A stretch of DNA of 64,000 bases, from the NCBI RefSeq assembly GCF_000217935.1, contig NZ_AFHI01000017.1, positions 1 through 64,000 of the forward strand, given 5' to 3'. Of the stretch, positions 1-64,000 are shown piece after piece. The translations under genes and the position numbers were made by a program. This DNA comes from Rheinheimera sp. A13L. GTDB taxonomy: Bacteria; Pseudomonadota; Gammaproteobacteria; Enterobacterales; Alteromonadaceae. The first letter of the stretch is position 1, and each line of letters starts with the position of its first letter. The notes beneath the pieces were generated by a model that was not told where the DNA came from, made no database searches, and saw only the letters and a list, made by a program, of their open reading frames with translations.

Positions 1-35
1 CCTGATGGCCCTTTTTTAAACTGAATGATAAGACA

Positions 36-863
36 CTACTTAGCAGCAGGTACAGACTGCAAATACTGACTGTTTGGCTGCTTTAAAATAGTCTGCCAGG
101 ACCCATAAGCTGGGTTGGCTAATACAAACCATTTTGTGCCCCAGTAGTCCTGGTAGGTATCTACCAATGTAGAACGTTGTTCTGGCGTGATGTTTTTCTT
201 CACATCGGGCAGGAAATCGCCAAAATCATCGCCAATCGACATTAAGATACGAAAGTCTTTCGCAGCCAGCAGGCGGCGACTTTCTTTTTCGCTGCTCCAG
301 AGTGGTTGTTCTGACTTTAACCAGATTTGTGAAGCATCAATTTTTTCTATACCTACAGCTTTCAAATTACGCAGCGTATCGGTTCTTTGCGGGCAACTAT
401 CATCAGAGCCTTCACGTTTTTCACATTCTCTGTTGCTGATATACAATACTCTGACGCCAGCGGCTTCAGCTTTGTTGACAAAAGATACCGCGCCCGGCAC
501 AGCTTTGGCTGAAGCCATAGCGACCCATTGGTCCCAACGTTTTGGATCAAAACCAGCGTTTAACAGCACACTTTGGGCTGCAACGGGGGAGTTATCCAAA
601 ATAGTCTCATCAATATCGACAATAATAGCGGGTGGCAGCTGTTGGTAATTTTCTTTCTGGTTCGTCAAAGCAGTCCAGCTTTTATCCGCTATCGCCAAAG
701 GCAGCTGTAAAGTCGCAGCCTGATAGGTCTGGATAGCGCTGGCTTTAAATTCGGCTGAGCTTTGGTACCACAAGGTGGCATTCATATTGTCGTGAGTGTT
801 GGCGTGTAAGGTAAAAGAGCACCACATAAAGCTGCCCAGCAGCAAGGAGTGAGAGAGTTTCAT
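36..863 (-). CDS. Periplasmic HAD acid phosphatase, e(P4)/class C-like
   Basis: A 275-aa exported phosphohydrolase. Residues 1-22 form a signal peptide; there is no clear lipobox, so unlike Haemophilus lipoprotein e(P4) it is probably soluble in the periplasm. The HAD nucleophile motif DIDET lies at about residues 83-87, preceded by a hydrophobic beta-strand, and an acidic SIGDDFGD motif near residue 213 fits the last HAD motif that binds Mg2+. WYQSSAE near the N-terminus also fits the e(P4) family. Members dephosphorylate nucleoside monophosphates or other small phosphoesters outside the cytoplasm; the substrate here is inferred. GGAG lies just upstream of the ATG. It follows the tubulin-like gene on the same strand but is separated by a terminator, so it is probably transcribed mainly from its own promoter. 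Confidence 0.85.
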   Translation of the reverse strand: MKLSHSLLLGSFMWCSFTLHANTHDNMNATLWYQSSAEFKASAIQTYQAATLQLPLAIADKSWTALTNQKENYQQLPPAIIVDIDETILDNSPVAAQSVLLNAGFDPKRWDQWVAMASAKAVPGAVSFVNKAEAAGVRVLYISNRECEKREGSDDSCPQRTDTLRNLKAVGIEKIDASQIWLKSEQPLWSSEKESRRLLAAKDFRILMSIGDDFGDFLPDVKKNITPEQRSTLVDTYQDYWGTKWFVLANPAYGSWQTILKQPNSQYLQSVPAAK

Positions 864-884
864 TAAGACTCCGTTATTAAAGAT

Positions 885-913
885 AAAAAAAAGCCCCCGC
901 TAAGCGGAGGCTT
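885..913 (-). terminator. Rho-independent terminator after the tubulin-like gene
   Basis: On the minus strand a GC-rich stem (AAGCCTCCGC paired with GCGGGGGCTT, one wobble, 3-nt loop) runs into eight T. It starts a few bases after the tubulin-like stop codon and separates that gene from the phosphatase. Confidence 0.85.
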
Positions 914-918
914 GCGAC

Positions 919-3117
919 TTAGTTTTTATCCGCGCCGGGCTCAGGTTTAGCACCTTTATCGGACAGGTTATTCAGTGAAATAACCTTAGTTTTACTGATC
1001 TTATGACGATAAATCTCACGCAGGTAGTGGATAGACTTTTTCACACTGTCGCGGGATAAACGAATGTCATTAATAGAGACGAACTTGTCTTTATTACGAA
1101 TCAGCTCCCGGTATTTTTTCTCATACATAGGTTTGATGGCATACCAGTTGGTATCGAGAATTTTTGCCGGATTTTCAAACTCATGCAGCATATCGTCAAG
1201 CCGTTGTTCGTCAAAATGATCGTCACGGATAAAGTCCAGCATGGCTTTGTCCAGCGAGTCATTAAAACGATAATCGTCTTTGGCAAAACAACGTTTGATA
1301 AAAGACACGATCAAAGTCAGGAAGTCATCACTCAAACAAGGACTCTTAACAATCAAAGTGGTCAGCGAGATATTGGCTGAAGCGCCAATCACCAGCGCGT
1401 AACGCTTTAAGGTGGTGTTTGGGAACAGAGTATTTAAATGGCTTTTCAGACGATTTAAATCCATGTACGACAGCTTGTAGTCTTTTGGCAACGAAATAAT
1501 AGACACCACAGACGAGCAGTTCTTGAAGAAATGCAGATCTTTTAAATCTTTTGGATCGTAACCACTTTTTACATAAGAAGCTAAAGCTTCGCGGTAACGG
1601 CCAGATTCGATAGGTAACAAACTGATGCCTTCGATAGCTTGCGTTACTTTATTAAAGTGGGGCAGGTCAATAGAGCGGAAAAACAGGTCATCGATATTCA
1701 GTCCACTGTTGCTGTTTTTATCAAACAACTTCAGTTTATCCACTGCAGCAGGAGTACTTGGGATCACAGACTCAGCATAAGCAACAGCCACAGGGCCTGC
1801 CAGACTCATAAATAAGTCGTTGGCATCTAAACGTATGGTTTCCCCAATGTCGATACCGGCACGGCGGAAGTAGTTTTCGTCGTAGTCTGTGGTCACAGCC
1901 TGAGCTGTTAAGATGTTAAAAATCTGCTGGGAAATATACTGGTTGGCATATTTCTCCATCGCATTGACGTCAATATGCTGAATTTCACCGTCATCGGTTT
2001 CTTCGGCGTAACGCATAATATCGTTAGAAATCAGCATCATTGCATTCCAGGGACGGATGCGGTGCATCACGCTGGATTCGGCGCTGTCTTCATTTTCCAG
2101 GTTGTACGAGAAATCCCATTCTTCAGCCAGATATTTACACAACAAACGGCCAGAGTTGATATGCAGAGCTTCTGACATTTCAACACCATGGTCTGTGATA
2201 TTCGGCAGAATACAAATACCGCTGGTGAATATAGGTTCAAACACAAAAGAATGGCCAGCGTTGGCTTCGTTTTCCATTTCTGGTCTGGTATCGAAGGTTT
2301 TCGCCATATAAGCATATTGCTGAGCCAAACCAAACTCAGATGCCATACCTGAACCTGTACCGCCGCCAGCACTGAAAATATAGAAATACAGACGGGATTG
2401 GTTGGCTTTGATACCACAGGAGTCAATCAGGTAAGAGTGAATGAATTTCCAGTCCGGGTTGGAAAACTTCTGTGTGTCTTTGTTCAGAATGATTTTCGCT
2501 AAATACTGACCCAAAATAGGAGCGTTACCTGCACCACCAGCATGGACTTCAGATAAGTCCATAATTTTCATTTTATTATAGTCTTGCAGGAAATTGGATT
2601 TTTCACCTTTATGAGAGAAACGAATACGACCTTCAATATCTTTATCCAGGTCACCCAGCATCACCAGAGGCTCAATCAAAAACACTGGTTTCACCTGATG
2701 GGACTTATCCAGATTCAAGCCTTTTTTGATCCAGCGTACAGGGCGGTATTCGGTTTCTTTTTGCTGACGTTCTTCAATATTAAATTCGTTCATATAGAAG
2801 CTGCGGGCATTATAGACCAGAGAGGCCACGTCCAGAGCTATATTAGAGCCACACCGGCCTAAGCCAATTAAACAAACCGAAGGAAACTGTTGCTGTCTTC
2901 TGTTAACGTCTTCGCCGTCTGAGGCTGGAATTGGGAAAACACTATTTCGCAAGGCATCCAGATTGGACAGGATCCGACTCAGGTCGCGTTCAGTGAAATA
3001 CATGTAGCGGCCAGAACCAAAATTCAGGTCTGCTTCAGTTTCAGTGGCGGAGAATGGACGCACTGTTAAATTTACATCGTCTTTACCAGCGCCGCTTTTT
3101 ATCACTTTTGTACTCAT
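919..3117 (-). CDS. Orphan tubulin/FtsZ-superfamily GTPase-like protein
   Basis: A 732-aa protein with the nucleotide-binding signatures of the tubulin/FtsZ fold in the right order. A T1-like loop GLGRCGSN is at residues 85-92, following a hydrophobic strand. A T3-like GGAGNAP is at 194-200, closer to eukaryotic tubulin (GAGNNW) than to FtsZ. The diagnostic T4 glycine loop GGGTGSG is at 251-257 after the strand YFYIFSA. The roughly 80 residues before T1 and the long region after about 450 do not resemble FtsZ; the C-terminus (about 680-732) is basic and polar. At twice FtsZ length it is best compared with the bacterial 'tubulin-like' families (Pfam Tubulin_2 type). No segregation, phage or cell-division gene is adjacent, and it has its own terminator. 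GTP binding is likely from the motifs; polymerisation and cellular role are unknown. AAGG precedes the ATG. Confidence 0.75.
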   Translation of the reverse strand: MSTKVIKSGAGKDDVNLTVRPFSATETEADLNFGSGRYMYFTERDLSRILSNLDALRNSVFPIPASDGEDVNRRQQQFPSVCLIGLGRCGSNIALDVASLVYNARSFYMNEFNIEERQQKETEYRPVRWIKKGLNLDKSHQVKPVFLIEPLVMLGDLDKDIEGRIRFSHKGEKSNFLQDYNKMKIMDLSEVHAGGAGNAPILGQYLAKIILNKDTQKFSNPDWKFIHSYLIDSCGIKANQSRLYFYIFSAGGGTGSGMASEFGLAQQYAYMAKTFDTRPEMENEANAGHSFVFEPIFTSGICILPNITDHGVEMSEALHINSGRLLCKYLAEEWDFSYNLENEDSAESSVMHRIRPWNAMMLISNDIMRYAEETDDGEIQHIDVNAMEKYANQYISQQIFNILTAQAVTTDYDENYFRRAGIDIGETIRLDANDLFMSLAGPVAVAYAESVIPSTPAAVDKLKLFDKNSNSGLNIDDLFFRSIDLPHFNKVTQAIEGISLLPIESGRYREALASYVKSGYDPKDLKDLHFFKNCSSVVSIISLPKDYKLSYMDLNRLKSHLNTLFPNTTLKRYALVIGASANISLTTLIVKSPCLSDDFLTLIVSFIKRCFAKDDYRFNDSLDKAMLDFIRDDHFDEQRLDDMLHEFENPAKILDTNWYAIKPMYEKKYRELIRNKDKFVSINDIRLSRDSVKKSIHYLREIYRHKISKTKVISLNNLSDKGAKPEPGADKN

Positions 3118-3311
3118 GGATAACCTTCCAAGCTGTTTTTATTGTTCTGAGCTACTTTCGATCTGAGTCATAAACATAGACTTAGCTGTCTATTATTACA
3201 ATTGGCATGAAGTACAGTACAGCAAAATTATCGAAGAGAATTGAACTTTTTGATAATCAGGAAAATAAAACTGAAAAATATCGCATTATTCACACAAGGG
3301 TATGAAATAAA

Positions 3312-3355
3312 TGGGATCAGAAACTGTCGATTTTAGTTTTTTGCTTCTGATCCCA
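3312..3355 (-). terminator. Hairpin/terminator after ETF dehydrogenase
   Basis: An 11-bp perfect inverted repeat (TGGGATCAGAA / TTCTGATCCCA) encloses a 22-nt AT-rich loop just beyond the ETF dehydrogenase stop; on the minus strand it is followed by ATTTATTT. The remaining ~190 bases up to the tubulin-like start hold its presumed promoter, but I could not place a convincing -35/-10 pair. Confidence 0.6.
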
Positions 3356-3367
3356 TCCCCCTGACTT

Positions 3368-5014
3368 TTACATATTCGGATAATTTGGACCACCAGCACC
3401 TTCTGGCGTCACCCAGGTGATGTTCTGGCGTGGGTCTTTAATATCGCAGGTTTTACAGTGAATGCAGTTTTGCGCATTGATCTGTAATCGAGGCTGCTGG
3501 TTGTCCTGAACTATTTCGTAAACACCGGCAGGGCAATAACGCTGCGCTGGTTCGTCATACAAAGCTAAATTGACCTGAACAGGAATTGAATCATCGGCCA
3601 GTTTTAAATGGCAAGGCTGATCTTCTTCATGGTTAGTGTTGGATAAATACACAGAAGATAAACGGTCAAAGCTCAATTGATTGTCTGGTTTGGCGTACTG
3701 AATTTTTGGGACTTCACTGGCCGGTCTTAATGTCAGATGATCAAAAGTGTCATCTTTTAAAGTGAAGGGCAGTTTACCGGCGAAGATGTTCTGATCCAGG
3801 GTATTAAAAGCTCCGCCCCAGAACGAACCAAATTTATGCATGGCAGGGCCAAAGTTACGGCTTCTGAACAGCTCATCAAATAACCAGCTTTGCTCAAAAT
3901 GTTCTGCAAATTCAGTTAAGTCTGCACCGGCTTTATCTTGCTGCAGTGCCCCGAAAATAGTTTCAGCGGCCAGCATGCCTGATTTCATCGCGGTGTGGTT
4001 GCCTTTGATTTTGGCAAAATTCAGCGTGCCAGCATCACAACCAACCAATACACCACCAGGGAAGGTCATTTTAGGCAAGCTGTTCAGGCCACCTTTAGCT
4101 ATAGCACGGGCGCCATAAGACACACGTTTACCGCCTTGCAGATACTGTTTAATGACAGGGTGCTGTTTATAACGCTGAAACTCCTCAAAAGGGCTCAGGT
4201 GAGGGTTGCTGTAATTCAAATCAACAATAAGGCCAACCACAATTTGCTGGCTTTCGGCATGGTACAAATAACCGCCGCCGCTGGTCTCTTGTTGCAATGG
4301 CCAGCCAGCACTGTGAACCACTAAACCTTGCTGATGTTGCTCTGCCGGTACGTCCCAGATTTCTTTAAAACCCAGGGCGTAATGCTGAGGAGAGCGGCCT
4401 TTATCCAGTTCAAAACGGGAGATCAGCTCTTTACCTAAATGGCCACGGCAACCTTCAGCGAAGACGGTGTATTTACCACGAAGCTCCATGGCAGGCACGT
4501 AGCTGTCTTTATGACTGCCGTCATGAGCAACACCCATCTCGCCTGTAACCACACCTTTGACGATATCGTTTTCAATCAGCAGCTCTGCAGCGGTAAAACC
4601 AGGGAATATCTCAACACCAAGCTGTTCAGCCTGAGTGGCTAACCAGCGGCATAGATTACCAATAGACACAATGTAATTGCCTTCATTGTGCATGGTTTTT
4701 GGCACCAGAAAATTCGGCAGCTTTTGCGCATTTTTCTCATCTTTTAACAGATAAATATGGTCATGCGTAACCGAAGCTGTCACTGGCGCATTCATTTTTT
4801 GCCAGTCAGGGAATAATTCATTTAAAGCTCGGGGTTCAAACACAGCGCCGGATAAAATATGGGCGCCCACTTCAGAGCCTTTTTCAACAACACATAGACT
4901 TATTTCAGTGCCTGCTGTTTTGGCTTGTTGAGCTAAGCGGATAGCAGTCGACAAACCCGCAGGGCCTGCCCCAACTATTACTACATCAAATTCCATCGAC
5001 TCACGTTCAACCAC
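3368..5014 (-). CDS. etfD: Electron-transfer flavoprotein:ubiquinone oxidoreductase
   Basis: A 548-aa single-chain ETF dehydrogenase that passes electrons from reduced EtfAB to membrane ubiquinone through FAD and one 4Fe-4S cluster. The FAD Rossmann motif GAGPAGLS is at about residues 16-23, after VVIV. The C-terminus carries the cluster ligands in CIHCKTCD followed by KDP, then the family tail PEGAGGPNYPNM, very like mitochondrial ETFDH. The start used is a GTG with GAGG upstream; an internal ATG at residue 7 (MEFDVVIVG) is a plausible alternative. It diverges from etfB-etfA across a 212-bp region holding two palindromic sites, so all three subunits are probably co-regulated for fatty-acid or branched-chain amino-acid oxidation. 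Confidence 0.96.
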   Translation of the reverse strand: MVERESMEFDVVIVGAGPAGLSTAIRLAQQAKTAGTEISLCVVEKGSEVGAHILSGAVFEPRALNELFPDWQKMNAPVTASVTHDHIYLLKDEKNAQKLPNFLVPKTMHNEGNYIVSIGNLCRWLATQAEQLGVEIFPGFTAAELLIENDIVKGVVTGEMGVAHDGSHKDSYVPAMELRGKYTVFAEGCRGHLGKELISRFELDKGRSPQHYALGFKEIWDVPAEQHQQGLVVHSAGWPLQQETSGGGYLYHAESQQIVVGLIVDLNYSNPHLSPFEEFQRYKQHPVIKQYLQGGKRVSYGARAIAKGGLNSLPKMTFPGGVLVGCDAGTLNFAKIKGNHTAMKSGMLAAETIFGALQQDKAGADLTEFAEHFEQSWLFDELFRSRNFGPAMHKFGSFWGGAFNTLDQNIFAGKLPFTLKDDTFDHLTLRPASEVPKIQYAKPDNQLSFDRLSSVYLSNTNHEEDQPCHLKLADDSIPVQVNLALYDEPAQRYCPAGVYEIVQDNQQPRLQINAQNCIHCKTCDIKDPRQNITWVTPEGAGGPNYPNM

Positions 5015-5125
5015 AACAACCTCAACTTATCCATCTTTTTGTCTGGCTTTTCGCCTTGTTCTGCTGATGGATGATTAACTTGACATAAAATTTATAACTT
5101 CTGCTGTTTGCTAGGGTATTTCAGG

Positions 5126-5141
5126 TTGACGTTAACGTCAA
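5126..5141. promoter_or_regulatory. Palindromic operator, site 1 (LiuR-like)
   Basis: TTGACGTTAACGTCAA is a perfect 16-bp palindrome, flanked by G/C that extends it to 18 bp, in the divergent ETF promoter region. The pattern resembles sites described for the MerR-family regulator LiuR of branched-chain amino-acid and fatty-acid catabolism; that match is from memory. Confidence 0.65.
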
Positions 5142-5175
5142 CAGTAAGTAGATTGATGACCTGGAAAGAATCAGC

Positions 5176-5191
5176 TTTACCTTAACGTCAA
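5176..5191. promoter_or_regulatory. Palindromic operator, site 2 (degenerate copy)
   Basis: TTTACCTTAACGTCAA matches site 1 at 14 of 16 positions, keeping the right half intact. The two sites are exactly 50 bp apart; this one is 35 bp before the etfB start codon. Confidence 0.55.
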
Positions 5192-5226
5192 CTTAGTGCT
5201 GAGTATAGCGGCCGAATGGGGTTTTT

Positions 5227-5976
5227 ATGAAGATTTTAGTACCGGTCAAACGGGTCATAGATTACAACGTCAAAGTACGGGTAAAGGCCGATCAAAGCGG
5301 TGTGGATTTAGCCAATGTGAAAATGGCACTCAATCCGTTTTGTGAAATTGCAGTGGAAGAAGCGGTACGTTTAAAAGAAGCAGGTATTGCCACTGAAGTA
5401 GTGGTGGTGTCTATTGGGCCTGCTGCAGTGCAGGAACAACTGCGAACTGCTTTAGCCTTAGGTGCTGATCGCGCGTTGCAGATTGAGACCGAATTGAGTT
5501 TAGATTCGCTGCAAGTAGCGAAATTATTAAGCAAAGTAGTGGCTGATGAGCAGCCGCAACTGGTGATTTTAGGTAAACAAGCCATAGACTCAGACAATAA
5601 CCAGACAGGCCAGATGTTGGCTGCATTAACTGGTATGGGTCAGGGCACTTTTGCGTCAAAAGTAGTAGTGGCGGATGGCAAAGTAAAAGTCACCCGCGAA
5701 ATAGACGGTGGTTTACAGCAAGTAGAGCTGAGCTTACCTGCTGTAGTTTCGACAGACTTGCGTTTAAACGAGCCACGCTATGCTTCATTGCCTAACATTA
5801 TGAAGGCTAAGAAAAAGCCTTTGGATGTCAAAGCGGCAGACAGCTATGGTGTGAACTTAAGCTCTAACGTCACAACGCTGAAAGTCACAGCTCCGGCATC
5901 CCGTCAGGCTGGTGTCATTGTCAGTTCTGTGGATGAGTTAGTAGCCAAATTAAAACAAGAAGCGAAGGTGATCTGA
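5227..5976 (+). CDS. etfB: Electron-transfer flavoprotein beta subunit
   Basis: A 249-aa EtfB, normal family length. It starts [10 protein letters not shown], the usual EtfB N-terminus, and contains the adenine-nucleotide region [15 protein letters not shown] (about residues 117-131) that binds structural AMP. With EtfA it accepts electrons from acyl-CoA dehydrogenases and related flavoenzymes in the cytoplasm and passes them to the divergently encoded dehydrogenase. Its TGA overlaps the etfA ATG by one base (TGATG), implying translational coupling. No strong Shine-Dalgarno is visible. Confidence 0.97.
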
Positions 5977-6902
5977 TGAGCATATTAGTGATAGCGGAAC
6001 ACAATAATCAGAGCCTGAAGGCGGATACTCATAAAGCAGTGAAAGCAGCCAGCCAGATTGGCGGTGATATTCATCTGTTAGTGGCTGGCTTTCATTCTGC
6101 TGCTGCGGCTGCTGAAGCTGCGACTTTACAAGGTGTGACTAAGGTATTGCATGCTGATGCGCCAGTGTACCAACATCAACTGGCAGAAAACATCAGCTTG
6201 CTGGTGACTGAACTGGCGAAGGATTACCAGCATGTAGTAGCCAGTGCGACCACCAACGGCAAAAACTTTTTACCACGTGTCGCAGCTTTATTAGACGTCG
6301 CACAAATTTCCGATGTGATTGCTATTGAAAGTGCCGATACTTTTGTTCGTCCTGTGTATGCAGGTAACGCTATTGCAACAGTAAAAAGCAGCGACGCTAT
6401 TAAAGTGCTGACTGTGCGTTCTGCGGCTTTTGATGCGGTAGATACTGGCAATAACGCAACCATTGAAGCTATCAATCTAGCAAAAGATGCGGGTGTATCG
6501 GCTTTTGTCAGTGAAGAGCTGACGAAATCAGAGCGTCCTGAATTGACGGCAGCCAAAGTCATCATCTCTGGTGGTCGTGGTATGCAAAATGGTGAAAACT
6601 TTGCGCTGTTAAACGGCATTGCCGACAAGCTGAATGCGGCTATTGGTGCTTCTCGTGCTGCAGTGGATGCTGGTTTTGTACCTAACGATATGCAAGTAGG
6701 CCAGACAGGTAAAATTGTTGCGCCAGATTTGTATATAGCAGTGGGTATTTCTGGTGCTATCCAGCATTTAGCTGGTATGAAAGATTCCAAAGTGATAGTG
6801 GCCATCAATAAAGACCCTGAAGCGCCCATTTTCCAGGTGGCGGATTACGGTCTGGTAGGCGATTTATTCGCAATTCTGCCTGAGCTGGAAGCGAAAATTT
6901 AA
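5976..6902 (+). CDS. etfA: Electron-transfer flavoprotein alpha subunit
   Basis: A 308-aa EtfA with the typical two-domain layout: a variable N-terminal domain and a C-terminal FAD domain. The C-terminal half shows SGGRGMQ (about 191-197), [15 protein letters not shown] and the signature around [19 protein letters not shown] near residue 280, all FAD-contacting elements of the family. It is coupled to etfB by a one-base overlap and followed by a terminator, so etfBA is a two-gene operon. Confidence 0.97.
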
Positions 6903-6926
6903 CCTCTATAATCTTTTGATCGGTTT

Positions 6927-6952
6927 AAAGGGGGCCAGCTTTGGCCCTCTTT
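6927..6952 (+). terminator. Rho-independent terminator after etfA
   Basis: A 10-bp stem (AAAGGGGGCC / GGCCCTCTTT, one wobble) with a 6-nt loop, 25 bases after the etfA stop. The following ~140 bases lead to the lipoprotein gene and show no further recognised element. Confidence 0.75.
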
Positions 6953-7090
6953 ACCCAAGTTAATAAATTGCTTACAAATTTCTTCAGTAACTCTCTTGTT
7001 CCCTTTGATTTGGATCTCTAAGATAGGCGGCTAATGCGCCGTTTCGGGCTTTTCGCCACTTGGGTGATCACGCTGTTCAGGAGATGAAAA

Positions 7091-7510
7091 ATGAAAAAAA
7101 CGTTAACTCTGGCTGTTTTAGTGTTGTCACTTACAGGCTGCGTTACTGTGCCAGCCACTACAGAAAATCTGGTCACCCAGCTTGATGGTCCTTTGGCACA
7201 GCTTCAGCTCGACACCCGCCAGTTGCAGTTAAGACTGGAACGGTTAACAGAAAACAAAGAATGCCAGCAAGACAATCAGTGTAAAGTCATAGGGGTTGGC
7301 GCTCGTCCTTGCGGTGGACCGGATCAATATCTGATTTACTCGACGCTGCATACAGATGAAAAAATGTTAAGCTACACCAACGATCGTTATCAAAAGCTAA
7401 AAAAGCAACAAAATGAAAAGCTTGGAATGATGTCGACTTGCCAGATGCTGATGCCGCCTGCGAGCTCCTGTGTCGCACAAAAGTGCAGTTTAGGGCAGCC
7501 AGCCAGCTGA
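7091..7510 (+). CDS. Small cysteine-rich lipoprotein of unknown function
   Basis: A 139-aa protein with a clear lipoprotein signal peptide: MKK, a hydrophobic stretch and lipobox LTGC, putting the lipidated cysteine at residue 17. The mature part begins with a predicted helix (about 25-55) and then contains six further cysteines, so up to three disulfides are likely in the envelope. I do not recognise a named family. GGAG precedes the ATG by about 8 bases. It lies 31 bp upstream of rmuC and could be co-transcribed, but nothing ties the functions together. Confidence 0.8.
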   Translation: MKKTLTLAVLVLSLTGCVTVPATTENLVTQLDGPLAQLQLDTRQLQLRLERLTENKECQQDNQCKVIGVGARPCGGPDQYLIYSTLHTDEKMLSYTNDRYQKLKKQQNEKLGMMSTCQMLMPPASSCVAQKCSLGQPAS

Positions 7511-7541
7511 TTTTTGTTACCCCTATGATGTAGAGAGAACC

Positions 7542-9044
7542 ATGACCACAGAAGCTTTGTTCGGTTTAACCAGCGTTTTAGCTGTGGTTTTGCTTTGTTG
7601 CGTCTGGGCTTTGATCCTATTCCGCAGCAAAGCGGTTCAATTGCAACACCAACTTGGGGTGCAACAAACCACAAATCAGCTTCAGACTCAGCAAAGCCAG
7701 CATGATCAGCAGCTGTTACAACAGACTCAACTGCAATTGCAGCAGGTTCAGGACGATTTTAAAGATCTAAGTTACCAGCAACAAAAGTATGCGGCCGAAT
7801 TAGCCCGCAGCCAAAGCCAATATCAGCAGGTATCACAGCTCTGGACCGAGTTAAAGCAGCAACATCAGGCGCAGCAGCAGGATTATATGCAACTGCAGCG
7901 TGACCACAGTGCCTTACAAATCAGTTTAAAAGAAAAACAACAGCATTTTGTTGAGCAACAGGCGTTGTTGCAAAACAGCAAACAGCAGCTCAGTCTCGAA
8001 TTTCAGCAGTTGGCCCAACAAATTTTTGAAGACAAGTCGGTGCGTTTCCAGGCCTCCAATCAGGAAGCATTAAACAGCTTACTGAATCCGTTCCGCCTAC
8101 AATTAGATGCCTTTAAAAGTAAAGTGGAAGATATTCACCTCAAAGACAGTCAGCAGCAGGCTTTACTGAATCACGAGTTACAGCATTTAAAAATTTTGAA
8201 TCAACAAATCACCGAAGAAGCGCATCAGTTGGCTGTGGCCCTAAAAGGCCAGAAAAAAACGCAAGGCAATTGGGGCGAACTGGTATTGGAAAATGTACTG
8301 GAACGTTCAGGCTTAAGAGCGGGGCAGGATTACCAGCGTGAATTTTCGGTGACCCAGGAAGATGGCTCTAAATTGCGACCTGATTTGGTGGTGTTTTTAC
8401 CCCAGGGTAAACATTTGATTATCGACGCCAAAGTGTCTTTAAATGCCTACAGCCGTTATATCAACTCAGAGGATGATCTGGAACGTCAACTCGCGTTGCA
8501 GGAGCATGTTGCTGCCATGGCCGCTCGTATTAAAGAATTATCCGATCGTAATTATCACAAGTTACCTGGTCTGAATTCACCGGATTTGGTGTTTATGTTT
8601 GTGCCCATAGAGTCGGCCTTTGTCGAAGCCTTAAAAGCCGATGAAAGCTTATTCCAGCAAGCGCTGAATCAGAATGTCTTAGTGGCGACACCTACCACTT
8701 TATTGACCAGCCTCAATATTGTCAGGCAGTTATGGCGTTATGAAGAGCAACATAAACACACGGCAGAACTGGCGAAACGCGCTGATGCGGTCTTTAACAA
8801 ATTACGCACCTTTCTGACGACCTTTTTAAGAGTCAAAGAGAGCTTAAACAGAGCCCAGGAAGCTTATGAAACGGCCGAAAGTCAGCTGTACAAGGGCAGA
8901 GCGAATCTGGTGAAACAGGTCAACGAGTTTAAAGATTTAACGCCTGCTATTCAGGCCGAGCTTCCCGAGTATTTTGTGGAGAAATCTCAGATTGAATTTG
9001 ATGCTGAAACTCAGGCTGAGACAAAAACGCCCACTGCATCCTAA
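7542..9044 (+). CDS. rmuC: DNA recombination protein RmuC
   Basis: A 500-aa RmuC protein. Residues about 5-27 form an N-terminal membrane anchor, followed by a very glutamine-rich coiled coil to about 190, then the conserved RmuC domain (about 225-440) with blocks such as GNWGELVLENVLERSGL, RPDLVVFLP and DAKVSLNAY. The domain is related to restriction-endonuclease-like nuclease folds, and the DAKVS segment fits its catalytic acidic/Lys motif. In E. coli RmuC limits inversion at short inverted repeats; the biochemical role is not settled. The coiled coil is longer and more Q-rich than in E. coli. Confidence 0.95.
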   Translation: MTTEALFGLTSVLAVVLLCCVWALILFRSKAVQLQHQLGVQQTTNQLQTQQSQHDQQLLQQTQLQLQQVQDDFKDLSYQQQKYAAELARSQSQYQQVSQLWTELKQQHQAQQQDYMQLQRDHSALQISLKEKQQHFVEQQALLQNSKQQLSLEFQQLAQQIFEDKSVRFQASNQEALNSLLNPFRLQLDAFKSKVEDIHLKDSQQQALLNHELQHLKILNQQITEEAHQLAVALKGQKKTQGNWGELVLENVLERSGLRAGQDYQREFSVTQEDGSKLRPDLVVFLPQGKHLIIDAKVSLNAYSRYINSEDDLERQLALQEHVAAMAARIKELSDRNYHKLPGLNSPDLVFMFVPIESAFVEALKADESLFQQALNQNVLVATPTTLLTSLNIVRQLWRYEEQHKHTAELAKRADAVFNKLRTFLTTFLRVKESLNRAQEAYETAESQLYKGRANLVKQVNEFKDLTPAIQAELPEYFVEKSQIEFDAETQAETKTPTAS

Positions 9045-9110
9045 ACAAGGCTGGAGTGGGTTTACCTCAAGGGTATATACTAACGGCCTTTTTGACTGCA
9101 GAGAATTTCA

Positions 9111-10295
9111 GTGAGTACTTCAGATTTCAGCGCCTTTATCCAACTCCTAAAACAAAAGCTTGAGAGCAACAGCTGGCAAAAACTGCTGCTAAGCGGTTAT
9201 CAGGGTGAGGATACGACTCTGGTGCGGATTGAAGTACGGCCTGTCTCGCTGAAAAATGTCGCGCATTTAAGCTTTTTATACCGACATAAAACCCGTGATA
9301 TCACTAAAAACTTTGTGCTCAGTGAAGGGCTTGAGCTGATCCAAAATCTTTTAGGCTCGGAGTTTAAAGCTGCCCATTTCACAGCTTCCGACAGCGAAAC
9401 TCAATTGAGTGTCAGTAAAAAAGGCAAAGTGTTAAGCAGCACTAAGGTCATCAAACAAGCCGCAGCTAGCCCGGCAGCCTTAAAGCATGACAAAGAGAAG
9501 CAGCGCTTCCTGACGCTGGACCGGCCTTTTTTACAGCAACTTGGTGTCACAGACGCGCAGCATAAGCTGGTTCCTGCCATGTCGCGTAAATGGAAGCAGA
9601 TTAATAAGTTTGTCGAAGTCTTTGACCGAGCCTTAGAGCAAACGACTTTAAAACAAAAACCTGCAGTGCATATTGCCGATTTTGGCTCTGGTAAAGCCTA
9701 TCTGACTTTTGCTGTACATGATTACCTGACGCACCAGTTGGGGCTTGATGCCAAAGTGACTGGGGTTGAACTTCGCCAGGAACTGGTCGATTTATGCAAT
9801 GCTGTCGCCTGTGATTTGAATTTACAGGGCATTGGTTTTGAGCAGGGGGATGTTAAACATTTTCAGGCCAAAGGCATAGATGTCATGATAGCCCTGCACG
9901 CCTGTGATATAGCCACAGATCACGCTATTCATATGGGCATTCGCACAGGTGCTTCGATGATTATGTGTTCGCCTTGTTGCCATAAACAGCTACGGCCACA
10001 ACTGATCAGCCCCCCTTTGTTACAACCCATGCTGAAACACGGCATTCATTTAGGTGAACAGGCTGAAATGCTGACCGATAGCCTGCGCGCTTTGCTGCTG
10101 GAGGCTTATGGTTATGAAACTCAGGTGTTTGAATTCATATCCCTGGAGCACACCAGTAAAAATAAGATGATTCTGGCAGTAAAAAGCCAGAAACCAAAAA
10201 ATCGCAAAGAGCTGCTTTCCCAGGTTCAACAGATCAAAAGCTTTTACGGCATACAGCAGCATTGCCTGGAAGAGTTGTTAATGCAGTCAGACTAG
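9111..10295 (+). CDS. SAM-dependent methyltransferase (Methyltransf_32-like)
   Basis: A 394-aa predicted methyltransferase starting at GTG. The first ~140 residues form an unassigned domain with SFLYRHKTRDITKNF. The SAM-binding domain follows, with motif I IADFGSGKAYLTFA near residue 190, acidic loop VELRQEL, and MIALHACDIATD. A CSPCCHKQL motif (about 287-295) after the last core strand is characteristic of the family containing eukaryotic METTL25-like proteins (PF13679 type). The substrate is unknown; Cys residues in that motif could bind a metal. It follows rmuC by 66 bp and may share its transcript. Confidence 0.8.
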   Translation: MSTSDFSAFIQLLKQKLESNSWQKLLLSGYQGEDTTLVRIEVRPVSLKNVAHLSFLYRHKTRDITKNFVLSEGLELIQNLLGSEFKAAHFTASDSETQLSVSKKGKVLSSTKVIKQAAASPAALKHDKEKQRFLTLDRPFLQQLGVTDAQHKLVPAMSRKWKQINKFVEVFDRALEQTTLKQKPAVHIADFGSGKAYLTFAVHDYLTHQLGLDAKVTGVELRQELVDLCNAVACDLNLQGIGFEQGDVKHFQAKGIDVMIALHACDIATDHAIHMGIRTGASMIMCSPCCHKQLRPQLISPPLLQPMLKHGIHLGEQAEMLTDSLRALLLEAYGYETQVFEFISLEHTSKNKMILAVKSQKPKNRKELLSQVQQIKSFYGIQQHCLEELLMQSD

Positions 10296-10411
10296 TTCAG
10301 CACATCAAGGCAAGGTTTTACTCTGGAACAGAGTTTAGGTTAACTCAGTACCAAGCCGTTTAAATCCATTGGCTTGCTCAAATTGTGAAAGCGGTAAATA
10401 CTGAATAAACA

Positions 10412-13400
10412 ATGCGATATAGCTGGGGAAAAACTGTGGTAAAAGGCCTTTGGTCCTTGTTGCTGGGGTTTGTATTGCTGATGGCCAATGTTGCCTGTGC
10501 ATCTGAGCAGGTGCGTCAGGTCTACAGTAGGTTTATTTCACTGGAACAGAACCAGGCTCATATTTCCTCTACTGCATTGGCACAAGATCATGCCGGTCAA
10601 ATCTGGCTTGGTACTCAGCATGGCCTCTATCGGCTGAATGGGTCTGAAGTGACCCTGTTCAGAGCTGATGCGACTGATCCTGATTCATTATCAGCAGACT
10701 GGATCAGCAGTTTATTGGTCGATCAACAAGGAACGCTGTGGATTGGCACCCGTTATGCGGGTGTGAACAAATTTAATCCATCGTCAGAAAGCTTTAGCAG
10801 GGTGCCATTACCAGCAACTATCAACAATGGCTCCAGTGAAATTTCAGTGCTGTATCAGGATCCAAAGCGCAAGCTTTGGGTTGGCAGCTACGGTGCTGGT
10901 TTATTTTTATTGGATCCACAACAACTAAGTCTGACAGCTCAAACTTTACCTGCTCATGTGGATGGTGTCTCCAGTATCCATATCAATGATTTATTGATGA
11001 CAACAGACGGCGTTTTGTATTTGGCTTCAGGTGATGCACCTCTGCGGACTTTGTCCGGAACAGGAGGGGGCCTTATTGCCTGGGATCCGGAGCAAAATTC
11101 AGCTCGTGGCTGGCATAAAGTTAAGAACGGGCAAGCGGCCGGTTCTATTAATAGACTTTACCTGAAAAGTCCTCAACACCTGATGCTGGCCAGTTTTAGT
11201 GGCGGTTTGTTGCAGCTTGATCTTAGTTCTGGTGAGCTTTCGATCCCTGTGCAACCTACAACATTGCGACAGGCTCAGTTAACCGACATGCTCAAAGATG
11301 AAGCTGGCGGCTTATGGTTGGGTAGTTACAATGCAGGATTGTGGTATCAACAGGATAGGGGGAGTGATTGGCTGCAATTCCAGCATCAGGGCCAATTCAG
11401 TGGGGGCTTACCAGGTAACAGTATTTACGCGCTGATGCTGGATAAGCAAGGCACGGTCTGGACTGTTAATCAGCTGCGTGTTGCTGGTATCAGTCGCTTT
11501 GCCCGTCATATACGCACTTTACCCACAGCAACGGATCAGCCGCAACTGTTGCCCGCCAGCGATATATTAGGTATTGATGTGGTCAATGGCAGCACTGTCT
11601 GGCTGGCAAATCGACAAGGGGGATTATTAAAATTTGATCCTCAACAAGCCCAACTCGAAGCTATCCCTATGCCAGACGGTAACCCGGATTTCAGCGCACG
11701 ACAGGTTCGATGGGCTCCGCAGTTGGACCTTGTCTGGACGGGCTCAGAGCTGGGGCTTTGGCAATTTAAACCCAAAACACAAGAGTGGCAACCTGTCCCT
11801 TTGCTTAGCGATACACAGACACAACCTGTGATTAAATCATTGTATCTGGATCGCGAACAGCAGCTGTGGGTTGGCACTCGGGGCCATGGTGTATTTATCG
11901 TCAGTGCCGATGGTCAGCAAATCACTCCACTGAACAGATACAGCACACCTGGTTTGCCAGTGGATGACATTAATCTGGTGTATCAGGACAGCTTTGGTCT
12001 GATCTGGATTGGCAGTGCCGATCAAGGTTTGTTTATTTATGACCAGCAGAATGGAAGGCTGCAACAATGGCAACAAAAGGATGCCAGCCAACATGGTCTG
12101 CAATTTAATGGCATTCAGTTGGTGGTCGAAGAAAATGAACATTTATGGATCCATGCAGGCAACTTACGTCATAGGGTATTGCGCTCTGAAAATACGCCGG
12201 CGCAGATTGAAGGCTTTAAACCTTATCTGACAGCAGCGGATGATGATGCAGAATTACGCTCGGCTCAGTTATTTCGCTTATTGTATCGTCAGCATTTTTT
12301 GCCGGAGCAGAAAAGTTACCTGAATCTGGATGAACGCCTTGGTGTGCAAAGCGTGACATGGATAGGTTCATGGGCTGAGCATCAGGGCTGGTTATTTCGT
12401 GGCGGTAAAGAAGGGCTGGATTTCTACCAGATCGATCAATTACCTCAGCAATGGCCTTTAAACAGCTTAAAACTGACCAGCCTGAGTTTATTCAACCAGA
12501 TTGTGCCACCAGCCAGAGCTGAAACTCAGTCTTTGTTACCTGTGGTGTTATCCGCACTGGATCAACTGACGTTAGATTATCAGCAGGATATGTTCAGCCT
12601 GCATTTTTCTGTGCCTGAGTTTGTGCAGCCAGAAAAGCTGCGTTACCGTTATCAACTTAATGGCTTCGACCGGGATTGGATCCAGGCCAGCCAGCCTGTT
12701 GCTACATACACCCGCCTGCCTCCAGGCAGCTATGTCTGGCAAGCGGAAGCCAGTATGGGGGATGGCCCCTGGCAGACTCAAACCTCATTAGCTATTGAGG
12801 TATTACCACCATGGTGGATGACATGGTGGTTCAGAACTGCGCTGGTCGCTCTGGTCCTGTTTAGCAGCTTCTCCTGGTACCAGCAAAAAATGAAAAGGCA
12901 ACTGGAAATGAGACGCCAGTTGGAGCTTCAGGTCAGCTTGCGTACAGAGGAACTGAGCCAAAAAACCAGTCAGTTACAAGAAAAACATCAGGCGTTAAGG
13001 CGTTCTTATCAGGACATTACGTTATTACAACAAATTAGCCGGGAGATCACGGCGTCGCTGGATTTGAAGCAGGTATTGACCCGCTGCCATTCGCATTTAT
13101 CGCATATGCTGGATGCCCATGTGCTGCTCATCGGTATCTATCGCGAGACAGAACACAAACTCGACTTTGCTTTCTGGATGGAAAACAACCAACTGGCGCC
13201 CCGGTTTGATGTGGATTTGGCGCAGGCGAATACACCAGCTGTGATTTGTTTTAACAGTCAGCGTGAAATAATTATTCGGGAGGCTGCTGAATTTCTTATA
13301 CATCTGCCTGAAATTCCCCGACCGCTCTACGGCGCTATGACCAAATCCGTCTTGTATTTTCCACTGACAGTCAGTGGCAAAGCTGTTGGTGTTTTTTCTG

Positions 13401-14278
13401 TGCAAAGCTTAGAAGATAACGCTTACTCTGATTCTCAGATTGAACTGCTACGCACTTTAGCCAGTTATGTCGCCATCTCAGTGGCCAATGCTGACTCCTT
13501 TGAGCAGTTGCAATTGACCCAGCAGCAATTGATCACTCAGGAAAAAATGGCCGGACTTGGCTCACTGGTCGCTGGCGTTGCTCATGAAATTAATACGCCC
13601 CTGGGTATTTGTGTTACTGCGTCCAGTCATTTACAAGCTGAGCTCGACACAGTTCAGCAAGCTGTTGATCAAAAAGTGCTACAGCAAAGCCAATTTCAGC
13701 GGTTCCTGCAGCATTTGCGTGAAGGTCTGAAAATTCTGCAGGTTAATACGGGCAGAGCAGCAGATTTGGTGCAGAGTTTTAAAAAAGTATCGGTGGATCA
13801 ATCCAATGTCAGTCTGCGTGAATTTAATCTCGCTACTTATTTGCAGGATGTTTTGCTGACCTTAAAACCACAATTACATAAAGCAGGCTGTGTGCTTGAC
13901 GCTCAGTGCGAACCCAATCTTGTGCTTTATACCGATCCCGGCGCAATAGCTCAGATTATTACCAATCTGGTGATGAATGCACTGATCCATGGTGTAAAAG
14001 ACAGACCAGATCCCAGAATTCAACTCAGTTTTATTCAGGAGGGCCGAACCTTGTTGATGAAATTCAGTGACAACGGCAAAGGTTTGGATCAGCGAGCTTT
14101 GCAGCATCTGTTTGAACCTTTTTATACAACCAACCGCAATAACGGTGGCACAGGACTGGGAGCACATATTGTCTATAACCTGGTCACTGTCAGTTTAAAA
14201 GGTCATATCGAAGTGCAAAGCGAACCAGAGCAGGGGCTGCATTACAAAATTACTTTTCCGGTGCGAAGGGATAGTTAA
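10412..14278 (+). CDS. Two-component-regulator-propeller sensor histidine kinase
   Basis: A 1288-aa membrane sensor kinase. Signal peptide (1-30); a large periplasmic region (about 35-720) with many Reg_prop blades (repeats such as LWIGTRYAG, LWVGSYGAG, IWIGSADQG); a Y_Y_Y domain (about 715-800, YRYQLNGFDRDW); one TM segment (about 806-825); a coiled coil; a GAF domain (about 885-1030); then the kinase core. The phosphoacceptor His is residue 1058 in AHEINTPLG; the ATPase has N-box NLVMNALIHGV, G1 DNGKGL and G2 GGTGLGAH. Unlike Bacteroidetes hybrids it has no receiver or HTH domain, and no response regulator is encoded nearby. It probably senses a polysaccharide or other extracytoplasmic ligand; ligand and partner are unknown. 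Confidence 0.9.
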   Translation: MRYSWGKTVVKGLWSLLLGFVLLMANVACASEQVRQVYSRFISLEQNQAHISSTALAQDHAGQIWLGTQHGLYRLNGSEVTLFRADATDPDSLSADWISSLLVDQQGTLWIGTRYAGVNKFNPSSESFSRVPLPATINNGSSEISVLYQDPKRKLWVGSYGAGLFLLDPQQLSLTAQTLPAHVDGVSSIHINDLLMTTDGVLYLASGDAPLRTLSGTGGGLIAWDPEQNSARGWHKVKNGQAAGSINRLYLKSPQHLMLASFSGGLLQLDLSSGELSIPVQPTTLRQAQLTDMLKDEAGGLWLGSYNAGLWYQQDRGSDWLQFQHQGQFSGGLPGNSIYALMLDKQGTVWTVNQLRVAGISRFARHIRTLPTATDQPQLLPASDILGIDVVNGSTVWLANRQGGLLKFDPQQAQLEAIPMPDGNPDFSARQVRWAPQLDLVWTGSELGLWQFKPKTQEWQPVPLLSDTQTQPVIKSLYLDREQQLWVGTRGHGVFIVSADGQQITPLNRYSTPGLPVDDINLVYQDSFGLIWIGSADQGLFIYDQQNGRLQQWQQKDASQHGLQFNGIQLVVEENEHLWIHAGNLRHRVLRSENTPAQIEGFKPYLTAADDDAELRSAQLFRLLYRQHFLPEQKSYLNLDERLGVQSVTWIGSWAEHQGWLFRGGKEGLDFYQIDQLPQQWPLNSLKLTSLSLFNQIVPPARAETQSLLPVVLSALDQLTLDYQQDMFSLHFSVPEFVQPEKLRYRYQLNGFDRDWIQASQPVATYTRLPPGSYVWQAEASMGDGPWQTQTSLAIEVLPPWWMTWWFRTALVALVLFSSFSWYQQKMKRQLEMRRQLELQVSLRTEELSQKTSQLQEKHQALRRSYQDITLLQQISREITASLDLKQVLTRCHSHLSHMLDAHVLLIGIYRETEHKLDFAFWMENNQLAPRFDVDLAQANTPAVICFNSQREIIIREAAEFLIHLPEIPRPLYGAMTKSVLYFPLTVSGKAVGVFSVQSLEDNAYSDSQIELLRTLASYVAISVANADSFEQLQLTQQQLITQEKMAGLGSLVAGVAHEINTPLGICVTASSHLQAELDTVQQAVDQKVLQQSQFQRFLQHLREGLKILQVNTGRAADLVQSFKKVSVDQSNVSLREFNLATYLQDVLLTLKPQLHKAGCVLDAQCEPNLVLYTDPGAIAQIITNLVMNALIHGVKDRPDPRIQLSFIQEGRTLLMKFSDNGKGLDQRALQHLFEPFYTTNRNNGGTGLGAHIVYNLVTVSLKGHIEVQSEPEQGLHYKITFPVRRDS

Positions 14279-14283
14279 TGCTA

Positions 14284-14326
14284 TGGATATAAAGAGCAAC
14301 CCGACGAGCTACCAGGTTGTTCCATC
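14284..14326 (-). pseudogene. Truncated tRNA-fMet-like remnant A
   Basis: Only the 5' half of a tRNA-fMet (D-arm and start of the anticodon arm: CGACGAGCTACCAGGTTG in plus orientation) remains, ending six bases from the histidine kinase stop. It carries the ATAAAGAG insertion seen in copies B, C and F, showing common descent. Confidence 0.7.
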
Positions 14327-14350
14327 TTTTAAACCCTAAATTTTTGATAC

Positions 14351-14374
14351 AAAAAAACCGACTGAAAAGTCGGT
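14351..14374 (-). terminator. Terminator after tRNA-like copy B
   Basis: Minus-strand stem ACCGACT/AGTCGGT with a 4-nt loop followed by seven T; nearly identical to the hairpin behind the first intact tRNA at 14653-14676. Confidence 0.8.
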
Positions 14375-14382
14375 CTTAAAGT

Positions 14383-14477
14383 TGGTTGCGGGAGCCCCGA
14401 TCTTTGTGAAGAGCGAGCTGATGACCTTCGCCCGGGGTTATAAAGAGGAGACCGACGAGCTACCAGGTTGCTCCATC
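14383..14477 (-). pseudogene. tRNA-fMet-like copy B with two insertions
   Basis: The 3' acceptor strand with CCA and the D-arm are recognisable, but an extra GATCTTTGTGAAGAGC segment sits in the T-arm, CTCTTT splits the CAU anticodon, and a second ~5-nt insertion extends the anticodon stem. The 5' acceptor strand CGCGGGAT has become AAAAAGAT, so no acceptor stem can form. Not a functional initiator tRNA. Confidence 0.75.
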
Positions 14478-14502
14478 TTTTTAAGCCCCAAATTTTAGAT
14501 AC

Positions 14503-14527
14503 AAAAAACCAGCATTAAGCTGGCTTT
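14503..14527 (-). terminator. Terminator after tRNA-like copy C
   Basis: Minus-strand stem GCCAGC/GCTGGT with a 5-nt loop and six T. The stem sequence differs from its two sister terminators while the position is kept. Confidence 0.75.
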
Positions 14528-14532
14528 AAAGT

Positions 14533-14626
14533 TGGTTGCGGGAGCCCTGATCTTTGTGAAGATCGAACCGACGACCTTCGCCCGGGGTTATAAAGAGGAG
14601 ACCGACGAGATATCAGGCTGCTCCAT
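14533..14626 (-). pseudogene. tRNA-fMet-like copy C with two insertions
   Basis: Shares both insertions with copy B. Here the T-arm insertion is a perfect small hairpin (GATCTT, loop, AAGATC), and the T-stem sequence CGAACCGACGACC is intact. The 5' acceptor strand is lost. Shared insertions in B and C point to duplication after the insertions arose. Confidence 0.75.
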
Positions 14627-14652
14627 TGCTTTAATCTCTGAATTTCAGACAC

Positions 14653-14676
14653 AAAAAAACCGACTATGAAGTCGGT
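14653..14676 (-). terminator. Terminator of the tRNA-fMet transcript
   Basis: ACCGACT/AGTCGGT stem, 4-nt loop and seven T on the minus strand, 9 bases after the CCA end of the last intact tRNA; this should end the tRNA operon. Confidence 0.85.
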
Positions 14677-14684
14677 CTTAAAGT

Positions 14685-14761
<77 letters not shown>

Positions 14762-14768
14762 TCAGTAT

Positions 14769-14794
14769 CTTAACACCGAGCAGAGTGTGTTAAG
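14769..14794. other. Spacer hairpin between tRNA copies 1 and 2
   Basis: CTTAACAC...GTGTTAAG forms an 8-bp stem. A related hairpin CTTAACAT...ATGTTAAG lies upstream of tRNA copy 2 at 14919-14944. Neither has a T-run on the tRNA strand, so they may be processing structures rather than terminators. Confidence 0.5.
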
Positions 14795-14834
14795 TGGGGT
14801 ACTACTTTTTTACATTACTTAAGAAAACTTAAGT

Positions 14835-14911
<77 letters not shown>

Positions 14912-14965
14912 TCCGTATCTTAACATCGAGCAGTGTATGTTAAGTCTTATAATGCAATCACGAAT

Positions 14966-15032
14966 TGGTTGCGGGAGCCGGATTTGAACCGACGCCCTTC
15001 GCCACGGCGTTATAAAGAGGAGCCCAAGGGCT
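14966..15032 (-). pseudogene. Broken tRNA-fMet-like copy F between intact copies
   Basis: The CCA end, acceptor 3' strand and T-arm are intact, but the anticodon region carries CTCTTT inside the anticodon and a GCCGTGG-type stem extension, and sequence beyond CTTGGG no longer matches the D-arm. It shares the anticodon insertion with A-C but lacks the T-arm hairpin. Confidence 0.7.
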
Positions 15033-15060
15033 AATTTACTTTACAACGCCTATCACGAAT

Positions 15061-15137
<77 letters not shown>

Positions 15138-15155
15138 TCCGTGTTTGCGGGGCGC

Positions 15156-15184
15156 ATAGTAGAGCTTTTGACATAGCAGCGCAA
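15156..15184 (-). promoter_or_regulatory. Promoter of the tRNA-fMet operon
   Basis: Minus-strand -10 TACTAT (15156-15161) and -35 TTGCGC (15179-15184) with a 17-bp spacer, followed by a GC-rich discriminator GCGCCCCGC of the kind found at stringently controlled stable-RNA promoters. Confidence 0.65.
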
Positions 15185-15323
15185 GGCTTAATATCAGTAA
15201 ATTCCAAAGAAGCGAACTGACTGCGCAATTATTAAACGCATAGGTCTTTAAGTAGGCGATAGTGGCTGTTTCTGATGTAGCAGCAACGCAAATCTTTGTT
15301 TCTGAGCTGAAAAACATCCCAAT

Positions 15324-15349
15324 GCTTTCGAAAGCGCTTCTGTTATAAT
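15324..15349 (+). promoter_or_regulatory. rlmKL promoter region with 12-bp palindrome
   Basis: A perfect -10 TATAAT at 15344-15349 lies 29 bp before the rlmKL ATG. A perfect palindrome GCTTTCGAAAGC (15324-15335) occupies the place between -10 and a weak -35; it could be an operator. Confidence 0.5.
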
Positions 15350-15378
15350 GTGCGCCATTTTATTGCAGGGCAGATCAT

Positions 15379-17511
15379 ATGTTGGAATTCTGGGCCTTAA
15401 CATCTAAAGGTGTTGAAGAGCTGTTGGCGGACGAAATCCGTCGTTATCAAGGCGAAATCATTAAATTAGGCATGGGCGTGGTTCGCTTTAAAGCAGAGCT
15501 TAAAGATGCGTATCAGCTGTGCTTATGGTCGCGTCTGGCGACCCGTATTATGCGCCTGGAACAATCCATCGAAATTGATGCCAATTCCGACTTGTATCAG
15601 GTTGCCATGCGTATTAACTGGCCTTCCTTAATGCGGATGGAACAAAGCTTTGCGGTTGAATGTGTCGGCAAACACCCCACCATAGACAATACCCAATTTG
15701 GTGGCATGCGCGTGAAAGATGCCATAGTGGATCAGTTCCGCGAGCGTTACGATGCGCGCCCTAATGTGGATCGTCTGGATCCGGACGTACGCTTTCAGGT
15801 GCGTTTAGAACGTCAGTTTTTCCATTTCTTCCAGGATTTCTCTGGCCCTTCGTTGCATCAGCGTGGTTATCGTAAAGAGCAGGGCGAAGCGCCTTTAAAA
15901 GAACATTTAGCAGCGGCTTTATTATTGCGCTCTGGCTGGAAGGCTGATCAGCCTTTATATGACCCATTTTGTGGTAGCGGTACTTTATTAATAGAAGCAG
16001 TGCTGATGGCCCGTCAGTTGGCCCCAGGTTTAAAGCGGGAGAAGTTTGCGTTTGAACAATGGGGCGATCACCAGCCTGAACTCTGGCAGCAGCTGCGCGC
16101 AGAAGCTTTAGGATCACGTCAGGCTATAGCTGAAGGTGTTACTTTTGTCGGTAGCGATACTGATGAGCGCACCTTACAAAAAGCCCGTCAGAACGCCGCC
16201 CGAGCTGGTGTGGCTGATTTTATTGAATTTATAACCCAGGATGCGACACAAATTCAGTCGGCCGTGTGTGAAGGCAAAGGCGTTATTATTACCAACCCGC
16301 CATACGGTGAGCGTTTAGGTGATTTGCCAAGCCTTATTCCTATTTATGCTGAATTCTCTTTAGGCCTGAAAAAACACTATCAGGGCTGGCGTTTAGCCAT
16401 TATCACTTCAAGCCCGGATTTATTGCGTGCACTGAAGTTATCAAAAGCCAAAAGCTATAAGTTCACTAACGGTCCTTTAGACTGTGAATTTACCATGTTT
16501 GATTTGACCGAACAGCAAGTGCAGGTCAATGCCAACAGTCAAAGTGCCGCTTTGTTTTATGCGGAAAGTGAATCTTTTGGCAATCGTCTGAAGAAAAACG
16601 TCAAGCAGCTGGAGAAGTGGGCTAAACGCGAAAACATTAGCTGTTATCGTATGTACGACGCCGATATTCCTGAATACAACGTCGCAGTCGACTGGTATGA
16701 CGGCGAAGTGGTGATCCATGAATACGCCGCACCTTCTAATGTTGATGAACAAATTGCGCAAAAACGTTTATTTGATGTGGTAAATCTGGTGCCTAAAGTG
16801 CTGGGTATCAGTAGCGACAAACTGGTGCTGAAAGTTCGTGAAAAACAAAAAGGTAAAGATCAATACCAGGCGCTGGCCAAAGCCGGTCAGTACAAACAAG
16901 TGACAGAATATGGCGCTAAGTTTTTAGTGAACCTGCGTGATTATCTGGATACCGGTTTGTTTTTAGATCACCGCGTTACTCGTTTAGCGATTCAACAGCA
17001 AGCGAAAGGCAAAAAAGTATTGAATTTATTTGCCTACACTGGGACTGCTTCTGTGCATGCCGCTTTAGGTGGCGCTTTGTCAGTCACTACAGTGGATATG
17101 TCAAATACCTATCTGGACTGGGCAAAACGCAATTTCCTTATTAATGGTCTGGATGGCAAAGCCTATCAGTTTGTGCAGGATAACTGTCTGGATTGGCTGA
17201 AAGGCTGTAAAAACCAGTTTGATTTAATCTTTGTTGACCCGCCGACCTTTTCGAATTCGAAACGGATGGAAGATACCTGGGATGTGCAACGTGACCACGT
17301 TAAGTTACTGACTATGGTAGGGCGTTGTCTGGCGCCTAATGGCAAAGTGATATTTTCCAACAATAAAAGACGCTTTAAAATCGACAAAGCAGAGCTGGAA
17401 GAAGCGGGGTGGATCATCAAAGATATTTCAGCCCAGAGTTTACCGGAAGACTTTAAACGTAACCCCAATATTCACGTCTGCTTTGAGCTATTCAAGCGGG
17501 TTGAAGAGTAA
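15379..17511 (+). CDS. rlmL: 23S rRNA G2445/G2069 methyltransferase RlmKL
   Basis: A 710-aa fused rRNA methyltransferase, E. coli length. N-terminal THUMP domain (about 45-155); RlmL domain with SAM motif DPFCGSGTLLIEA and catalytic NPPYGERL beginning at Asn306, making m2G2445; C-terminal RlmK domain with VLNLFAYTGTASVHAA and DPPTFSNSKRM (Asp620), making m7G2069 in the peptidyl-transferase region. First of a same-strand cluster with a glutaredoxin-like gene, uup and DUF3466, spaced only 6, 3 and 12 bp, so very likely one operon. Confidence 0.97.
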   Translation: MLEFWALTSKGVEELLADEIRRYQGEIIKLGMGVVRFKAELKDAYQLCLWSRLATRIMRLEQSIEIDANSDLYQVAMRINWPSLMRMEQSFAVECVGKHPTIDNTQFGGMRVKDAIVDQFRERYDARPNVDRLDPDVRFQVRLERQFFHFFQDFSGPSLHQRGYRKEQGEAPLKEHLAAALLLRSGWKADQPLYDPFCGSGTLLIEAVLMARQLAPGLKREKFAFEQWGDHQPELWQQLRAEALGSRQAIAEGVTFVGSDTDERTLQKARQNAARAGVADFIEFITQDATQIQSAVCEGKGVIITNPPYGERLGDLPSLIPIYAEFSLGLKKHYQGWRLAIITSSPDLLRALKLSKAKSYKFTNGPLDCEFTMFDLTEQQVQVNANSQSAALFYAESESFGNRLKKNVKQLEKWAKRENISCYRMYDADIPEYNVAVDWYDGEVVIHEYAAPSNVDEQIAQKRLFDVVNLVPKVLGISSDKLVLKVREKQKGKDQYQALAKAGQYKQVTEYGAKFLVNLRDYLDTGLFLDHRVTRLAIQQQAKGKKVLNLFAYTGTASVHAALGGALSVTTVDMSNTYLDWAKRNFLINGLDGKAYQFVQDNCLDWLKGCKNQFDLIFVDPPTFSNSKRMEDTWDVQRDHVKLLTMVGRCLAPNGKVIFSNNKRRFKIDKAELEEAGWIIKDISAQSLPEDFKRNPNIHVCFELFKRVEE

Positions 17512-17517
17512 GTTTTC

Positions 17518-17757
17518 ATGATCATGCGGCTTTACAGCACCTGGGGTTGCCATTTGTGCGAACAGGCTGAGCAGCTTCTGCTGCAGGCTGGTGTCGCAGG
17601 TGCTGTTGAAATTATAGATATAGTGGACGAACCGGCGGCTTTTGAGCGCTATCGTGTGCATATTCCGGTGTTAAAAGTGAATGAACAGGAACTGTTCTGG
17701 CCCTTTGAACTTGAACAGATACAACAACTGCTGCGTCAGCAGTCGTCAGGATTATAA
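17518..17757 (+). CDS. Glutaredoxin-like protein (DUF836 type)
   Basis: A 79-aa thioredoxin-fold protein with redox motif CHLC at residues 12-15 and the cis-Pro region HIPVLKV. The length and sequence fit the small glutaredoxin-like family regularly found between rlmKL and uup. Substrate unknown. The start could be the first or the third codon (both ATG). Confidence 0.88.
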   Translation: MIMRLYSTWGCHLCEQAEQLLLQAGVAGAVEIIDIVDEPAAFERYRVHIPVLKVNEQELFWPFELEQIQQLLRQQSSGL

Positions 17758-17760
17758 AGA

Positions 17761-19671
17761 GTGGAATTATTACGTTTTCAGCAAGCCAGCCTTGCTTTTG
17801 GTACACACCCCATTTTAGATAAAGTGGATTTCAGTTTATTTGCTGGCGAACGCGTCTGTTTGGTTGGTCGCAACGGGGCTGGTAAATCCTCCTTCTTAAA
17901 AATATTGACCGGTCATCAAAATCTGGATGATGGCCAGGTCGTCCGGCAGAATAATCTAATTATCAGCCGCTTAGAGCAAGACCCTCCAGCTCGTGTTGAT
18001 ATTAAAGTGGCTGATTTTATTCGTGAAGGCGCGGGTGATTTAGCGGAAAAACTGCAGCGTTTTTATCATCTGGCCGATCATTTCTCTGACGCGACCGAAG
18101 CTGAACAACGTGAATTTGGCACCTTGCAGGCCGAACTCGATACCCGTCATGGCTGGCAGTTAGAAAGCCGTATTGAAGAGCTGTGTTTGCAGTTTGAAAT
18201 GGACCCAAATACCACTTTGGCTTCCTTATCAGGGGGTTGGTTACGTAAAGCTGCTTTGGCAAAAGCTCTGGTGTCACAGCCTACCGTATTACTGCTGGAT
18301 GAACCGACGAACCACTTAGATGTGGCCGCTATCCAATGGCTTGAGCAGTTCTTTATGAACTTCAAAGGCGCCATTATTTTTATCTCGCACGACAGGGCCT
18401 TTATCCGGGCCTTGGCCAGCCGCATTATCGATTTGGACCGTGGTGAACTGACTTCGCATCCAGGTAACTACGCCGAGTACCTTGAGCGTAAGCAAAAACT
18501 GCTGGAAGTTGAGCAGCAACATAATGCCTTGTTTGACAGAAAACTGGCAGAAGAAGAAGTGTGGATCCGCCAAGGCATTAAAGCCCGTCGTACCCGTAAC
18601 GAAGGCCGTGTTCGGGCGTTAAAAGAACTGCGTAATGAACGCGCGGCCCGGGTTGAACAAATGGGCAAGGTTGAATTTGCCATTGAGCAGTCGCAAAAAT
18701 CCGGCAAACTGGTGTTTGAGACTAAAGATGTCAACGTCAGCTTTAAAGGCGAAACCGTCCTTAAAGACATCAACATTTTAGTGATGCGTGGTGATCGTAT
18801 TGCTTTGGTCGGGCCAAACGGTGTGGGTAAATCGACTTTAATCAAAACGTTGCTTGGCGAATACAATGCCGACAGCGGTGAGATTAAACGCGGTACTAAT
18901 CTTGAAGTGGCCTATTTTGACCAGCACCGTATTCAATTGGATTTAAATGCCACGGTGCAGGATAACGTCGCTGATGGTAAGCAGGAAATTATCCAAAACG
19001 GCCAAACCCGTCATGTACTGAGCTACCTGCAGGACTTCTTATTTGCACCGGCTCGCGCCAGAACACCGGTTCGGGCTTTGTCAGGTGGCGAGAAAAATCG
19101 CCTATTGCTGGCGCGTTTATTCGCTAAACCAAGTAACTTACTGATCCTCGATGAGCCGACCAACGATCTGGATGTAGAGACGCTTGAGCTGTTAGAGGAT
19201 ATTCTGCAGCAGTATCAAGGCACTGTGCTTCTGGTCAGCCACGACCGAGAATTCGTTAATAATACAGTCACCAGTTCGCTGTATTTCGCCGGTCAGGGCA
19301 AGGTGGTGGACATAGCGGGTGACTATGAAGACGTGGTTGCCTACCAAAAACGGCAGCAAAATAATGTAAAAGCTGTTGAAACAGTGCAAAAAAGTGTAAA
19401 ACCTGTCGAAGAAAAGCCTGTTGAGCTTTCATCCACAAGCAGTAAGAAGTTATCATACAAAGAGAAACGAGAACTGGAACTATTGCCCGCTTTAATCGAG
19501 ACACTTGATGCAGAATTAAGTGCCTTGCAGCAGCAAGTCAATGATCCACAATTTTTCCGGCAAAATGCCGATTACACCCAAAAAGCGTTGAACCAATTGC
19601 ATGATGCCGAGTCGAAGCTCGCGCACGCCTATGAGCGTTGGGAACAATTAGAAGCATTAAATCAGCAGTAA
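17761..19671 (+). CDS. uup: ABC-F ATPase Uup
   Basis: A 636-aa soluble ABC-F protein with two ATPase domains. Domain 1: Walker A GRNGAGKSS (about 36-44), signature LSGGWLRK, Walker B LLLDEPTNHLD. Domain 2: GPNGVGKST, LSGGEKNR, LILDEPTNDLD. A charged linker sits between them and a C-terminal coiled coil (about 555-630) binds DNA in E. coli Uup. ABC-F proteins act on ribosomes; Uup is tied to ribosome maturation and to limiting precise excision of transposons. Starts at GTG, 3 bp after the glutaredoxin-like gene. Confidence 0.96.
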   Translation: MELLRFQQASLAFGTHPILDKVDFSLFAGERVCLVGRNGAGKSSFLKILTGHQNLDDGQVVRQNNLIISRLEQDPPARVDIKVADFIREGAGDLAEKLQRFYHLADHFSDATEAEQREFGTLQAELDTRHGWQLESRIEELCLQFEMDPNTTLASLSGGWLRKAALAKALVSQPTVLLLDEPTNHLDVAAIQWLEQFFMNFKGAIIFISHDRAFIRALASRIIDLDRGELTSHPGNYAEYLERKQKLLEVEQQHNALFDRKLAEEEVWIRQGIKARRTRNEGRVRALKELRNERAARVEQMGKVEFAIEQSQKSGKLVFETKDVNVSFKGETVLKDINILVMRGDRIALVGPNGVGKSTLIKTLLGEYNADSGEIKRGTNLEVAYFDQHRIQLDLNATVQDNVADGKQEIIQNGQTRHVLSYLQDFLFAPARARTPVRALSGGEKNRLLLARLFAKPSNLLILDEPTNDLDVETLELLEDILQQYQGTVLLVSHDREFVNNTVTSSLYFAGQGKVVDIAGDYEDVVAYQKRQQNNVKAVETVQKSVKPVEEKPVELSSTSSKKLSYKEKRELELLPALIETLDAELSALQQQVNDPQFFRQNADYTQKALNQLHDAESKLAHAYERWEQLEALNQQ

Positions 19672-19683
19672 CAGGGGACCTGA

Positions 19684-21321
19684 ATGAGATTATCGCCCGT
19701 AGTATTAGCCTTATTACCCGGCCTGGCCGCCAGCTCAGCTTATGCCGCTGTTTATCAGGTTCAGGAGCTGGCAGAGATCAACACAGTCCGCTCACAGTTT
19801 GGCGCTGCGTTGAATGACAATGGTGATGCTGTAGGTTCTGGGTCATTTATCTACAATTTCCCTGTCGATATCAGCGCTATTGATTTTGAAAATGCCAGTT
19901 TGGTTGCAGCCTTAACGGCCGAACAAATAGAACAAATCAAACAGGGTAATATCAGCGCGTCTTCGCAGGCTGTTTTAATCAATTATTTGGGCGCTAATAT
20001 CGATAACTACGAAATTCAACGATATACAGATGTCATGGCGTTTGATTTGGTCACTGGTGAGCAGGTGAAAATCCGCGAACAAGCAACAACACCAACCAGC
20101 AGGGAATACCTCTACGATATCAATAATAGTGGTAATGCCATTGGTGTCTCGACAGCGACATTCACCCAGCAAAGTTTTACACCGGAAGCCACAGAAGATG
20201 AGCCTTCTCCAGAGACCGTAAACTTGTGGTTGCCTGAGCCTGCTTACTTAAAGTCTTATGTAGTAAACGGCAATAGCGTCACTGCATTACCTATTCCTTA
20301 TGAAAACTTCGGTGGCGGTTTTTCTTCGGCTATAAAAATAAGCGAAGACAACTATATAGCTGGCTCAGGTAGTGTTTCCATGATGGAAAGCACCGAAGAG
20401 ACTATTGAAACCGTTTGCACCGGAAAAACCAGACCTGTTAGCCTTTGTTATGACCAATATAAAGCGGGTTATATAGAACGAGCTTTAGTCTGGAAAATGA
20501 ACGAGGCCGGGCAAATTTCAGCACCTGTCCAATATGGGGTTTTAGGGCCAATTATAGAAAATACGGCAGAAAATTTTTACGTTAGCCGGGCTTTGTCTGT
20601 CAACGATGATGGTGTAGCTGTTGGCTACTCTAGTTATACCGATGAGGAGCGCAGGGTCAGCACCAGACACGCCACAGTCTTTCATGAAGGTGAAGTGTCA
20701 GAAGTTATAGACCCGGTGGAATGGAACTCGAGCTTGGCAACTGATATTAATAATCAAAATATTATTGTCGGTTCTGCAAGCACCACCTTTAATGGCTTAC
20801 CAACCAACAGGTTGTTTGTATTTGATTACAATACAAAAACACTAACTTACCCCAATGGTTTTTTTAATAGCTCTGATACCAACCCTATGGCTATTAACGA
20901 AAATAACATGGTGGTAGGTTCTGCGGATATTTTACCTACTGATGGTACAACAAGACGTAAGGTAGCCTTTTTGTATGATATCGAAAACGACAGTTTCACT
21001 GATTTAAATACCTTGTTGCCTTGTGATTCAGCTTTTACTTTGGTTGAAGCTAAAGATATCAACAATAATAATGAAATCATTGCCAATGCTGTGGTTTCTG
21101 TTGAACAACGTGATGTCAAAGGGGATGTGGTAAAAGACAGCGCAGGTAATCCAGTGATGGAGAACGTATCCAGAGCTGTAAAACTGATGCCTGTTCCCAA
21201 CGGCACTATAGAAAGCTGTCAGATAGAAGACGACGAGACCTATGAGCGTCAAGGCGGTTCATCCACTTGGTTTAGTTTGCTGTTGTTACCACTGCTGTTG
21301 CTAAGAAGACGCTTAAGCTAG
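19684..21321 (+). CDS. DUF3466 family exported protein with GlyGly-CTERM tail
   Basis: A 545-aa secreted protein: signal peptide (about 1-21) and repeats of the pattern 'D-I-N-N-x-N-x-x-x-G' (for example YDINNSGNAIG, DINNQNIIVG, AINENNMVVG, DINNNNEI) suggestive of a beta-propeller-like fold. The C-terminus has GGSS, a Leu-rich segment and RRRLS, matching the tripartite GlyGly-CTERM signal processed by rhombosortase in bacteria with type II secretion. Function unknown. Its place between uup and rmf is a gene order I recall from related genera, so it may share a transcript with translation-related genes. Confidence 0.85.
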   Translation: MRLSPVVLALLPGLAASSAYAAVYQVQELAEINTVRSQFGAALNDNGDAVGSGSFIYNFPVDISAIDFENASLVAALTAEQIEQIKQGNISASSQAVLINYLGANIDNYEIQRYTDVMAFDLVTGEQVKIREQATTPTSREYLYDINNSGNAIGVSTATFTQQSFTPEATEDEPSPETVNLWLPEPAYLKSYVVNGNSVTALPIPYENFGGGFSSAIKISEDNYIAGSGSVSMMESTEETIETVCTGKTRPVSLCYDQYKAGYIERALVWKMNEAGQISAPVQYGVLGPIIENTAENFYVSRALSVNDDGVAVGYSSYTDEERRVSTRHATVFHEGEVSEVIDPVEWNSSLATDINNQNIIVGSASTTFNGLPTNRLFVFDYNTKTLTYPNGFFNSSDTNPMAINENNMVVGSADILPTDGTTRRKVAFLYDIENDSFTDLNTLLPCDSAFTLVEAKDINNNNEIIANAVVSVEQRDVKGDVVKDSAGNPVMENVSRAVKLMPVPNGTIESCQIEDDETYERQGGSSTWFSLLLLPLLLLRRRLS

Positions 21322-21344
21322 TTGATAATGACTAAGCATTGTTA

Positions 21345-21374
21345 AAAACAAACCCGCGAAAGCGGGTTTGTTTT
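21345..21374 (+). terminator. Terminator after the rlmKL-DUF3466 operon
   Basis: AAAACAAACCCGC / GCGGGTTTGTTTT, a 13-bp perfect stem with a 4-nt loop, 24 bases after the DUF3466 stop. Confidence 0.9.
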
Positions 21375-21689
21375 ATCTGATATCATCGTACTTCTATTTT
21401 CGGCCATTTCCCGTGCTGGTTTTGGAAAGGTTGATGGCTGCAGGATCACTGTTATTCACAGCTTCAGCCACCGAAAGTGGACATCATGAGCGATGTGAGT
21501 AAATAGTTACCCCAGCAATTCAAAAAAAATAAATTATTTTGTCATCAAATCTTAAATAACTTCAGGTTCTTAGTTAATGTCAATAGGGGGAGGCCAAGTT
21601 TATTAGTGGAACCTTTTTGGCATCTCGACTATCTATTAAGGTGCAACGTAAGTTGTTTGCTTATTTATCAGATCGAGGAAGATTGCCTT
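21375..21689. other. Intergenic region upstream of rmf
   Basis: About 315 bases without a supportable gene. It contains an AT-rich block (about 21520-21560) that could serve as an UP-element, then the presumed rmf promoter. I see no clear -35/-10 pair and no RNA I can name. Confidence 0.4.
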
Positions 21690-21872
21690 ATGAAAAGACA
21701 GAAAAGAGATCGTTTAGAACGTGCTCATGCTCAAGGTTATCGCGCCGCTGTCACAGGTCGCTCAAAAGAGATTTGTCCTTATCAGAATTTAGACACCAGG
21801 TCGCAATGGCTCGGAGGGTACCGGGAAGCGATGGAAGACAAAGGGACTGGCTTGTTTGCCAGAGGTCAATAA
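21690..21872 (+). CDS. rmf: Ribosome modulation factor
   Basis: A 60-aa basic protein starting MKRQKRDRLERAHAQGY, matching E. coli Rmf closely through RSQWLGGYREAM. Rmf binds 70S ribosomes in stationary phase and converts them to inactive 100S dimers. The last ten residues differ from E. coli. AGGAAG precedes the ATG. The longer upstream starts in this and the overlapping frame do not fit the family. Monocistronic between two terminators, consistent with separate growth-phase control. Confidence 0.95.
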   Translation: MKRQKRDRLERAHAQGYRAAVTGRSKEICPYQNLDTRSQWLGGYREAMEDKGTGLFARGQ

Positions 21873-21889
21873 CCAACGAATTCAGATAA

Positions 21890-21914
21890 CAAGGCCCCGA
21901 TAATCGGGGCCTTG
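21890..21914. terminator. Bidirectional terminator between rmf and the TonB receptor
   Basis: An 11-bp perfect stem CAAGGCCCCGA / TCGGGGCCTTG with a 3-nt loop lies between convergent genes. Confidence 0.8.
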
Positions 21915-21940
21915 TGCATTTTGTGTTTTAAACTATGAAA

Positions 21941-24358
21941 TCAGAAGCGGGCTTTTACACCTAAAGTGAAAGAACGACCTGGCAGAGGAGCATCTTCCTT
22001 GATAAAGGAACTATGCACAAAACCCAGTTCATCCGTCAGATTGTTCACTTTGGCAAAAGCAGTCAGATCCAGATCATTTAAATTAAAGTAGTAACTAAAG
22101 CCCAAGTCGAGAATTTGATAAGAGCCTGTTGCACTTTCACTTGCAGCAACACGGTTTTGTTTCATGTAATGAGTCCAGTCTATATTGGCTGACCAGTCCT
22201 CTGCTGAATAGCTGTAACCTGTGCCTACTTTCACTGGTGGGATACGGGGTAAATCACCGCCGTTATCAAGCTTTGCCCGCACTGAGTCAATAAAAAACTC
22301 TAACTGTTGTTCTGCGCTCAGTTGATAAGCCATAGCGAACTCTGCACCATATAAAGTGGCGTCCTGCTGCTGGTAATGGAAGATAGAGAATTCGCCATCT
22401 TCAGCATGATCGTGTTCTTCGTCATGATCGTCGTGGTCATCATGGTCGTGATCATGGTCTTCATCAGCATGGGAGTGCAGGTCGGCCATGGTTAAACCTG
22501 AATCTTTCATATACAGGTAGTTATTTACTTTGTTGTAGAACAGGTTGTAAGTGAAAGTAAAATCACCCTCATACTTGCGTAACGTCAGATCGATGTTGTT
22601 CGCCACTTCTTTTTTGAACTTGATGTCAGACTCTGAAATCTCTCCGTCCTGATCCAGGCTGTAGGCTAAACCTAATTCGTAGGTACGGGTTGCGATATGG
22701 GCACCGTTCGAATACAGCTCGGCAGCGCTTGGCGCCCGTTCAGAACGGCTGATGGATAATGCCGCATTGTGACCAGGCTGGAAGTTCCAGACTAAGCCAG
22801 CTGACAGACTAGACGCAGTAAAAGCATGTTTTACGTCCTCAGCATGGTGTTCGTCAGCCTCTTCTTCTTCATCGTGGTGATGTTCAAATTCAATGCCAGT
22901 GGCTTTGTAATCGACGTGCTCAATACGGCCGCCTATCTGAGCAGTGAAATCGCCAAAACTGCGCTCCTCCAACACAAATAAAGCGTGGGAATCAGTTTTT
23001 GTATCTGGTGTGAAGGCTTCTTCACCTATAGCCTGATAATCGCTTTGTTGCAGGTGATAACCAAAAACACCATGCCAGCCTGCTATCGTTTCATGTTCAG
23101 CAGTAAAGCGGCTCTCAAAACTGTCATTCTTAAAGGTGGTGCCGATAGCGTCTTCTTCTATCTCGTGATGCTGATAGCGGGTCAGGGCGCCGCTAAAGGA
23201 CAAGGTTTCAATACCATTAAAAGGTTTGTACAGCTCGCCAGCCAGGCCATATCTGTCTTGCTTCACTTTGGCAAACACAGCTTCTTCTGTATGTTCATCG
23301 TGGTCGTGGTCATCATCATGCTCGTCGTGATCGTCGTGTTCTTCATGATGATGGTGATGACCAGGAATACCATATTCACTGTCGATATGACCTATGGAAA
23401 AGCCAATCAATCCTTTATCTGTAATCCAGCTTAAACCACCATTCACTGCCGAATTATTCATCCAGGAGTTTGCCAGTTGGTCTGAGCTTTCTCCTTCATC
23501 ATTAATAAAATCCGGCACATCATAGTTATCGGTTTTACGCTTAAAGCCATCCAGGTGCCAGGCGACTTGCTCCTGACCTCCATCATGAGTCATGGCCGCA
23601 GTTTTTTCATCAGCACCTGAGCTGTAGCGCGTTTCAATTTGGGTGCTGGCATGACGCAACTGCCGTGGCAGTCTGTTGTCGACCACGTTCACTACACCAC
23701 CTACAGCGCCACTGCCGTACAACAAAGTAGAAGGGCCGCGCAACACTTCAATTTGCTCGGTGGTGATGGCATCAGCACTGATGGCATGATCCGGGCCAAT
23801 ACGGGATACGTCTGCAGAATCAAGGCCGTTACTTAAAATTCGTACTCGTGGGCCATCCAAACCACGTAAAATCGGACTGGAGGCAACAGGGCCGTAATAG
23901 TTGCTGTGTACACCAGGCATCGACTTTAAGGTTTCACCTATAGTCGGTGCTGTTTTACGACTAAGTTCTTCACCTGATAAGACAGAAACAGGATTAGCCA
24001 TTTCCAAATCGTATTGATGCAAGCCGGAAGCTGAGACCACAATACGTTCCACACCACCAGACTGCAGTTGTACTTTAAGTTCGTTGTTGTTTGACAAGGT
24101 AACAAACTGATCGCCATAACCTTTGGCTGAGATATGTAGTTCGGCGTCAACCGGGGCCTGGATGGTAAAGCGGCCGTTTTTGTCGGCATAAACATATTGC
24201 TGACGGCCATGCACATGTACACGAGCCTGTTCTATAGCTTTGCCGTCACTATCCAGCACAAGGCCGTTCACTGTGATGTTTTGTGCTACAGCCTGGGCTG
24301 AAAATGCAGAAGCAACCAGCATTGCAACAGGAGTGAGTTGAAAAAGAGAAGGGCGCAT
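21941..24358 (-). CDS. TonB-dependent outer-membrane receptor, histidine-rich (zinc, ZnuD-like)
   Basis: An 805-aa receptor. Signal peptide (1-25), a carboxypeptidase-regulatory-like domain (about 27-100), a plug domain (about 110-225, with PSTLLYGSGAVGGVVNVVDNR) and a C-terminal beta-barrel ending in Phe. Three barrel loops are packed with His and Asp/Glu: about residues 332-352, 489-502 and 626-654. Such loops are typical of zinc-capturing receptors (ZnuD type); nickel or another divalent metal is possible. No TonB box was identified with certainty. The upstream region has two similar TTGTGATG-N3-TAACATT elements, possibly Zur sites, which would fit induction on zinc starvation. Confidence 0.88.
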   Translation of the reverse strand: MRPSLFQLTPVAMLVASAFSAQAVAQNITVNGLVLDSDGKAIEQARVHVHGRQQYVYADKNGRFTIQAPVDAELHISAKGYGDQFVTLSNNNELKVQLQSGGVERIVVSASGLHQYDLEMANPVSVLSGEELSRKTAPTIGETLKSMPGVHSNYYGPVASSPILRGLDGPRVRILSNGLDSADVSRIGPDHAISADAITTEQIEVLRGPSTLLYGSGAVGGVVNVVDNRLPRQLRHASTQIETRYSSGADEKTAAMTHDGGQEQVAWHLDGFKRKTDNYDVPDFINDEGESSDQLANSWMNNSAVNGGLSWITDKGLIGFSIGHIDSEYGIPGHHHHHEEHDDHDEHDDDHDHDEHTEEAVFAKVKQDRYGLAGELYKPFNGIETLSFSGALTRYQHHEIEEDAIGTTFKNDSFESRFTAEHETIAGWHGVFGYHLQQSDYQAIGEEAFTPDTKTDSHALFVLEERSFGDFTAQIGGRIEHVDYKATGIEFEHHHDEEEEADEHHAEDVKHAFTASSLSAGLVWNFQPGHNAALSISRSERAPSAAELYSNGAHIATRTYELGLAYSLDQDGEISESDIKFKKEVANNIDLTLRKYEGDFTFTYNLFYNKVNNYLYMKDSGLTMADLHSHADEDHDHDHDDHDDHDEEHDHAEDGEFSIFHYQQQDATLYGAEFAMAYQLSAEQQLEFFIDSVRAKLDNGGDLPRIPPVKVGTGYSYSAEDWSANIDWTHYMKQNRVAASESATGSYQILDLGFSYYFNLNDLDLTAFAKVNNLTDELGFVHSSFIKEDAPLPGRSFTLGVKARF

Positions 24359-24385
24359 TGGAAAACCTATTACCGTAGTTAGTGG

Positions 24386-24403
24386 TTGTGATGTTATAAC
24401 ATT
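24386..24403. promoter_or_regulatory. Zur-like element, site 1
   Basis: TTGTGATGTTATAACATT, containing the perfect 12-bp palindrome ATGTTATAACAT, lies 28 bp before the receptor start codon. Parts match the ATGTTATA/TATAACAT half-sites of the Zur box, but the one-base centre and second half are not canonical. Confidence 0.45.
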
Positions 24404-24435
24404 TTTGCGGATTAACGATTCAGACGCAAGTACTT

Positions 24436-24453
24436 TTGTGATGAAGTAACATT
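24436..24453. promoter_or_regulatory. Zur-like element, site 2
   Basis: TTGTGATGAAGTAACATT repeats site 1 at 15 of 18 positions, differing only in the central three bases. Exactly 50 bp from site 1 and on the same face of the DNA. Confidence 0.45.
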
Positions 24454-24536
24454 AATTTAAGATTTAGCTTCGACACTCTGAAATCTCATGTTTTAATATC
24501 GACATAATAATGTTCGAGTAATCAAAAGGATAAGCT

Positions 24537-25184
24537 ATGGAGTTCTGGCCAGAATTTTTACTGATCGCTTCAGTTCATTTAGTGGCGGTAGCAAGCCCTG
24601 GCCCCGATTTCGCCATAGTGTTACGTTATGCTGTGCGCTACGGCCGTACTATTGCGCTCTCTGCCAGTATGGGTATAGGGGCAGCTATCCTTTTGCACGT
24701 GTGTTATTCACTGCTTGGTTTAGGCTTATTGATTAAAACGACGCCATGGTTGTTTACGCTGTTTAGTGTCCTGTCTGCTGCCTACCTTGCTTATATAGGC
24801 TGGCAGGCGATCCGTAGTGGTGCAGCAACACAACAGGCAGAAGAGCAGGTTGAAGCTATATCCGATGCTCCTTCACTGCTCAAAGCTTTTACTTCAGGTT
24901 TTGTCACTAATGGTTTAAACCCCAAAGCCACCTTGTTCTTTTTGTCCTTGTTTGCCGTCATTATTTCGCCAGTTACATCACTTTCTTACAAAGTGATCTA
25001 TGGTCTCTATATGGCCGTCGCTACAGCGGCCTGGTTTGCATTTTTATCTGTGATCCTAACTCGCGAAAAAGTAAGGGCTTTTTTGCTGCTAAAAGGCTAT
25101 TGGTTTGACCGGTTAATGGGAGCTGTATTACTGGCACTGGCTATGCATCTGATTTACGGTGCAATTCAATCTCAGCTACACTAA
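24537..25184 (+). CDS. RhtB/LysE-family amino-acid exporter
   Basis: A 215-aa inner-membrane protein with about six hydrophobic segments, the usual size for this family. The N-terminal signature SPGPDF (residues 20-25) after the first membrane helix and GLNPKATLFFLSLF in the middle are diagnostic. Members export amino acids such as homoserine, threonine or lysine; substrate cannot be told from sequence. It diverges from the zinc receptor and could be reached by the same regulatory elements, though they lie nearer the receptor. Confidence 0.9.
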   Translation: MEFWPEFLLIASVHLVAVASPGPDFAIVLRYAVRYGRTIALSASMGIGAAILLHVCYSLLGLGLLIKTTPWLFTLFSVLSAAYLAYIGWQAIRSGAATQQAEEQVEAISDAPSLLKAFTSGFVTNGLNPKATLFFLSLFAVIISPVTSLSYKVIYGLYMAVATAAWFAFLSVILTREKVRAFLLLKGYWFDRLMGAVLLALAMHLIYGAIQSQLH

Positions 25185-25219
25185 ACAGAGGTTGTTGCCG
25201 ATACCAACGAGGTGTCTGT

Positions 25220-25756
25220 ATGCAAGTGATGAGCAAAGTGATACGGCTGGATCTGAACTATGCGTCAGAGGCCAGTCATTTTTATCAAAAACGAACCTGT
25301 TATATAGCTCCTTATAAAACTGAGCTGGCGGAACACTTTGCCCGTCGTATTCTGGCTTATCTGTCGTTTTTTGAATCCTCCCCTGAACTGGCCAAAACAG
25401 AAAGCGCAGGCAAAAGCCCGGACTTATTTGTCAGCGACAATGCTCATCATATTAAGTTGTGGTGCAATGTCGACTTACTCAGTGAAAAACATATGCAACG
25501 TGCCAGCCATCAGGCCGATCAGGTTATTTTGTTTTTGGATGAGGCTGAGCAGAAAAAGATTAAAAGCCAATACAAACAGCATTTTAAAAACGTACGCTTT
25601 CATAGTTTGAGTCATCAACACCAGTTGGAGTTTTGTGCCATGCTCAAAGGCCATATGCATTTGGATCTATGGCGGGAAGACGACAAACTACTGATCACAG
25701 ATGGTGAACATACCTTCGAACTTGAACTCTTCTCAGCGGCACAATGGCAACATTAA
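25220..25756 (+). CDS. YaeQ-family protein, divergent
   Basis: A 178-aa cytoplasmic protein that aligns by eye with E. coli YaeQ (PD-(D/E)XK nuclease-like fold): ETELAEHF-type helix with ARRILAYLSF, then SPDLFVSD and IKLWCNVDLLSEKHMQRASHQADQVILF, matching the YaeQ pattern of 'LRLLAWL ... IDLWIELG.PDERR...A..QA..V.LF'. The acidic and Lys residues expected for a nuclease are not all obvious. Function unknown. It lies 35 bp after the exporter gene on the same strand. Confidence 0.7.
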   Translation: MQVMSKVIRLDLNYASEASHFYQKRTCYIAPYKTELAEHFARRILAYLSFFESSPELAKTESAGKSPDLFVSDNAHHIKLWCNVDLLSEKHMQRASHQADQVILFLDEAEQKKIKSQYKQHFKNVRFHSLSHQHQLEFCAMLKGHMHLDLWREDDKLLITDGEHTFELELFSAAQWQH

Positions 25757-25853
25757 AGCCCTCAACTTGTCATTTCATTTCCAGTCGTTATAATGCACGC
25801 CCGTAATTTTGCCCCGGATTTACGGTCCGGCTTTGCAGAAGGTGAATAAGAAA

Positions 25854-26771
25854 ATGTACGTTGTTGCTGCTTTATATAAATTCGTTGCTTTACCTGATTA
25901 TGTTGCTTTGCGTGACAACCTTTACCAACACTTGGTACTGAACAAAGTCAAAGGCACTTTGTTACTGGCCGAAGAAGGTATTAATGGCACTATTTGTGGT
26001 CCACGTGAAGGCATAGACGCAATGCTGCAGTGGTTTGCTGCCGACAGCCGTTTTGAGGGCATGTCTTACAAAGAATCTTTTGCCGATGAACAGGCGTTTT
26101 ATCGCACTAAGGTGAAACTGAAAAAAGAGATAGTCACCATGGGCGTGGAAGGGATAAACCCAGCTCATATAGTCGGCACTTATGTTAAAGGTGAAGCCTG
26201 GAATCAGCTGATTTCAGACCCTGACACCATAGTTATCGATACCCGCAACGATTACGAAGTCGCTATCGGCACTTTTAAAAACGCAGTCAATCCCAACACC
26301 ACCAGCTTCCGCGAGTTTCCAGACTGGGCTGAGCAAAATCTGGATAAAACTAAGCACAAAAAAGTGGCGATGTTTTGTACCGGTGGTATTCGCTGTGAAA
26401 AATCTACAGCTTTTCTAAAAGAGCAGGGCTTTGAAGAGGTGTACCACCTGGATGGCGGCATTCTGAAATATCTGGAAGAAGTACCAGAACCAGAAAGTTT
26501 GTGGCAAGGTGAATGTTTTGTATTTGATCAGCGTGTTGCGGTGAAACATGGTCTGGAACAAGGCAGTTACGATCAGTGCTACGCTTGTCGTATGCCGTTG
26601 TCGCAGGACGAAATGAAATCGCCCCTTTATGTGCAAGGTTTAAGTTGCCCGCATTGCCATGACAAAATTACTGAAGAGCAGAAAGCATCTTTTGCCGAAC
26701 GTCAGAAGCAAATAGCTCTGGCGAAAGAGCGGGGTGAACAACACATCCGCGACGGCAAAGTGGAATTCTAA
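25854..26771 (+). CDS. trhO: tRNA U34 hydroxylase TrhO (rhodanese family, YceA)
   Basis: A 305-aa protein of the YceA/TrhO family, which hydroxylates uridine 34 of certain tRNAs to 5-hydroxyuridine. N-terminal domain [13 protein letters not shown] with GINGTICG; rhodanese domain with the active-site loop [12 protein letters not shown] (Cys175); C-terminal Cys motifs CYACRMPL and CPHCHDKI that may bind metal. The ATG at 25854 with AAGGTG upstream is chosen because family members begin at this point; an upstream non-ATG extension is unsupported. Confidence 0.93.
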
Positions 26772-26785
26772 GTCCTTTCATCTTT

Positions 26786-26811
26786 AAAAAGAGCCTTCAC
26801 GGCTCTTTTTT
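26786..26811 (+). terminator. Terminator after trhO
   Basis: AAAAAGAGCC / GGCTCTTTTTT with a 5-nt loop, 15 bases after the trhO stop. Confidence 0.9.
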
Positions 26812-26889
26812 CATGTTATGCCCCGAAACATATCTGCCTGGTCTCCATCGTTTGAGTTCAGACGACACTTGCATTTAATTTAATGACTT

Positions 26890-26904
26890 TTCTATTAAAT
26901 AGAA
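26890..26904. promoter_or_regulatory. 15-bp palindrome upstream of yceJ
   Basis: TTCTATT-A-AATAGAA is a perfect 7-1-7 palindrome about 75 bp before the cytochrome start. It looks like a dimeric repressor site; the regulator is unknown. Confidence 0.45.
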
Positions 26905-26977
26905 CGAAATGCGCTTAATTTTGGTATTTTAAACCATCTTCTGGAAAGATATGCTATGTCTATTAAGAGAGGAAGTT

Positions 26978-27517
26978 ATGGCAACAGAAAATAAAGGCTA
27001 CTGCTGGACCAGTATTGTATTGCACTGGCTGGTGGCTGTGATGGTGATTGGACTTTTCGCCTCAGGCTTTTGGATGGTGGATTTAAGCTACTACAGCAGT
27101 TGGTACAAAACTGCGCCTTTCTGGCACAAAAGTGTTGGGGTATTGTTGTTGGCTCTGATGCTGTATCGCTTAGTCTTTCGCCTTGTGAAAGGAACTGCTG
27201 CGCCTTTGACGAGCCACAGTAAGGCTATACAGCGCGCCAGTCATCTGACCCATCTGACTTTATATGGCCTGGTCTTTTTGATTATCTGTAGCGGTTATCT
27301 GATTTCTACTGCGGATGGCCGCCCTATAGACGTATTTGGTTGGTTTGATTTGCCATCAGCCGGTGAATTGTTTGCCGAACAGGCAGATAGAGCTGGCCTG
27401 GTCCATAAGTTTGCAGCTTACGGTTTAATTGCTTTAGTTCTTTTGCATGCAATGGCCGCTTTTAAACACCACTTTTTTGATAAAGACGACACGCTAAAAC
27501 GAATGCTTAAACCTTAA
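26978..27517 (+). CDS. yceJ: Cytochrome b561 (YceJ-type)
   Basis: A 179-aa four-helix membrane di-haem cytochrome of the bacterial b561 family. Conserved His residues are in WTSIVLHWLVA (helix 1), FWHKSVGVLLL (helix 2), the third helix region HLTHLTLYGLVF and HAMAAFKHHFFD (C-terminal). The start with AGAGGAAG upstream is preferred to an in-frame upstream start. It is followed after 25 bp by yceI, as in E. coli, forming a two-gene operon. Related proteins pass electrons from quinol to superoxide or periplasmic partners; the exact role here is inferred. Confidence 0.92.
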   Translation: MATENKGYCWTSIVLHWLVAVMVIGLFASGFWMVDLSYYSSWYKTAPFWHKSVGVLLLALMLYRLVFRLVKGTAAPLTSHSKAIQRASHLTHLTLYGLVFLIICSGYLISTADGRPIDVFGWFDLPSAGELFAEQADRAGLVHKFAAYGLIALVLLHAMAAFKHHFFDKDDTLKRMLKP

Positions 27518-27542
27518 GACTTTACTACGAAAGGAGATTGGA

Positions 27543-28118
27543 ATGAAAAAATTACTAATTGCCGGGTTGTTGACATCGATGTTGGCAGCACCAGCACTGC
27601 AAGCCGCAGACTACGAAATTGATACCCAGGGTGCGCACGCATTTATTCAATTTAAAATAAGCCACTTAGGTTACAGCTGGTTATATGGTCGTTTTAATAC
27701 CTTTGAAGGTACATTCAGCTATGACGCGGCAAAGTTAACAGATTCTAAAATTCAGTTAGAAATTGATACAAAAAGTATTGATTCTAACCATGCTGAGCGC
27801 GACAAACATTTACGCAGCCCTGATTTCCTGAACGTGGACAAACATGGCAAAGCCACTTTTGTCAGCACTAAAATAGTACCAAAAGAAGGTGCTGATTTTG
27901 ATGTTGTAGGTAATTTCACGTTAAATGGTGTGACCAAAGAAATTGTGATCAAAGCCACCAAGCTGGGTGAAGGTTCTGATCCATGGGGTGGCTACCGTGC
28001 AGGTTTTGCCGGCACTACCAGCATCGAATTAGAAGACTTTGCCATTAAAAATATCCTTGGCCCGGCATCTGCTACTGTGCATCTGGATCTGACAGTGGAA
28101 GGCATTAAAAAGTCTTAA
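27543..28118 (+). CDS. yceI: Periplasmic YceI-family lipocalin-like protein
   Basis: A 191-aa exported protein: signal peptide with AQA-type cleavage near residue 21 and a YceI beta-barrel domain over the rest (start DYEIDTQGAHAFIQFKISHLGYSW, later GNFTLNGVTKEI). The family binds isoprenoid quinones or similar amphiphiles in a lipocalin-like pocket. GGAG is well placed before the ATG. Paired with the cytochrome b561 gene, it may carry or shield a quinone for that cytochrome. Confidence 0.95.
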   Translation: MKKLLIAGLLTSMLAAPALQAADYEIDTQGAHAFIQFKISHLGYSWLYGRFNTFEGTFSYDAAKLTDSKIQLEIDTKSIDSNHAERDKHLRSPDFLNVDKHGKATFVSTKIVPKEGADFDVVGNFTLNGVTKEIVIKATKLGEGSDPWGGYRAGFAGTTSIELEDFAIKNILGPASATVHLDLTVEGIKKS

Positions 28119-28141
28119 TGCTGAATTGAGATGCTAAAAAA

Positions 28142-28178
28142 ATTGCCCTGATGTATTTTTTGATACTCAGGGCAATTC
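28142..28178. terminator. Bidirectional terminator between yceI and yfaE
   Basis: An 11-bp perfect stem AATTGCCCTGA / TCAGGGCAATT with a 15-nt loop between convergent genes; its right arm overlaps the last codons of yfaE. T- and A-rich flanks serve both directions. Confidence 0.8.
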
Positions 28179-28421
28179 TATTTCTATATCTGTGATGGGA
28201 ATACTGCAGCAAGGCAAAATTTCGCCTTTACGGACAAAAGCCAGCGGCTCATTAATGTAGCTGACTGAACCTGACAGTAATTTACAACGACAAGCGCCAC
28301 AATAACCTTCACGGCATTGGTAATTCACTTGTTGTTTTTGTGCTTCAAGCGCATCAAGCAGGGTGCGTTGCTCTGGCCCAAACTCCAGGCTGAGCACGTC
28401 CTTCACCACCACTTTTACCAT
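28167..28421 (-). CDS. yfaE: 2Fe-2S ferredoxin for NrdB maintenance (YfaE)
   Basis: An 84-aa plant-type ferredoxin with the cluster motif CREGYCGACRCKL and a fourth cysteine in LPCCSIP. Directly downstream of nrdB (15 bp), as in E. coli, where YfaE supplies electrons to regenerate the diferric-tyrosyl radical cofactor of ribonucleotide reductase. Confidence 0.93.
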   Translation of the reverse strand: MVKVVVKDVLSLEFGPEQRTLLDALEAQKQQVNYQCREGYCGACRCKLLSGSVSYINEPLAFVRKGEILPCCSIPITDIEIELP

Positions 28422-28436
28422 GTCAGTGGTCGCAGA

Positions 28437-29567
28437 TCAGAGATCAAAATCACCGAAGTCAGCGCCATCCATTTCGTTGTCGATTTGACCCACTAAATAG
28501 GAGCTGATTTCTGATTCCTGTGGTGCCACCTGTACATTGTCAGACACTAACCAAGCGTTGATCCATGGAATAGGGTTCTGTGTGGTGCTGAAAATTGGCT
28601 TTAAGCCCACAGCCTGCATTCTGTTGTTGGTAATGTACTCAACGTACTGGCATAAAATATCTTTGTTTAAGCCAATCATTGAACCATCTTTAAACAAGAA
28701 CTCAGCCCAGTCTTTTTCCTGCTCAGCGGCTTTACGGAATATAGCGTACGCTTCTTCTTCACATTCTTTGGCAATAATAGCCATTTCAGGGTCGTCTTCA
28801 CCTGCAGCCATAATATTCAGCATATGCTGAGTACCGGTTAGATGCAGTGCTTCATCGCGGGCAATCAGCTTGATAATCTTGGCATTGCCTTCCATCAATT
28901 CACGTTCGGCAAAGGCAAAGCTACAAGCGAAGCTAACGTAGAAACGAATAGCCTCCAGCACGTTCACCGATAAAATACAGATATATAGCTTACGTTTCAG
29001 GTCATGCAGGCTGATGGTATGAGTTTCACCGTTGACTTCATGAGTGCCAACACCACATAAGTGATACAGGCTAACAGCATTGATTAAATCATCGTAGTAA
29101 CGAGTGACGTCATCCGCGCGTTCAACAATACGTTCATTCAGTAATATATCGTCAAACACCTTGTGAGGTTCGTTGGTGATATTACGTACTATATGGGTGT
29201 AACTGCGGCTGTGAATAGTTTCACTGAATGCCCAGGTTTCAATCCAGGTTTCCAGCTCAGGCAAGGACACTATAGGTAACAAGGCGACATTTGGTGAACG
29301 GCCTTGCACTGAGTCCAGCAGAGTTTGGTATTTTAAATTGCTGAGAAATATATGCTTTTCATGTTCAGGTAACTGTTGAAAGTCGATTCTGTCTTTACTG
29401 ACATCCACCTCTTCAGGGCGCCAGAAAAAGCTCAGCTGCTTTTCAATCAGTTTTTCAAAAATGCCATATTTCTGTTGATCATAACGGGATACGTTCACCG
29501 GATTGCCAAAAAACATTGGCTCTTTCATTTGATCGTTATTCGTACGGCTAAAGGTGGTGTAACTCAT
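28437..29567 (-). CDS. nrdB: Class Ia ribonucleotide reductase beta subunit
   Basis: A 376-aa NrdB, same length as in E. coli. It contains the diiron ligands in [15 protein letters not shown] (including the Glu/His and the nearby radical Tyr), and the second set in [14 protein letters not shown]-terminal [22 protein letters not shown] docks on NrdA. The ATG giving [11 protein letters not shown] is preferred over a TTG two codons upstream because it matches E. coli. Operon nrdA-nrdB-yfaE. Confidence 0.97.
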
Positions 29568-29630
29568 CAGCAATATCCAGTTTATTATTTGTTATGCATA
29601 CAAAAAGAGGGCTGCAATGCAGCCCCAGAC

Positions 29631-31916
29631 TTAAATTTTACAGGCGCCACCGGCACAACCATCGTCTTCCGGCGTCGCTTTGATGTCTTCCTGGATATCG
29701 GAAGCGCCATCACGGGTGTTGTGGTAGTACATGGTTTTCACACCCAGCTTATAAGCCGTCAGCAAATCTTTTAATAAAATTTTCATTGGCACTTTGCCGC
29801 CTTCGAACTTGCCCGGATCGTAGTTGGTATTGGCAGAAATAGTTTGATCAACAAACTTCTGCATAATAGCCACCAGACTGATGTATCCGTCGTTATTTGG
29901 CATATCCCATAACAATTCGTATTGGTTTTTCAGGCGATCATATTCAGGCACAACCTGCTTTAAAATACCGTCTTTACTTGCCTTTATACTGATATGGCCA
30001 CGAGGTGGTTCAATACCATTAGTCGCATTTGAAATTTGCGAAGAAGTTTCTGATGGCATCAGTGCAGATAAAGTCGAGTTACGTAAACCGTGTTGCACTA
30101 CATCTTTACGCAGCTGATCCCAGTCGTAATGTAAAGGTTCAGCACACACCTTATCCAAATCCTTTTTATAGGTGTCAATAGGCATAATGCCTTCTGAATA
30201 CGTGGTCTCGTTAAATTTAGGGCAAGGGCCAAATTCCTGCGCCAATTTGTTAGATGCTTTCATCAGGTAATACTGAATAGCTTCAAAAGTACGGTGTGTT
30301 AAACCATTGGCTGAACCATCAGAGTATTTCACGCCATTTTTCGCCAGGTAATAGGCGTAGTTAATAACGCCTATACCTAAAGTGCGGCGATTCATACTGG
30401 CGTGGTAAGCGGCGAGGATAGGGTAGTCCTGATAGTCCAGTAAGCTATCTAAGGCCCTTACTGCCAGTTCTGCCAATTCTTCCAGTTCATCTAAATGCTC
30501 AATAGCGCCTAAGTTAAAGGCGGACAGAGTACAAAGGGCAATTTCACCATTTGGATCGTTGATGTCATTCAGTGGCTTGGTTGGCAACGCAATTTCTAAA
30601 CAGAGGTTGCTTTGGCGTACAGAAGCAAACTTTGGATTAAACGGGCTGTGCGTGTTGCAATGGTCCACGTTCTGTAAGTAGATACGACCTGTGCTGGCGC
30701 GTTCCTGCATAAAGAGGGTAAATAGTTCGACTGCTTTGATACGCTTTTTACGGATAGAAGCATCCGCTTCGTATTGAACATAGAGGGCTTCAAACTTTTC
30801 CTGATCTTCAAAAAATGCATCATATAAACCCGGTACGTCAGAAGGACTGAACAGGGTGATCATTTCATCTTTAATCAGACGTGTGTACATCAGGCGGTTA
30901 AACTGCACACCGTAATCTAAGTGACGTACGCGGTTCTCTTCCACACCACGGTTGTTTTTCAGAACCAGCAAAGATTCCACTTCTAAATGCCACAAAGGGT
31001 AAAACAGCGTGGCTGCACCACCACGAACACCGCCCTGAGAGCAACTTTTTACAGCCGTCTGGAAATGTTTGTAGAAGGGGATACAACCAGTATGGAAGGC
31101 TTCACCGTTACGGATTGGGCTGCCTAAAGCACGAATACGGCCGGCGTTAATACCAATACCAGCACGTTGACTGACGTATTTAACAATAGCGCTGCTGGTG
31201 GCATTGATAGAATCTAAGCTGTCACCACATTCAATCAGCACACAAGAGCTGAACTGGCGGGTTGGGGTACGCACACCAGACATAATAGGTGTAGGTAATG
31301 AAATCTTGAACATAGACACTGCATCGTAAAAACGGCGCACGTAACTTAAACGGGTGTCTTTTGGATAATTAGCAAACAAACAAGCCGCGACCAGCATATA
31401 AAGGAACTGGGCGCTTTCGTAAATCTGGCCTGTGACCCGATTTTGCACCAGGTATTTACCTTCCAGCTGTTTTACCGCAGCATAGCTGAAATCCAAATCG
31501 CGGCTGTGTACAATAAAACTATCCAGCTGTTCTAATTCTTCTTTACTGTAGTCTGCCAGAATATGGGCGTCATAACGCTTTTCTTCCACCATTTTGACCA
31601 CATGGTCATACAACTTTGGCGGTTCAAACTGACCATAGGCTTTTTTACGTAAATGGAATACGGCCAAACGCGCAGCCATATATTGATAATCCGGCGTCTC
31701 TTTGGAGATTAAATCGGCAGCGGCTTTGATGATGGTTTCGTGAATGTCGGCGGTTTTGATACCGTCGTAAAACTGAATATGAGAACGTAACTCAACCTGA
31801 GACACTGATACGTTTTGTAAGCGCTCAGCAGCCCAATCAATCACACGGTGAATTTTGTCTAAGTCTAATGGTTCGCGCAGACCATCTCTTTTGGTTACGT
31901 ATAATGTTTGAGTCAT
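29631..31916 (-). CDS. nrdA: Class Ia ribonucleotide reductase alpha subunit
   Basis: A 761-aa NrdA from the ATG giving MTQTLYVTKRDG, the same length as E. coli; an upstream in-frame start nine codons earlier is not conserved. N-terminal ATP-cone, then the barrel with active-site cysteines in QFSSCVLIECGDS, SNLCLEIALP and CTLSAFNLGAI, and the C-terminal redox pair CAGGACKI. It reduces NDPs to dNDPs with NrdB. Two NrdR-like boxes lie 110-160 bp upstream. Confidence 0.97.
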   Translation of the reverse strand: MTQTLYVTKRDGLREPLDLDKIHRVIDWAAERLQNVSVSQVELRSHIQFYDGIKTADIHETIIKAAADLISKETPDYQYMAARLAVFHLRKKAYGQFEPPKLYDHVVKMVEEKRYDAHILADYSKEELEQLDSFIVHSRDLDFSYAAVKQLEGKYLVQNRVTGQIYESAQFLYMLVAACLFANYPKDTRLSYVRRFYDAVSMFKISLPTPIMSGVRTPTRQFSSCVLIECGDSLDSINATSSAIVKYVSQRAGIGINAGRIRALGSPIRNGEAFHTGCIPFYKHFQTAVKSCSQGGVRGGAATLFYPLWHLEVESLLVLKNNRGVEENRVRHLDYGVQFNRLMYTRLIKDEMITLFSPSDVPGLYDAFFEDQEKFEALYVQYEADASIRKKRIKAVELFTLFMQERASTGRIYLQNVDHCNTHSPFNPKFASVRQSNLCLEIALPTKPLNDINDPNGEIALCTLSAFNLGAIEHLDELEELAELAVRALDSLLDYQDYPILAAYHASMNRRTLGIGVINYAYYLAKNGVKYSDGSANGLTHRTFEAIQYYLMKASNKLAQEFGPCPKFNETTYSEGIMPIDTYKKDLDKVCAEPLHYDWDQLRKDVVQHGLRNSTLSALMPSETSSQISNATNGIEPPRGHISIKASKDGILKQVVPEYDRLKNQYELLWDMPNNDGYISLVAIMQKFVDQTISANTNYDPGKFEGGKVPMKILLKDLLTAYKLGVKTMYYHNTRDGASDIQEDIKATPEDDGCAGGACKI

Positions 31917-32026
31917 ATTTTTCCGCCGAAAATTCCATCTCAATTGTTATTATTGTGTGCACAGAATTTCTCCTGCGCAGCGAATTCACCCGCTTTTGGC
32001 TTCATTAGGTCAAACTCAGTCGAGCG

Positions 32027-32042
32027 ACACAACATCTAGGGG
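32027..32042. promoter_or_regulatory. NrdR box 1
   Basis: ACACAACATCTAGGGG resembles the 16-bp NrdR consensus (ACAC...TA.ATCTAGTGT type), strongest in its left half. Box 2 begins exactly 31 bp later, the three-turn spacing characteristic of NrdR tandem boxes. Confidence 0.65.
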
Positions 32043-32057
32043 TGAAAGGAGAACGGA

Positions 32058-32073
32058 TCACAAGATAGAGTGG
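32058..32073. promoter_or_regulatory. NrdR box 2
   Basis: TCACAAGATAGAGTGG, second half of the pair upstream of nrdA. NrdR represses ribonucleotide reductase genes when dATP is plentiful. Confidence 0.65.
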
Positions 32074-32225
32074 ATCAATAGCAATTGCAACCCCTGCTGC
32101 CGGGCGAAAAAAGCAGCATGTTAGTGTCCGCTAACGTGCGAAATCGGCTTTTAAAAACCTCTGCAGGGAAGCAATAGTTTTTCAGTAAAAAATCTATTTT
32201 GTCTGTTCGGTTAAATTTTAAGTGA

Positions 32226-32256
32226 TTCACAAAATCACCTGCAAAGAGGTGATTTT
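32226..32256 (-). terminator. Hairpin after the HAD phosphatase gene
   Basis: AAAATCACCT(GCAAAG)AGGTGATTTT lies between the phosphatase gene and nrdA; on the minus strand the stem is followed by TTTT. The rest of the ~370-base gap up to nrdA holds the NrdR boxes and no gene. Confidence 0.65.
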
Positions 32257-32286
32257 TAATTGACCAAAAATATGAAAAAACTGAAC

Positions 32287-32964
32287 TCAGTCGAGGTGTC
32301 GGATCAGGTCTGTGAAAAGAGAAATATGTAAATCTGCGCCCCAAAGTTCAGTTTTATCATCTGGTCCAACATAACCAAAATCGCACATCACGGTTTGCAT
32401 GCCAGCACGACGTCCAGCTTCTATGTCGCGCTCTGCATCTCCTATATACCAACACTGGTTTGCAGGGACCTGCATATAGTGAGCAGTCATCCATAACGGG
32501 GTTGGATCAGGTTTACGTTGTGCCAGACTGTCACCCCCCAGTAATAAGCGGCTTTGTAATAAGGCAGGTAACTGACGTTGTACTTTGGCGGCGAGCTTAT
32601 AAGGTTTATTCGTCACTATAGCCCAGGGAATGTTTCGTACCTGCAAAGCAGCAAATAACTCTTCAGCGCCCGGAAACAAGCAACTGTGCACACCGCTGTG
32701 CTCGTGATAATAATCCAGCAGACTCTGGCGAGCTTTGCCAAAATCAATTTCTTTTATAGCTTCACCAAAACCCAGCTGCAGCAAACCTTTGGCACCATGA
32801 GAGGCCATAGGCCGGTACTCGTCATAGCTTTTTTCAGCTATACCATGCTCTCGCAAAACAAAATTCAGTGCTGCGCCTAAATCCTGCGCGGTATCAACCA
32901 GGGTGCCATCTAAATCAAATAAGACGGCAGCCGGTTTTTTAAGTTGAATGAGTTGTTGGGTCAT
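32287..32964 (-). CDS. HAD-IA phosphatase (Gph/MupP-like)
   Basis: A 225-aa haloacid-dehalogenase-type phosphatase with nucleophile motif DLDGTLVDT (Asp17), VTNKP (motif II), KPDPTP (motif III) and [15 protein letters not shown] (motif IV). It overlaps ubiG by 4 bases (ATGA), so the two are translationally coupled. Genes at this place are usually called phosphoglycolate phosphatase; in Pseudomonas the homologue next to ubiG is MupP, which dephosphorylates MurNAc-6-phosphate for cell-wall recycling. Sequence alone does not decide between them. Confidence 0.88.
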
Positions 32965-33683
32965 AGTGGTTTTTTCGCTACCACAAAATAATTCACATCC
33001 AGCCCAGGGCCTGTGCGGAACGACTGATTAATAGGGTTGTAATGCAAACCTGTTGCATCCACCACTTGTAAACCCGCATCGTCAATAAAACGCATTAAAT
33101 CAGAAGGGCGGATAAACTTCTCAAACTCATGAGTGCCTTTGGGGACCAGCTTCAGTACCTGTTCAGCACCGACAATAGCCATCAGGTAGGCTTTCCAGGT
33201 TTTATTCAACGTAGAAAACACCAGCGTTGCACCGGGTTTGGCTAAGTCAGCACAAGCCTTCACCACGGATCCTGGCTCTGGCACATGCTCCAGCATCTCC
33301 ATGCACGTCACCAAATCAAAGGCGCCTTGATTGGCTGCGGCAAAGTCTTCCGCAGTGCTTTGTTGGTACTGAACTGAAACTGCAGATTCCAGCGCATGCA
33401 ATTTAGCCACTGTTAAAGCTTCATCTGCCATATCAATACCTGTGACATCTGCACCAGCTTTAGCCATAGATTCGGCCAGAATGCCACCACCACAGCCAAC
33501 GTCTACAGTTTTTTTACCAAATAAGCCTTGCACCTGATCGCTGATAAAGGCCAGACGGCAAGGGTTCAGTTGGTGTAACGGCTTAAATTCACCGGACGGA
33601 TCCCACCAGCGAGAGGCGATTTCATTAAACTTGGCAATTTCGGCCGGATCAACATTGGAAGAGGGGTTCATAAGCGTATCCAT
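32961..33683 (-). CDS. ubiG: Ubiquinone biosynthesis O-methyltransferase
   Basis: A 240-aa SAM-dependent O-methyltransferase that performs both O-methylation steps of ubiquinone synthesis. Motif [16 protein letters not shown] (about 60-74), acidic [24 protein letters not shown] and the family N-terminal [19 protein letters not shown] are all present. Divergent from gyrA, as in many gammaproteobacteria. Confidence 0.96.
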
Positions 33684-33848
33684 TTAAAATTTTGCCTATT
33701 ATAAAGCCTTGATCTGTTTGAGCAATGCTGTACAAAGCACAACAGAACTGGCAAGGTATTTTTTCTGTGGTAGAATCCGCCTTTGTCCCGCGACCCATTA
33801 CAGTAAAAAACGCGGGTATCTTGTTGATTTAAGGGAAAAAAGCTTTTT

Positions 33849-36473
33849 ATGACAAATTTGGCCAAAGAAATTGTTCCCATTAATATCGAAGAAGAATTAA
33901 AGAATTCTTATCTCGATTATGCAATGAGCGTTATTGTGGGACGTGCCTTACCGGACGTAAGGGACGGTTTAAAGCCAGTTCACCGTCGCGTTTTGTTTGC
34001 GATGAAAGAGTTAGGCAATGACTGGAATAAAGCCTACAAAAAATCTGCCCGTGTCGTTGGTGACGTCATAGGTAAATACCATCCACACGGTGACAGCGCT
34101 GTTTACGACACTATAGTTCGTATGGCTCAGCCGTTCTCCTTACGTTATATGCTGGTCGACGGCCAGGGTAACTTCGGTTCAGTAGACGGTGACTCAGCAG
34201 CAGCGATGCGTTATACCGAAGTACGTATGTCGCGTATCGCAGGCGAATTATTAGCCGACCTGGATAAAGAGACAGTCGACTTTGTGCCTAACTACGACGG
34301 CACTGAAATGATCCCGGCTGTATTACCGACTAAAATTCCTAACCTGCTGGTCAACGGCTCGTCGGGTATTGCGGTGGGTATGGCGACCAATATTCCGCCA
34401 CACAATTTAAATGAAGTCATTGATGCCTGTCTGGCATTGATTGCTAATCCGGATATCAGCATTCCTGAACTGATGGAACTGATGCCAGGACCAGATTTCC
34501 CGACAGCCGCTATTATCAATGGCCGTCGTGGTATTGAAGAAGCCTACCGCACCGGTCGTGGCAAGGTATATATCCGCGCCAGAACTCATATCGAAACCGA
34601 TGAAAAAACCGGTCGCGAGACTATAGTTGTTGATGAAATTCCTTATCAGGTCAACAAGGCCCGTCTGATTGAGAAAATCGCCGAGCTGGTCAAAGAAAAA
34701 CGCATCGAAGGCATTTCAGCATTACGTGATGAGTCTGATAAAGACGGTATGCGTATTGTTATTGAAGTGAAACGTGGCGAATCATCAGACGTACTGATCA
34801 ACCACTTGTATACCCAAACTCAGATGCAAACTGTGTTTGGTATCAACATGGTTGCCCTGGATCAGGGCCAACCGAAGTTGATGGGCTTAAAGCATATGCT
34901 GCAATGTTTTGTGTTGCACCGCCGCGAAGTGGTGACACGCAGAACAGTCTATGACTTACGTAAAGCCCGTGACCGCGCTCATATCTTAGAAGGCTTGGCT
35001 ATTGCTCTTGCCAACATTGATGAAATTATTGATTTAATCAAAAACTCATCAAGCCCGGCCGATGCTAAACAAGGTTTAGTGGCTCGTGGCTGGCAGTTAG
35101 GTGATGTCAGCGCCATGTTAGAACGTGCCGGTGAAAACGCAGCCCGTCCTGAATGGCTGGAAGAACATTTTGGTATTCGTGATGGCGAGTATTTCCTGAC
35201 TGAACAACAGGCTCAGGCAATCTTAGATTTACGTTTACACAAACTGACGGGTCTGGAACATGAAAAGATTCTGGACGAGTACAAAGAGTTATTACTGCTG
35301 ATTGCTGAGCTATTACACATTCTGGGAAGCCCGGAGCGTTTAATGGAAGTGATCTGTGAAGAGTTAGAAGCTGCGAAAGCCCAATATGGTGATGCCCGTC
35401 GTACTGAAATTCAGGACAACGCGATGGATATCAACATGGAAGACTTGATCACTGAAGAAGACGTAGTCGTGACTCTGTCACATTTAGGTTATGCCAAGTA
35501 TCAGGCTCTGTCTGACTATGAAGCTCAGCGTCGTGGTGGTCGTGGTAAAGCGGCAACTACAGTAAAAGATGAAGACTTTGTCGACCAGTTGCTGATCGCC
35601 AGCACCCACGATACGATTTTGTGTTTCTCTAACCGTGGTCGTCTGTACTGGATGAAGGTGTATCAATTACCGCTGGCTTCGCGTCAGGCCCGTGGTAAGC
35701 CAATAGTTAACTTACTGCCATTGGAAGAAAACGAACGGATCACCGCAATTCTGCCGGTTCGTGAATACGAAGAAGGCAAGTATGTGTTTATGGCGACTGC
35801 CAACGGTACTGTGAAGAAAACCTCACTGACTGAATACTCTCGTCCACGCAGCAACGGCATTATTGCCGTGAACCTGAACGAAGGCGATCAGTTGATTGGT
35901 GTGGATATCACAGACGGCAACAGCCAGATCATGTTGTTCTCGGACGACGGCAAAGTAGTGCGCTTTAAAGAAGATCAGGTGCGTCCAATGGGCCGTGGAG
36001 CTACAGGTGTTCGTGGTATCCGTTTACGCGAAAACGGCTCTGTGGTGTCATTGATTGTTCCGAAGAGCGAAGGCGCTATTCTGACTGTGACTGAAAACGG
36101 CTACGGTAAACGTACCGCATTGCAGGAATACCCAGAGAAGAGCCGTGCTACTCAAGGCGTAGTCTCTATTAAAGTCTCCGAACGTAATGGTCTGGTAGTT
36201 GGTGCAGTACAAGTGAACGCGCTGGATGAAATAATGCTGATTTCTGACAAAGGCACACTGGTACGGACCCGCGTCAGCGAAGTATCACAAGTAGGCCGTA
36301 ACACTGCTGGTGTTATTTTGATCCGCACCATCGAAGGTGAAAAAGTAGTAGGTGTACAACGCATCGACGAAATTCAGGATCAGGAAGAAGTAGCAGCCGC
36401 AGAAGCGGAAGCTGCAGCATTAGCCGCACAAAATCCGACAGAGGATACTGTAGCGGACGGCGAAGAAGAGTAA
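33849..36473 (+). CDS. gyrA: DNA gyrase subunit A
   Basis: An 874-aa GyrA. The catalytic Tyr is residue 122 ([11 protein letters not shown]). The quinolone-resistance-determining positions read Ser83 and Asp87 ([10 protein letters not shown]), the sensitive wild-type residues of E. coli. The C-terminal beta-pinwheel has the GyrA box QRRGGRGK (near residue 560) and ends in an acidic tail. It introduces negative supercoils with GyrB. Preceded by a divergent region shared with ubiG and followed by a very long-stemmed terminator. Confidence 0.98.
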
Positions 36474-36483
36474 GACTGTTAAG

Positions 36484-36536
36484 AAGGGGCCAGATCACAT
36501 TATTCAAAAAATAATGTGATCTGGCCCCTTTTTTAT
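36484..36536 (+). terminator. Long-stem terminator after gyrA
   Basis: A perfect 21-bp stem beginning AAGGGGCCAGATCAC, loop CAAAA, then six T. The stem is about twice the usual length for a terminator. Confidence 0.92.
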
Positions 36537-36623
36537 TTCTGTCTTTTGCAAAGTGCGCTAAAGTAGCGGCTGTTTAGAAAGAGCCGTCCAGACGTCAGGA
36601 TTATTCGTTGATAGCACTTTTAG

Positions 36624-36750
36624 ATACCCAAGTATCTTGAAGTTGCGGGGAGGCGACAAACCAGTGAGACCCCCAGGAGCATAGTCAACCTATGTGACTG
36701 GGGCGAGATGGTGCAGTTAACAAAGCTGCAGCTTCAAGTAAGACGGGTAT
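36624..36750. repeat. 127-bp MITE-like palindromic element
   Basis: Bounded by imperfect inverted termini: ATACCCAAGTATCTTGAAG at the left and CTTCAAGTAAGACGGGTAT at the right. A second inverted repeat inside (CCCCCAGGAGCATAG / CTATGTGACTGGGG) means nearly the whole element can fold into one long hairpin. No ORF. Similar sequences occur, from memory, as dispersed repeats in Yersinia, Serratia and Shewanella. Only one copy in this window. Confidence 0.7.
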
Positions 36751-36846
36751 AACCCAAGGCCACAATAACAAAGATCATCCCAAGATGACCAAAGCCGTTT
36801 TCTAATTTGTTTTTCATTCGATAAAGCGTTGTAACAGGAGCAAGAG

Positions 36847-37926
36847 ATGACCACCTATAACTTTTGTGCTGGCCCGGCTATGTTGCCGGTGGAAGTGATG
36901 CAACAGGCACAGGAAGAGTTGATCAACTGGCATGGTCGCGGCTGCTCCATTATGGAGATGAGTCACAGAGGCAAAGATTTTATGCAGGTTGCGGCTCAGG
37001 CAGAGCAGGACCTGCGCGATTTATTGTGCATACCGGCCAACTACAAAGTACTGTTTATGCACGGTGGTGGTCGCGGTCAGTTTTCTGCTGTGCCACTGAA
37101 TTTAGCCAAGACTGGTGTCAGTGCAGATTATATTGTCTCAGGCGTCTGGTCTAAGGCGGCTGTTGAAGAAGCTGAAAAGTTTACTGCCTTAAACCCTCAG
37201 GCGATTCAGTTTAAGCAAGATGGTCTTCGCACTTTAATACCTGCATCCGACTGGCAGTTAAATGATAACGCCAGCTTCGTGCATTTTTGCCCGAACGAAA
37301 CTGTGGATGGCATGGAGTTTATCGACTTACCCAATACCAAAGCGCCTTTAGTGGCTGATCTGTCATCCACTATTTTATCGCGGCATATTGATGTCAGCCG
37401 TTATGGCGTGATTTACGCAGGTGCGCAGAAGAATATTGGGCCTTCAGGCTTAACGCTAGCCATAGTGCGTGAAGACTTGTTACCCGCCAAAGGCAGCAGC
37501 ATTCCGAGCGTTTTAGATTATCGTTTGGCCGCTGACAACGACAGTATGTTTAATACACCTCCTACTTATGCCTGGTATCTGGCTGGTTTAGTCTTCCAGT
37601 GGCTGAAGCGTCAGGGTGGTGTTGAGGCGATGCAGCTACGCAACAGACTCAAAGCCGAAACCTTGTATGGCTATATCGACCAAAGCGATTTTTATCGTAA
37701 CGATGTGGCGCCACAGTTCCGCTCATCAATGAACGTGCCGTTTTTATTGGGTGACGAAGCGCTGAATGATTTATTTGTCAGCAAAGCCGAAACCAATGGT
37801 TTATTAGCGTTAAAAGGCCATCGTATGGTGGGTGGTATGCGCGCCAGTATCTACAACGCCATGCCATTAGAAGGCGTACAAACTTTAGTAACCTTTATGA
37901 AAGAATTTGAGCGGGTGCACGGCTGA
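36847..37926 (+). CDS. serC: Phosphoserine aminotransferase
   Basis: A 359-aa PLP-dependent transaminase of serine (and pyridoxine) biosynthesis. Starts [13 protein letters not shown], has HGGGRGQF, and the PLP-lysine in [13 protein letters not shown] (about residue 198). CAGGAG lies 6 bases before the ATG. Its TGA overlaps the aroA ATG by one base, the common serC-aroA operon. Confidence 0.97.
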
Positions 37927-39212
37927 TGAAAACTTTAACCTTAGAGCCTATCGCTAAAGTGGAAGGCGTGGTGCATTTACCTGGTTCAAAAAGTATTTCC
38001 AACCGTGCTTTATTACTGGCCGCTTTAGCCAAAGGCACAACCCGTATCACCAATTTGCTCGATAGCGACGACGTCAGCCATATGCTCAATGCTTTAACAG
38101 CGCTTGGCGTACAGTTTTCATTATCTGCGGATAAAACAGTGTGCGAGATCACTGGTGTAGCGGGCGTATTTCAGCATAAAGAACCTCTTGAGCTGTTTTT
38201 AGGTAATGCTGGTACAGCGATGCGCCCCTTAACTGCAGCTTTGGCTGTATCCAATGTCGATGTCACCCTAACAGGTGAGCCACGGATGTACGAACGTCCT
38301 ATTGGTCATCTGGTAGATGCCTTGCTGCAATGGAATGCCGATATTGAGTATCTGCAACACAAAGACTATCCGCCACTGCGTATTCGCGGTAAAGCGCTGG
38401 CTGGTGGAAAAATCAGTATTGATGGTTCTGTCTCCAGTCAGTTTTTAACTGCAGTGTTGATGGCGGCACCTTTATTGTCGGGTGATAGTGAAATTATCAT
38501 TAGCGGCGAACTGGTGTCTAAACCTTATATTGATATTACGCTGGCCTTGATGGCGCGCTTTGGCGTCTCTGTGGAGAACCAGAACTATCAAAGTTTTGTA
38601 GTTAAAGGCAATCAGCAGTATCAGTCACCAGGTGATTTTCTGGTGGAAGGAGATGCGTCTTCTGCGTCTTATTTCCTTGCAGCTGCGGCTATTAAAGGCG
38701 GTACGATAAAAGTCACAGGTATTGGCAAAAATGCAGTGCAGGGTGATATTCACTTTGCCGATGCTTTAGAAGCCATGGGAGCGACAGTAGACTGGGGGTA
38801 TGATTATATCTCGGTCACGCGTAACCAGCTAAAAGGCATAGACCGTGATTACAACGCTATTCCTGACGCTGCTATGACCATTGCAACTACGGCTTTGTTC
38901 GCTGAAGGGCCAACGGCTATCCGCAATGTCTACAACTGGCGCGTCAAGGAAACAGACCGCTTGGCGGCTATGGCGACTGAACTGCGTAAAGTAGGTGCTG
39001 AAGTAGAAGAAGGTGAAGATTACATTTTAATCACTCCACCAACGACACTGAAACATGCCAGCATAGCGACTTACAACGATCACCGTATGGCTATGTGTTT
39101 CTCTTTGGTTGCATTAAGTAACACTGCGGTAACCATTGAAGACCCGGATTGTACCCGTAAAACATTTCCTCAATACTTTGAAGTGTTTAGCACACTCAGC
39201 ACTTTAGCTTGA
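37926..39212 (+). CDS. aroA: EPSP synthase (3-phosphoshikimate 1-carboxyvinyltransferase)
   Basis: A 428-aa AroA of the shikimate pathway. Signatures: [18 protein letters not shown] near the N-terminus, [11 protein letters not shown] (PEP-binding, class I glyphosate-sensitive type), [18 protein letters not shown] and the C-terminal [13 protein letters not shown]. Translationally coupled to serC. Confidence 0.98.
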
Positions 39213-39282
39213 GAAATAACGCGTAACCTAACTGGTTACGCGATCCCCTTGATTAAACCGCGCTTTTTGTCATTTATTTCTG

Positions 39283-39288
39283 TATAAT
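39283..39288 (+). promoter_or_regulatory. Putative -10 element of cmk
   Basis: A perfect TATAAT 39 bp before the cmk start codon; no matching -35. The preceding hairpin GCGTAACC/GGTTACGC (39220-39240) may terminate serC-aroA, but its T-run is poor. Confidence 0.45.
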
Positions 39289-39327
39289 GCCGCATCTTTT
39301 TGTGTGTTCGACTGTTTTGGAGGCAGA

Positions 39328-40008
39328 ATGCAACAAGCGCCGGTAATTACCATTGATGGACCAGGTGGCTCAGGGAAAGGCACTATTTGCCGTTTAGTTT
39401 CCCAAAAACTGGGCTGGCATCTGCTGGATAGCGGAGCGATTTATCGTGTTTTAGCTTTGGCTGCTATCCATCATCAAATAGACTCTTCCGACGAAGAAGC
39501 ATTACAACCTCTGGCTGCTCACCTTGACGTACAGTTTACTTGTGACGAGCAAGGTAATACCCGAATTACGCTCGAAGGTGAAAATGTGACTCATACTATA
39601 CGTACTGAAGAAGTAGGTTCAGTGGCATCCAAGATTGCCTCTTTACCTCGGGTACGTGAAGCGTTGTTACGTCGTCAACGTGCCTTTAAAGAGGCGCCGG
39701 GCTTAGTGGCTGATGGCCGTGATATGGGAACTGTAGTATTCCCACAGGCAGAAGTTAAAATCTTTTTAACAGCCGATGCGTCAGAGCGCGCCAGACGGCG
39801 TTATTTAGAGTTGAAAGAAAAGGGCCATGATGTTAACATCGGCGACCTTTTGAGCGAAATACAGGCCCGTGACGAACGGGATATGAATCGCGCCGTAGCG
39901 CCATTAAAGCCTGCAGACGATGCATACATGCTGGATTCGACCAATAAATCCATTGAACAAGTGTTGGACGAGGTTCTCAACGTCTGTAAAAAGTTGAACC
40001 AGGCCTAG
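39328..40008 (+). CDS. cmk: Cytidylate kinase
   Basis: A 226-aa CMP/dCMP kinase. The P-loop GPGGSGKGT is at about residues 11-19, then [12 protein letters not shown] and the nucleotide-binding [15 protein letters not shown]. The ATG at 39328 is preceded by an ideal GGAGG; a GTG eight codons upstream gives an unconserved extension. Upstream of rpsA, as in E. coli. Confidence 0.97.
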
Positions 40009-40025
40009 ACCTTCACGTTGGACAG

Positions 40026-40090
40026 CTTGTCGCAAGGAAGATGACAAGTTAACTTAGCAACCCCATGACACAGGACTGTGCGTGGAGCAC
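40026..40090 (+). promoter_or_regulatory. rpsA leader with GGA-loop hairpins (S1 autoregulation)
   Basis: CTTGTC/GACAAG (40026-40048) presents AAGGAAG in its loop. CACA/TGTG (40069-40080, loop GGAC) and GTGC/GCAC (40078-40090, loop GTGGA) are alternative, mutually exclusive small hairpins also displaying GGA. In E. coli the rpsA leader folds into hairpins with GGA loops and lacks a proper Shine-Dalgarno, allowing S1 to repress its own translation; here too no strong Shine-Dalgarno precedes the start. Confidence 0.65.
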
Positions 40091-40109
40091 TTAAACTGAA
40101 AAAGTGAAT

Positions 40110-41786
40110 ATGACTGAAAATTTTGCACTACTGTTTGAGGAAAGCCTCAAGACTATCGAAACTCGCCCTGGTTCTATCGTTAAAGGAACCATCGTTGCTA
40201 TCCATAAAGACGTAGTACTGGTTGACGCCGGTCTGAAATCTGAAGCAGCAATCCCGGTTGAACAATTCAAAAACCTGGCTGGCGAGATTGAAGTGAGCGT
40301 TGGTGACATCATCGACGTAGCTCTGGACGCGGTAGAAGACGGTTTCGGTGAAACCTTATTATCTCGCGAAAAAGCTAAACGCCATGAATCCTGGGTTCGC
40401 CTGGAAAAAGCTTGTGAAGATAAAGTTACTGTTATCGGTATCATCACTGGCAAAGTTAAAGGCGGTTTCACTGTCGAAGTGGATGGTATCCGTGCATTCC
40501 TGCCTGGTTCATTAGTTGACGTGCGTCCGGTACGTGACACATTACACTTAGAACACAAAGAACTTGAGTTCAAAGTAATCAAATTGGATCAGAAGCGTAA
40601 CAACGTGGTTGTATCACGTCGTGCTGTGATCGAATCTGAAAGCAGTGCTGAGCGCGATACACTGTTACAAAACTTAGAAGAAGGCATGGAAGTTAAAGGT
40701 ATCGTTAAGAACCTGACTGACTACGGTGCATTCGTAGATTTAGGTGGCGTAGACGGTTTACTGCACATCACTGACATGGCTTGGAAACGTGTTAAACACC
40801 CAAGCGAAATCGTCAATGTTGGCGACGAAATCCCAGTTAAGGTTCTGAAGTTTGACCGTGAGAAACAACGTGTTTCTTTAGGTCTGAAGCAAATGGGTGA
40901 AGATCCATGGGCCGCTATCGCTTCACGTTACCCAGAAGGTGCTCGCATCACTGGTCGCGTAACTAACCTGACTGATTACGGCTGCTTCGTAGAAATCGAA
41001 GAAGGCGTTGAAGGTTTAGTACACGTTTCAGAAATGGACTGGACTAACAAAAACATCCACCCATCTAAAGTTGTTAACTTAGGTGACTCAGTGGAAGTTA
41101 TGGTTCTGGAAATCGACGAAGAACGTCGTCGTATTTCTTTAGGTCTGAAACAATGTAAAGCCAACCCATGGGAAGAGTTCGCGAAGGGCTTCAACAAGGG
41201 TGACCGCGTATCTGGTAAGATCAAGTCAATCACTGACTTCGGTATCTTCATCGGTTTAGACGGTGGCATCGACGGTTTAGTACACCTGTCAGACATCAGC
41301 TGGAATTCAACTGGCGAAGACGCTGTACGTGAATTCAAGAAAGGCGACGAAGTACACGCAGTTGTGTTACAAGTTGACCCAGAGCGCGAGCGTATCTCTT
41401 TAGGCATCAAGCAATTAGACGAAGACCCGTTCAACGGCTACCTTGCTGATAACAAAAAAGGTGCTATCGTTAAAGGCAACGTAACTGCAGTTGACGCGAA
41501 AGGCGCCACTGTAATGCTGGAAGGTGGTGTTGAAGGTTACGTTCGCGTATCTGACATCGCTCGTGAGCGTATCGAAGACGCTACTACAGTATTAAAAGTT
41601 GGTGAAGAAGTAGAAGCTCGCCTGATGGGTGTTGACCGCAAAAACCGCGTAATCAGCCTGTCAATCAAAGCGAAATTCGAAGCTGAAGAAAAAGAAGCTA
41701 TGGACACTATCAAAAAGCAGGATGATACTGATTTTGGTGGTAACGCTATGGCCGAAGCATTCAAAGCTGCTCAAAAAGCTGACTAA
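40110..41786 (+). CDS. rpsA: 30S ribosomal protein S1
   Basis: A 558-aa S1 protein with six S1/OB-fold repeats, each containing variants of 'G.V.....G.FV.......G..H.S' (for example [24 protein letters not shown]). It unfolds mRNAs and docks them on the 30S subunit. The second ATG ([12 protein letters not shown]) matches the E. coli start; two codons upstream a GTG-ATG reading is less likely. Codon usage looks strongly biased, as expected for a highly expressed gene. Confidence 0.98.
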
Positions 41787-41801
41787 TTGATGCTTGTATA
41801 G

Positions 41802-41828
41802 AAGGACTGGAGCATAAGCTCCGGTCCT
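41802..41828 (+). terminator. Terminator after rpsA
   Basis: AAGGACTGGAGC / GCTCCGGTCCTT with loop ATAA, one mismatch, 15 bases after the rpsA stop. Confidence 0.8.
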
Positions 41829-41855
41829 TCATTCTACTGATACAGCGGAGGGTCC

Positions 41856-42140
41856 ATGACCAAATCTGAATTGATCGAAAAACTGTCTACTGATTTTTCT
41901 CATGTCCAGGTGAAAGACATCGAATCTTCAGTCAAAGAAATTCTGGAACAAATGGCCACCTCACTGGCGAATAACGAGCGTATCGAAATTCGTGGTTTTG
42001 GTAGTTTTTCTCTGCATTACCGCGCACCTCGTGTAGGTCGCAATCCAAAAACCGGCGATAAAGTGGAATTAGATGGCAAATACGTGCCTCATTTCAAACC
42101 GGGTAAAGAATTACGTGACCGGGTGAAAACTAACACCTGA
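41856..42140 (+). CDS. ihfB: Integration host factor beta subunit
   Basis: A 94-aa IHF-beta/HU-family DNA-bending protein. Has [15 protein letters not shown] and the arm region [14 protein letters not shown] with the intercalating Pro, ending [11 protein letters not shown]. It bends DNA as a heterodimer with IHF-alpha. GGAGG precedes the ATG. The rpsA-ihfB-lapA-lapB-pyrF order is the same as in E. coli. Confidence 0.97.
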
Positions 42141-42175
42141 TCTCTTTTCAGCTAAAAAACGGGGTTGACGGAGTT

Positions 42176-42418
42176 TTGACCAGATTTTTTTATGTTGTCT
42201 TTATTATTGCCCTGATTACATTCGGGCTTATTCTGGGTTCCCTCAATCAGCAAATTGCTGAATTTAATTATCTTATTGCAAAAACAGAACTCAGAGTGGT
42301 GGACATTGCCGCTCTGTTTTTAGTTGCTGGTTTTCTGCTTGGCCTGAGTGTGTCTATGGCCTTTATCCTGAAGGCAAAAACCAAAGGTTGGTTTGCTAAA
42401 TCTTCTGATAAAACCTGA
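42176..42418 (+). CDS. lapA: Lipopolysaccharide assembly protein LapA
   Basis: An 80-aa membrane protein with two hydrophobic helices (about 4-22 and 43-66) and a short basic C-terminus, matching the LapA (YciS) family. It starts at TTG with GGAG four to five bases upstream; no ATG is available. Five bases separate it from lapB, with which it works in controlling LpxC turnover. Confidence 0.88.
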   Translation: MTRFFYVVFIIALITFGLILGSLNQQIAEFNYLIAKTELRVVDIAALFLVAGFLLGLSVSMAFILKAKTKGWFAKSSDKT

Positions 42419-42423
42419 TCCCT

Positions 42424-43554
42424 ATGCTGGAACTGTTATTTCTGTTGCTTCCTGTCGCCGCCGCTTATGGCTGGTTTATGGGGCGAAACAGCGAAAAACA
42501 AAAAGAGCTTAAGGGCAGGGCTTCTGTCACTAAAAACTTATCCTCTGGTTTAAATTTCCTGCTGACTGATCAGGAAGACAAAGCTATTGAGCAATTACTG
42601 CAATTGCTTGATGTTGAAGCCGCTACTATTGATACCTATCTGGCATTAGCCAACCTGTTCCGTCGCCGTGGTGACTGGGATAAAGCCATTCGTATTCATG
42701 AAAAATTACATCAGTTAAAACTGCCAAAACAACAGGCACAAAAAATACAATTTGAGCTGGCCAAAGATTACTTCAGCGCCGGTTTATACGACAGGGCTGA
42801 ACCTTTACTCAGTGCTCTGGTTCAGGCTGAAAGCATTCGCGAAGCTGTTTTAAAACAACTCTTTAGTTTATTTACTGCGACTCACGAATGGCAAAAAGCC
42901 ATGGATTTCCGTGCAGTGGTAGAACAAACGGATTCCCGGTCACTTCGTATTGGTGTGGCAAATTTCAGTTGTGAAGCCTGGCGTAAAGAACCTGCGGCAA
43001 GTGATGCGTATCGGCAGTTGATCCAACGTTATCCAATCTCCTTGCGGCCCAAATACGAACTGGCAAAAAAACTCATTGCAGAAGAAGAGTTTACCGAAGC
43101 ACGTGAGCTGTTGCTGGCCATATTGCAACAAAGACCTCAATGGGCTGCTGAGCTATTACCTTTAGTGCAACAAACGACACCGGAGCCAGCAGCGTGGCAA
43201 ACACTTCTGACGGAACTGAGTCGCAAGCATAAAAACATTAGCGCTACCGCTGAGTTGGCACAGTTTTATGCGGATGATCAGAACCTGCTGCAGGCAGAGA
43301 ATTTACTGACTGATAAGCTCAGACAGCAGCCGAATATCCGCTTATTTTTAAAATTTATTCAAATTAGACGATTACAAAACCCATCTGAGCCACATTTGGC
43401 TGAAATAGAACAAATGGTCCAGGCTTATCTGGATACTAAGGTGCTGTATCATTGCCGCAATTGTGGTTTTAAAACCAAACAACCTTATTGGCTTTGTCCG
43501 TCTTGCCAGCAGTGGGAAACGGTAGAACCAATGACCGGCATAGACGGTCGCTGA
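42424..43554 (+). CDS. lapB: Lipopolysaccharide assembly protein LapB
   Basis: A 376-aa protein with an N-terminal membrane anchor (about 1-18), a series of TPR helices and a C-terminal rubredoxin-like zinc ribbon with CRNCG and CPSCQ. In E. coli LapB (YciM) brings LpxC to FtsH and so sets the rate of lipid A synthesis. E. coli LapB is about 389 aa, so the length is normal. Confidence 0.94.
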   Translation: MLELLFLLLPVAAAYGWFMGRNSEKQKELKGRASVTKNLSSGLNFLLTDQEDKAIEQLLQLLDVEAATIDTYLALANLFRRRGDWDKAIRIHEKLHQLKLPKQQAQKIQFELAKDYFSAGLYDRAEPLLSALVQAESIREAVLKQLFSLFTATHEWQKAMDFRAVVEQTDSRSLRIGVANFSCEAWRKEPAASDAYRQLIQRYPISLRPKYELAKKLIAEEEFTEARELLLAILQQRPQWAAELLPLVQQTTPEPAAWQTLLTELSRKHKNISATAELAQFYADDQNLLQAENLLTDKLRQQPNIRLFLKFIQIRRLQNPSEPHLAEIEQMVQAYLDTKVLYHCRNCGFKTKQPYWLCPSCQQWETVEPMTGIDGR

Positions 43555-43575
43555 TCTTACAATAAAGAGAATTCC

Positions 43576-44283
43576 ATGAATAACACCAGTCCTATAGTGG
43601 TCGCCTTAGACTTTGAGCAAAAATCCGCAGCACTGAATTTAGTCAGCCAACTTGATCCGGCTTTGTGTCGCTTAAAAGTAGGCAAAGAGATGTTTACTCA
43701 CTTTGGTCCTGACTTTGTCAAAGAGCTGCATCAGCGTAAATTTGATGTGTTTTTAGACCTTAAATTTCACGATATTCCAAATACTGTGGCTAAAGCGGTG
43801 AAAGCGTCAGCAGATTTAGGCGTGTGGATGGTAAATGTGCATGCCTCTGGCGGCAGCCGTATGATGATTGCAGCCCGTGAAGCTTTGGAGAGCTTTGGCA
43901 AAGAAAAGCCTCTGTTGATTGCTGTGACTGTATTAACCAGCATGGAGCAAAGTGATTTAACGGAACTGGGTATCAATTTAACGCCACAACAGCAGGTAGT
44001 CAGGCTGGCAGGGCTGGCTGATAAGTCAGGTCTGGATGGAGTGGTTTGTTCTGCACAAGAAGCAGTTGAATTAAAACAGCAATTTGGTCTGGAATTTTGT
44101 CTGGTCACACCAGGTATTCGACCATCATTTGCTGCAGCTGATGATCAAAAAAGGGTAATGACACCTGCTGAAGCTGTAAAGGCTGGTGTAGACTATATGG
44201 TGATAGGGCGCCCAATTACCAAAGCTGCCGATCCGTTATCCGCGTTACAGCAAATTTATCGGGAGATTTACCCCGCGCATTAA
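43576..44283 (+). CDS. pyrF: Orotidine 5'-phosphate decarboxylase
   Basis: A 235-aa OMP decarboxylase, last step of UMP synthesis. Catalytic cluster [12 protein letters not shown] (about residues 60-71) contains the Lys and Asp residues of the Asp-Lys-Asp array, with VVALDFE near the N-terminus and PGIRP and VIGRPIT at the phosphate-binding end. AAAGAG precedes the ATG, 21 bp after lapB. Confidence 0.97.
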
Positions 44284-44301
44284 GAAAAAAGGAGCTTTTG
44301 T

Positions 44302-46023
44302 TTGGATGCAGTGAATTTAACAATCCTGGTTGCAGGGGCTCTGTTTTTCTCCAGTATAGTTGCCACACTGATCTCGGCGCGCTTAGGCGCGCCTTTATTA
44401 TTGATTTTCCTTGTGATCGGTATGTTGGCTGGTGAAGACGGATTGCTGGGTATCAAATTTGGCGATCCGGATATCGCGTTACTAATTGGCTCCATCGCCC
44501 TTGTTATTATCCTGTTTGACGGCGGAATGCGTACGCATCCAGACAGAGTACGTGTGGTTTTGGCTCCTTCAGCCGTATTAGCTACTCTAGGCGTAGTGCT
44601 GACCTGCGGAATTCTGGGTGTTGCAGCTTCTTATTTGTTTGATTTAACCTTGCTCGAAGGCCTGTTGTTAGGCGCTATATTAAGCTCGACAGACGCGGCG
44701 GCCGTATTTTCTATCTTCCAGTCTGCCGGTTTAAATATTAAAGAGCGGGTGGCATCAACACTGGAAATAGAGTCGGGTAGCAACGATCCTATGGCAGTAA
44801 TGCTGACTTTTACTCTGGTTGGCGTTTTAGCAGGCCACAGTGAACTGAATTGGTCTTTATCCACAGTGTTCTTTCAGCAGGCCATAGTAGGCGCGGCCGT
44901 GGGCTATGGAGCAGGGCGCTTCTTTGTTTTGTTGTGCCGAAAACTGCCATTAAGCGCTGCTTTTTTCCCTTTACTGGCCGTCTCTTACGCTTTGCTGATT
45001 TTTGGTTTAACCAACCAGTTTGGCGGCAGTGGTTTTCTGGCTGTGTATCTGATGGGCTTTTTAATAGGCAATGCCCGTTTACCACAAATTCAGCAAATAT
45101 TGCGTATGCACGACGGTTTAGCCTGGCTTAGTCAAATCATTATGTTTCTGATGCTTGGCTTACTGGTAACGCCAAGCAAACTGATGGAACACGCCATTCC
45201 GGCTTTACTACTGGCATTGGTGATGATTTTTATCGCCCGGCCAATAGCTGTGTTTTTAAGCCTGGTGCCTTTTCATTTTCCAAAGAAAGACCAGTTGTTT
45301 ATCAGTTGGGTAGGTCTTCGTGGCGCTGTGCCTATTATTCTGGCTTTATTCCCATGGCTGGCAGGAGTACCGAACAAAGACTTGTACTTTAACGTGGCGT
45401 TTTTCGTGGTGATTGTATCGTTACTTATTCAAGGCTGGTCTATAGCGCCGGTAGCACGTTGGCTGAAGCTTGAGGTACCACCAGAACCAGGTCCGGATCA
45501 CTCCATGACGCTCGACAGTGTAGACAGCAACGATCTGCTACAAGTGCTGTCCTTTAAAGTGGGTAAAGGTTCACCTATTATAGACAGTGACTGGCAACAA
45601 CTGAATATGTCGCCTGATGTCAGCTATTTAGGTGTACTACGCAAAGGTGAATGGCTTAACGCTGAGCGAAGTCCAAGCTTCCAGCTCAATGATATGCTGT
45701 TGGTTTTGAGCAAAGCCAAAGACGTAAAAGCGGTCAGTGACAAAGTGTCCACCAGTGCAGAGCAAACCACCTTGGATAAATTGGACTTCTTTGGAGACTT
45801 TATACTCAACGGTGAAATTACCTTAAAAGAGCTGGATGCGTTTTATAGTATTCAATTCGCAGATCACCAGGACCCAACACAGACATTGTCAGAATATATC
45901 TCAGAGAAGTTTCACAGACGTGTCGTGGTTGGTGATCAGGTTCAGCTGGATCAATTGGTCCTGACCGTACGACAAATCGACGAGCAGGACCAAATATTAC
46001 AAGTGGGTATTAAGTCAGCCTGA
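44302..46023 (+). CDS. nhaP2: K+/H+ antiporter, NhaP2/CvrA-like
   Basis: A 573-aa inner-membrane cation/proton antiporter of the CPA1 family. About twelve membrane helices fill residues 5-395, with the conserved acidic helix LSSTDAAAVFSI and SWVGLRGAVPIILALFP. The soluble C-terminus has a TrkA_C-like domain (about 410-485) and a CorC/HlyC-like end, as in E. coli CvrA. It probably extrudes K+ in exchange for H+; Na+ is possible. Starts at TTG with GGAG upstream. Confidence 0.9.
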   Translation: MDAVNLTILVAGALFFSSIVATLISARLGAPLLLIFLVIGMLAGEDGLLGIKFGDPDIALLIGSIALVIILFDGGMRTHPDRVRVVLAPSAVLATLGVVLTCGILGVAASYLFDLTLLEGLLLGAILSSTDAAAVFSIFQSAGLNIKERVASTLEIESGSNDPMAVMLTFTLVGVLAGHSELNWSLSTVFFQQAIVGAAVGYGAGRFFVLLCRKLPLSAAFFPLLAVSYALLIFGLTNQFGGSGFLAVYLMGFLIGNARLPQIQQILRMHDGLAWLSQIIMFLMLGLLVTPSKLMEHAIPALLLALVMIFIARPIAVFLSLVPFHFPKKDQLFISWVGLRGAVPIILALFPWLAGVPNKDLYFNVAFFVVIVSLLIQGWSIAPVARWLKLEVPPEPGPDHSMTLDSVDSNDLLQVLSFKVGKGSPIIDSDWQQLNMSPDVSYLGVLRKGEWLNAERSPSFQLNDMLLVLSKAKDVKAVSDKVSTSAEQTTLDKLDFFGDFILNGEITLKELDAFYSIQFADHQDPTQTLSEYISEKFHRRVVVGDQVQLDQLVLTVRQIDEQDQILQVGIKSA

Positions 46024-46051
46024 AAACTGACTTTATCTATGTTAGAACAAA

Positions 46052-46588
46052 TTACTCATCTTTATATACGCGGACTTTTACCTGACCGCTGGTGTCTGTG
46101 ATCTTGTTGCAGCGATGAACCCGAAGGTTTGAACCTGTTCTTTCTTGTTGCATTCTGCAGGAAACAAATTGTGCCTGGGAGCCGTATTTAGCTTTGTATT
46201 CTTCAGTTTTCTGCTCGACCGCTTTTTTCTGCTCAGCAGTCAGATTTGCTGTTAAGGCTTCATAGTTGCTTTTCCACTTGGTTTCACGTTGTTCTAAAGC
46301 TACCCCAAGCCAAACCAAACCTTCAAAAACATTCTCATCTGTACCCAGTCCATCTATCAAATAGCTTCCAACGATGTTCTGAGCGTATTTATCGCCGTAT
46401 TTTGCATACTTCAACAGGGTAGGAAAAGCTTCGGCGTATTCACGCACTTTCACGTGGTGAAGCGCTTTGTGAAGTTCTGTCTCGTACTCAGTACCTGAGA
46501 TATTGATCACATCAGAGCTTGATGCAGCAGCATAAGACGAACTAAAAGCTAGTGTCGCGGATAAAAATGCGTAAATTACTGGTTTCAT
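46052..46588 (-). CDS. Exported Sel1-like small protein of unknown function
   Basis: A 178-aa protein with a signal peptide cleaved around AAA (residues 20-22). The middle (about 50-100: AFPTLLKYAKYGDKYAQNIVGSYLIDGLG...GLVWLGVALEQ) resembles one to two Sel1/TPR-type repeats, followed by a Lys/Glu-rich helix and a C-terminal part with two Cys that could form a disulfide. No named function. First of three neighbouring small exported proteins on the minus strand, each with its own intergenic region. Confidence 0.75.
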   Translation of the reverse strand: MKPVIYAFLSATLAFSSSYAAASSSDVINISGTEYETELHKALHHVKVREYAEAFPTLLKYAKYGDKYAQNIVGSYLIDGLGTDENVFEGLVWLGVALEQRETKWKSNYEALTANLTAEQKKAVEQKTEEYKAKYGSQAQFVSCRMQQERTGSNLRVHRCNKITDTSGQVKVRVYKDE

Positions 46589-46856
46589 GATTCACTTCCT
46601 TATTGATAACTGAGGTTTATCATAGAGCAGATAAAAACAGACTTCCGCAATATTTTATGACAAATTGTAAACAATTATGTATTGCTGTTAACCACCTGAC
46701 AGTTTACCTACAGGTAACTACAATTGACAGACTAAAAAAACAGACTACAGAACAGTGATGTTGTCGCATCATCCCAATAGTTGATTTCACCTAATTGTCT
46801 TTTAGCATCATGAGCTTAGTGTCGAAAGTCCCTTTTATTGAAAGAAAAATCAATAG
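46589..46856. other. AT-rich intergenic region
   Basis: Separates two small exported-protein genes. It contains a weak hairpin AGTTTACC/GGTAACT (about 46700-46718). I see no gene or named RNA. Confidence 0.4.
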
Positions 46857-47372
46857 CTATTTTTTTGGAATGGTATAGGTTTTTGAGAAAGAACTGGGCT
46901 TATCCTTACGAGGTGTGCCCTGAAATCGAGGTATAAACTTAAAGTGCTGCAAACGAATACCTGTATGAACGAATAGATCTCTGGGCGGACGAACTGCAGA
47001 AATAGCCTGAGCTACGACCGTGGGTAACTGTTGTTCAAATTCCTTACCCATAGTGCAGGAAAAAACCTGTAAATTAAGTAACTTTCTTTTCACCACATCA
47101 TGATTAAAGCTCACAGTACAAGACTTTCCTCTGTGGTATTCATACAGCCGTACACGACGATGGATTTCATTTTGAAGAGAAGTGTTATAGACCTGCATAG
47201 CGTTAAAGTTTTTGGCCTCAACAGATTTCTTGTCTGGATTAGCCTGATGTTCATAAAGCTTTTTAGAAACTGGTTTATTGGGTTCAACAACGTAGTGTTG
47301 AGCGAATAACTGAAAGGTCGACAAAGCAATAAAAAATAGGAGTGAGCGATACACGTCTAGAGTTCCTTTCAT
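46857..47372 (-). CDS. Exported protein with TolA-like C-terminal domain
   Basis: From the ATG at 47372 it is 171 aa with a signal peptide (about 1-23, LLFFIALSTFQLFA). The C-terminal half carries the pattern SCTVSFNHDVVKRKLLNLQVFSCTM...LPTVVAQAISAVRPPRDLF...LQHFKFIPRF, which resembles the TolA/TonB-type C-terminal domain: two Cys, an 'A...A....P.P' helix and a final strand. It lacks TolA's membrane anchor and long helical arm and is not near tol genes. A longer in-frame start 67 codons upstream is AT-rich and implausible. Function unknown; the domain call is by eye. Confidence 0.6.
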   Translation of the reverse strand: MKGTLDVYRSLLFFIALSTFQLFAQHYVVEPNKPVSKKLYEHQANPDKKSVEAKNFNAMQVYNTSLQNEIHRRVRLYEYHRGKSCTVSFNHDVVKRKLLNLQVFSCTMGKEFEQQLPTVVAQAISAVRPPRDLFVHTGIRLQHFKFIPRFQGTPRKDKPSSFSKTYTIPKK

Positions 47373-47643
47373 TGATACATGCATCACCAATTTACAATCT
47401 AAGGCAATAGCAGTGCAACACGAGTTTGAAGTCTGCAAAGTACTTAATATACTAAATTTAACATAATAATAATTATGCGCCACTTGAAATAATGGAAGTG
47501 GAGTGGATATATCTATATTTATCAATAATATACCTCGATCTTGCACAATGATTGTTCTGCTGCTGATATGCAATTACTTCCGATATAAACCTTTATTTGC
47601 AGCTTTAAACTCGTTAATTAGAACAGGTCCCTAAACTAAACAG

Positions 47644-47675
47644 GAAAACCATACAGATCAACCTGTATGGTTTTC
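47644..47675 (-). terminator. Terminator after the coiled-coil exported protein gene
   Basis: A 13-bp perfect stem GAAAACCATACAG / CTGTATGGTTTTC with a 6-nt loop just past the stop codon at 47691. The remaining ~270 bases up to the TolA-like gene are AT-rich and featureless. Confidence 0.75.
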
Positions 47676-47690
47676 AAATCAAGATGAATA

Positions 47691-48269
47691 TTAATTACGT
47701 GAAATTAGTTTAATACCGCCATCGTAACATTCAGTTGTTTTGCCCGAATCCGATATCACCTGGATATGATCAAAACCACCGGCTGGCGCTGACATCTCAA
47801 GCAAGTCGGTAAAATCATCGGCTATATCGCTGATTTCATCACCTTTTTGCTCTAAAGCTGCGAAATGTGGTCTGTGGCGTTCTGTGATTTCCTGGATCTT
47901 TTCGGCTAATTTGTGCTGCTCGGCCATTTTGACTTTATCTATGCGAATACTGTGTTCATCTTCCTGATGGACAAGATCTGCAAGCTCAGCCATACGTTCG
48001 CTGTGTTGCTCCATTTCAATCTCAAAGGCTTTCAAAGGTAAATGCAACTCTTGCATTTGTTGCTCAACAGCTTCTAAGCGTTGGTAAGCCGCGAATTCAT
48101 CGTTGGTCATAGCGCGTTGCTGTATAACTTTGCAGTTTTTAATAAAGGCAATTTGTTGAGGTGCAGCAGCAAGGTTTGTTGTATCGGTTTCAGCCTGAAC
48201 TGTACAGCCAACAGTGATTGCTATGGCAACAGATAACAGTGTGCAGGTAAAGGTTTTTTGGTATTTCAT
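47691..48269 (-). CDS. Exported coiled-coil protein of unknown function
   Basis: A 192-aa protein with a signal sequence ending in ITVGCTVQA; VGC may be a weak lipobox (Cys22), so it may be a lipoprotein. Residues about 55-145 are Glu/Gln/Lys-rich and predicted to form long helices or a coiled coil. Two further Cys, one near residue 46 and one near the C-terminus (ECYDGG), could pair. No family recognised. Monocistronic, with its own terminator. Confidence 0.7.
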   Translation of the reverse strand: MKYQKTFTCTLLSVAIAITVGCTVQAETDTTNLAAAPQQIAFIKNCKVIQQRAMTNDEFAAYQRLEAVEQQMQELHLPLKAFEIEMEQHSERMAELADLVHQEDEHSIRIDKVKMAEQHKLAEKIQEITERHRPHFAALEQKGDEISDIADDFTDLLEMSAPAGGFDHIQVISDSGKTTECYDGGIKLISRN

Positions 48270-48338
48270 GACAGGCTCCAGTGGTTCTCTTATGACTAAG
48301 TCGGAGCAGCATTAAAAATAGTTGGACGGGAAAAACAA

Positions 48339-48381
48339 AAAAGTTGGTTTAATCGATAACTCATTGATTAAACCAACTTTT
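48339..48381. terminator. Terminator downstream of malic enzyme
   Basis: A 16-bp perfect stem AAAAGTTGGTTTAATC / GATTAAACCAACTTTT with an 11-nt loop, flanked by A and T runs, so it can work in both directions. Confidence 0.88.
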
Positions 48382-48406
48382 TATTTAGATCTTTTGAGCT
48401 GAAAAC

Positions 48407-50095
48407 TTAGTTACCACTGACTCGCTTGTATTGGCGGTATTCTGGTGTCCAGAAATTACGCTCAATTTTCTGCAGTAATTCTTCGTCGCTGATTTCCAGC
48501 GCCAAACCTTGTTTTTGCGCCACTTTTGCTACTTCAAACGCGATTTTTTTACTCAGCTCAGACAATTCAGACAAGGCTGGCAGCAAGGTTCCCTGCCCTG
48601 TGTTGGCCAGCGGAGATGCTGCAGCTAAGGTTTCACTGGCGATACGCAACATATCATCACTGATACGGCTGGATTTGACGGCCACTACACCTAAACCAAT
48701 GCCTGGGAAGATGTAAGAGTTATTGCACTGCGCAACATGATAAGTCTGGCCTTTATGAGTCACAGGCTTAAACGGACTACCAGTGGCAATAATCACTTTA
48801 CCATCAGTCCATTTGATCACTTGTTCTGGTGTCGCTTCTACTTGTTTTGAAGGGTTGCTCAACGGGAAAATAATAGGCAGTTCACAGTGCTTTTTCATCG
48901 CAGTGATCACTTGTTCGGTGAACAAACCAGGCTGGCCCGACACGCCTATTAATACATCAGGTTTAGCGCAGTTCATCACATCTAATAAAGATGCGTATTC
49001 GCCACTGTATGCCCAGTCCGCTAAGTTGGATTTTTGCTGCACCAAAGCTTGCTGAAAGTCACGTAAGTCGGGCATGCCATCCGTGAGTAAACCAAAACGG
49101 TCCACCATATAGACCTGGCTGCGTGCTGTGGCGTCATCCAAACCTTCAGTTTTCATTTGACTGATCACTTGTTCTGCAATACCACAACCGGCAGAACCTG
49201 CACCAACAAACACCACTCGTTGTGACGACAGTTTCACGCCTTTACTGCGACAGGCCGCCAACAAAGAACCAACTGTTACTGCTGCAGTGCCCTGAATATC
49301 ATCGTTAAAGCAGCAATACTCATCACGGTAACGTTTTAATATTGGCATAGCGTTTGGCTGAGCGAAGTCTTCAAACTGGACCAAAGCTTCTGGCCAACGG
49401 CGTTTTACTGCTTTCATAAACTGATCAATAAAGGCGTCATATTCTTCGCCGGTAATGCGTTTATGTTTAGACCCCATATAAACCGGGTCATTGAGCAGTT
49501 TTTCGTTGTTGGTGCCTACATCCAGCATTACAGGTAAGGTATAAGCCGGGCTGATACCGCCACAGGCTGTATACAAAGACAACTTACCGATAGAAATGCC
49601 CATACCGCCTACGCCCTGGTCACCTAAGCCCAGTACACGTTCGCCGTCTGTCACTACTATTACTTTGACTTTTTTCTTGGTGACGCTACGCAGTATGTCA
49701 TCCATATGCTCGCGTTCGCTGTAGGAGACAAAAATACCACGGGCGCTGCGATAGATAGCAGAGAAACGCTCACAGGCATCCCCTACTGTTGGCGTATAAA
49801 TCACCGGGATCATTTCTTCCAGATGTTCTTTCACCAGTCGGTAAAACAGCGTTTCGTTTTTATCGTGAATGGCGCGCAGATAAATATGCTTGTTGATAGG
49901 CTCAGCAAAGCTTGAATATTGCATATAAGCACGAGCCAGTTGCTGCTCAATAGTTTCGTAACGTGGAGGTAATAAACCAATCAGGTTAAAAGCAATACGT
50001 TCTTCTTTAGTAAAGGCGCTGCCTTTATTTAATAATGGGGTTTCTAATAAAGCCGGACCTGCGTAGGAGGTATAAAGAGGTTGTTTTGTACTCAT
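48407..50095 (-). CDS. maeA: NAD-dependent malic enzyme
   Basis: A 562-aa malic enzyme that oxidatively decarboxylates malate to pyruvate. Very like E. coli MaeA/Sfc[34 protein letters not shown], the metal-binding EDFAQ...[14 protein letters not shown], and Rossmann motif [16 protein letters not shown] preference is inferred from the MaeA-type length and sequence rather than from MaeB-type fusion. Monocistronic. It neighbours arginine-catabolic genes, for which it may help recover pyruvate. Confidence 0.96.
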
Positions 50096-50240
50096 GGGGA
50101 TCTCTCAAAATTAGCCTGCTGGCTCAAATTGCTGCCGATCATAACAGGTCTGACTGAGGCAGCAACCTCACTTCAGGTAAAGTGTTGTTAAATGACGATC
50201 ATTTCACGCTGGTCAGACCTGATATAGGCCATTTTCAGCC

Positions 50241-50678
50241 TTATCTTTTGAATTTAGTCTCCAAAATCACCGAAGAGTTGGTACGCTCTACTCCATCCAG
50301 ATTGCCAATTTCATCCAGAATATGACTCAATTGCTCAGTAGTTTGAGCCTGGACTACAGCTATTAAGTCATATTCTCCGCTGATGGCATATAACTCGGAA
50401 ATCTGGCTGATTTGTTTTAACTCTATATTGGTTTTTGTCGTCAGTTTTTGCCGCACTTTAATAGCCACATGAGCTGAGACTAACTGGCTTAAAAATGCAC
50501 TGCCATATTCCAGTACATAACCTTTTACCACCCCGCTTTGTTCAAGCCTGTGCAGGCGGTTTTGTACAGTGCTGCGCGACACATTTAGTGCTCTGGCTAA
50601 ATCAGAAATACTGGCTCTGGCGTTACGCCGTAACATACCCAGTAACTTTTCGTCGTCTAAACTTATCACTTTGCTCAA
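50241..50678 (-). CDS. Lrp/AsnC-family transcriptional regulator
   Basis: A 145-aa regulator with an N-terminal winged helix (LLGMLRRNARASISDLARALNVSRSTVQNRLHRLEQSG) and a C-terminal RAM ligand-binding domain (about 65-140). Family members sense amino acids as octamers or similar. Divergent from astC with a 146-bp intergenic region to the chosen astC start, so it probably controls the arginine succinyltransferase genes; ligand inferred. Confidence 0.9.
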   Translation of the reverse strand: MSKVISLDDEKLLGMLRRNARASISDLARALNVSRSTVQNRLHRLEQSGVVKGYVLEYGSAFLSQLVSAHVAIKVRQKLTTKTNIELKQISQISELYAISGEYDLIAVVQAQTTEQLSHILDEIGNLDGVERTNSSVILETKFKR

Positions 50679-50731
50679 TCACCTTGTCAAAATACCAGAA
50701 TTAACTGCAATATTGTTAATAATGCTACTGC

Positions 50732-50754
50732 ATATTGGTAAGTCTGGCCAATAT
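50732..50754. promoter_or_regulatory. Inverted repeat in the Lrp-astC divergent region
   Basis: ATATTGG and CCAATAT are separated by 9 bp. It lies midway between the two start codons and is a candidate site for the adjacent Lrp-type regulator. CTGCAATATTG (50705) partly repeats the left arm CTGCATATTGG. Confidence 0.45.
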
Positions 50755-50773
50755 AATAAATAAAATTCCTTAA

Positions 50774-52030
<1,257 letters not shown>

Positions 52031-52038
52031 AGCCATTG

Positions 52039-52061
52039 AAGGGAGTTCGTTGAGCTCCCTT
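52039..52061 (+). terminator. Weak hairpin between astC and astA
   Basis: AAGGGAG / CTCCCTT with a 9-nt loop, followed by a poor T-tract. It may cause partial termination within the operon. Confidence 0.5.
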
Positions 52062-52099
52062 ATCTTATTAAGCAGCTACAACGCAGGAATACTGAATTT

Positions 52100-54612
<2,513 letters not shown>

Positions 54613-54696
54613 AGCTGAACCAGATCAAAACAATAAGCCGGTAAAGTGGCTACACTTGCCGGCGTAAACACCATAATCAACAGAGCAGGACCCGTT

Positions 54697-55500
54697 ATGC
54701 ATACTGATGTGAAAGAACTGTTTAACCAACTCTGGGCAAATTACCTGGAAGTGACTCCTTCTGCGAAAAAAATTCACGCCATTTTAGGCTCATCGCAACA
54801 GGATGACGTGATTAACGATCACATCGCACTTCGCACTTTTAATATCGAAAAAGTAAGTCTGGAAAAGCTGGCAGCCCACCTGTTAGCTTTAGGTTATACC
54901 GAAGGTGGCGAATACCACTTTGAAGCAAAAAAGCTATATGCCAAACACTTTGAGCATACAGATCCAACCTTGCCAAAAGTGTTTATTTCCGAGCTGCTGT
55001 TAGAAAAATGCTCTGAAGAGCTGCAAAGCATAGTGCGCAAACTGGTTGATCAAATTCCAGAATCTGCAGTGACCGCAGATAACTTCCTGTATTCAGGCCG
55101 TCACTGGACTATTGATCAGCAAAGCTATGAAACTCTATTGGCAGAAAGTGAATACGCGGCCTGGATGTCAGTCTGGGGTTACCGTGCTAACCACTTCACC
55201 GTCAGTGTCAATGCACTGAACAACTATGAAACTTTAGAATCGGTGAATCAGGCATTAAAAGATGCAGGCTTCCCGTTAAACACCTCTGGTGGTGAAATCA
55301 AAGGCACTCCAGAAGTCTTGCTGGAACAGTCTTCAACTTTAGCAGACGAAGCACCGGTTCAGTTTACGGATGGCACTCGCAATATCCCTAGTTGCTTCTA
55401 CGAATTTGCCCGTCGTTACCCTATGGCCAATGGCCAGCTGTACGGTGGTTTTGTTGCAGCTTCTGCGGATAAAATTTTCGAAAGTACCAACGTTCGTTAA
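54697..55500 (+). CDS. DUF1338-family protein (2-oxoadipate dioxygenase-like)
   Basis: A 267-aa protein of the DUF1338 family, related to HglS/YdcJ, an iron-dependent enzyme turning 2-oxoadipate into 2-hydroxyglutarate in lysine breakdown. The metal-ligand signature DHIALRTFN is at about residues 40-48, with a distal Glu region (ISELLLEKCSEEL) and FYEFARRYP near the C-terminus. The ATG at 54697 (MHTDVKELFNQLW) fits the family. Follows astD by 84 bp; its substrate in an arginine cluster is unknown. Confidence 0.82.
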   Translation: MHTDVKELFNQLWANYLEVTPSAKKIHAILGSSQQDDVINDHIALRTFNIEKVSLEKLAAHLLALGYTEGGEYHFEAKKLYAKHFEHTDPTLPKVFISELLLEKCSEELQSIVRKLVDQIPESAVTADNFLYSGRHWTIDQQSYETLLAESEYAAWMSVWGYRANHFTVSVNALNNYETLESVNQALKDAGFPLNTSGGEIKGTPEVLLEQSSTLADEAPVQFTDGTRNIPSCFYEFARRYPMANGQLYGGFVAASADKIFESTNVR

Positions 55501-55530
55501 TCACCGAAGGTGATCAATACGGCGTGAAGA

Positions 55531-56085
55531 CTAAAGGCTGGACAGAAATCCGGCCTTTATTTTTTTCCAATAGATCTGCGCCGCTTCAGCCTGATAACCT
55601 CTGGACAAAACATTCATAAAACCATGAGGATAAGGAACAAAGCTTTGTTTTAGGTTTATTTTACCTGCAAGAGCATCCATCAGTTCCAACACAGAAAAAT
55701 GCGATTCTTCAGCAAATATTAGCTCTGTTGGATAAAGCGGCTGAAGATGCGTCATCTGACGGATTTGCCCGCCATAAAAACCAACACAAGCTTTGACTGT
55801 CAGATGTTCAAGCGCCAGATTCGCCCAGCATGCAGCAGCTCCGGCGCTAAAACCCACTAAGAATACCGGCTCCGTTTGTGCTTTAAGCACCTCGCCCACC
55901 TTATTGCAGTACGTCTCTATGCCGCCATGATCCAGAAAATACTGATAGGCCTCTTTGTCATCAGCGAACACAGGAGACTGATGATCATAAGGCTGTACGC
56001 AAAGATAATCCGAACCTAGCTGGTCAAACTGCAAAAGCACTTCAGGCTGGGCACCAAAGATATCAGTCGTTATCACCAGTTGCAT
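55531..56085 (-). CDS. Dienelactone-hydrolase-like alpha/beta hydrolase
   Basis: A 184-aa short alpha/beta-hydrolase. Nucleophile elbow GFSAGAAACW (Ser about residue 78) after strand VFLVG; YGGQIRQM in the middle and HGFMN near residue 155 supply the probable acid-side loop and catalytic His. Like dienelactone hydrolases but shorter than the classic ~230-aa enzymes. Substrate unknown. Its start is 9 bp after the metallo-beta-lactamase-fold gene, so they probably form an operon. Confidence 0.8.
   Translation of the reverse strand: MQLVITTDIFGAQPEVLLQFDQLGSDYLCVQPYDHQSPVFADDKEAYQYFLDHGGIETYCNKVGEVLKAQTEPVFLVGFSAGAAACWANLALEHLTVKACVGFYGGQIRQMTHLQPLYPTELIFAEESHFSVLELMDALAGKINLKQSFVPYPHGFMNVLSRGYQAEAAQIYWKKIKAGFLSSL
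55532..55565 (+). terminator. Terminator after DUF1338, inside the 3' end of the next gene
   Basis: AAAGGCTGGA / TCCGGCCTTT with a 7-nt loop then seven T on the plus strand. It overlaps the final codons of the convergent hydrolase gene. Confidence 0.8.
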
Positions 56086-56094
56086 CTATTGTCC

Positions 56095-56961
56095 TTAGCG
56101 AAACAAATTAACCGGAAGTTTTAAATACACAGTGCCATTGTCTTCCGCTGCCGGGAATTGCCCTGCCCGCACATTTACCTGCACCGAAGGTAATATCAGC
56201 TTTGGCATACTCAGAGTTTTGTCTCTGGTCGCACGCATAGCGACAAAATCCTGCTGACTGGTGCCTTGTTTTAGGTGGATGTTCTGCTTCTTTTGCGCTG
56301 CTACTGTGGTCTCACAGACAAAGTCTTCCCGGCCTGGCGCTTTGTAGTCGTGGCATAAAAACATTCGGGTTTGATCTGGCAATTGATACAACTTTTGCAC
56401 TGATTGATACAAAGTGGCTGCATCGCCCCCCGGAAAGTCACAACGTGCTGAACCATAGTCCGGCATAAATAAGGTATCGCCGACAAAAACTGCATCACCA
56501 ATACAATAACTGACACAAGCAGGCGTATGACCCGGGGTATGGACTACGGAGCAGTTTAGGGTTCCCAACATAAAGTTTTCACCATCGGCAAATAGTTTGT
56601 CAAAAGCTGAACCGTCCGTTTTCAGATCCTTGAGGTTAAACACCTGGCCAAAGAGTTGCTGCACTTCGGTAATGCGTGAGCCTATTGCAATACGGCCCCC
56701 CAGCTGTTGTTTCAGAAAAGGCGCAGCAGATAAGTGATCGGCATGCACATGAGTTTCCAAGAGCCATTGCACCGTCAGGTTATGTGCTTTCACCTTAGCA
56801 ATGATTTGCTGTGCAAAGCCCGTGCTGGTGCTACCCGACGCTGCGTCAAACTCTAATACCGGATCGATAACCGCAGCTTCTTTACTTAAAGGATCCCAAA
56901 CCAAATAACTGTAAGTAAAGCTTTGAGGCTCAAAAAAAGCATGGACAACAGGCTGTTGCAT
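56095..56961 (-). CDS. MBL-fold hydrolase, persulfide-dioxygenase/glyoxalase-II-like
   Basis: A 288-aa metallo-beta-lactamase-fold enzyme. Metal motif THVHADHLSAA (about 60-70), HTPGHTPACVSY (second His), and GDTLFMPDYGSARCDFPGG with LCHDYKAPG. The ARCDFPGG and HDY elements are typical of the ETHE1-like branch, which oxidises glutathione persulfide with one iron, rather than of true glyoxalase II. Function inferred; a role in sulfide or thiol metabolism is likely. Confidence 0.85.
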   Translation of the reverse strand: MQQPVVHAFFEPQSFTYSYLVWDPLSKEAAVIDPVLEFDAASGSTSTGFAQQIIAKVKAHNLTVQWLLETHVHADHLSAAPFLKQQLGGRIAIGSRITEVQQLFGQVFNLKDLKTDGSAFDKLFADGENFMLGTLNCSVVHTPGHTPACVSYCIGDAVFVGDTLFMPDYGSARCDFPGGDAATLYQSVQKLYQLPDQTRMFLCHDYKAPGREDFVCETTVAAQKKQNIHLKQGTSQQDFVAMRATRDKTLSMPKLILPSVQVNVRAGQFPAAEDNGTVYLKLPVNLFR

Positions 56962-57166
56962 AGGTCACTACTCTATATGGACTGGCCAGAATTTGGCTTA
57001 TCTTAGCAAAGCTTTTTTATTCCATAAAGATATAAGATTATTCCTTAAAATTTATGCAATGAGCATTAAATAGCCATCTACACATCCAACTAAGGTTTTG
57101 TCATAATTTTGCAATCCCCCTTCTCTACTCTGCCTGTGCCTGAAACTTAGCGGAGATAGAAGTCGT

Positions 57167-59473
57167 ATGAATATCGCCAGAAAATTAACCCTCGGAGCCG
57201 GTGTCCTGACGGTCATGGCTGTGATTTTGTCGGCCAGTACCAGCGGTTTATTAGCCTTAAAAGACAGTTCAGATGCAGTGCAGCAAAGTGCAGAGCAACA
57301 ATTTCAGGCCCTGGCAGCAAGCAGACATACCATGCTGCTCACCCAACTCGATGGCCAACAGCAATTACTCAATGCATTGGCGAATAACCGCCTGACACAA
57401 GAAGCTATTTATAGTTTTAAGAATCCTTTTGTGTCCTACCGTTATGAAGTGTCAGCCCCTAATCTGGATGGCTTGAAACAACAGATGGCGGACTGGTACA
57501 ACACGAAATACCAGCCCTACTTTCAGGCGCAAACTCAAGGCTTGTCGGTCAATACCAGCGCCTGGCTGGAAAAATCCAAATTTGAAACTTTATTGCTGCA
57601 AAAATTTTATGTTGCGGAGAACCCACAGCCTTTGGGTAAACAGCAGTTGCTGGAGGATCGCAGTGATGGTTCTGTCTATGGCCAGCAGCATAAAAAATAC
57701 CACAGCAGTTTTAAAGAAATAGTCGACCGTTACGGCTTTCAGGATTTAATGCTGGTCGACGCCAATAGTCTGGACGTCTTGTATAACGTCAATAAAGGCC
57801 CTGTTTTTGCCAGCAATTTGCAAAACGGAGCTTTTGCCGACACCCAACTGGCAAGCTTAGTCAAAAACTTAAAGCAAAAACCTAAAGCTGGTTTACAGAT
57901 CTCCGCCATCACAGCCTTTACCGGCGCTTTTTCGCAACAAGTGTTGTTTTTTGGTGTGCCTGTGTTTCATCCCAATAGCGCCGACACTCCAATTGGATTT
58001 TTAATAGCTCAGTATCCGGTCAGTCGTTTTACAGATTTGATGACCGGAAATCAAAAGTGGCAGGATTTAGGTTTGGGCGAAACAGGTGATTTGTATCTGG
58101 TTGATCAGGAGCAGAAACTGGTGACCGAATTAAGGCCTTATCTGACGGACAAAAGCCGCTTTGCAGCACAATATCCTGAGTTGAAAGCCGGTCCTTATGG
58201 TTTAGGTGGCCATACCAAATTAGACTTGCCACAAGTAAAAGCAGCGCTGGCTGGCCAATCCGGTGTCGCTGAAGCTGAAGATTACCGGGGCCTGGATTCA
58301 TTGATCAGTTGGCGTCCTCTGCAGATAGGCCAGCAGCAGTATGCGCTTATTGTGCAGCAAGATTTATCAGAGAGTTTAGCGGCAGTCAGCACGATCAGAA
58401 CCAACCTGGTTTTAAGCACCCTGCTCTCAGTAGTGTTGCTTGGAATACTGGTCGTGCTGCTGGTTTACATCCTAGCGCGACGTTTTGCCAGACCCATGCT
58501 GGCATTGCATCAACGTATCGAAGCATCTGCCCAGTCCCATGATCTGACAGTGCGTTTTGATTTGCAGTCTAAAGATGAGTTGGCGGATATTGGTGCTGCT
58601 TTGAACAAACTCTTTGGCGCTTTTCGATCCCTGGTGGCAAAACTGTCCAGCACTTCTGAGCAAAGCGCTTCAGCTGCCACTCAAAACCTGCAAATTAGTC
58701 TGGAATGCAAAAGTTCAGCTATGCAACAAGGCGCTGCTATCAGTCATTTGCTGCAACAATCTCAAAGCCTGGATCAACAACTGCAATATTCAGCCGAACA
58801 GCTACGCCGTTCAGCCAGTCAGGCCACTCATGCCAACCAGCAGGCTGACTCTGGTTATCAGGCTGTAGATCTGGTCGCCAGTTCAATGCGCCATCTGGCC
58901 GAACAAGTCAGTTCATCCAGTCAGAGCATGGACCATTTACGCTCTGCCGCCACTGACATAGTGACTGTGCTCGATACCATCAAAGGCATTTCAGAACAGA
59001 CTAACCTTTTGGCGCTCAATGCGGCCATTGAAGCCGCCCGCGCTGGTGAACATGGCCGTGGTTTTGCAGTTGTGGCAGATGAAGTAAGGCGTTTATCAGG
59101 CAGCACCCGCCAGGCGACTATGGAAATTCAGCAAATGCTGGATCGCTTAATGAGCACAGTGGATGAAACCGCTCTGGATTTAGCCAAAGAGCGGCAAAGT
59201 GCGGAGCTTTGTGTCACAGGCTCGGAGCAGGCCTTGCAAGCTTTAGGAGAGATCAAGCAGCTGATTGCAGAGGTTAGCACTGAGACAACAAAGATAGCCC
59301 AGGCTAGTGAGCAACAATACCAGCACAATCAGCAGATGCGTGATGAACTGACGGCGGTGCAGGGTTTAGCTGCTCATACCGAACAAGCGATGGCCGAATT
59401 AAACATAACGGCAAAAGAGCAGGAAAAACTGGCCACTGAGTTATTAAGTAACGCCAGAGCCTTTCGGGTTTAA
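57167..59473 (+). CDS. Methyl-accepting chemotaxis protein, periplasmic Cache-type sensor
   Basis: A 768-aa transmembrane chemoreceptor: TM1 (about 8-30), a large periplasmic ligand domain (about 31-405, probably double-Cache by size, with [24 protein letters not shown]), TM2 (about 408-432), HAMP (about 433-490) and a cytoplasmic signalling domain whose hairpin tip reads [37 protein letters not shown]. No C-terminal CheR pentapeptide is obvious. Ligand unknown. Monocistronic with a good terminator. Confidence 0.93.
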
Positions 59474-59486
59474 CGGGTCCCGATAC

Positions 59487-59517
59487 AAAAAGCCCCGGCA
59501 TGTGCCAGGGCTTTTTT
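59487..59517 (+). terminator. Terminator after the chemoreceptor gene
   Basis: AAAAAGCCCCGGCA / TGCCAGGGCTTTTTT, loop of 2-6 nt, 14 bases past the stop. Confidence 0.9.
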
Positions 59518-59545
59518 ACATTTTCGTATTTATACTCAGCTGTCA

Positions 59546-60430
59546 TTAGCCTTCAAAGGAGCGGCTTTGCAGTGCATGAATACGTTTATCCAGCGGCGGA
59601 TGGCTCATAAAAAGCTCTGAAGGCGCAGCTTTAGTAGCCAGGCCAAAAGCCGTCATAGAACCCTGTAATTGGCTTTCATTATTACCTTTTAAACGTTGCA
59701 ACGCAGCGACCATGTTTTCGGCACCCACTAAACGGGCTGCACCAGCATCGGCTTTGTATTCACGCTGACGGGAAAACCACATCACTATGATGCTGGCCAG
59801 CACACCAAAAATCATTTCCAGCACAAACACAGTGATCATATAGCTGATACCGCCACCCTGACTTTCCTCTTCGTCATTGGAGCGGAAAAAGTTATCAATA
59901 ATGCCTGCAACCACCCGGGCAAAGAAAATAACAAAGGTATTCACTACACCCTGAATAAGAGTCAGGGTCACCATATCACCGTTGGCGACGTGTGATACTT
60001 CGTGTGCCAACACAGCTTCGGCTTCCTGCTGCGTCATCGCATGCAATAAACCTGTGCTGACAGCCACCAGTGCATTATTACGGCTCATGCCCGTGGCAAA
60101 GGCATTAATTTCCGGCGAATCGTAAATGGCAACTTCCGGCATACCAATGCCAGCCTGCTTTGCCTGACGTTGCACAGTGCTTACCAGCCAGTGTTCAGTG
60201 GCATTCGACGGCGTTGTGATCACCACAGCACCAGTCGAACGTTTTGCCATCCACTTGGACATAGCCAAAGAAATAAAGGAGCCACCAAAACCAAACACAG
60301 CAGCAAATATCAATAAACCACCCATGCTGCGGTTATCTATACCAAAAACTTTAAACACAATACTCAAAACGATACTCAGCACTAACATCACAGCTAAGTT
60401 CGTGATTAAAAATAGCACTATACGTTTCAT
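59546..60430 (-). CDS. htpX: Membrane zinc metalloprotease HtpX
   Basis: A 294-aa M48 protease of the inner membrane, E. coli length. Four hydrophobic segments (about 3-23, 35-55, 155-175, 195-215) and the zinc motif [10 protein letters not shown] (residues about 140-149), third ligand Glu in [12 protein letters not shown]. It degrades damaged membrane proteins alongside FtsH; in E. coli it is induced by the Cpx response. Confidence 0.96.
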
Positions 60431-60478
60431 AACAACCTCTGCAATTCACAAGACCACTAAGTTCAAAACGTCTGTTGC

Positions 60479-60514
60479 TAAAAAAGCCCCTGTTTCATCG
60501 CTGTAACAGAGGCA
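60479..60514 (-). terminator. Unassigned terminator upstream of htpX
   Basis: Minus-strand GCCTCTGTTACAGCGATGAAACAGGGGC stem followed by six T, about 50 bases before the htpX start codon. It is not needed for the chemoreceptor gene, which has its own terminator at 60716, so it suggests a small RNA or attenuator in the 60515-60715 interval. Confidence 0.55.
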
Positions 60515-60715
60515 AAGGGCGGATTAATGACCACAACAAGTACGTATTGGTTCTGCCCAACCCAACAGCAGCTTCTCGCCTCACTTTGGGTTATTCAGGG
60601 AACGCTGTGATAATAAGCCGGATAGAGTTGTAAGGTAAAATCGAATATAACTAACAAAAAGGAAGGAATAAACTGACTAATTTATCTCATGAAGCTAAAA
60701 GTAGCTGTGGAGATC

Positions 60716-60750
60716 AAAAAAGCCAGTGTTGCTAACAAGAACTGGCTTTA
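60716..60750 (-). terminator. Terminator after the CZB chemoreceptor gene
   Basis: Minus-strand AAAGCCAGT ... ACTGGCTTTTTT stem with a ~13-nt loop, 27 bases after the chemoreceptor stop. Confidence 0.85.
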
Positions 60751-60776
60751 TGCACGTTGAATACCCAGCAGAAAGA

Positions 60777-61961
60777 TTAACAGCCTTTTTTATCCACAGT
60801 TCTCACTTGTGTCTGCATTGCAGTTAAAGCATCTGTTACTTGTAATGAAGCCTGTTCCATCTGTGCCAGACATATAGCCATTTGGGTCTCATCTCCCCTG
60901 GCTCCGGATTCTAAGGCCTGACGCCCCAAATCGTGTACAGCCTTGTGTGGCTGATCAATAGAGTTAAAAGCTGGCAAATGACTATAATTAGCCGCTCCCT
61001 GACCAGTAAAATACCATTGACCTAAACGGCACTCCGTATGTAAATTTACCTTTGTTGCAAAGTCGCCCTTTGCGATAAGGCTATATACCGCATTTTTCCA
61101 AACCACGTGATCCAATTTCACTGTATTTAGAAAAGCAACTGTCGCAGAGTCATTAATGACGCTTTGCATATGGCTGGAGCAATTCACAACATCACTAACC
61201 ACTGTATCAATTTGTTCTGACGACACACTGACTTCATTTGCACTTTGTAAGCTCTGAACTGCACTTTGTTCTATCTGTTGGGTCTGACTGATCATTTGTT
61301 TAATCAGTTGTTCTATCTGAGTTGAAGCCTGATGAGCTTTGCTGGCTAATGTTCTTACTTCATCTGCAACAACAGCAAAACCCCGACCCGCCTCACCAGC
61401 TCTTGCCGCTTCGATAGCTGCATTTAACGCCAATAAATTGGTTTGATCTGAAATTTCCTGGATGCTTGAAATAAGCTGATTTACAGACTGTGAACTCTGC
61501 CCCAATAAACGTACACTTTCAGCACTATGTTCGGCATCTTTGCGGATCACCAGAGCACGGCTTGCCAATTGCGCTACAGCCTGACGAGTCTGGTTAAATA
61601 CATCAGACATCCGGACCAAGGATTGTCTCTCTTCAGACAATTGAGTTGCGTTTGTCAATAAAGCTTCGCGGATAGCCTCGAGCATAGAGCCACCGGCCAA
61701 TTGTTGAGTACTGATTTGTTCAGCAGCTTTGAGTTTTTGCTTTAACAGTTGTACTTCGGCCTTTAGATGCCGTTGCACATCGGCGGCTTCTTGACGCTCC
61801 TGTTTTATTTGCTGTTCCTGCTGCTGCGCTACCAGTTTCAACTGAGCATTTTCTGCTTTATATTTCTGATCAAACCACATACAGACTCCAACCCCAAGCC
61901 AAATACAGACCAGATAGTACAAGAGCCCGAATGTGAAGTTCAATAGTTTAGCTTGCGCCAA
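60777..61961 (-). CDS. Chemoreceptor with C-terminal zinc-binding (CZB) domain
   Basis: A 394-aa methyl-accepting protein with one N-terminal hydrophobic segment (about 8-30), a coiled coil rich in Gln (about 35-85), the signalling tip [37 protein letters not shown] (about 165-202) and a C-terminal CZB domain (about 280-385). The CZB ligand set is visible as [20 protein letters not shown] and [10 protein letters not shown]. There is no periplasmic sensor and no HAMP. CZB domains bind zinc and in some receptors sense hypochlorite through the zinc-bound Cys, so it may read redox or zinc state. Confidence 0.92.
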
Positions 61962-61987
61962 ATCAATAAAAGTGAAAAAAATACTTT

Positions 61988-62022
61988 AAAAAGGCCTGCC
62001 AAATGATAAAAATGGCAAGCCT
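61988..62022 (-). terminator. Terminator after dps
   Basis: Minus-strand AGGCTTGCCA / TGGCAGGCCTTTTT stem with an 11-nt loop, 20 bases past the dps stop. Confidence 0.85.
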
Positions 62023-62042
62023 ATTGCTGATTCACAAAGGAG

Positions 62043-62510
62043 TTAACCTAACAAGCTTCTGAGCATCCAGGCATTTTTCTCATGCACCTGCATCCGCTGA
62101 GTTAATAAGTCCAGAGTAGGTTCGTCTGAGGCTTTATCGGCCACTGGCACTATAGAACGTGCTGTTTTTGCTAAAGCTTCCTGGCCTTTCACCAGATCTT
62201 TAATCATCTCCTGTGCATTCGGAATACCATCGGCTTCTTTAATGCTGGTCAGTTTGGCAAACTCTTTGTAAGAACCTGGTGCAAACTCACCTAAAGCACG
62301 AATACGTTCTGCAATTAAATCAACGGCCAAAGCCAGCTCAGTGTACTGAGTTTCAAACAAAACATGCAGAGTCTGGAACATTGGGCCTGTCACGTTCCAG
62401 TGATAATTATGCGTCTTCAGATACAGAGTGTACGTATCAGCCAGTAAAGTCGCTAAACCATGAGCTATGGCTTTACGATCATCGTCTTCAATACCAATAT
62501 TAATTTTCAT
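62043..62510 (-). CDS. dps: Dps-family DNA-binding ferritin
   Basis: A 155-aa Dps protein forming dodecamers that store iron and protect DNA against peroxide. The inter-subunit ferroxidase site is seen in [41 protein letters not shown]. No long basic N-terminal tail, so DNA binding may be weak. The ATG at 62510 ([11 protein letters not shown]) with GGAG upstream is chosen; the longer upstream reading is unconserved. A possible OxyR site upstream could not be confirmed. Confidence 0.94.
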
Positions 62511-62671
62511 AAGAAACTCCGTGTTGCTGAAATAACGTGGTAAGCCTAACACAGATAAAGCGGCACGCTCAATTAGACAAAGGGTTAAGCTGTTATAGAT
62601 CAATGGGATTGAATAAAGAGAAAACAAGGATGCAGACCAAAATTAAGCCTTTAATCTGCATACCTGCTGTA

Positions 62672-63955
62672 TCACTTTGCCGATTTCACCAGACAAAACT
62701 GCTTTTGGCCTCGTTGCAATAACCAGAACTGATGATGCAGCGGCTGAATGTCAGACATCTTCATATCTTGTTGCATCACTTCACCATTGAGCCTTATGGC
62801 TTTGGAGCTTAGCAAGTCTCTGGCTTTGCTTTTGGATACAGCCAGTCCAGCTTTTTGCACTAACTCCGCAAGTGACAGGCTCCCTTCTATCTCCACGCAG
62901 TGTAAAGCATCCAGTTCGAGTTGCTGCAATTCGGCTAAGCTCAGTTGCTGCGGCTGTCCGGTAAACAAGGCCTTAGTAATACGTTCTGCCGATAACAGCC
63001 CTGCCTTGCCATGCACGAAACAAGTCACCTGCTCTGCCAGAATACGTTGAGCCTGAGGTTTTCCGCCTGAGCTGCGGTCCGATTGCTCCAGAGCAGCTAT
63101 CTCGGCGCAGCTTAAAAAACTGTAATAACGCAGCAGATTGTACACGTCTTTATCGTCGGTATTTAACCAGAACTGGTAGAAGCTAAAAGGCGAGGTTTTG
63201 TTTTTATCCAGCCAGATGGTACCGGACTCCGTTTTGCCAAACTTAGTGCCATCAGCTTTAGTGATCAGCGGTAAGGTTAAACCTTCTACTTTGGTATGGT
63301 TTAATCTGCGGGTCAGATCTATACCTGCCACTATATTGCCCCACTGATCATTGCCCCCTATCTGTAAAGTACAGCCAAAGCGTTGGTTTAACATGGCAAA
63401 ATCGTAAGATTGCAGCAAGCTGTAACTGAACTCTGTAAAAGAAATGCCCTGATCGGGCCGCTCCAGCCGCTGACGTACAGATTCTTTGCGCATCATGGCG
63501 TTGACTGAAAAATGTTTACCCACATCCCAGAAGAAACTAATCACATCTAATGTTGCCAGCCAGTCTGCATTATTAACCAGCTTTAGCGGTTCAGATAACA
63601 CAGGTTGCAGCAACGCAATGATCTGGCAACCAAGCTGTTCAGTCCAGGCTTGAATGCTTTTTGTGTCGTTTAAACTGCGCTCTGTGGCTTTAAAGCTTGG
63701 ATCGCCTATAAAGCCTGTAGCCCCGCCTATTAACGCTATCACTTGATGGCCTGCGTCCTGAAAACGTTTTAGCATCAACAAAGGCACCAGGTGGCCTATA
63801 TGCAGGCTGCCGGCTGTAGGATCAAAACCACAGTACAGGCTCTGCCTGCTGCTCAAAAAGTCATGTAAGAGTTCTGGATTTGAACATTGGGCTATCAGGC
63901 CACGTTGGAGCAAGTCATCCACTAACTGGGGTTTGCTCACCGCTGCTGTTGTCAT
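62672..63955 (-). CDS. tyrS: Tyrosyl-tRNA synthetase
   Basis: A 427-aa class I TyrRS of the E. coli type. HIGH-motif SLHIGHLVP (about residue 50), [17 protein letters not shown], tyrosine pocket [11 protein letters not shown] and KMSKS-equivalent [11 protein letters not shown] (about 230); C-terminal S4 RNA-binding domain (about 360-420). It charges tRNA-Tyr. The start is just inside the window's right end. Confidence 0.97.
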
Positions 63956-64000
63956 TGGCTGCTCTCTTTCTAAAGATAATTTGAAAAGCAGCAGCTTAAA

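Follow-up and report, generated by a model that had tools for sequence, protein, structure and literature searches.

The question raised by this locus is whether a free-living gammaproteobacterium carries a second tubulin-type protein beside FtsZ and, if so, of which kind it is and what it might do. The window, i.e. the whole 64,000-nucleotide stretch of Rheinheimera sp. A13L that was analysed, has on its minus strand, at 919..3117, an open reading frame with an ATG start that encodes 732 aa. Family searches and a pattern scan mark its product as a putative stand-alone protein of the tubulin/FtsZ superfamily, and the gene is called ftsZl2 here for reasons given below. Its neighbours, both assigned by Pfam and both on the minus strand, are etfQO upstream (electron-transfer-flavoprotein:ubiquinone oxidoreductase; 3368-5014) and, on the downstream side, a gene for a class B acid phosphatase (36-863), while the ordinary ftsZ of the same genome lies on another contig, adjoining a gene that resembles ftsA by eye. 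The stand-alone context described in an earlier note on this DNA is thus borne out. The same is true of the gene's own terminator, an intrinsic hairpin with a T-run at 891..913 on the strand of the gene (minus, running 913-891).

A further feature is visible by eye directly 3′ of etfQO, namely an exact 12-bp inverted repeat with a 22-base loop at 3311-3356. It is perhaps the etfQO terminator; our terminator scan covered loops of up to 8 bases, and this repeat is absent from its output. Matches to the RpoS, sigma-70 and sigma-54 consensus in 18 ftsZl2 upstream regions did not exceed those in shuffled sequences (z 0.8, -2.7 and -0.6, respectively). Elsewhere in the window, three consecutive tRNA-Met(cat) genes occupy 14685-15137 on the minus strand.

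The three loops that had been claimed for the 732-aa protein are indeed present in the claimed order, starting at residues 85, 194 and 251, and all are encoded on the minus strand. The T1-like loop GLGRCGSN (residues 85-92; 2842..2865) lies within residues 75-95, which hhalign aligned to FtsZ T1. It is followed by the T3-like loop GGAGN (residues 194-198; 2524..2538), where GAGNAPILG aligned to FtsZ GAGANPEVG, and by the T4 signature GGGTGSG (residues 251-257; 2347..2367), which was read directly and also found by the pattern scan. Across 106 aligned FtsZl2 members, T1 and T4 are invariant and T3 varies at residue 196 only (A in 98, S in 8); the invariance of T4 is partly by construction, since 25 of the 106 rows were chosen by the T4 motif and broken copies were excluded. 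The N-terminus of about 37 aa is poorly conserved. At the DNA level, a degenerate T4 pattern has two sites in the 4.52 Mb genome, ftsZ and ftsZl2, against none for the backward control, and its occurrence in ftsZl2 is more than chance.

The proposed HMM comparison with Pfam had a divided outcome: matches to both Tubulin and Tubulin_2 are present, but both fall below the curated cut-offs. For Tubulin (PF00091), the window protein scores E 0.0057 (17.4 bits against a cut-off of 33) and its homologue from Pseudomonas protegens E 0.0035, also below the cut-off; for Tubulin_2, the values are 0.1 and 0.016, respectively. A search of NCBIfam gave no match, the best PHROGs match had E 1.5, and no solved structure among the PDB chains matched by sequence. 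BLAST of the window protein against its own genome's FtsZ at E 10 likewise gave no match.

When a profile of the FtsZl2 family was aligned to an FtsZ profile with hhalign, T3-T4 fell in register (score 34.4, P 0.0017) and T1 formed a separate in-register match (score 28.7, P 0.01); with 19 more divergent members added, the scores were 34.7 and 28.5, respectively. The best hhalign probability between the two families is about 15%. Among the controls, the highest score was 24.8 for 27 unrelated neighbour families and 22.8 for 100 column shuffles. However, the reversed template (31.3) and the reversed query (30.9) scored above the T1 match and little below the T3-T4 match, because the glycine motif reads much the same in both directions. 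Hence, T1 and T3-T4 outscore the unrelated-family and shuffle controls, but T1 fails against the reversed-sequence controls.

A relaxed-gap alignment, run independently of our own motif reading, placed T1, T3, T4, S6, H7 and T7 all in register between FtsZl2 and FtsZ. In this alignment, MMLISND of FtsZl2 pairs with LITIPND of FtsZ at S6, YANQYISQQIFNI with AANNVLLGAVQGI at H7, and IRLDANDLF with INVDFADVR at T7, where D-x-x-D is kept. The corresponding candidates in the window protein, all on the minus strand, are S6/T6 NAMMLISNDIM (residues 358-368; 2014..2046), H7 (residues 383-404; 1906..1971) and T7 IRLDANDLF (residues 428-436; 1810..1836); the S6-H7-T7 stretch by itself has P 0.051, and neither the H7 nor the T7 candidate is significant alone. 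The T7 aspartates would be D431 and D434; all 106 aligned rows keep the T7 candidate, these two residues included, without change. An ungapped FtsZ block test was weak, its score being reached by 17 of 1000 shuffles, and it set the post-T4 blocks at positions that contradict the profile alignment; the hhalign result was preferred. Nothing in canonical FtsZ significantly matches the 296 aa that follow the T7 candidate, and this region has no Pfam or NCBIfam family match. An FtsZ-like C-terminal domain, seen by eye at residues 535-592, was rejected, as hhalign puts 536-574 on FtsZ 132-178. Taken together, the ordered loops, the hhalign matches to FtsZ and the invariance of the T7 candidate point to membership in the tubulin/FtsZ superfamily, as the earlier note had proposed.

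The type of loop is another matter. T3 had been described as closer to that of eukaryotic tubulin, but GAGNAPILG and FtsZ GAGANPEVG pair in an ungapped alignment, with the FtsZ proline and spacing kept, so that T3 is not clearly nearer to tubulin. Nor can the loops be upheld as tubulin-like rather than FtsZ-like: T3 is FtsZ-spaced and the T7 of the relaxed alignment carries the FtsZ D-x-x-D, and, as the alignments were made with FtsZs alone, no description of the loops beyond mixed, by eye, is warranted. Two features lean towards tubulin and no others, namely the serine in T4 (threonine in both FtsZs compared) and GxCG in T1, which is a tubulin motif. The likeness of the window protein to eukaryotic tubulin, CetZ, TubZ and PhuZ consists of GGGTGSG and this GxCG, and it has no sequence match to any of them among the PDB chains. 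With canonical FtsZ it shares T1, T3, T4 and, via the relaxed alignment, S6, H7 and T7 with D-x-x-D; it differs in having GGGTGSG where FtsZ has GGGTGTG, in its long insertions and in not adjoining ftsA. Two genes with similarity to FtsZ were encountered on other replicons, namely one for a 320-aa protein about 31% identical to FtsZ, annotated as hypothetical, next to a PcfJ-domain gene on a Marinomonas algicola plasmid (L174:2411-3373), and a divergent FtsZ (31.6% identity) next to a WYL-domain gene on a 0.9 Mb Pseudoalteromonas replicon (L171:287-1387).

A family with these properties is already on record. In Makarova & Koonin 2010 (PMC2875224), RefSeq was searched for GGGTG(S/T)G, and FtsZl2 was described as a proteobacterial family, typified by PFL_1302 of P. 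fluorescens (protegens) Pf-5, with a C-terminal region of about 300 aa, no associated genes and a predicted ability to form filaments. The paper gives as criteria the T1, T4, T6 and T7 loops plus H7, with occurrence in Proteobacteria only; it reports all filament elements and an HHpred similarity of E 0.0033 for PFL_1302, and states that FtsZl1 has a coiled coil and that its T6-H7 cannot be recognised (PMC2875224).

The genome of P. protegens FD6 has four sites with the T4 DNA pattern: FtsZ, a homologue 79% identical to the window protein, a 94-codon ORF and a stretch whose motif is interrupted by a stop. Because the backward control yields 10 sites in this genome, the pattern alone says little and the ORFs decide; the long motif ORFs are two in all, FtsZ and the homologue. 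P. protegens is, we take it, the species of Pf-5. Since the sole non-FtsZ long motif ORF of FD6 is the 79%-identical one, we conclude, by way of this homologue and on sequence grounds, that the window protein should be assigned to the FtsZl2 family. Comparison with PFL_1302 was by its published description (PMC2875224): both are non-FtsZ proteobacterial proteins with GGGTGSG, about 300 aa after the GTPase part and no partner genes, and no difference was found. FtsZl1 and Pfam Tubulin_2 proteins belong to the same superfamily but differ in context, as no vWA, kinase or OmpA domain was found among 10 near neighbours of ftsZl2 from five lineages; a search for Tubulin_2 proteins in 150 genomes of the phylum gave none, with 3 positives among 14 control genomes. 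The novelty implied for the protein is thereby withdrawn, the family having been published as FtsZl2 in 2010 (PMC2875224), and well over 100 of the genomes sampled here carrying the gene. In the literature, as judged from search listings, no experimental study of FtsZl2 or PFL_1302 was recognised, and in another paper the letters "FtsZl2" stand for a mutant, FtsZ L272E. The family is described already yet seemingly unstudied by experiment.

Phyletic distribution, put forward earlier as a check, proved to be patchy. When 84,980 species genomes were scanned with a pattern, 562 family-encoding stretches emerged, a number that may exceed that of genes, and the best 80 of these 562 formed our locus set, in which all loci kept bear gammaproteobacterial titles. 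Among sampled genomes, with the own genome counted where drawn, ftsZl2 is present in 130 of 199 of one Pseudomonas genus, 31 of 147 of the window's family, 16 of 60 relatives, 9 of 398 over the phylum and 2 of 369 over the class. Searches at E 1 of 72,556 records from plasmids and 50,697 from phages gave no relative, nor was there a match in a viral-contig collection or, at the DNA level, in E. coli. A search of 299 further genomes for intermediate relatives found none, the next E after the full-length matches being at least 0.24. Identity to the window protein is 73% or more in the intact copies compared and about 60-74%, over most pieces, in decayed ones. Six genomes (G054, G043, G548, G563, G1091 and G1000) have copies with stops or fragments and two (G1021 and G860) have partial copies, although some partial copies may be assembly ends. 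Among the loci, decayed copies with stops or fragments are seen at L130, L132, L133 and L134, in other genera. Absent from 367 of 369 class genomes and broken in several, ftsZl2 is evidently dispensable.

Where the gene is intact, it is nevertheless well kept. Across 24 loci, the identities of FtsZl2 and etfQO co-vary (r 0.95 over 276 non-independent pairs), so that in these loci ftsZl2 has been inherited with the chromosome. For pairs with etfQO below 95%, the median identities are 85% for FtsZl2, 79% for etfQO, 80% for etfA and 87% for etfB, and the Rheinheimera and P. protegens proteins share 79% identity for FtsZl2, as opposed to 62% overall and 72% in the core for FtsZ. FtsZl2 is more conserved than FtsZ and etfQO, with etfB higher still, as would be predicted for a protein with numerous contact surfaces; intact FtsZl2 is constrained like core enzymes. 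In five of the eight gene-lacking congeners compared (out of 10), the phosphatase gene directly follows etfQO, and hence the site exists without ftsZl2. Three gene-lacking congeners (L120, L121 and L126) have a different gene after etfQO, presumably cydA. A recent gain by the window's genome was considered and rejected, and the pattern was read as loss, since other genera keep ftsZl2 beside etfQO and the identities co-vary. In the family tree, the Pseudomonas rows fall together, plus one long row (G095), and Paraglaciecola is nested within a Rheinheimera group, from which some lateral transfer of ftsZl2 appears possible.

Conservation of gene neighbours, the second check that had been suggested, was followed in the best 80 of the 562 loci, with the etfQO-linked group, Cellvibrio, Paraglaciecola, Alishewanella and Pseudomonas as the lineages compared. 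No neighbour cluster within 6 kb is common to these main lineages, a GGDEF-domain cluster excepted, and an operon partner for ftsZl2 was rejected on this account; the result matches the lack of associated genes by which FtsZl2 was described. The GGDEF cluster, the sole one to cross lineages in this set, comprises one Paraglaciecola and 21 of 45 Pseudomonas-group loci. Its two scanned members (L037:7498-8484 and L077:6638-8914) differ in architecture, and the proximity of these c-di-GMP genes is probably due to chance, such genes being common. In 25 of the same 80 loci, etfQO lies upstream, the hosts being Rheinheimera, Arsukibacterium, Alkalimonas and gammaproteobacterial MAGs. The 10 near neighbours taken from five lineages encode ordinary enzymes, a cell-wall L,D-transpeptidase, a ribosome maturation factor and c-di-GMP proteins, and PADLOC matched neither these nor the window protein. 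From its isolated position, ftsZl2 would seem to have no dedicated adaptor encoded next to it.

Structure prediction with AlphaFold gave no usable model, either for the full-length protein (27 rows, pLDDT 33.5) or for residues 76-455 (59 rows, pLDDT 31.6), probably because the alignment members are too alike, with identities to the window protein of 76-84% in input alignment A2 and 82-99% in A3. The rows used were 27 of 28 representatives (L047, whose ORF starts at a contig edge, was left out) and 59 of 73 possible fragments; alignment A1 held 14 of 15 representatives, again without L047.

In the tubulin superfamily, GTP is held between T1-T4 and T6-H7, and the acids of the next subunit's T7 trigger its hydrolysis. 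Given that all these GTPase and T7 elements seem present in FtsZl2, dynamic protofilaments are the likeliest mode of action. Our main reading, with a probability of about 0.6, is that FtsZl2 would be a GTP-dependent polymerising protein that forms dynamic head-to-tail protofilaments and has an accessory role beside FtsZ. GTP would be bound between loops T1-T4 and T6-H7, and D431 and D434 from the T7 of the next subunit would complete the site, upon which GTP would be hydrolysed. The protofilaments would assemble and disassemble head-to-tail in the cytoplasm, independently of FtsZ, while the first 37 or so residues and the 296-aa stretch beyond T7 would set lateral contacts or attachment to membrane or cargo. 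The role would be that of an accessory scaffold or positioning filament and not one in essential division. The loops with their order and conservation, the lone position of the gene and its inheritance are observed; every step from GTP binding through hydrolysis and polymerisation to a role in the cell is inferred. A tentative extension, about which we are more doubtful than hopeful, is that FtsZl2 represents a third, self-sufficient and chromosomally inherited kind of tubulin filament, additional to FtsZ and to the tubulins of plasmids and phages, that works without operon partners in free-living gammaproteobacteria and owes a filament architecture of its own to a new C-terminal region, with a non-division function.

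The elements after T4 match FtsZ weakly, no family match was found for the 296 aa beyond T7 and partner genes in common are lacking, all of which would also suit a tubulin-fold GTP switch or scaffold without dynamic filaments, in which GTP alters the shape and the C-terminal region is the output. We consider such a switch rather unlikely, since it would have no need of the T7 candidate, whose two aspartates are invariant in all 106 rows. Patchy distribution and repeated decay would be explained if FtsZl2 modulated FtsZ or phage tubulin filaments, by co-assembly or capping or as an accessory anti-infection defence; yet the protein evolves slowly rather than fast, phage, plasmid and viral-contig collections hold no relative, and PADLOC is silent on the window protein and its 10 near neighbours from five lineages, which makes this improbable.

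TubZ and PhuZ set a precedent for prokaryotic tubulins outside division, and FtsZl2 could by analogy be a segregation or anchoring filament left by a plasmid or phage. With no relative among the plasmid and phage records searched at E 1, and with identity that follows etfQO's in the 24 loci over non-independent pairs, we give this hardly any credence. It is also very improbable that the protein is no tubulin at all, i.e. a different nucleotide-binding protein with glycine loops by chance, even though the AlphaFold confidence is low, no solved structure matches, the Pfam scores are below the cut-offs and the reversed-sequence controls come near the match scores. Three loops in order with S6, H7 and T7 in register argue against it, as does the HHpred value published for PFL_1302 (PMC2875224).

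FtsZl2 has been a named family since 2010 and is found in easily handled Pseudomonas species. Its study would show whether a second bacterial tubulin-type filament serves outside division, plasmid partition and phage positioning.
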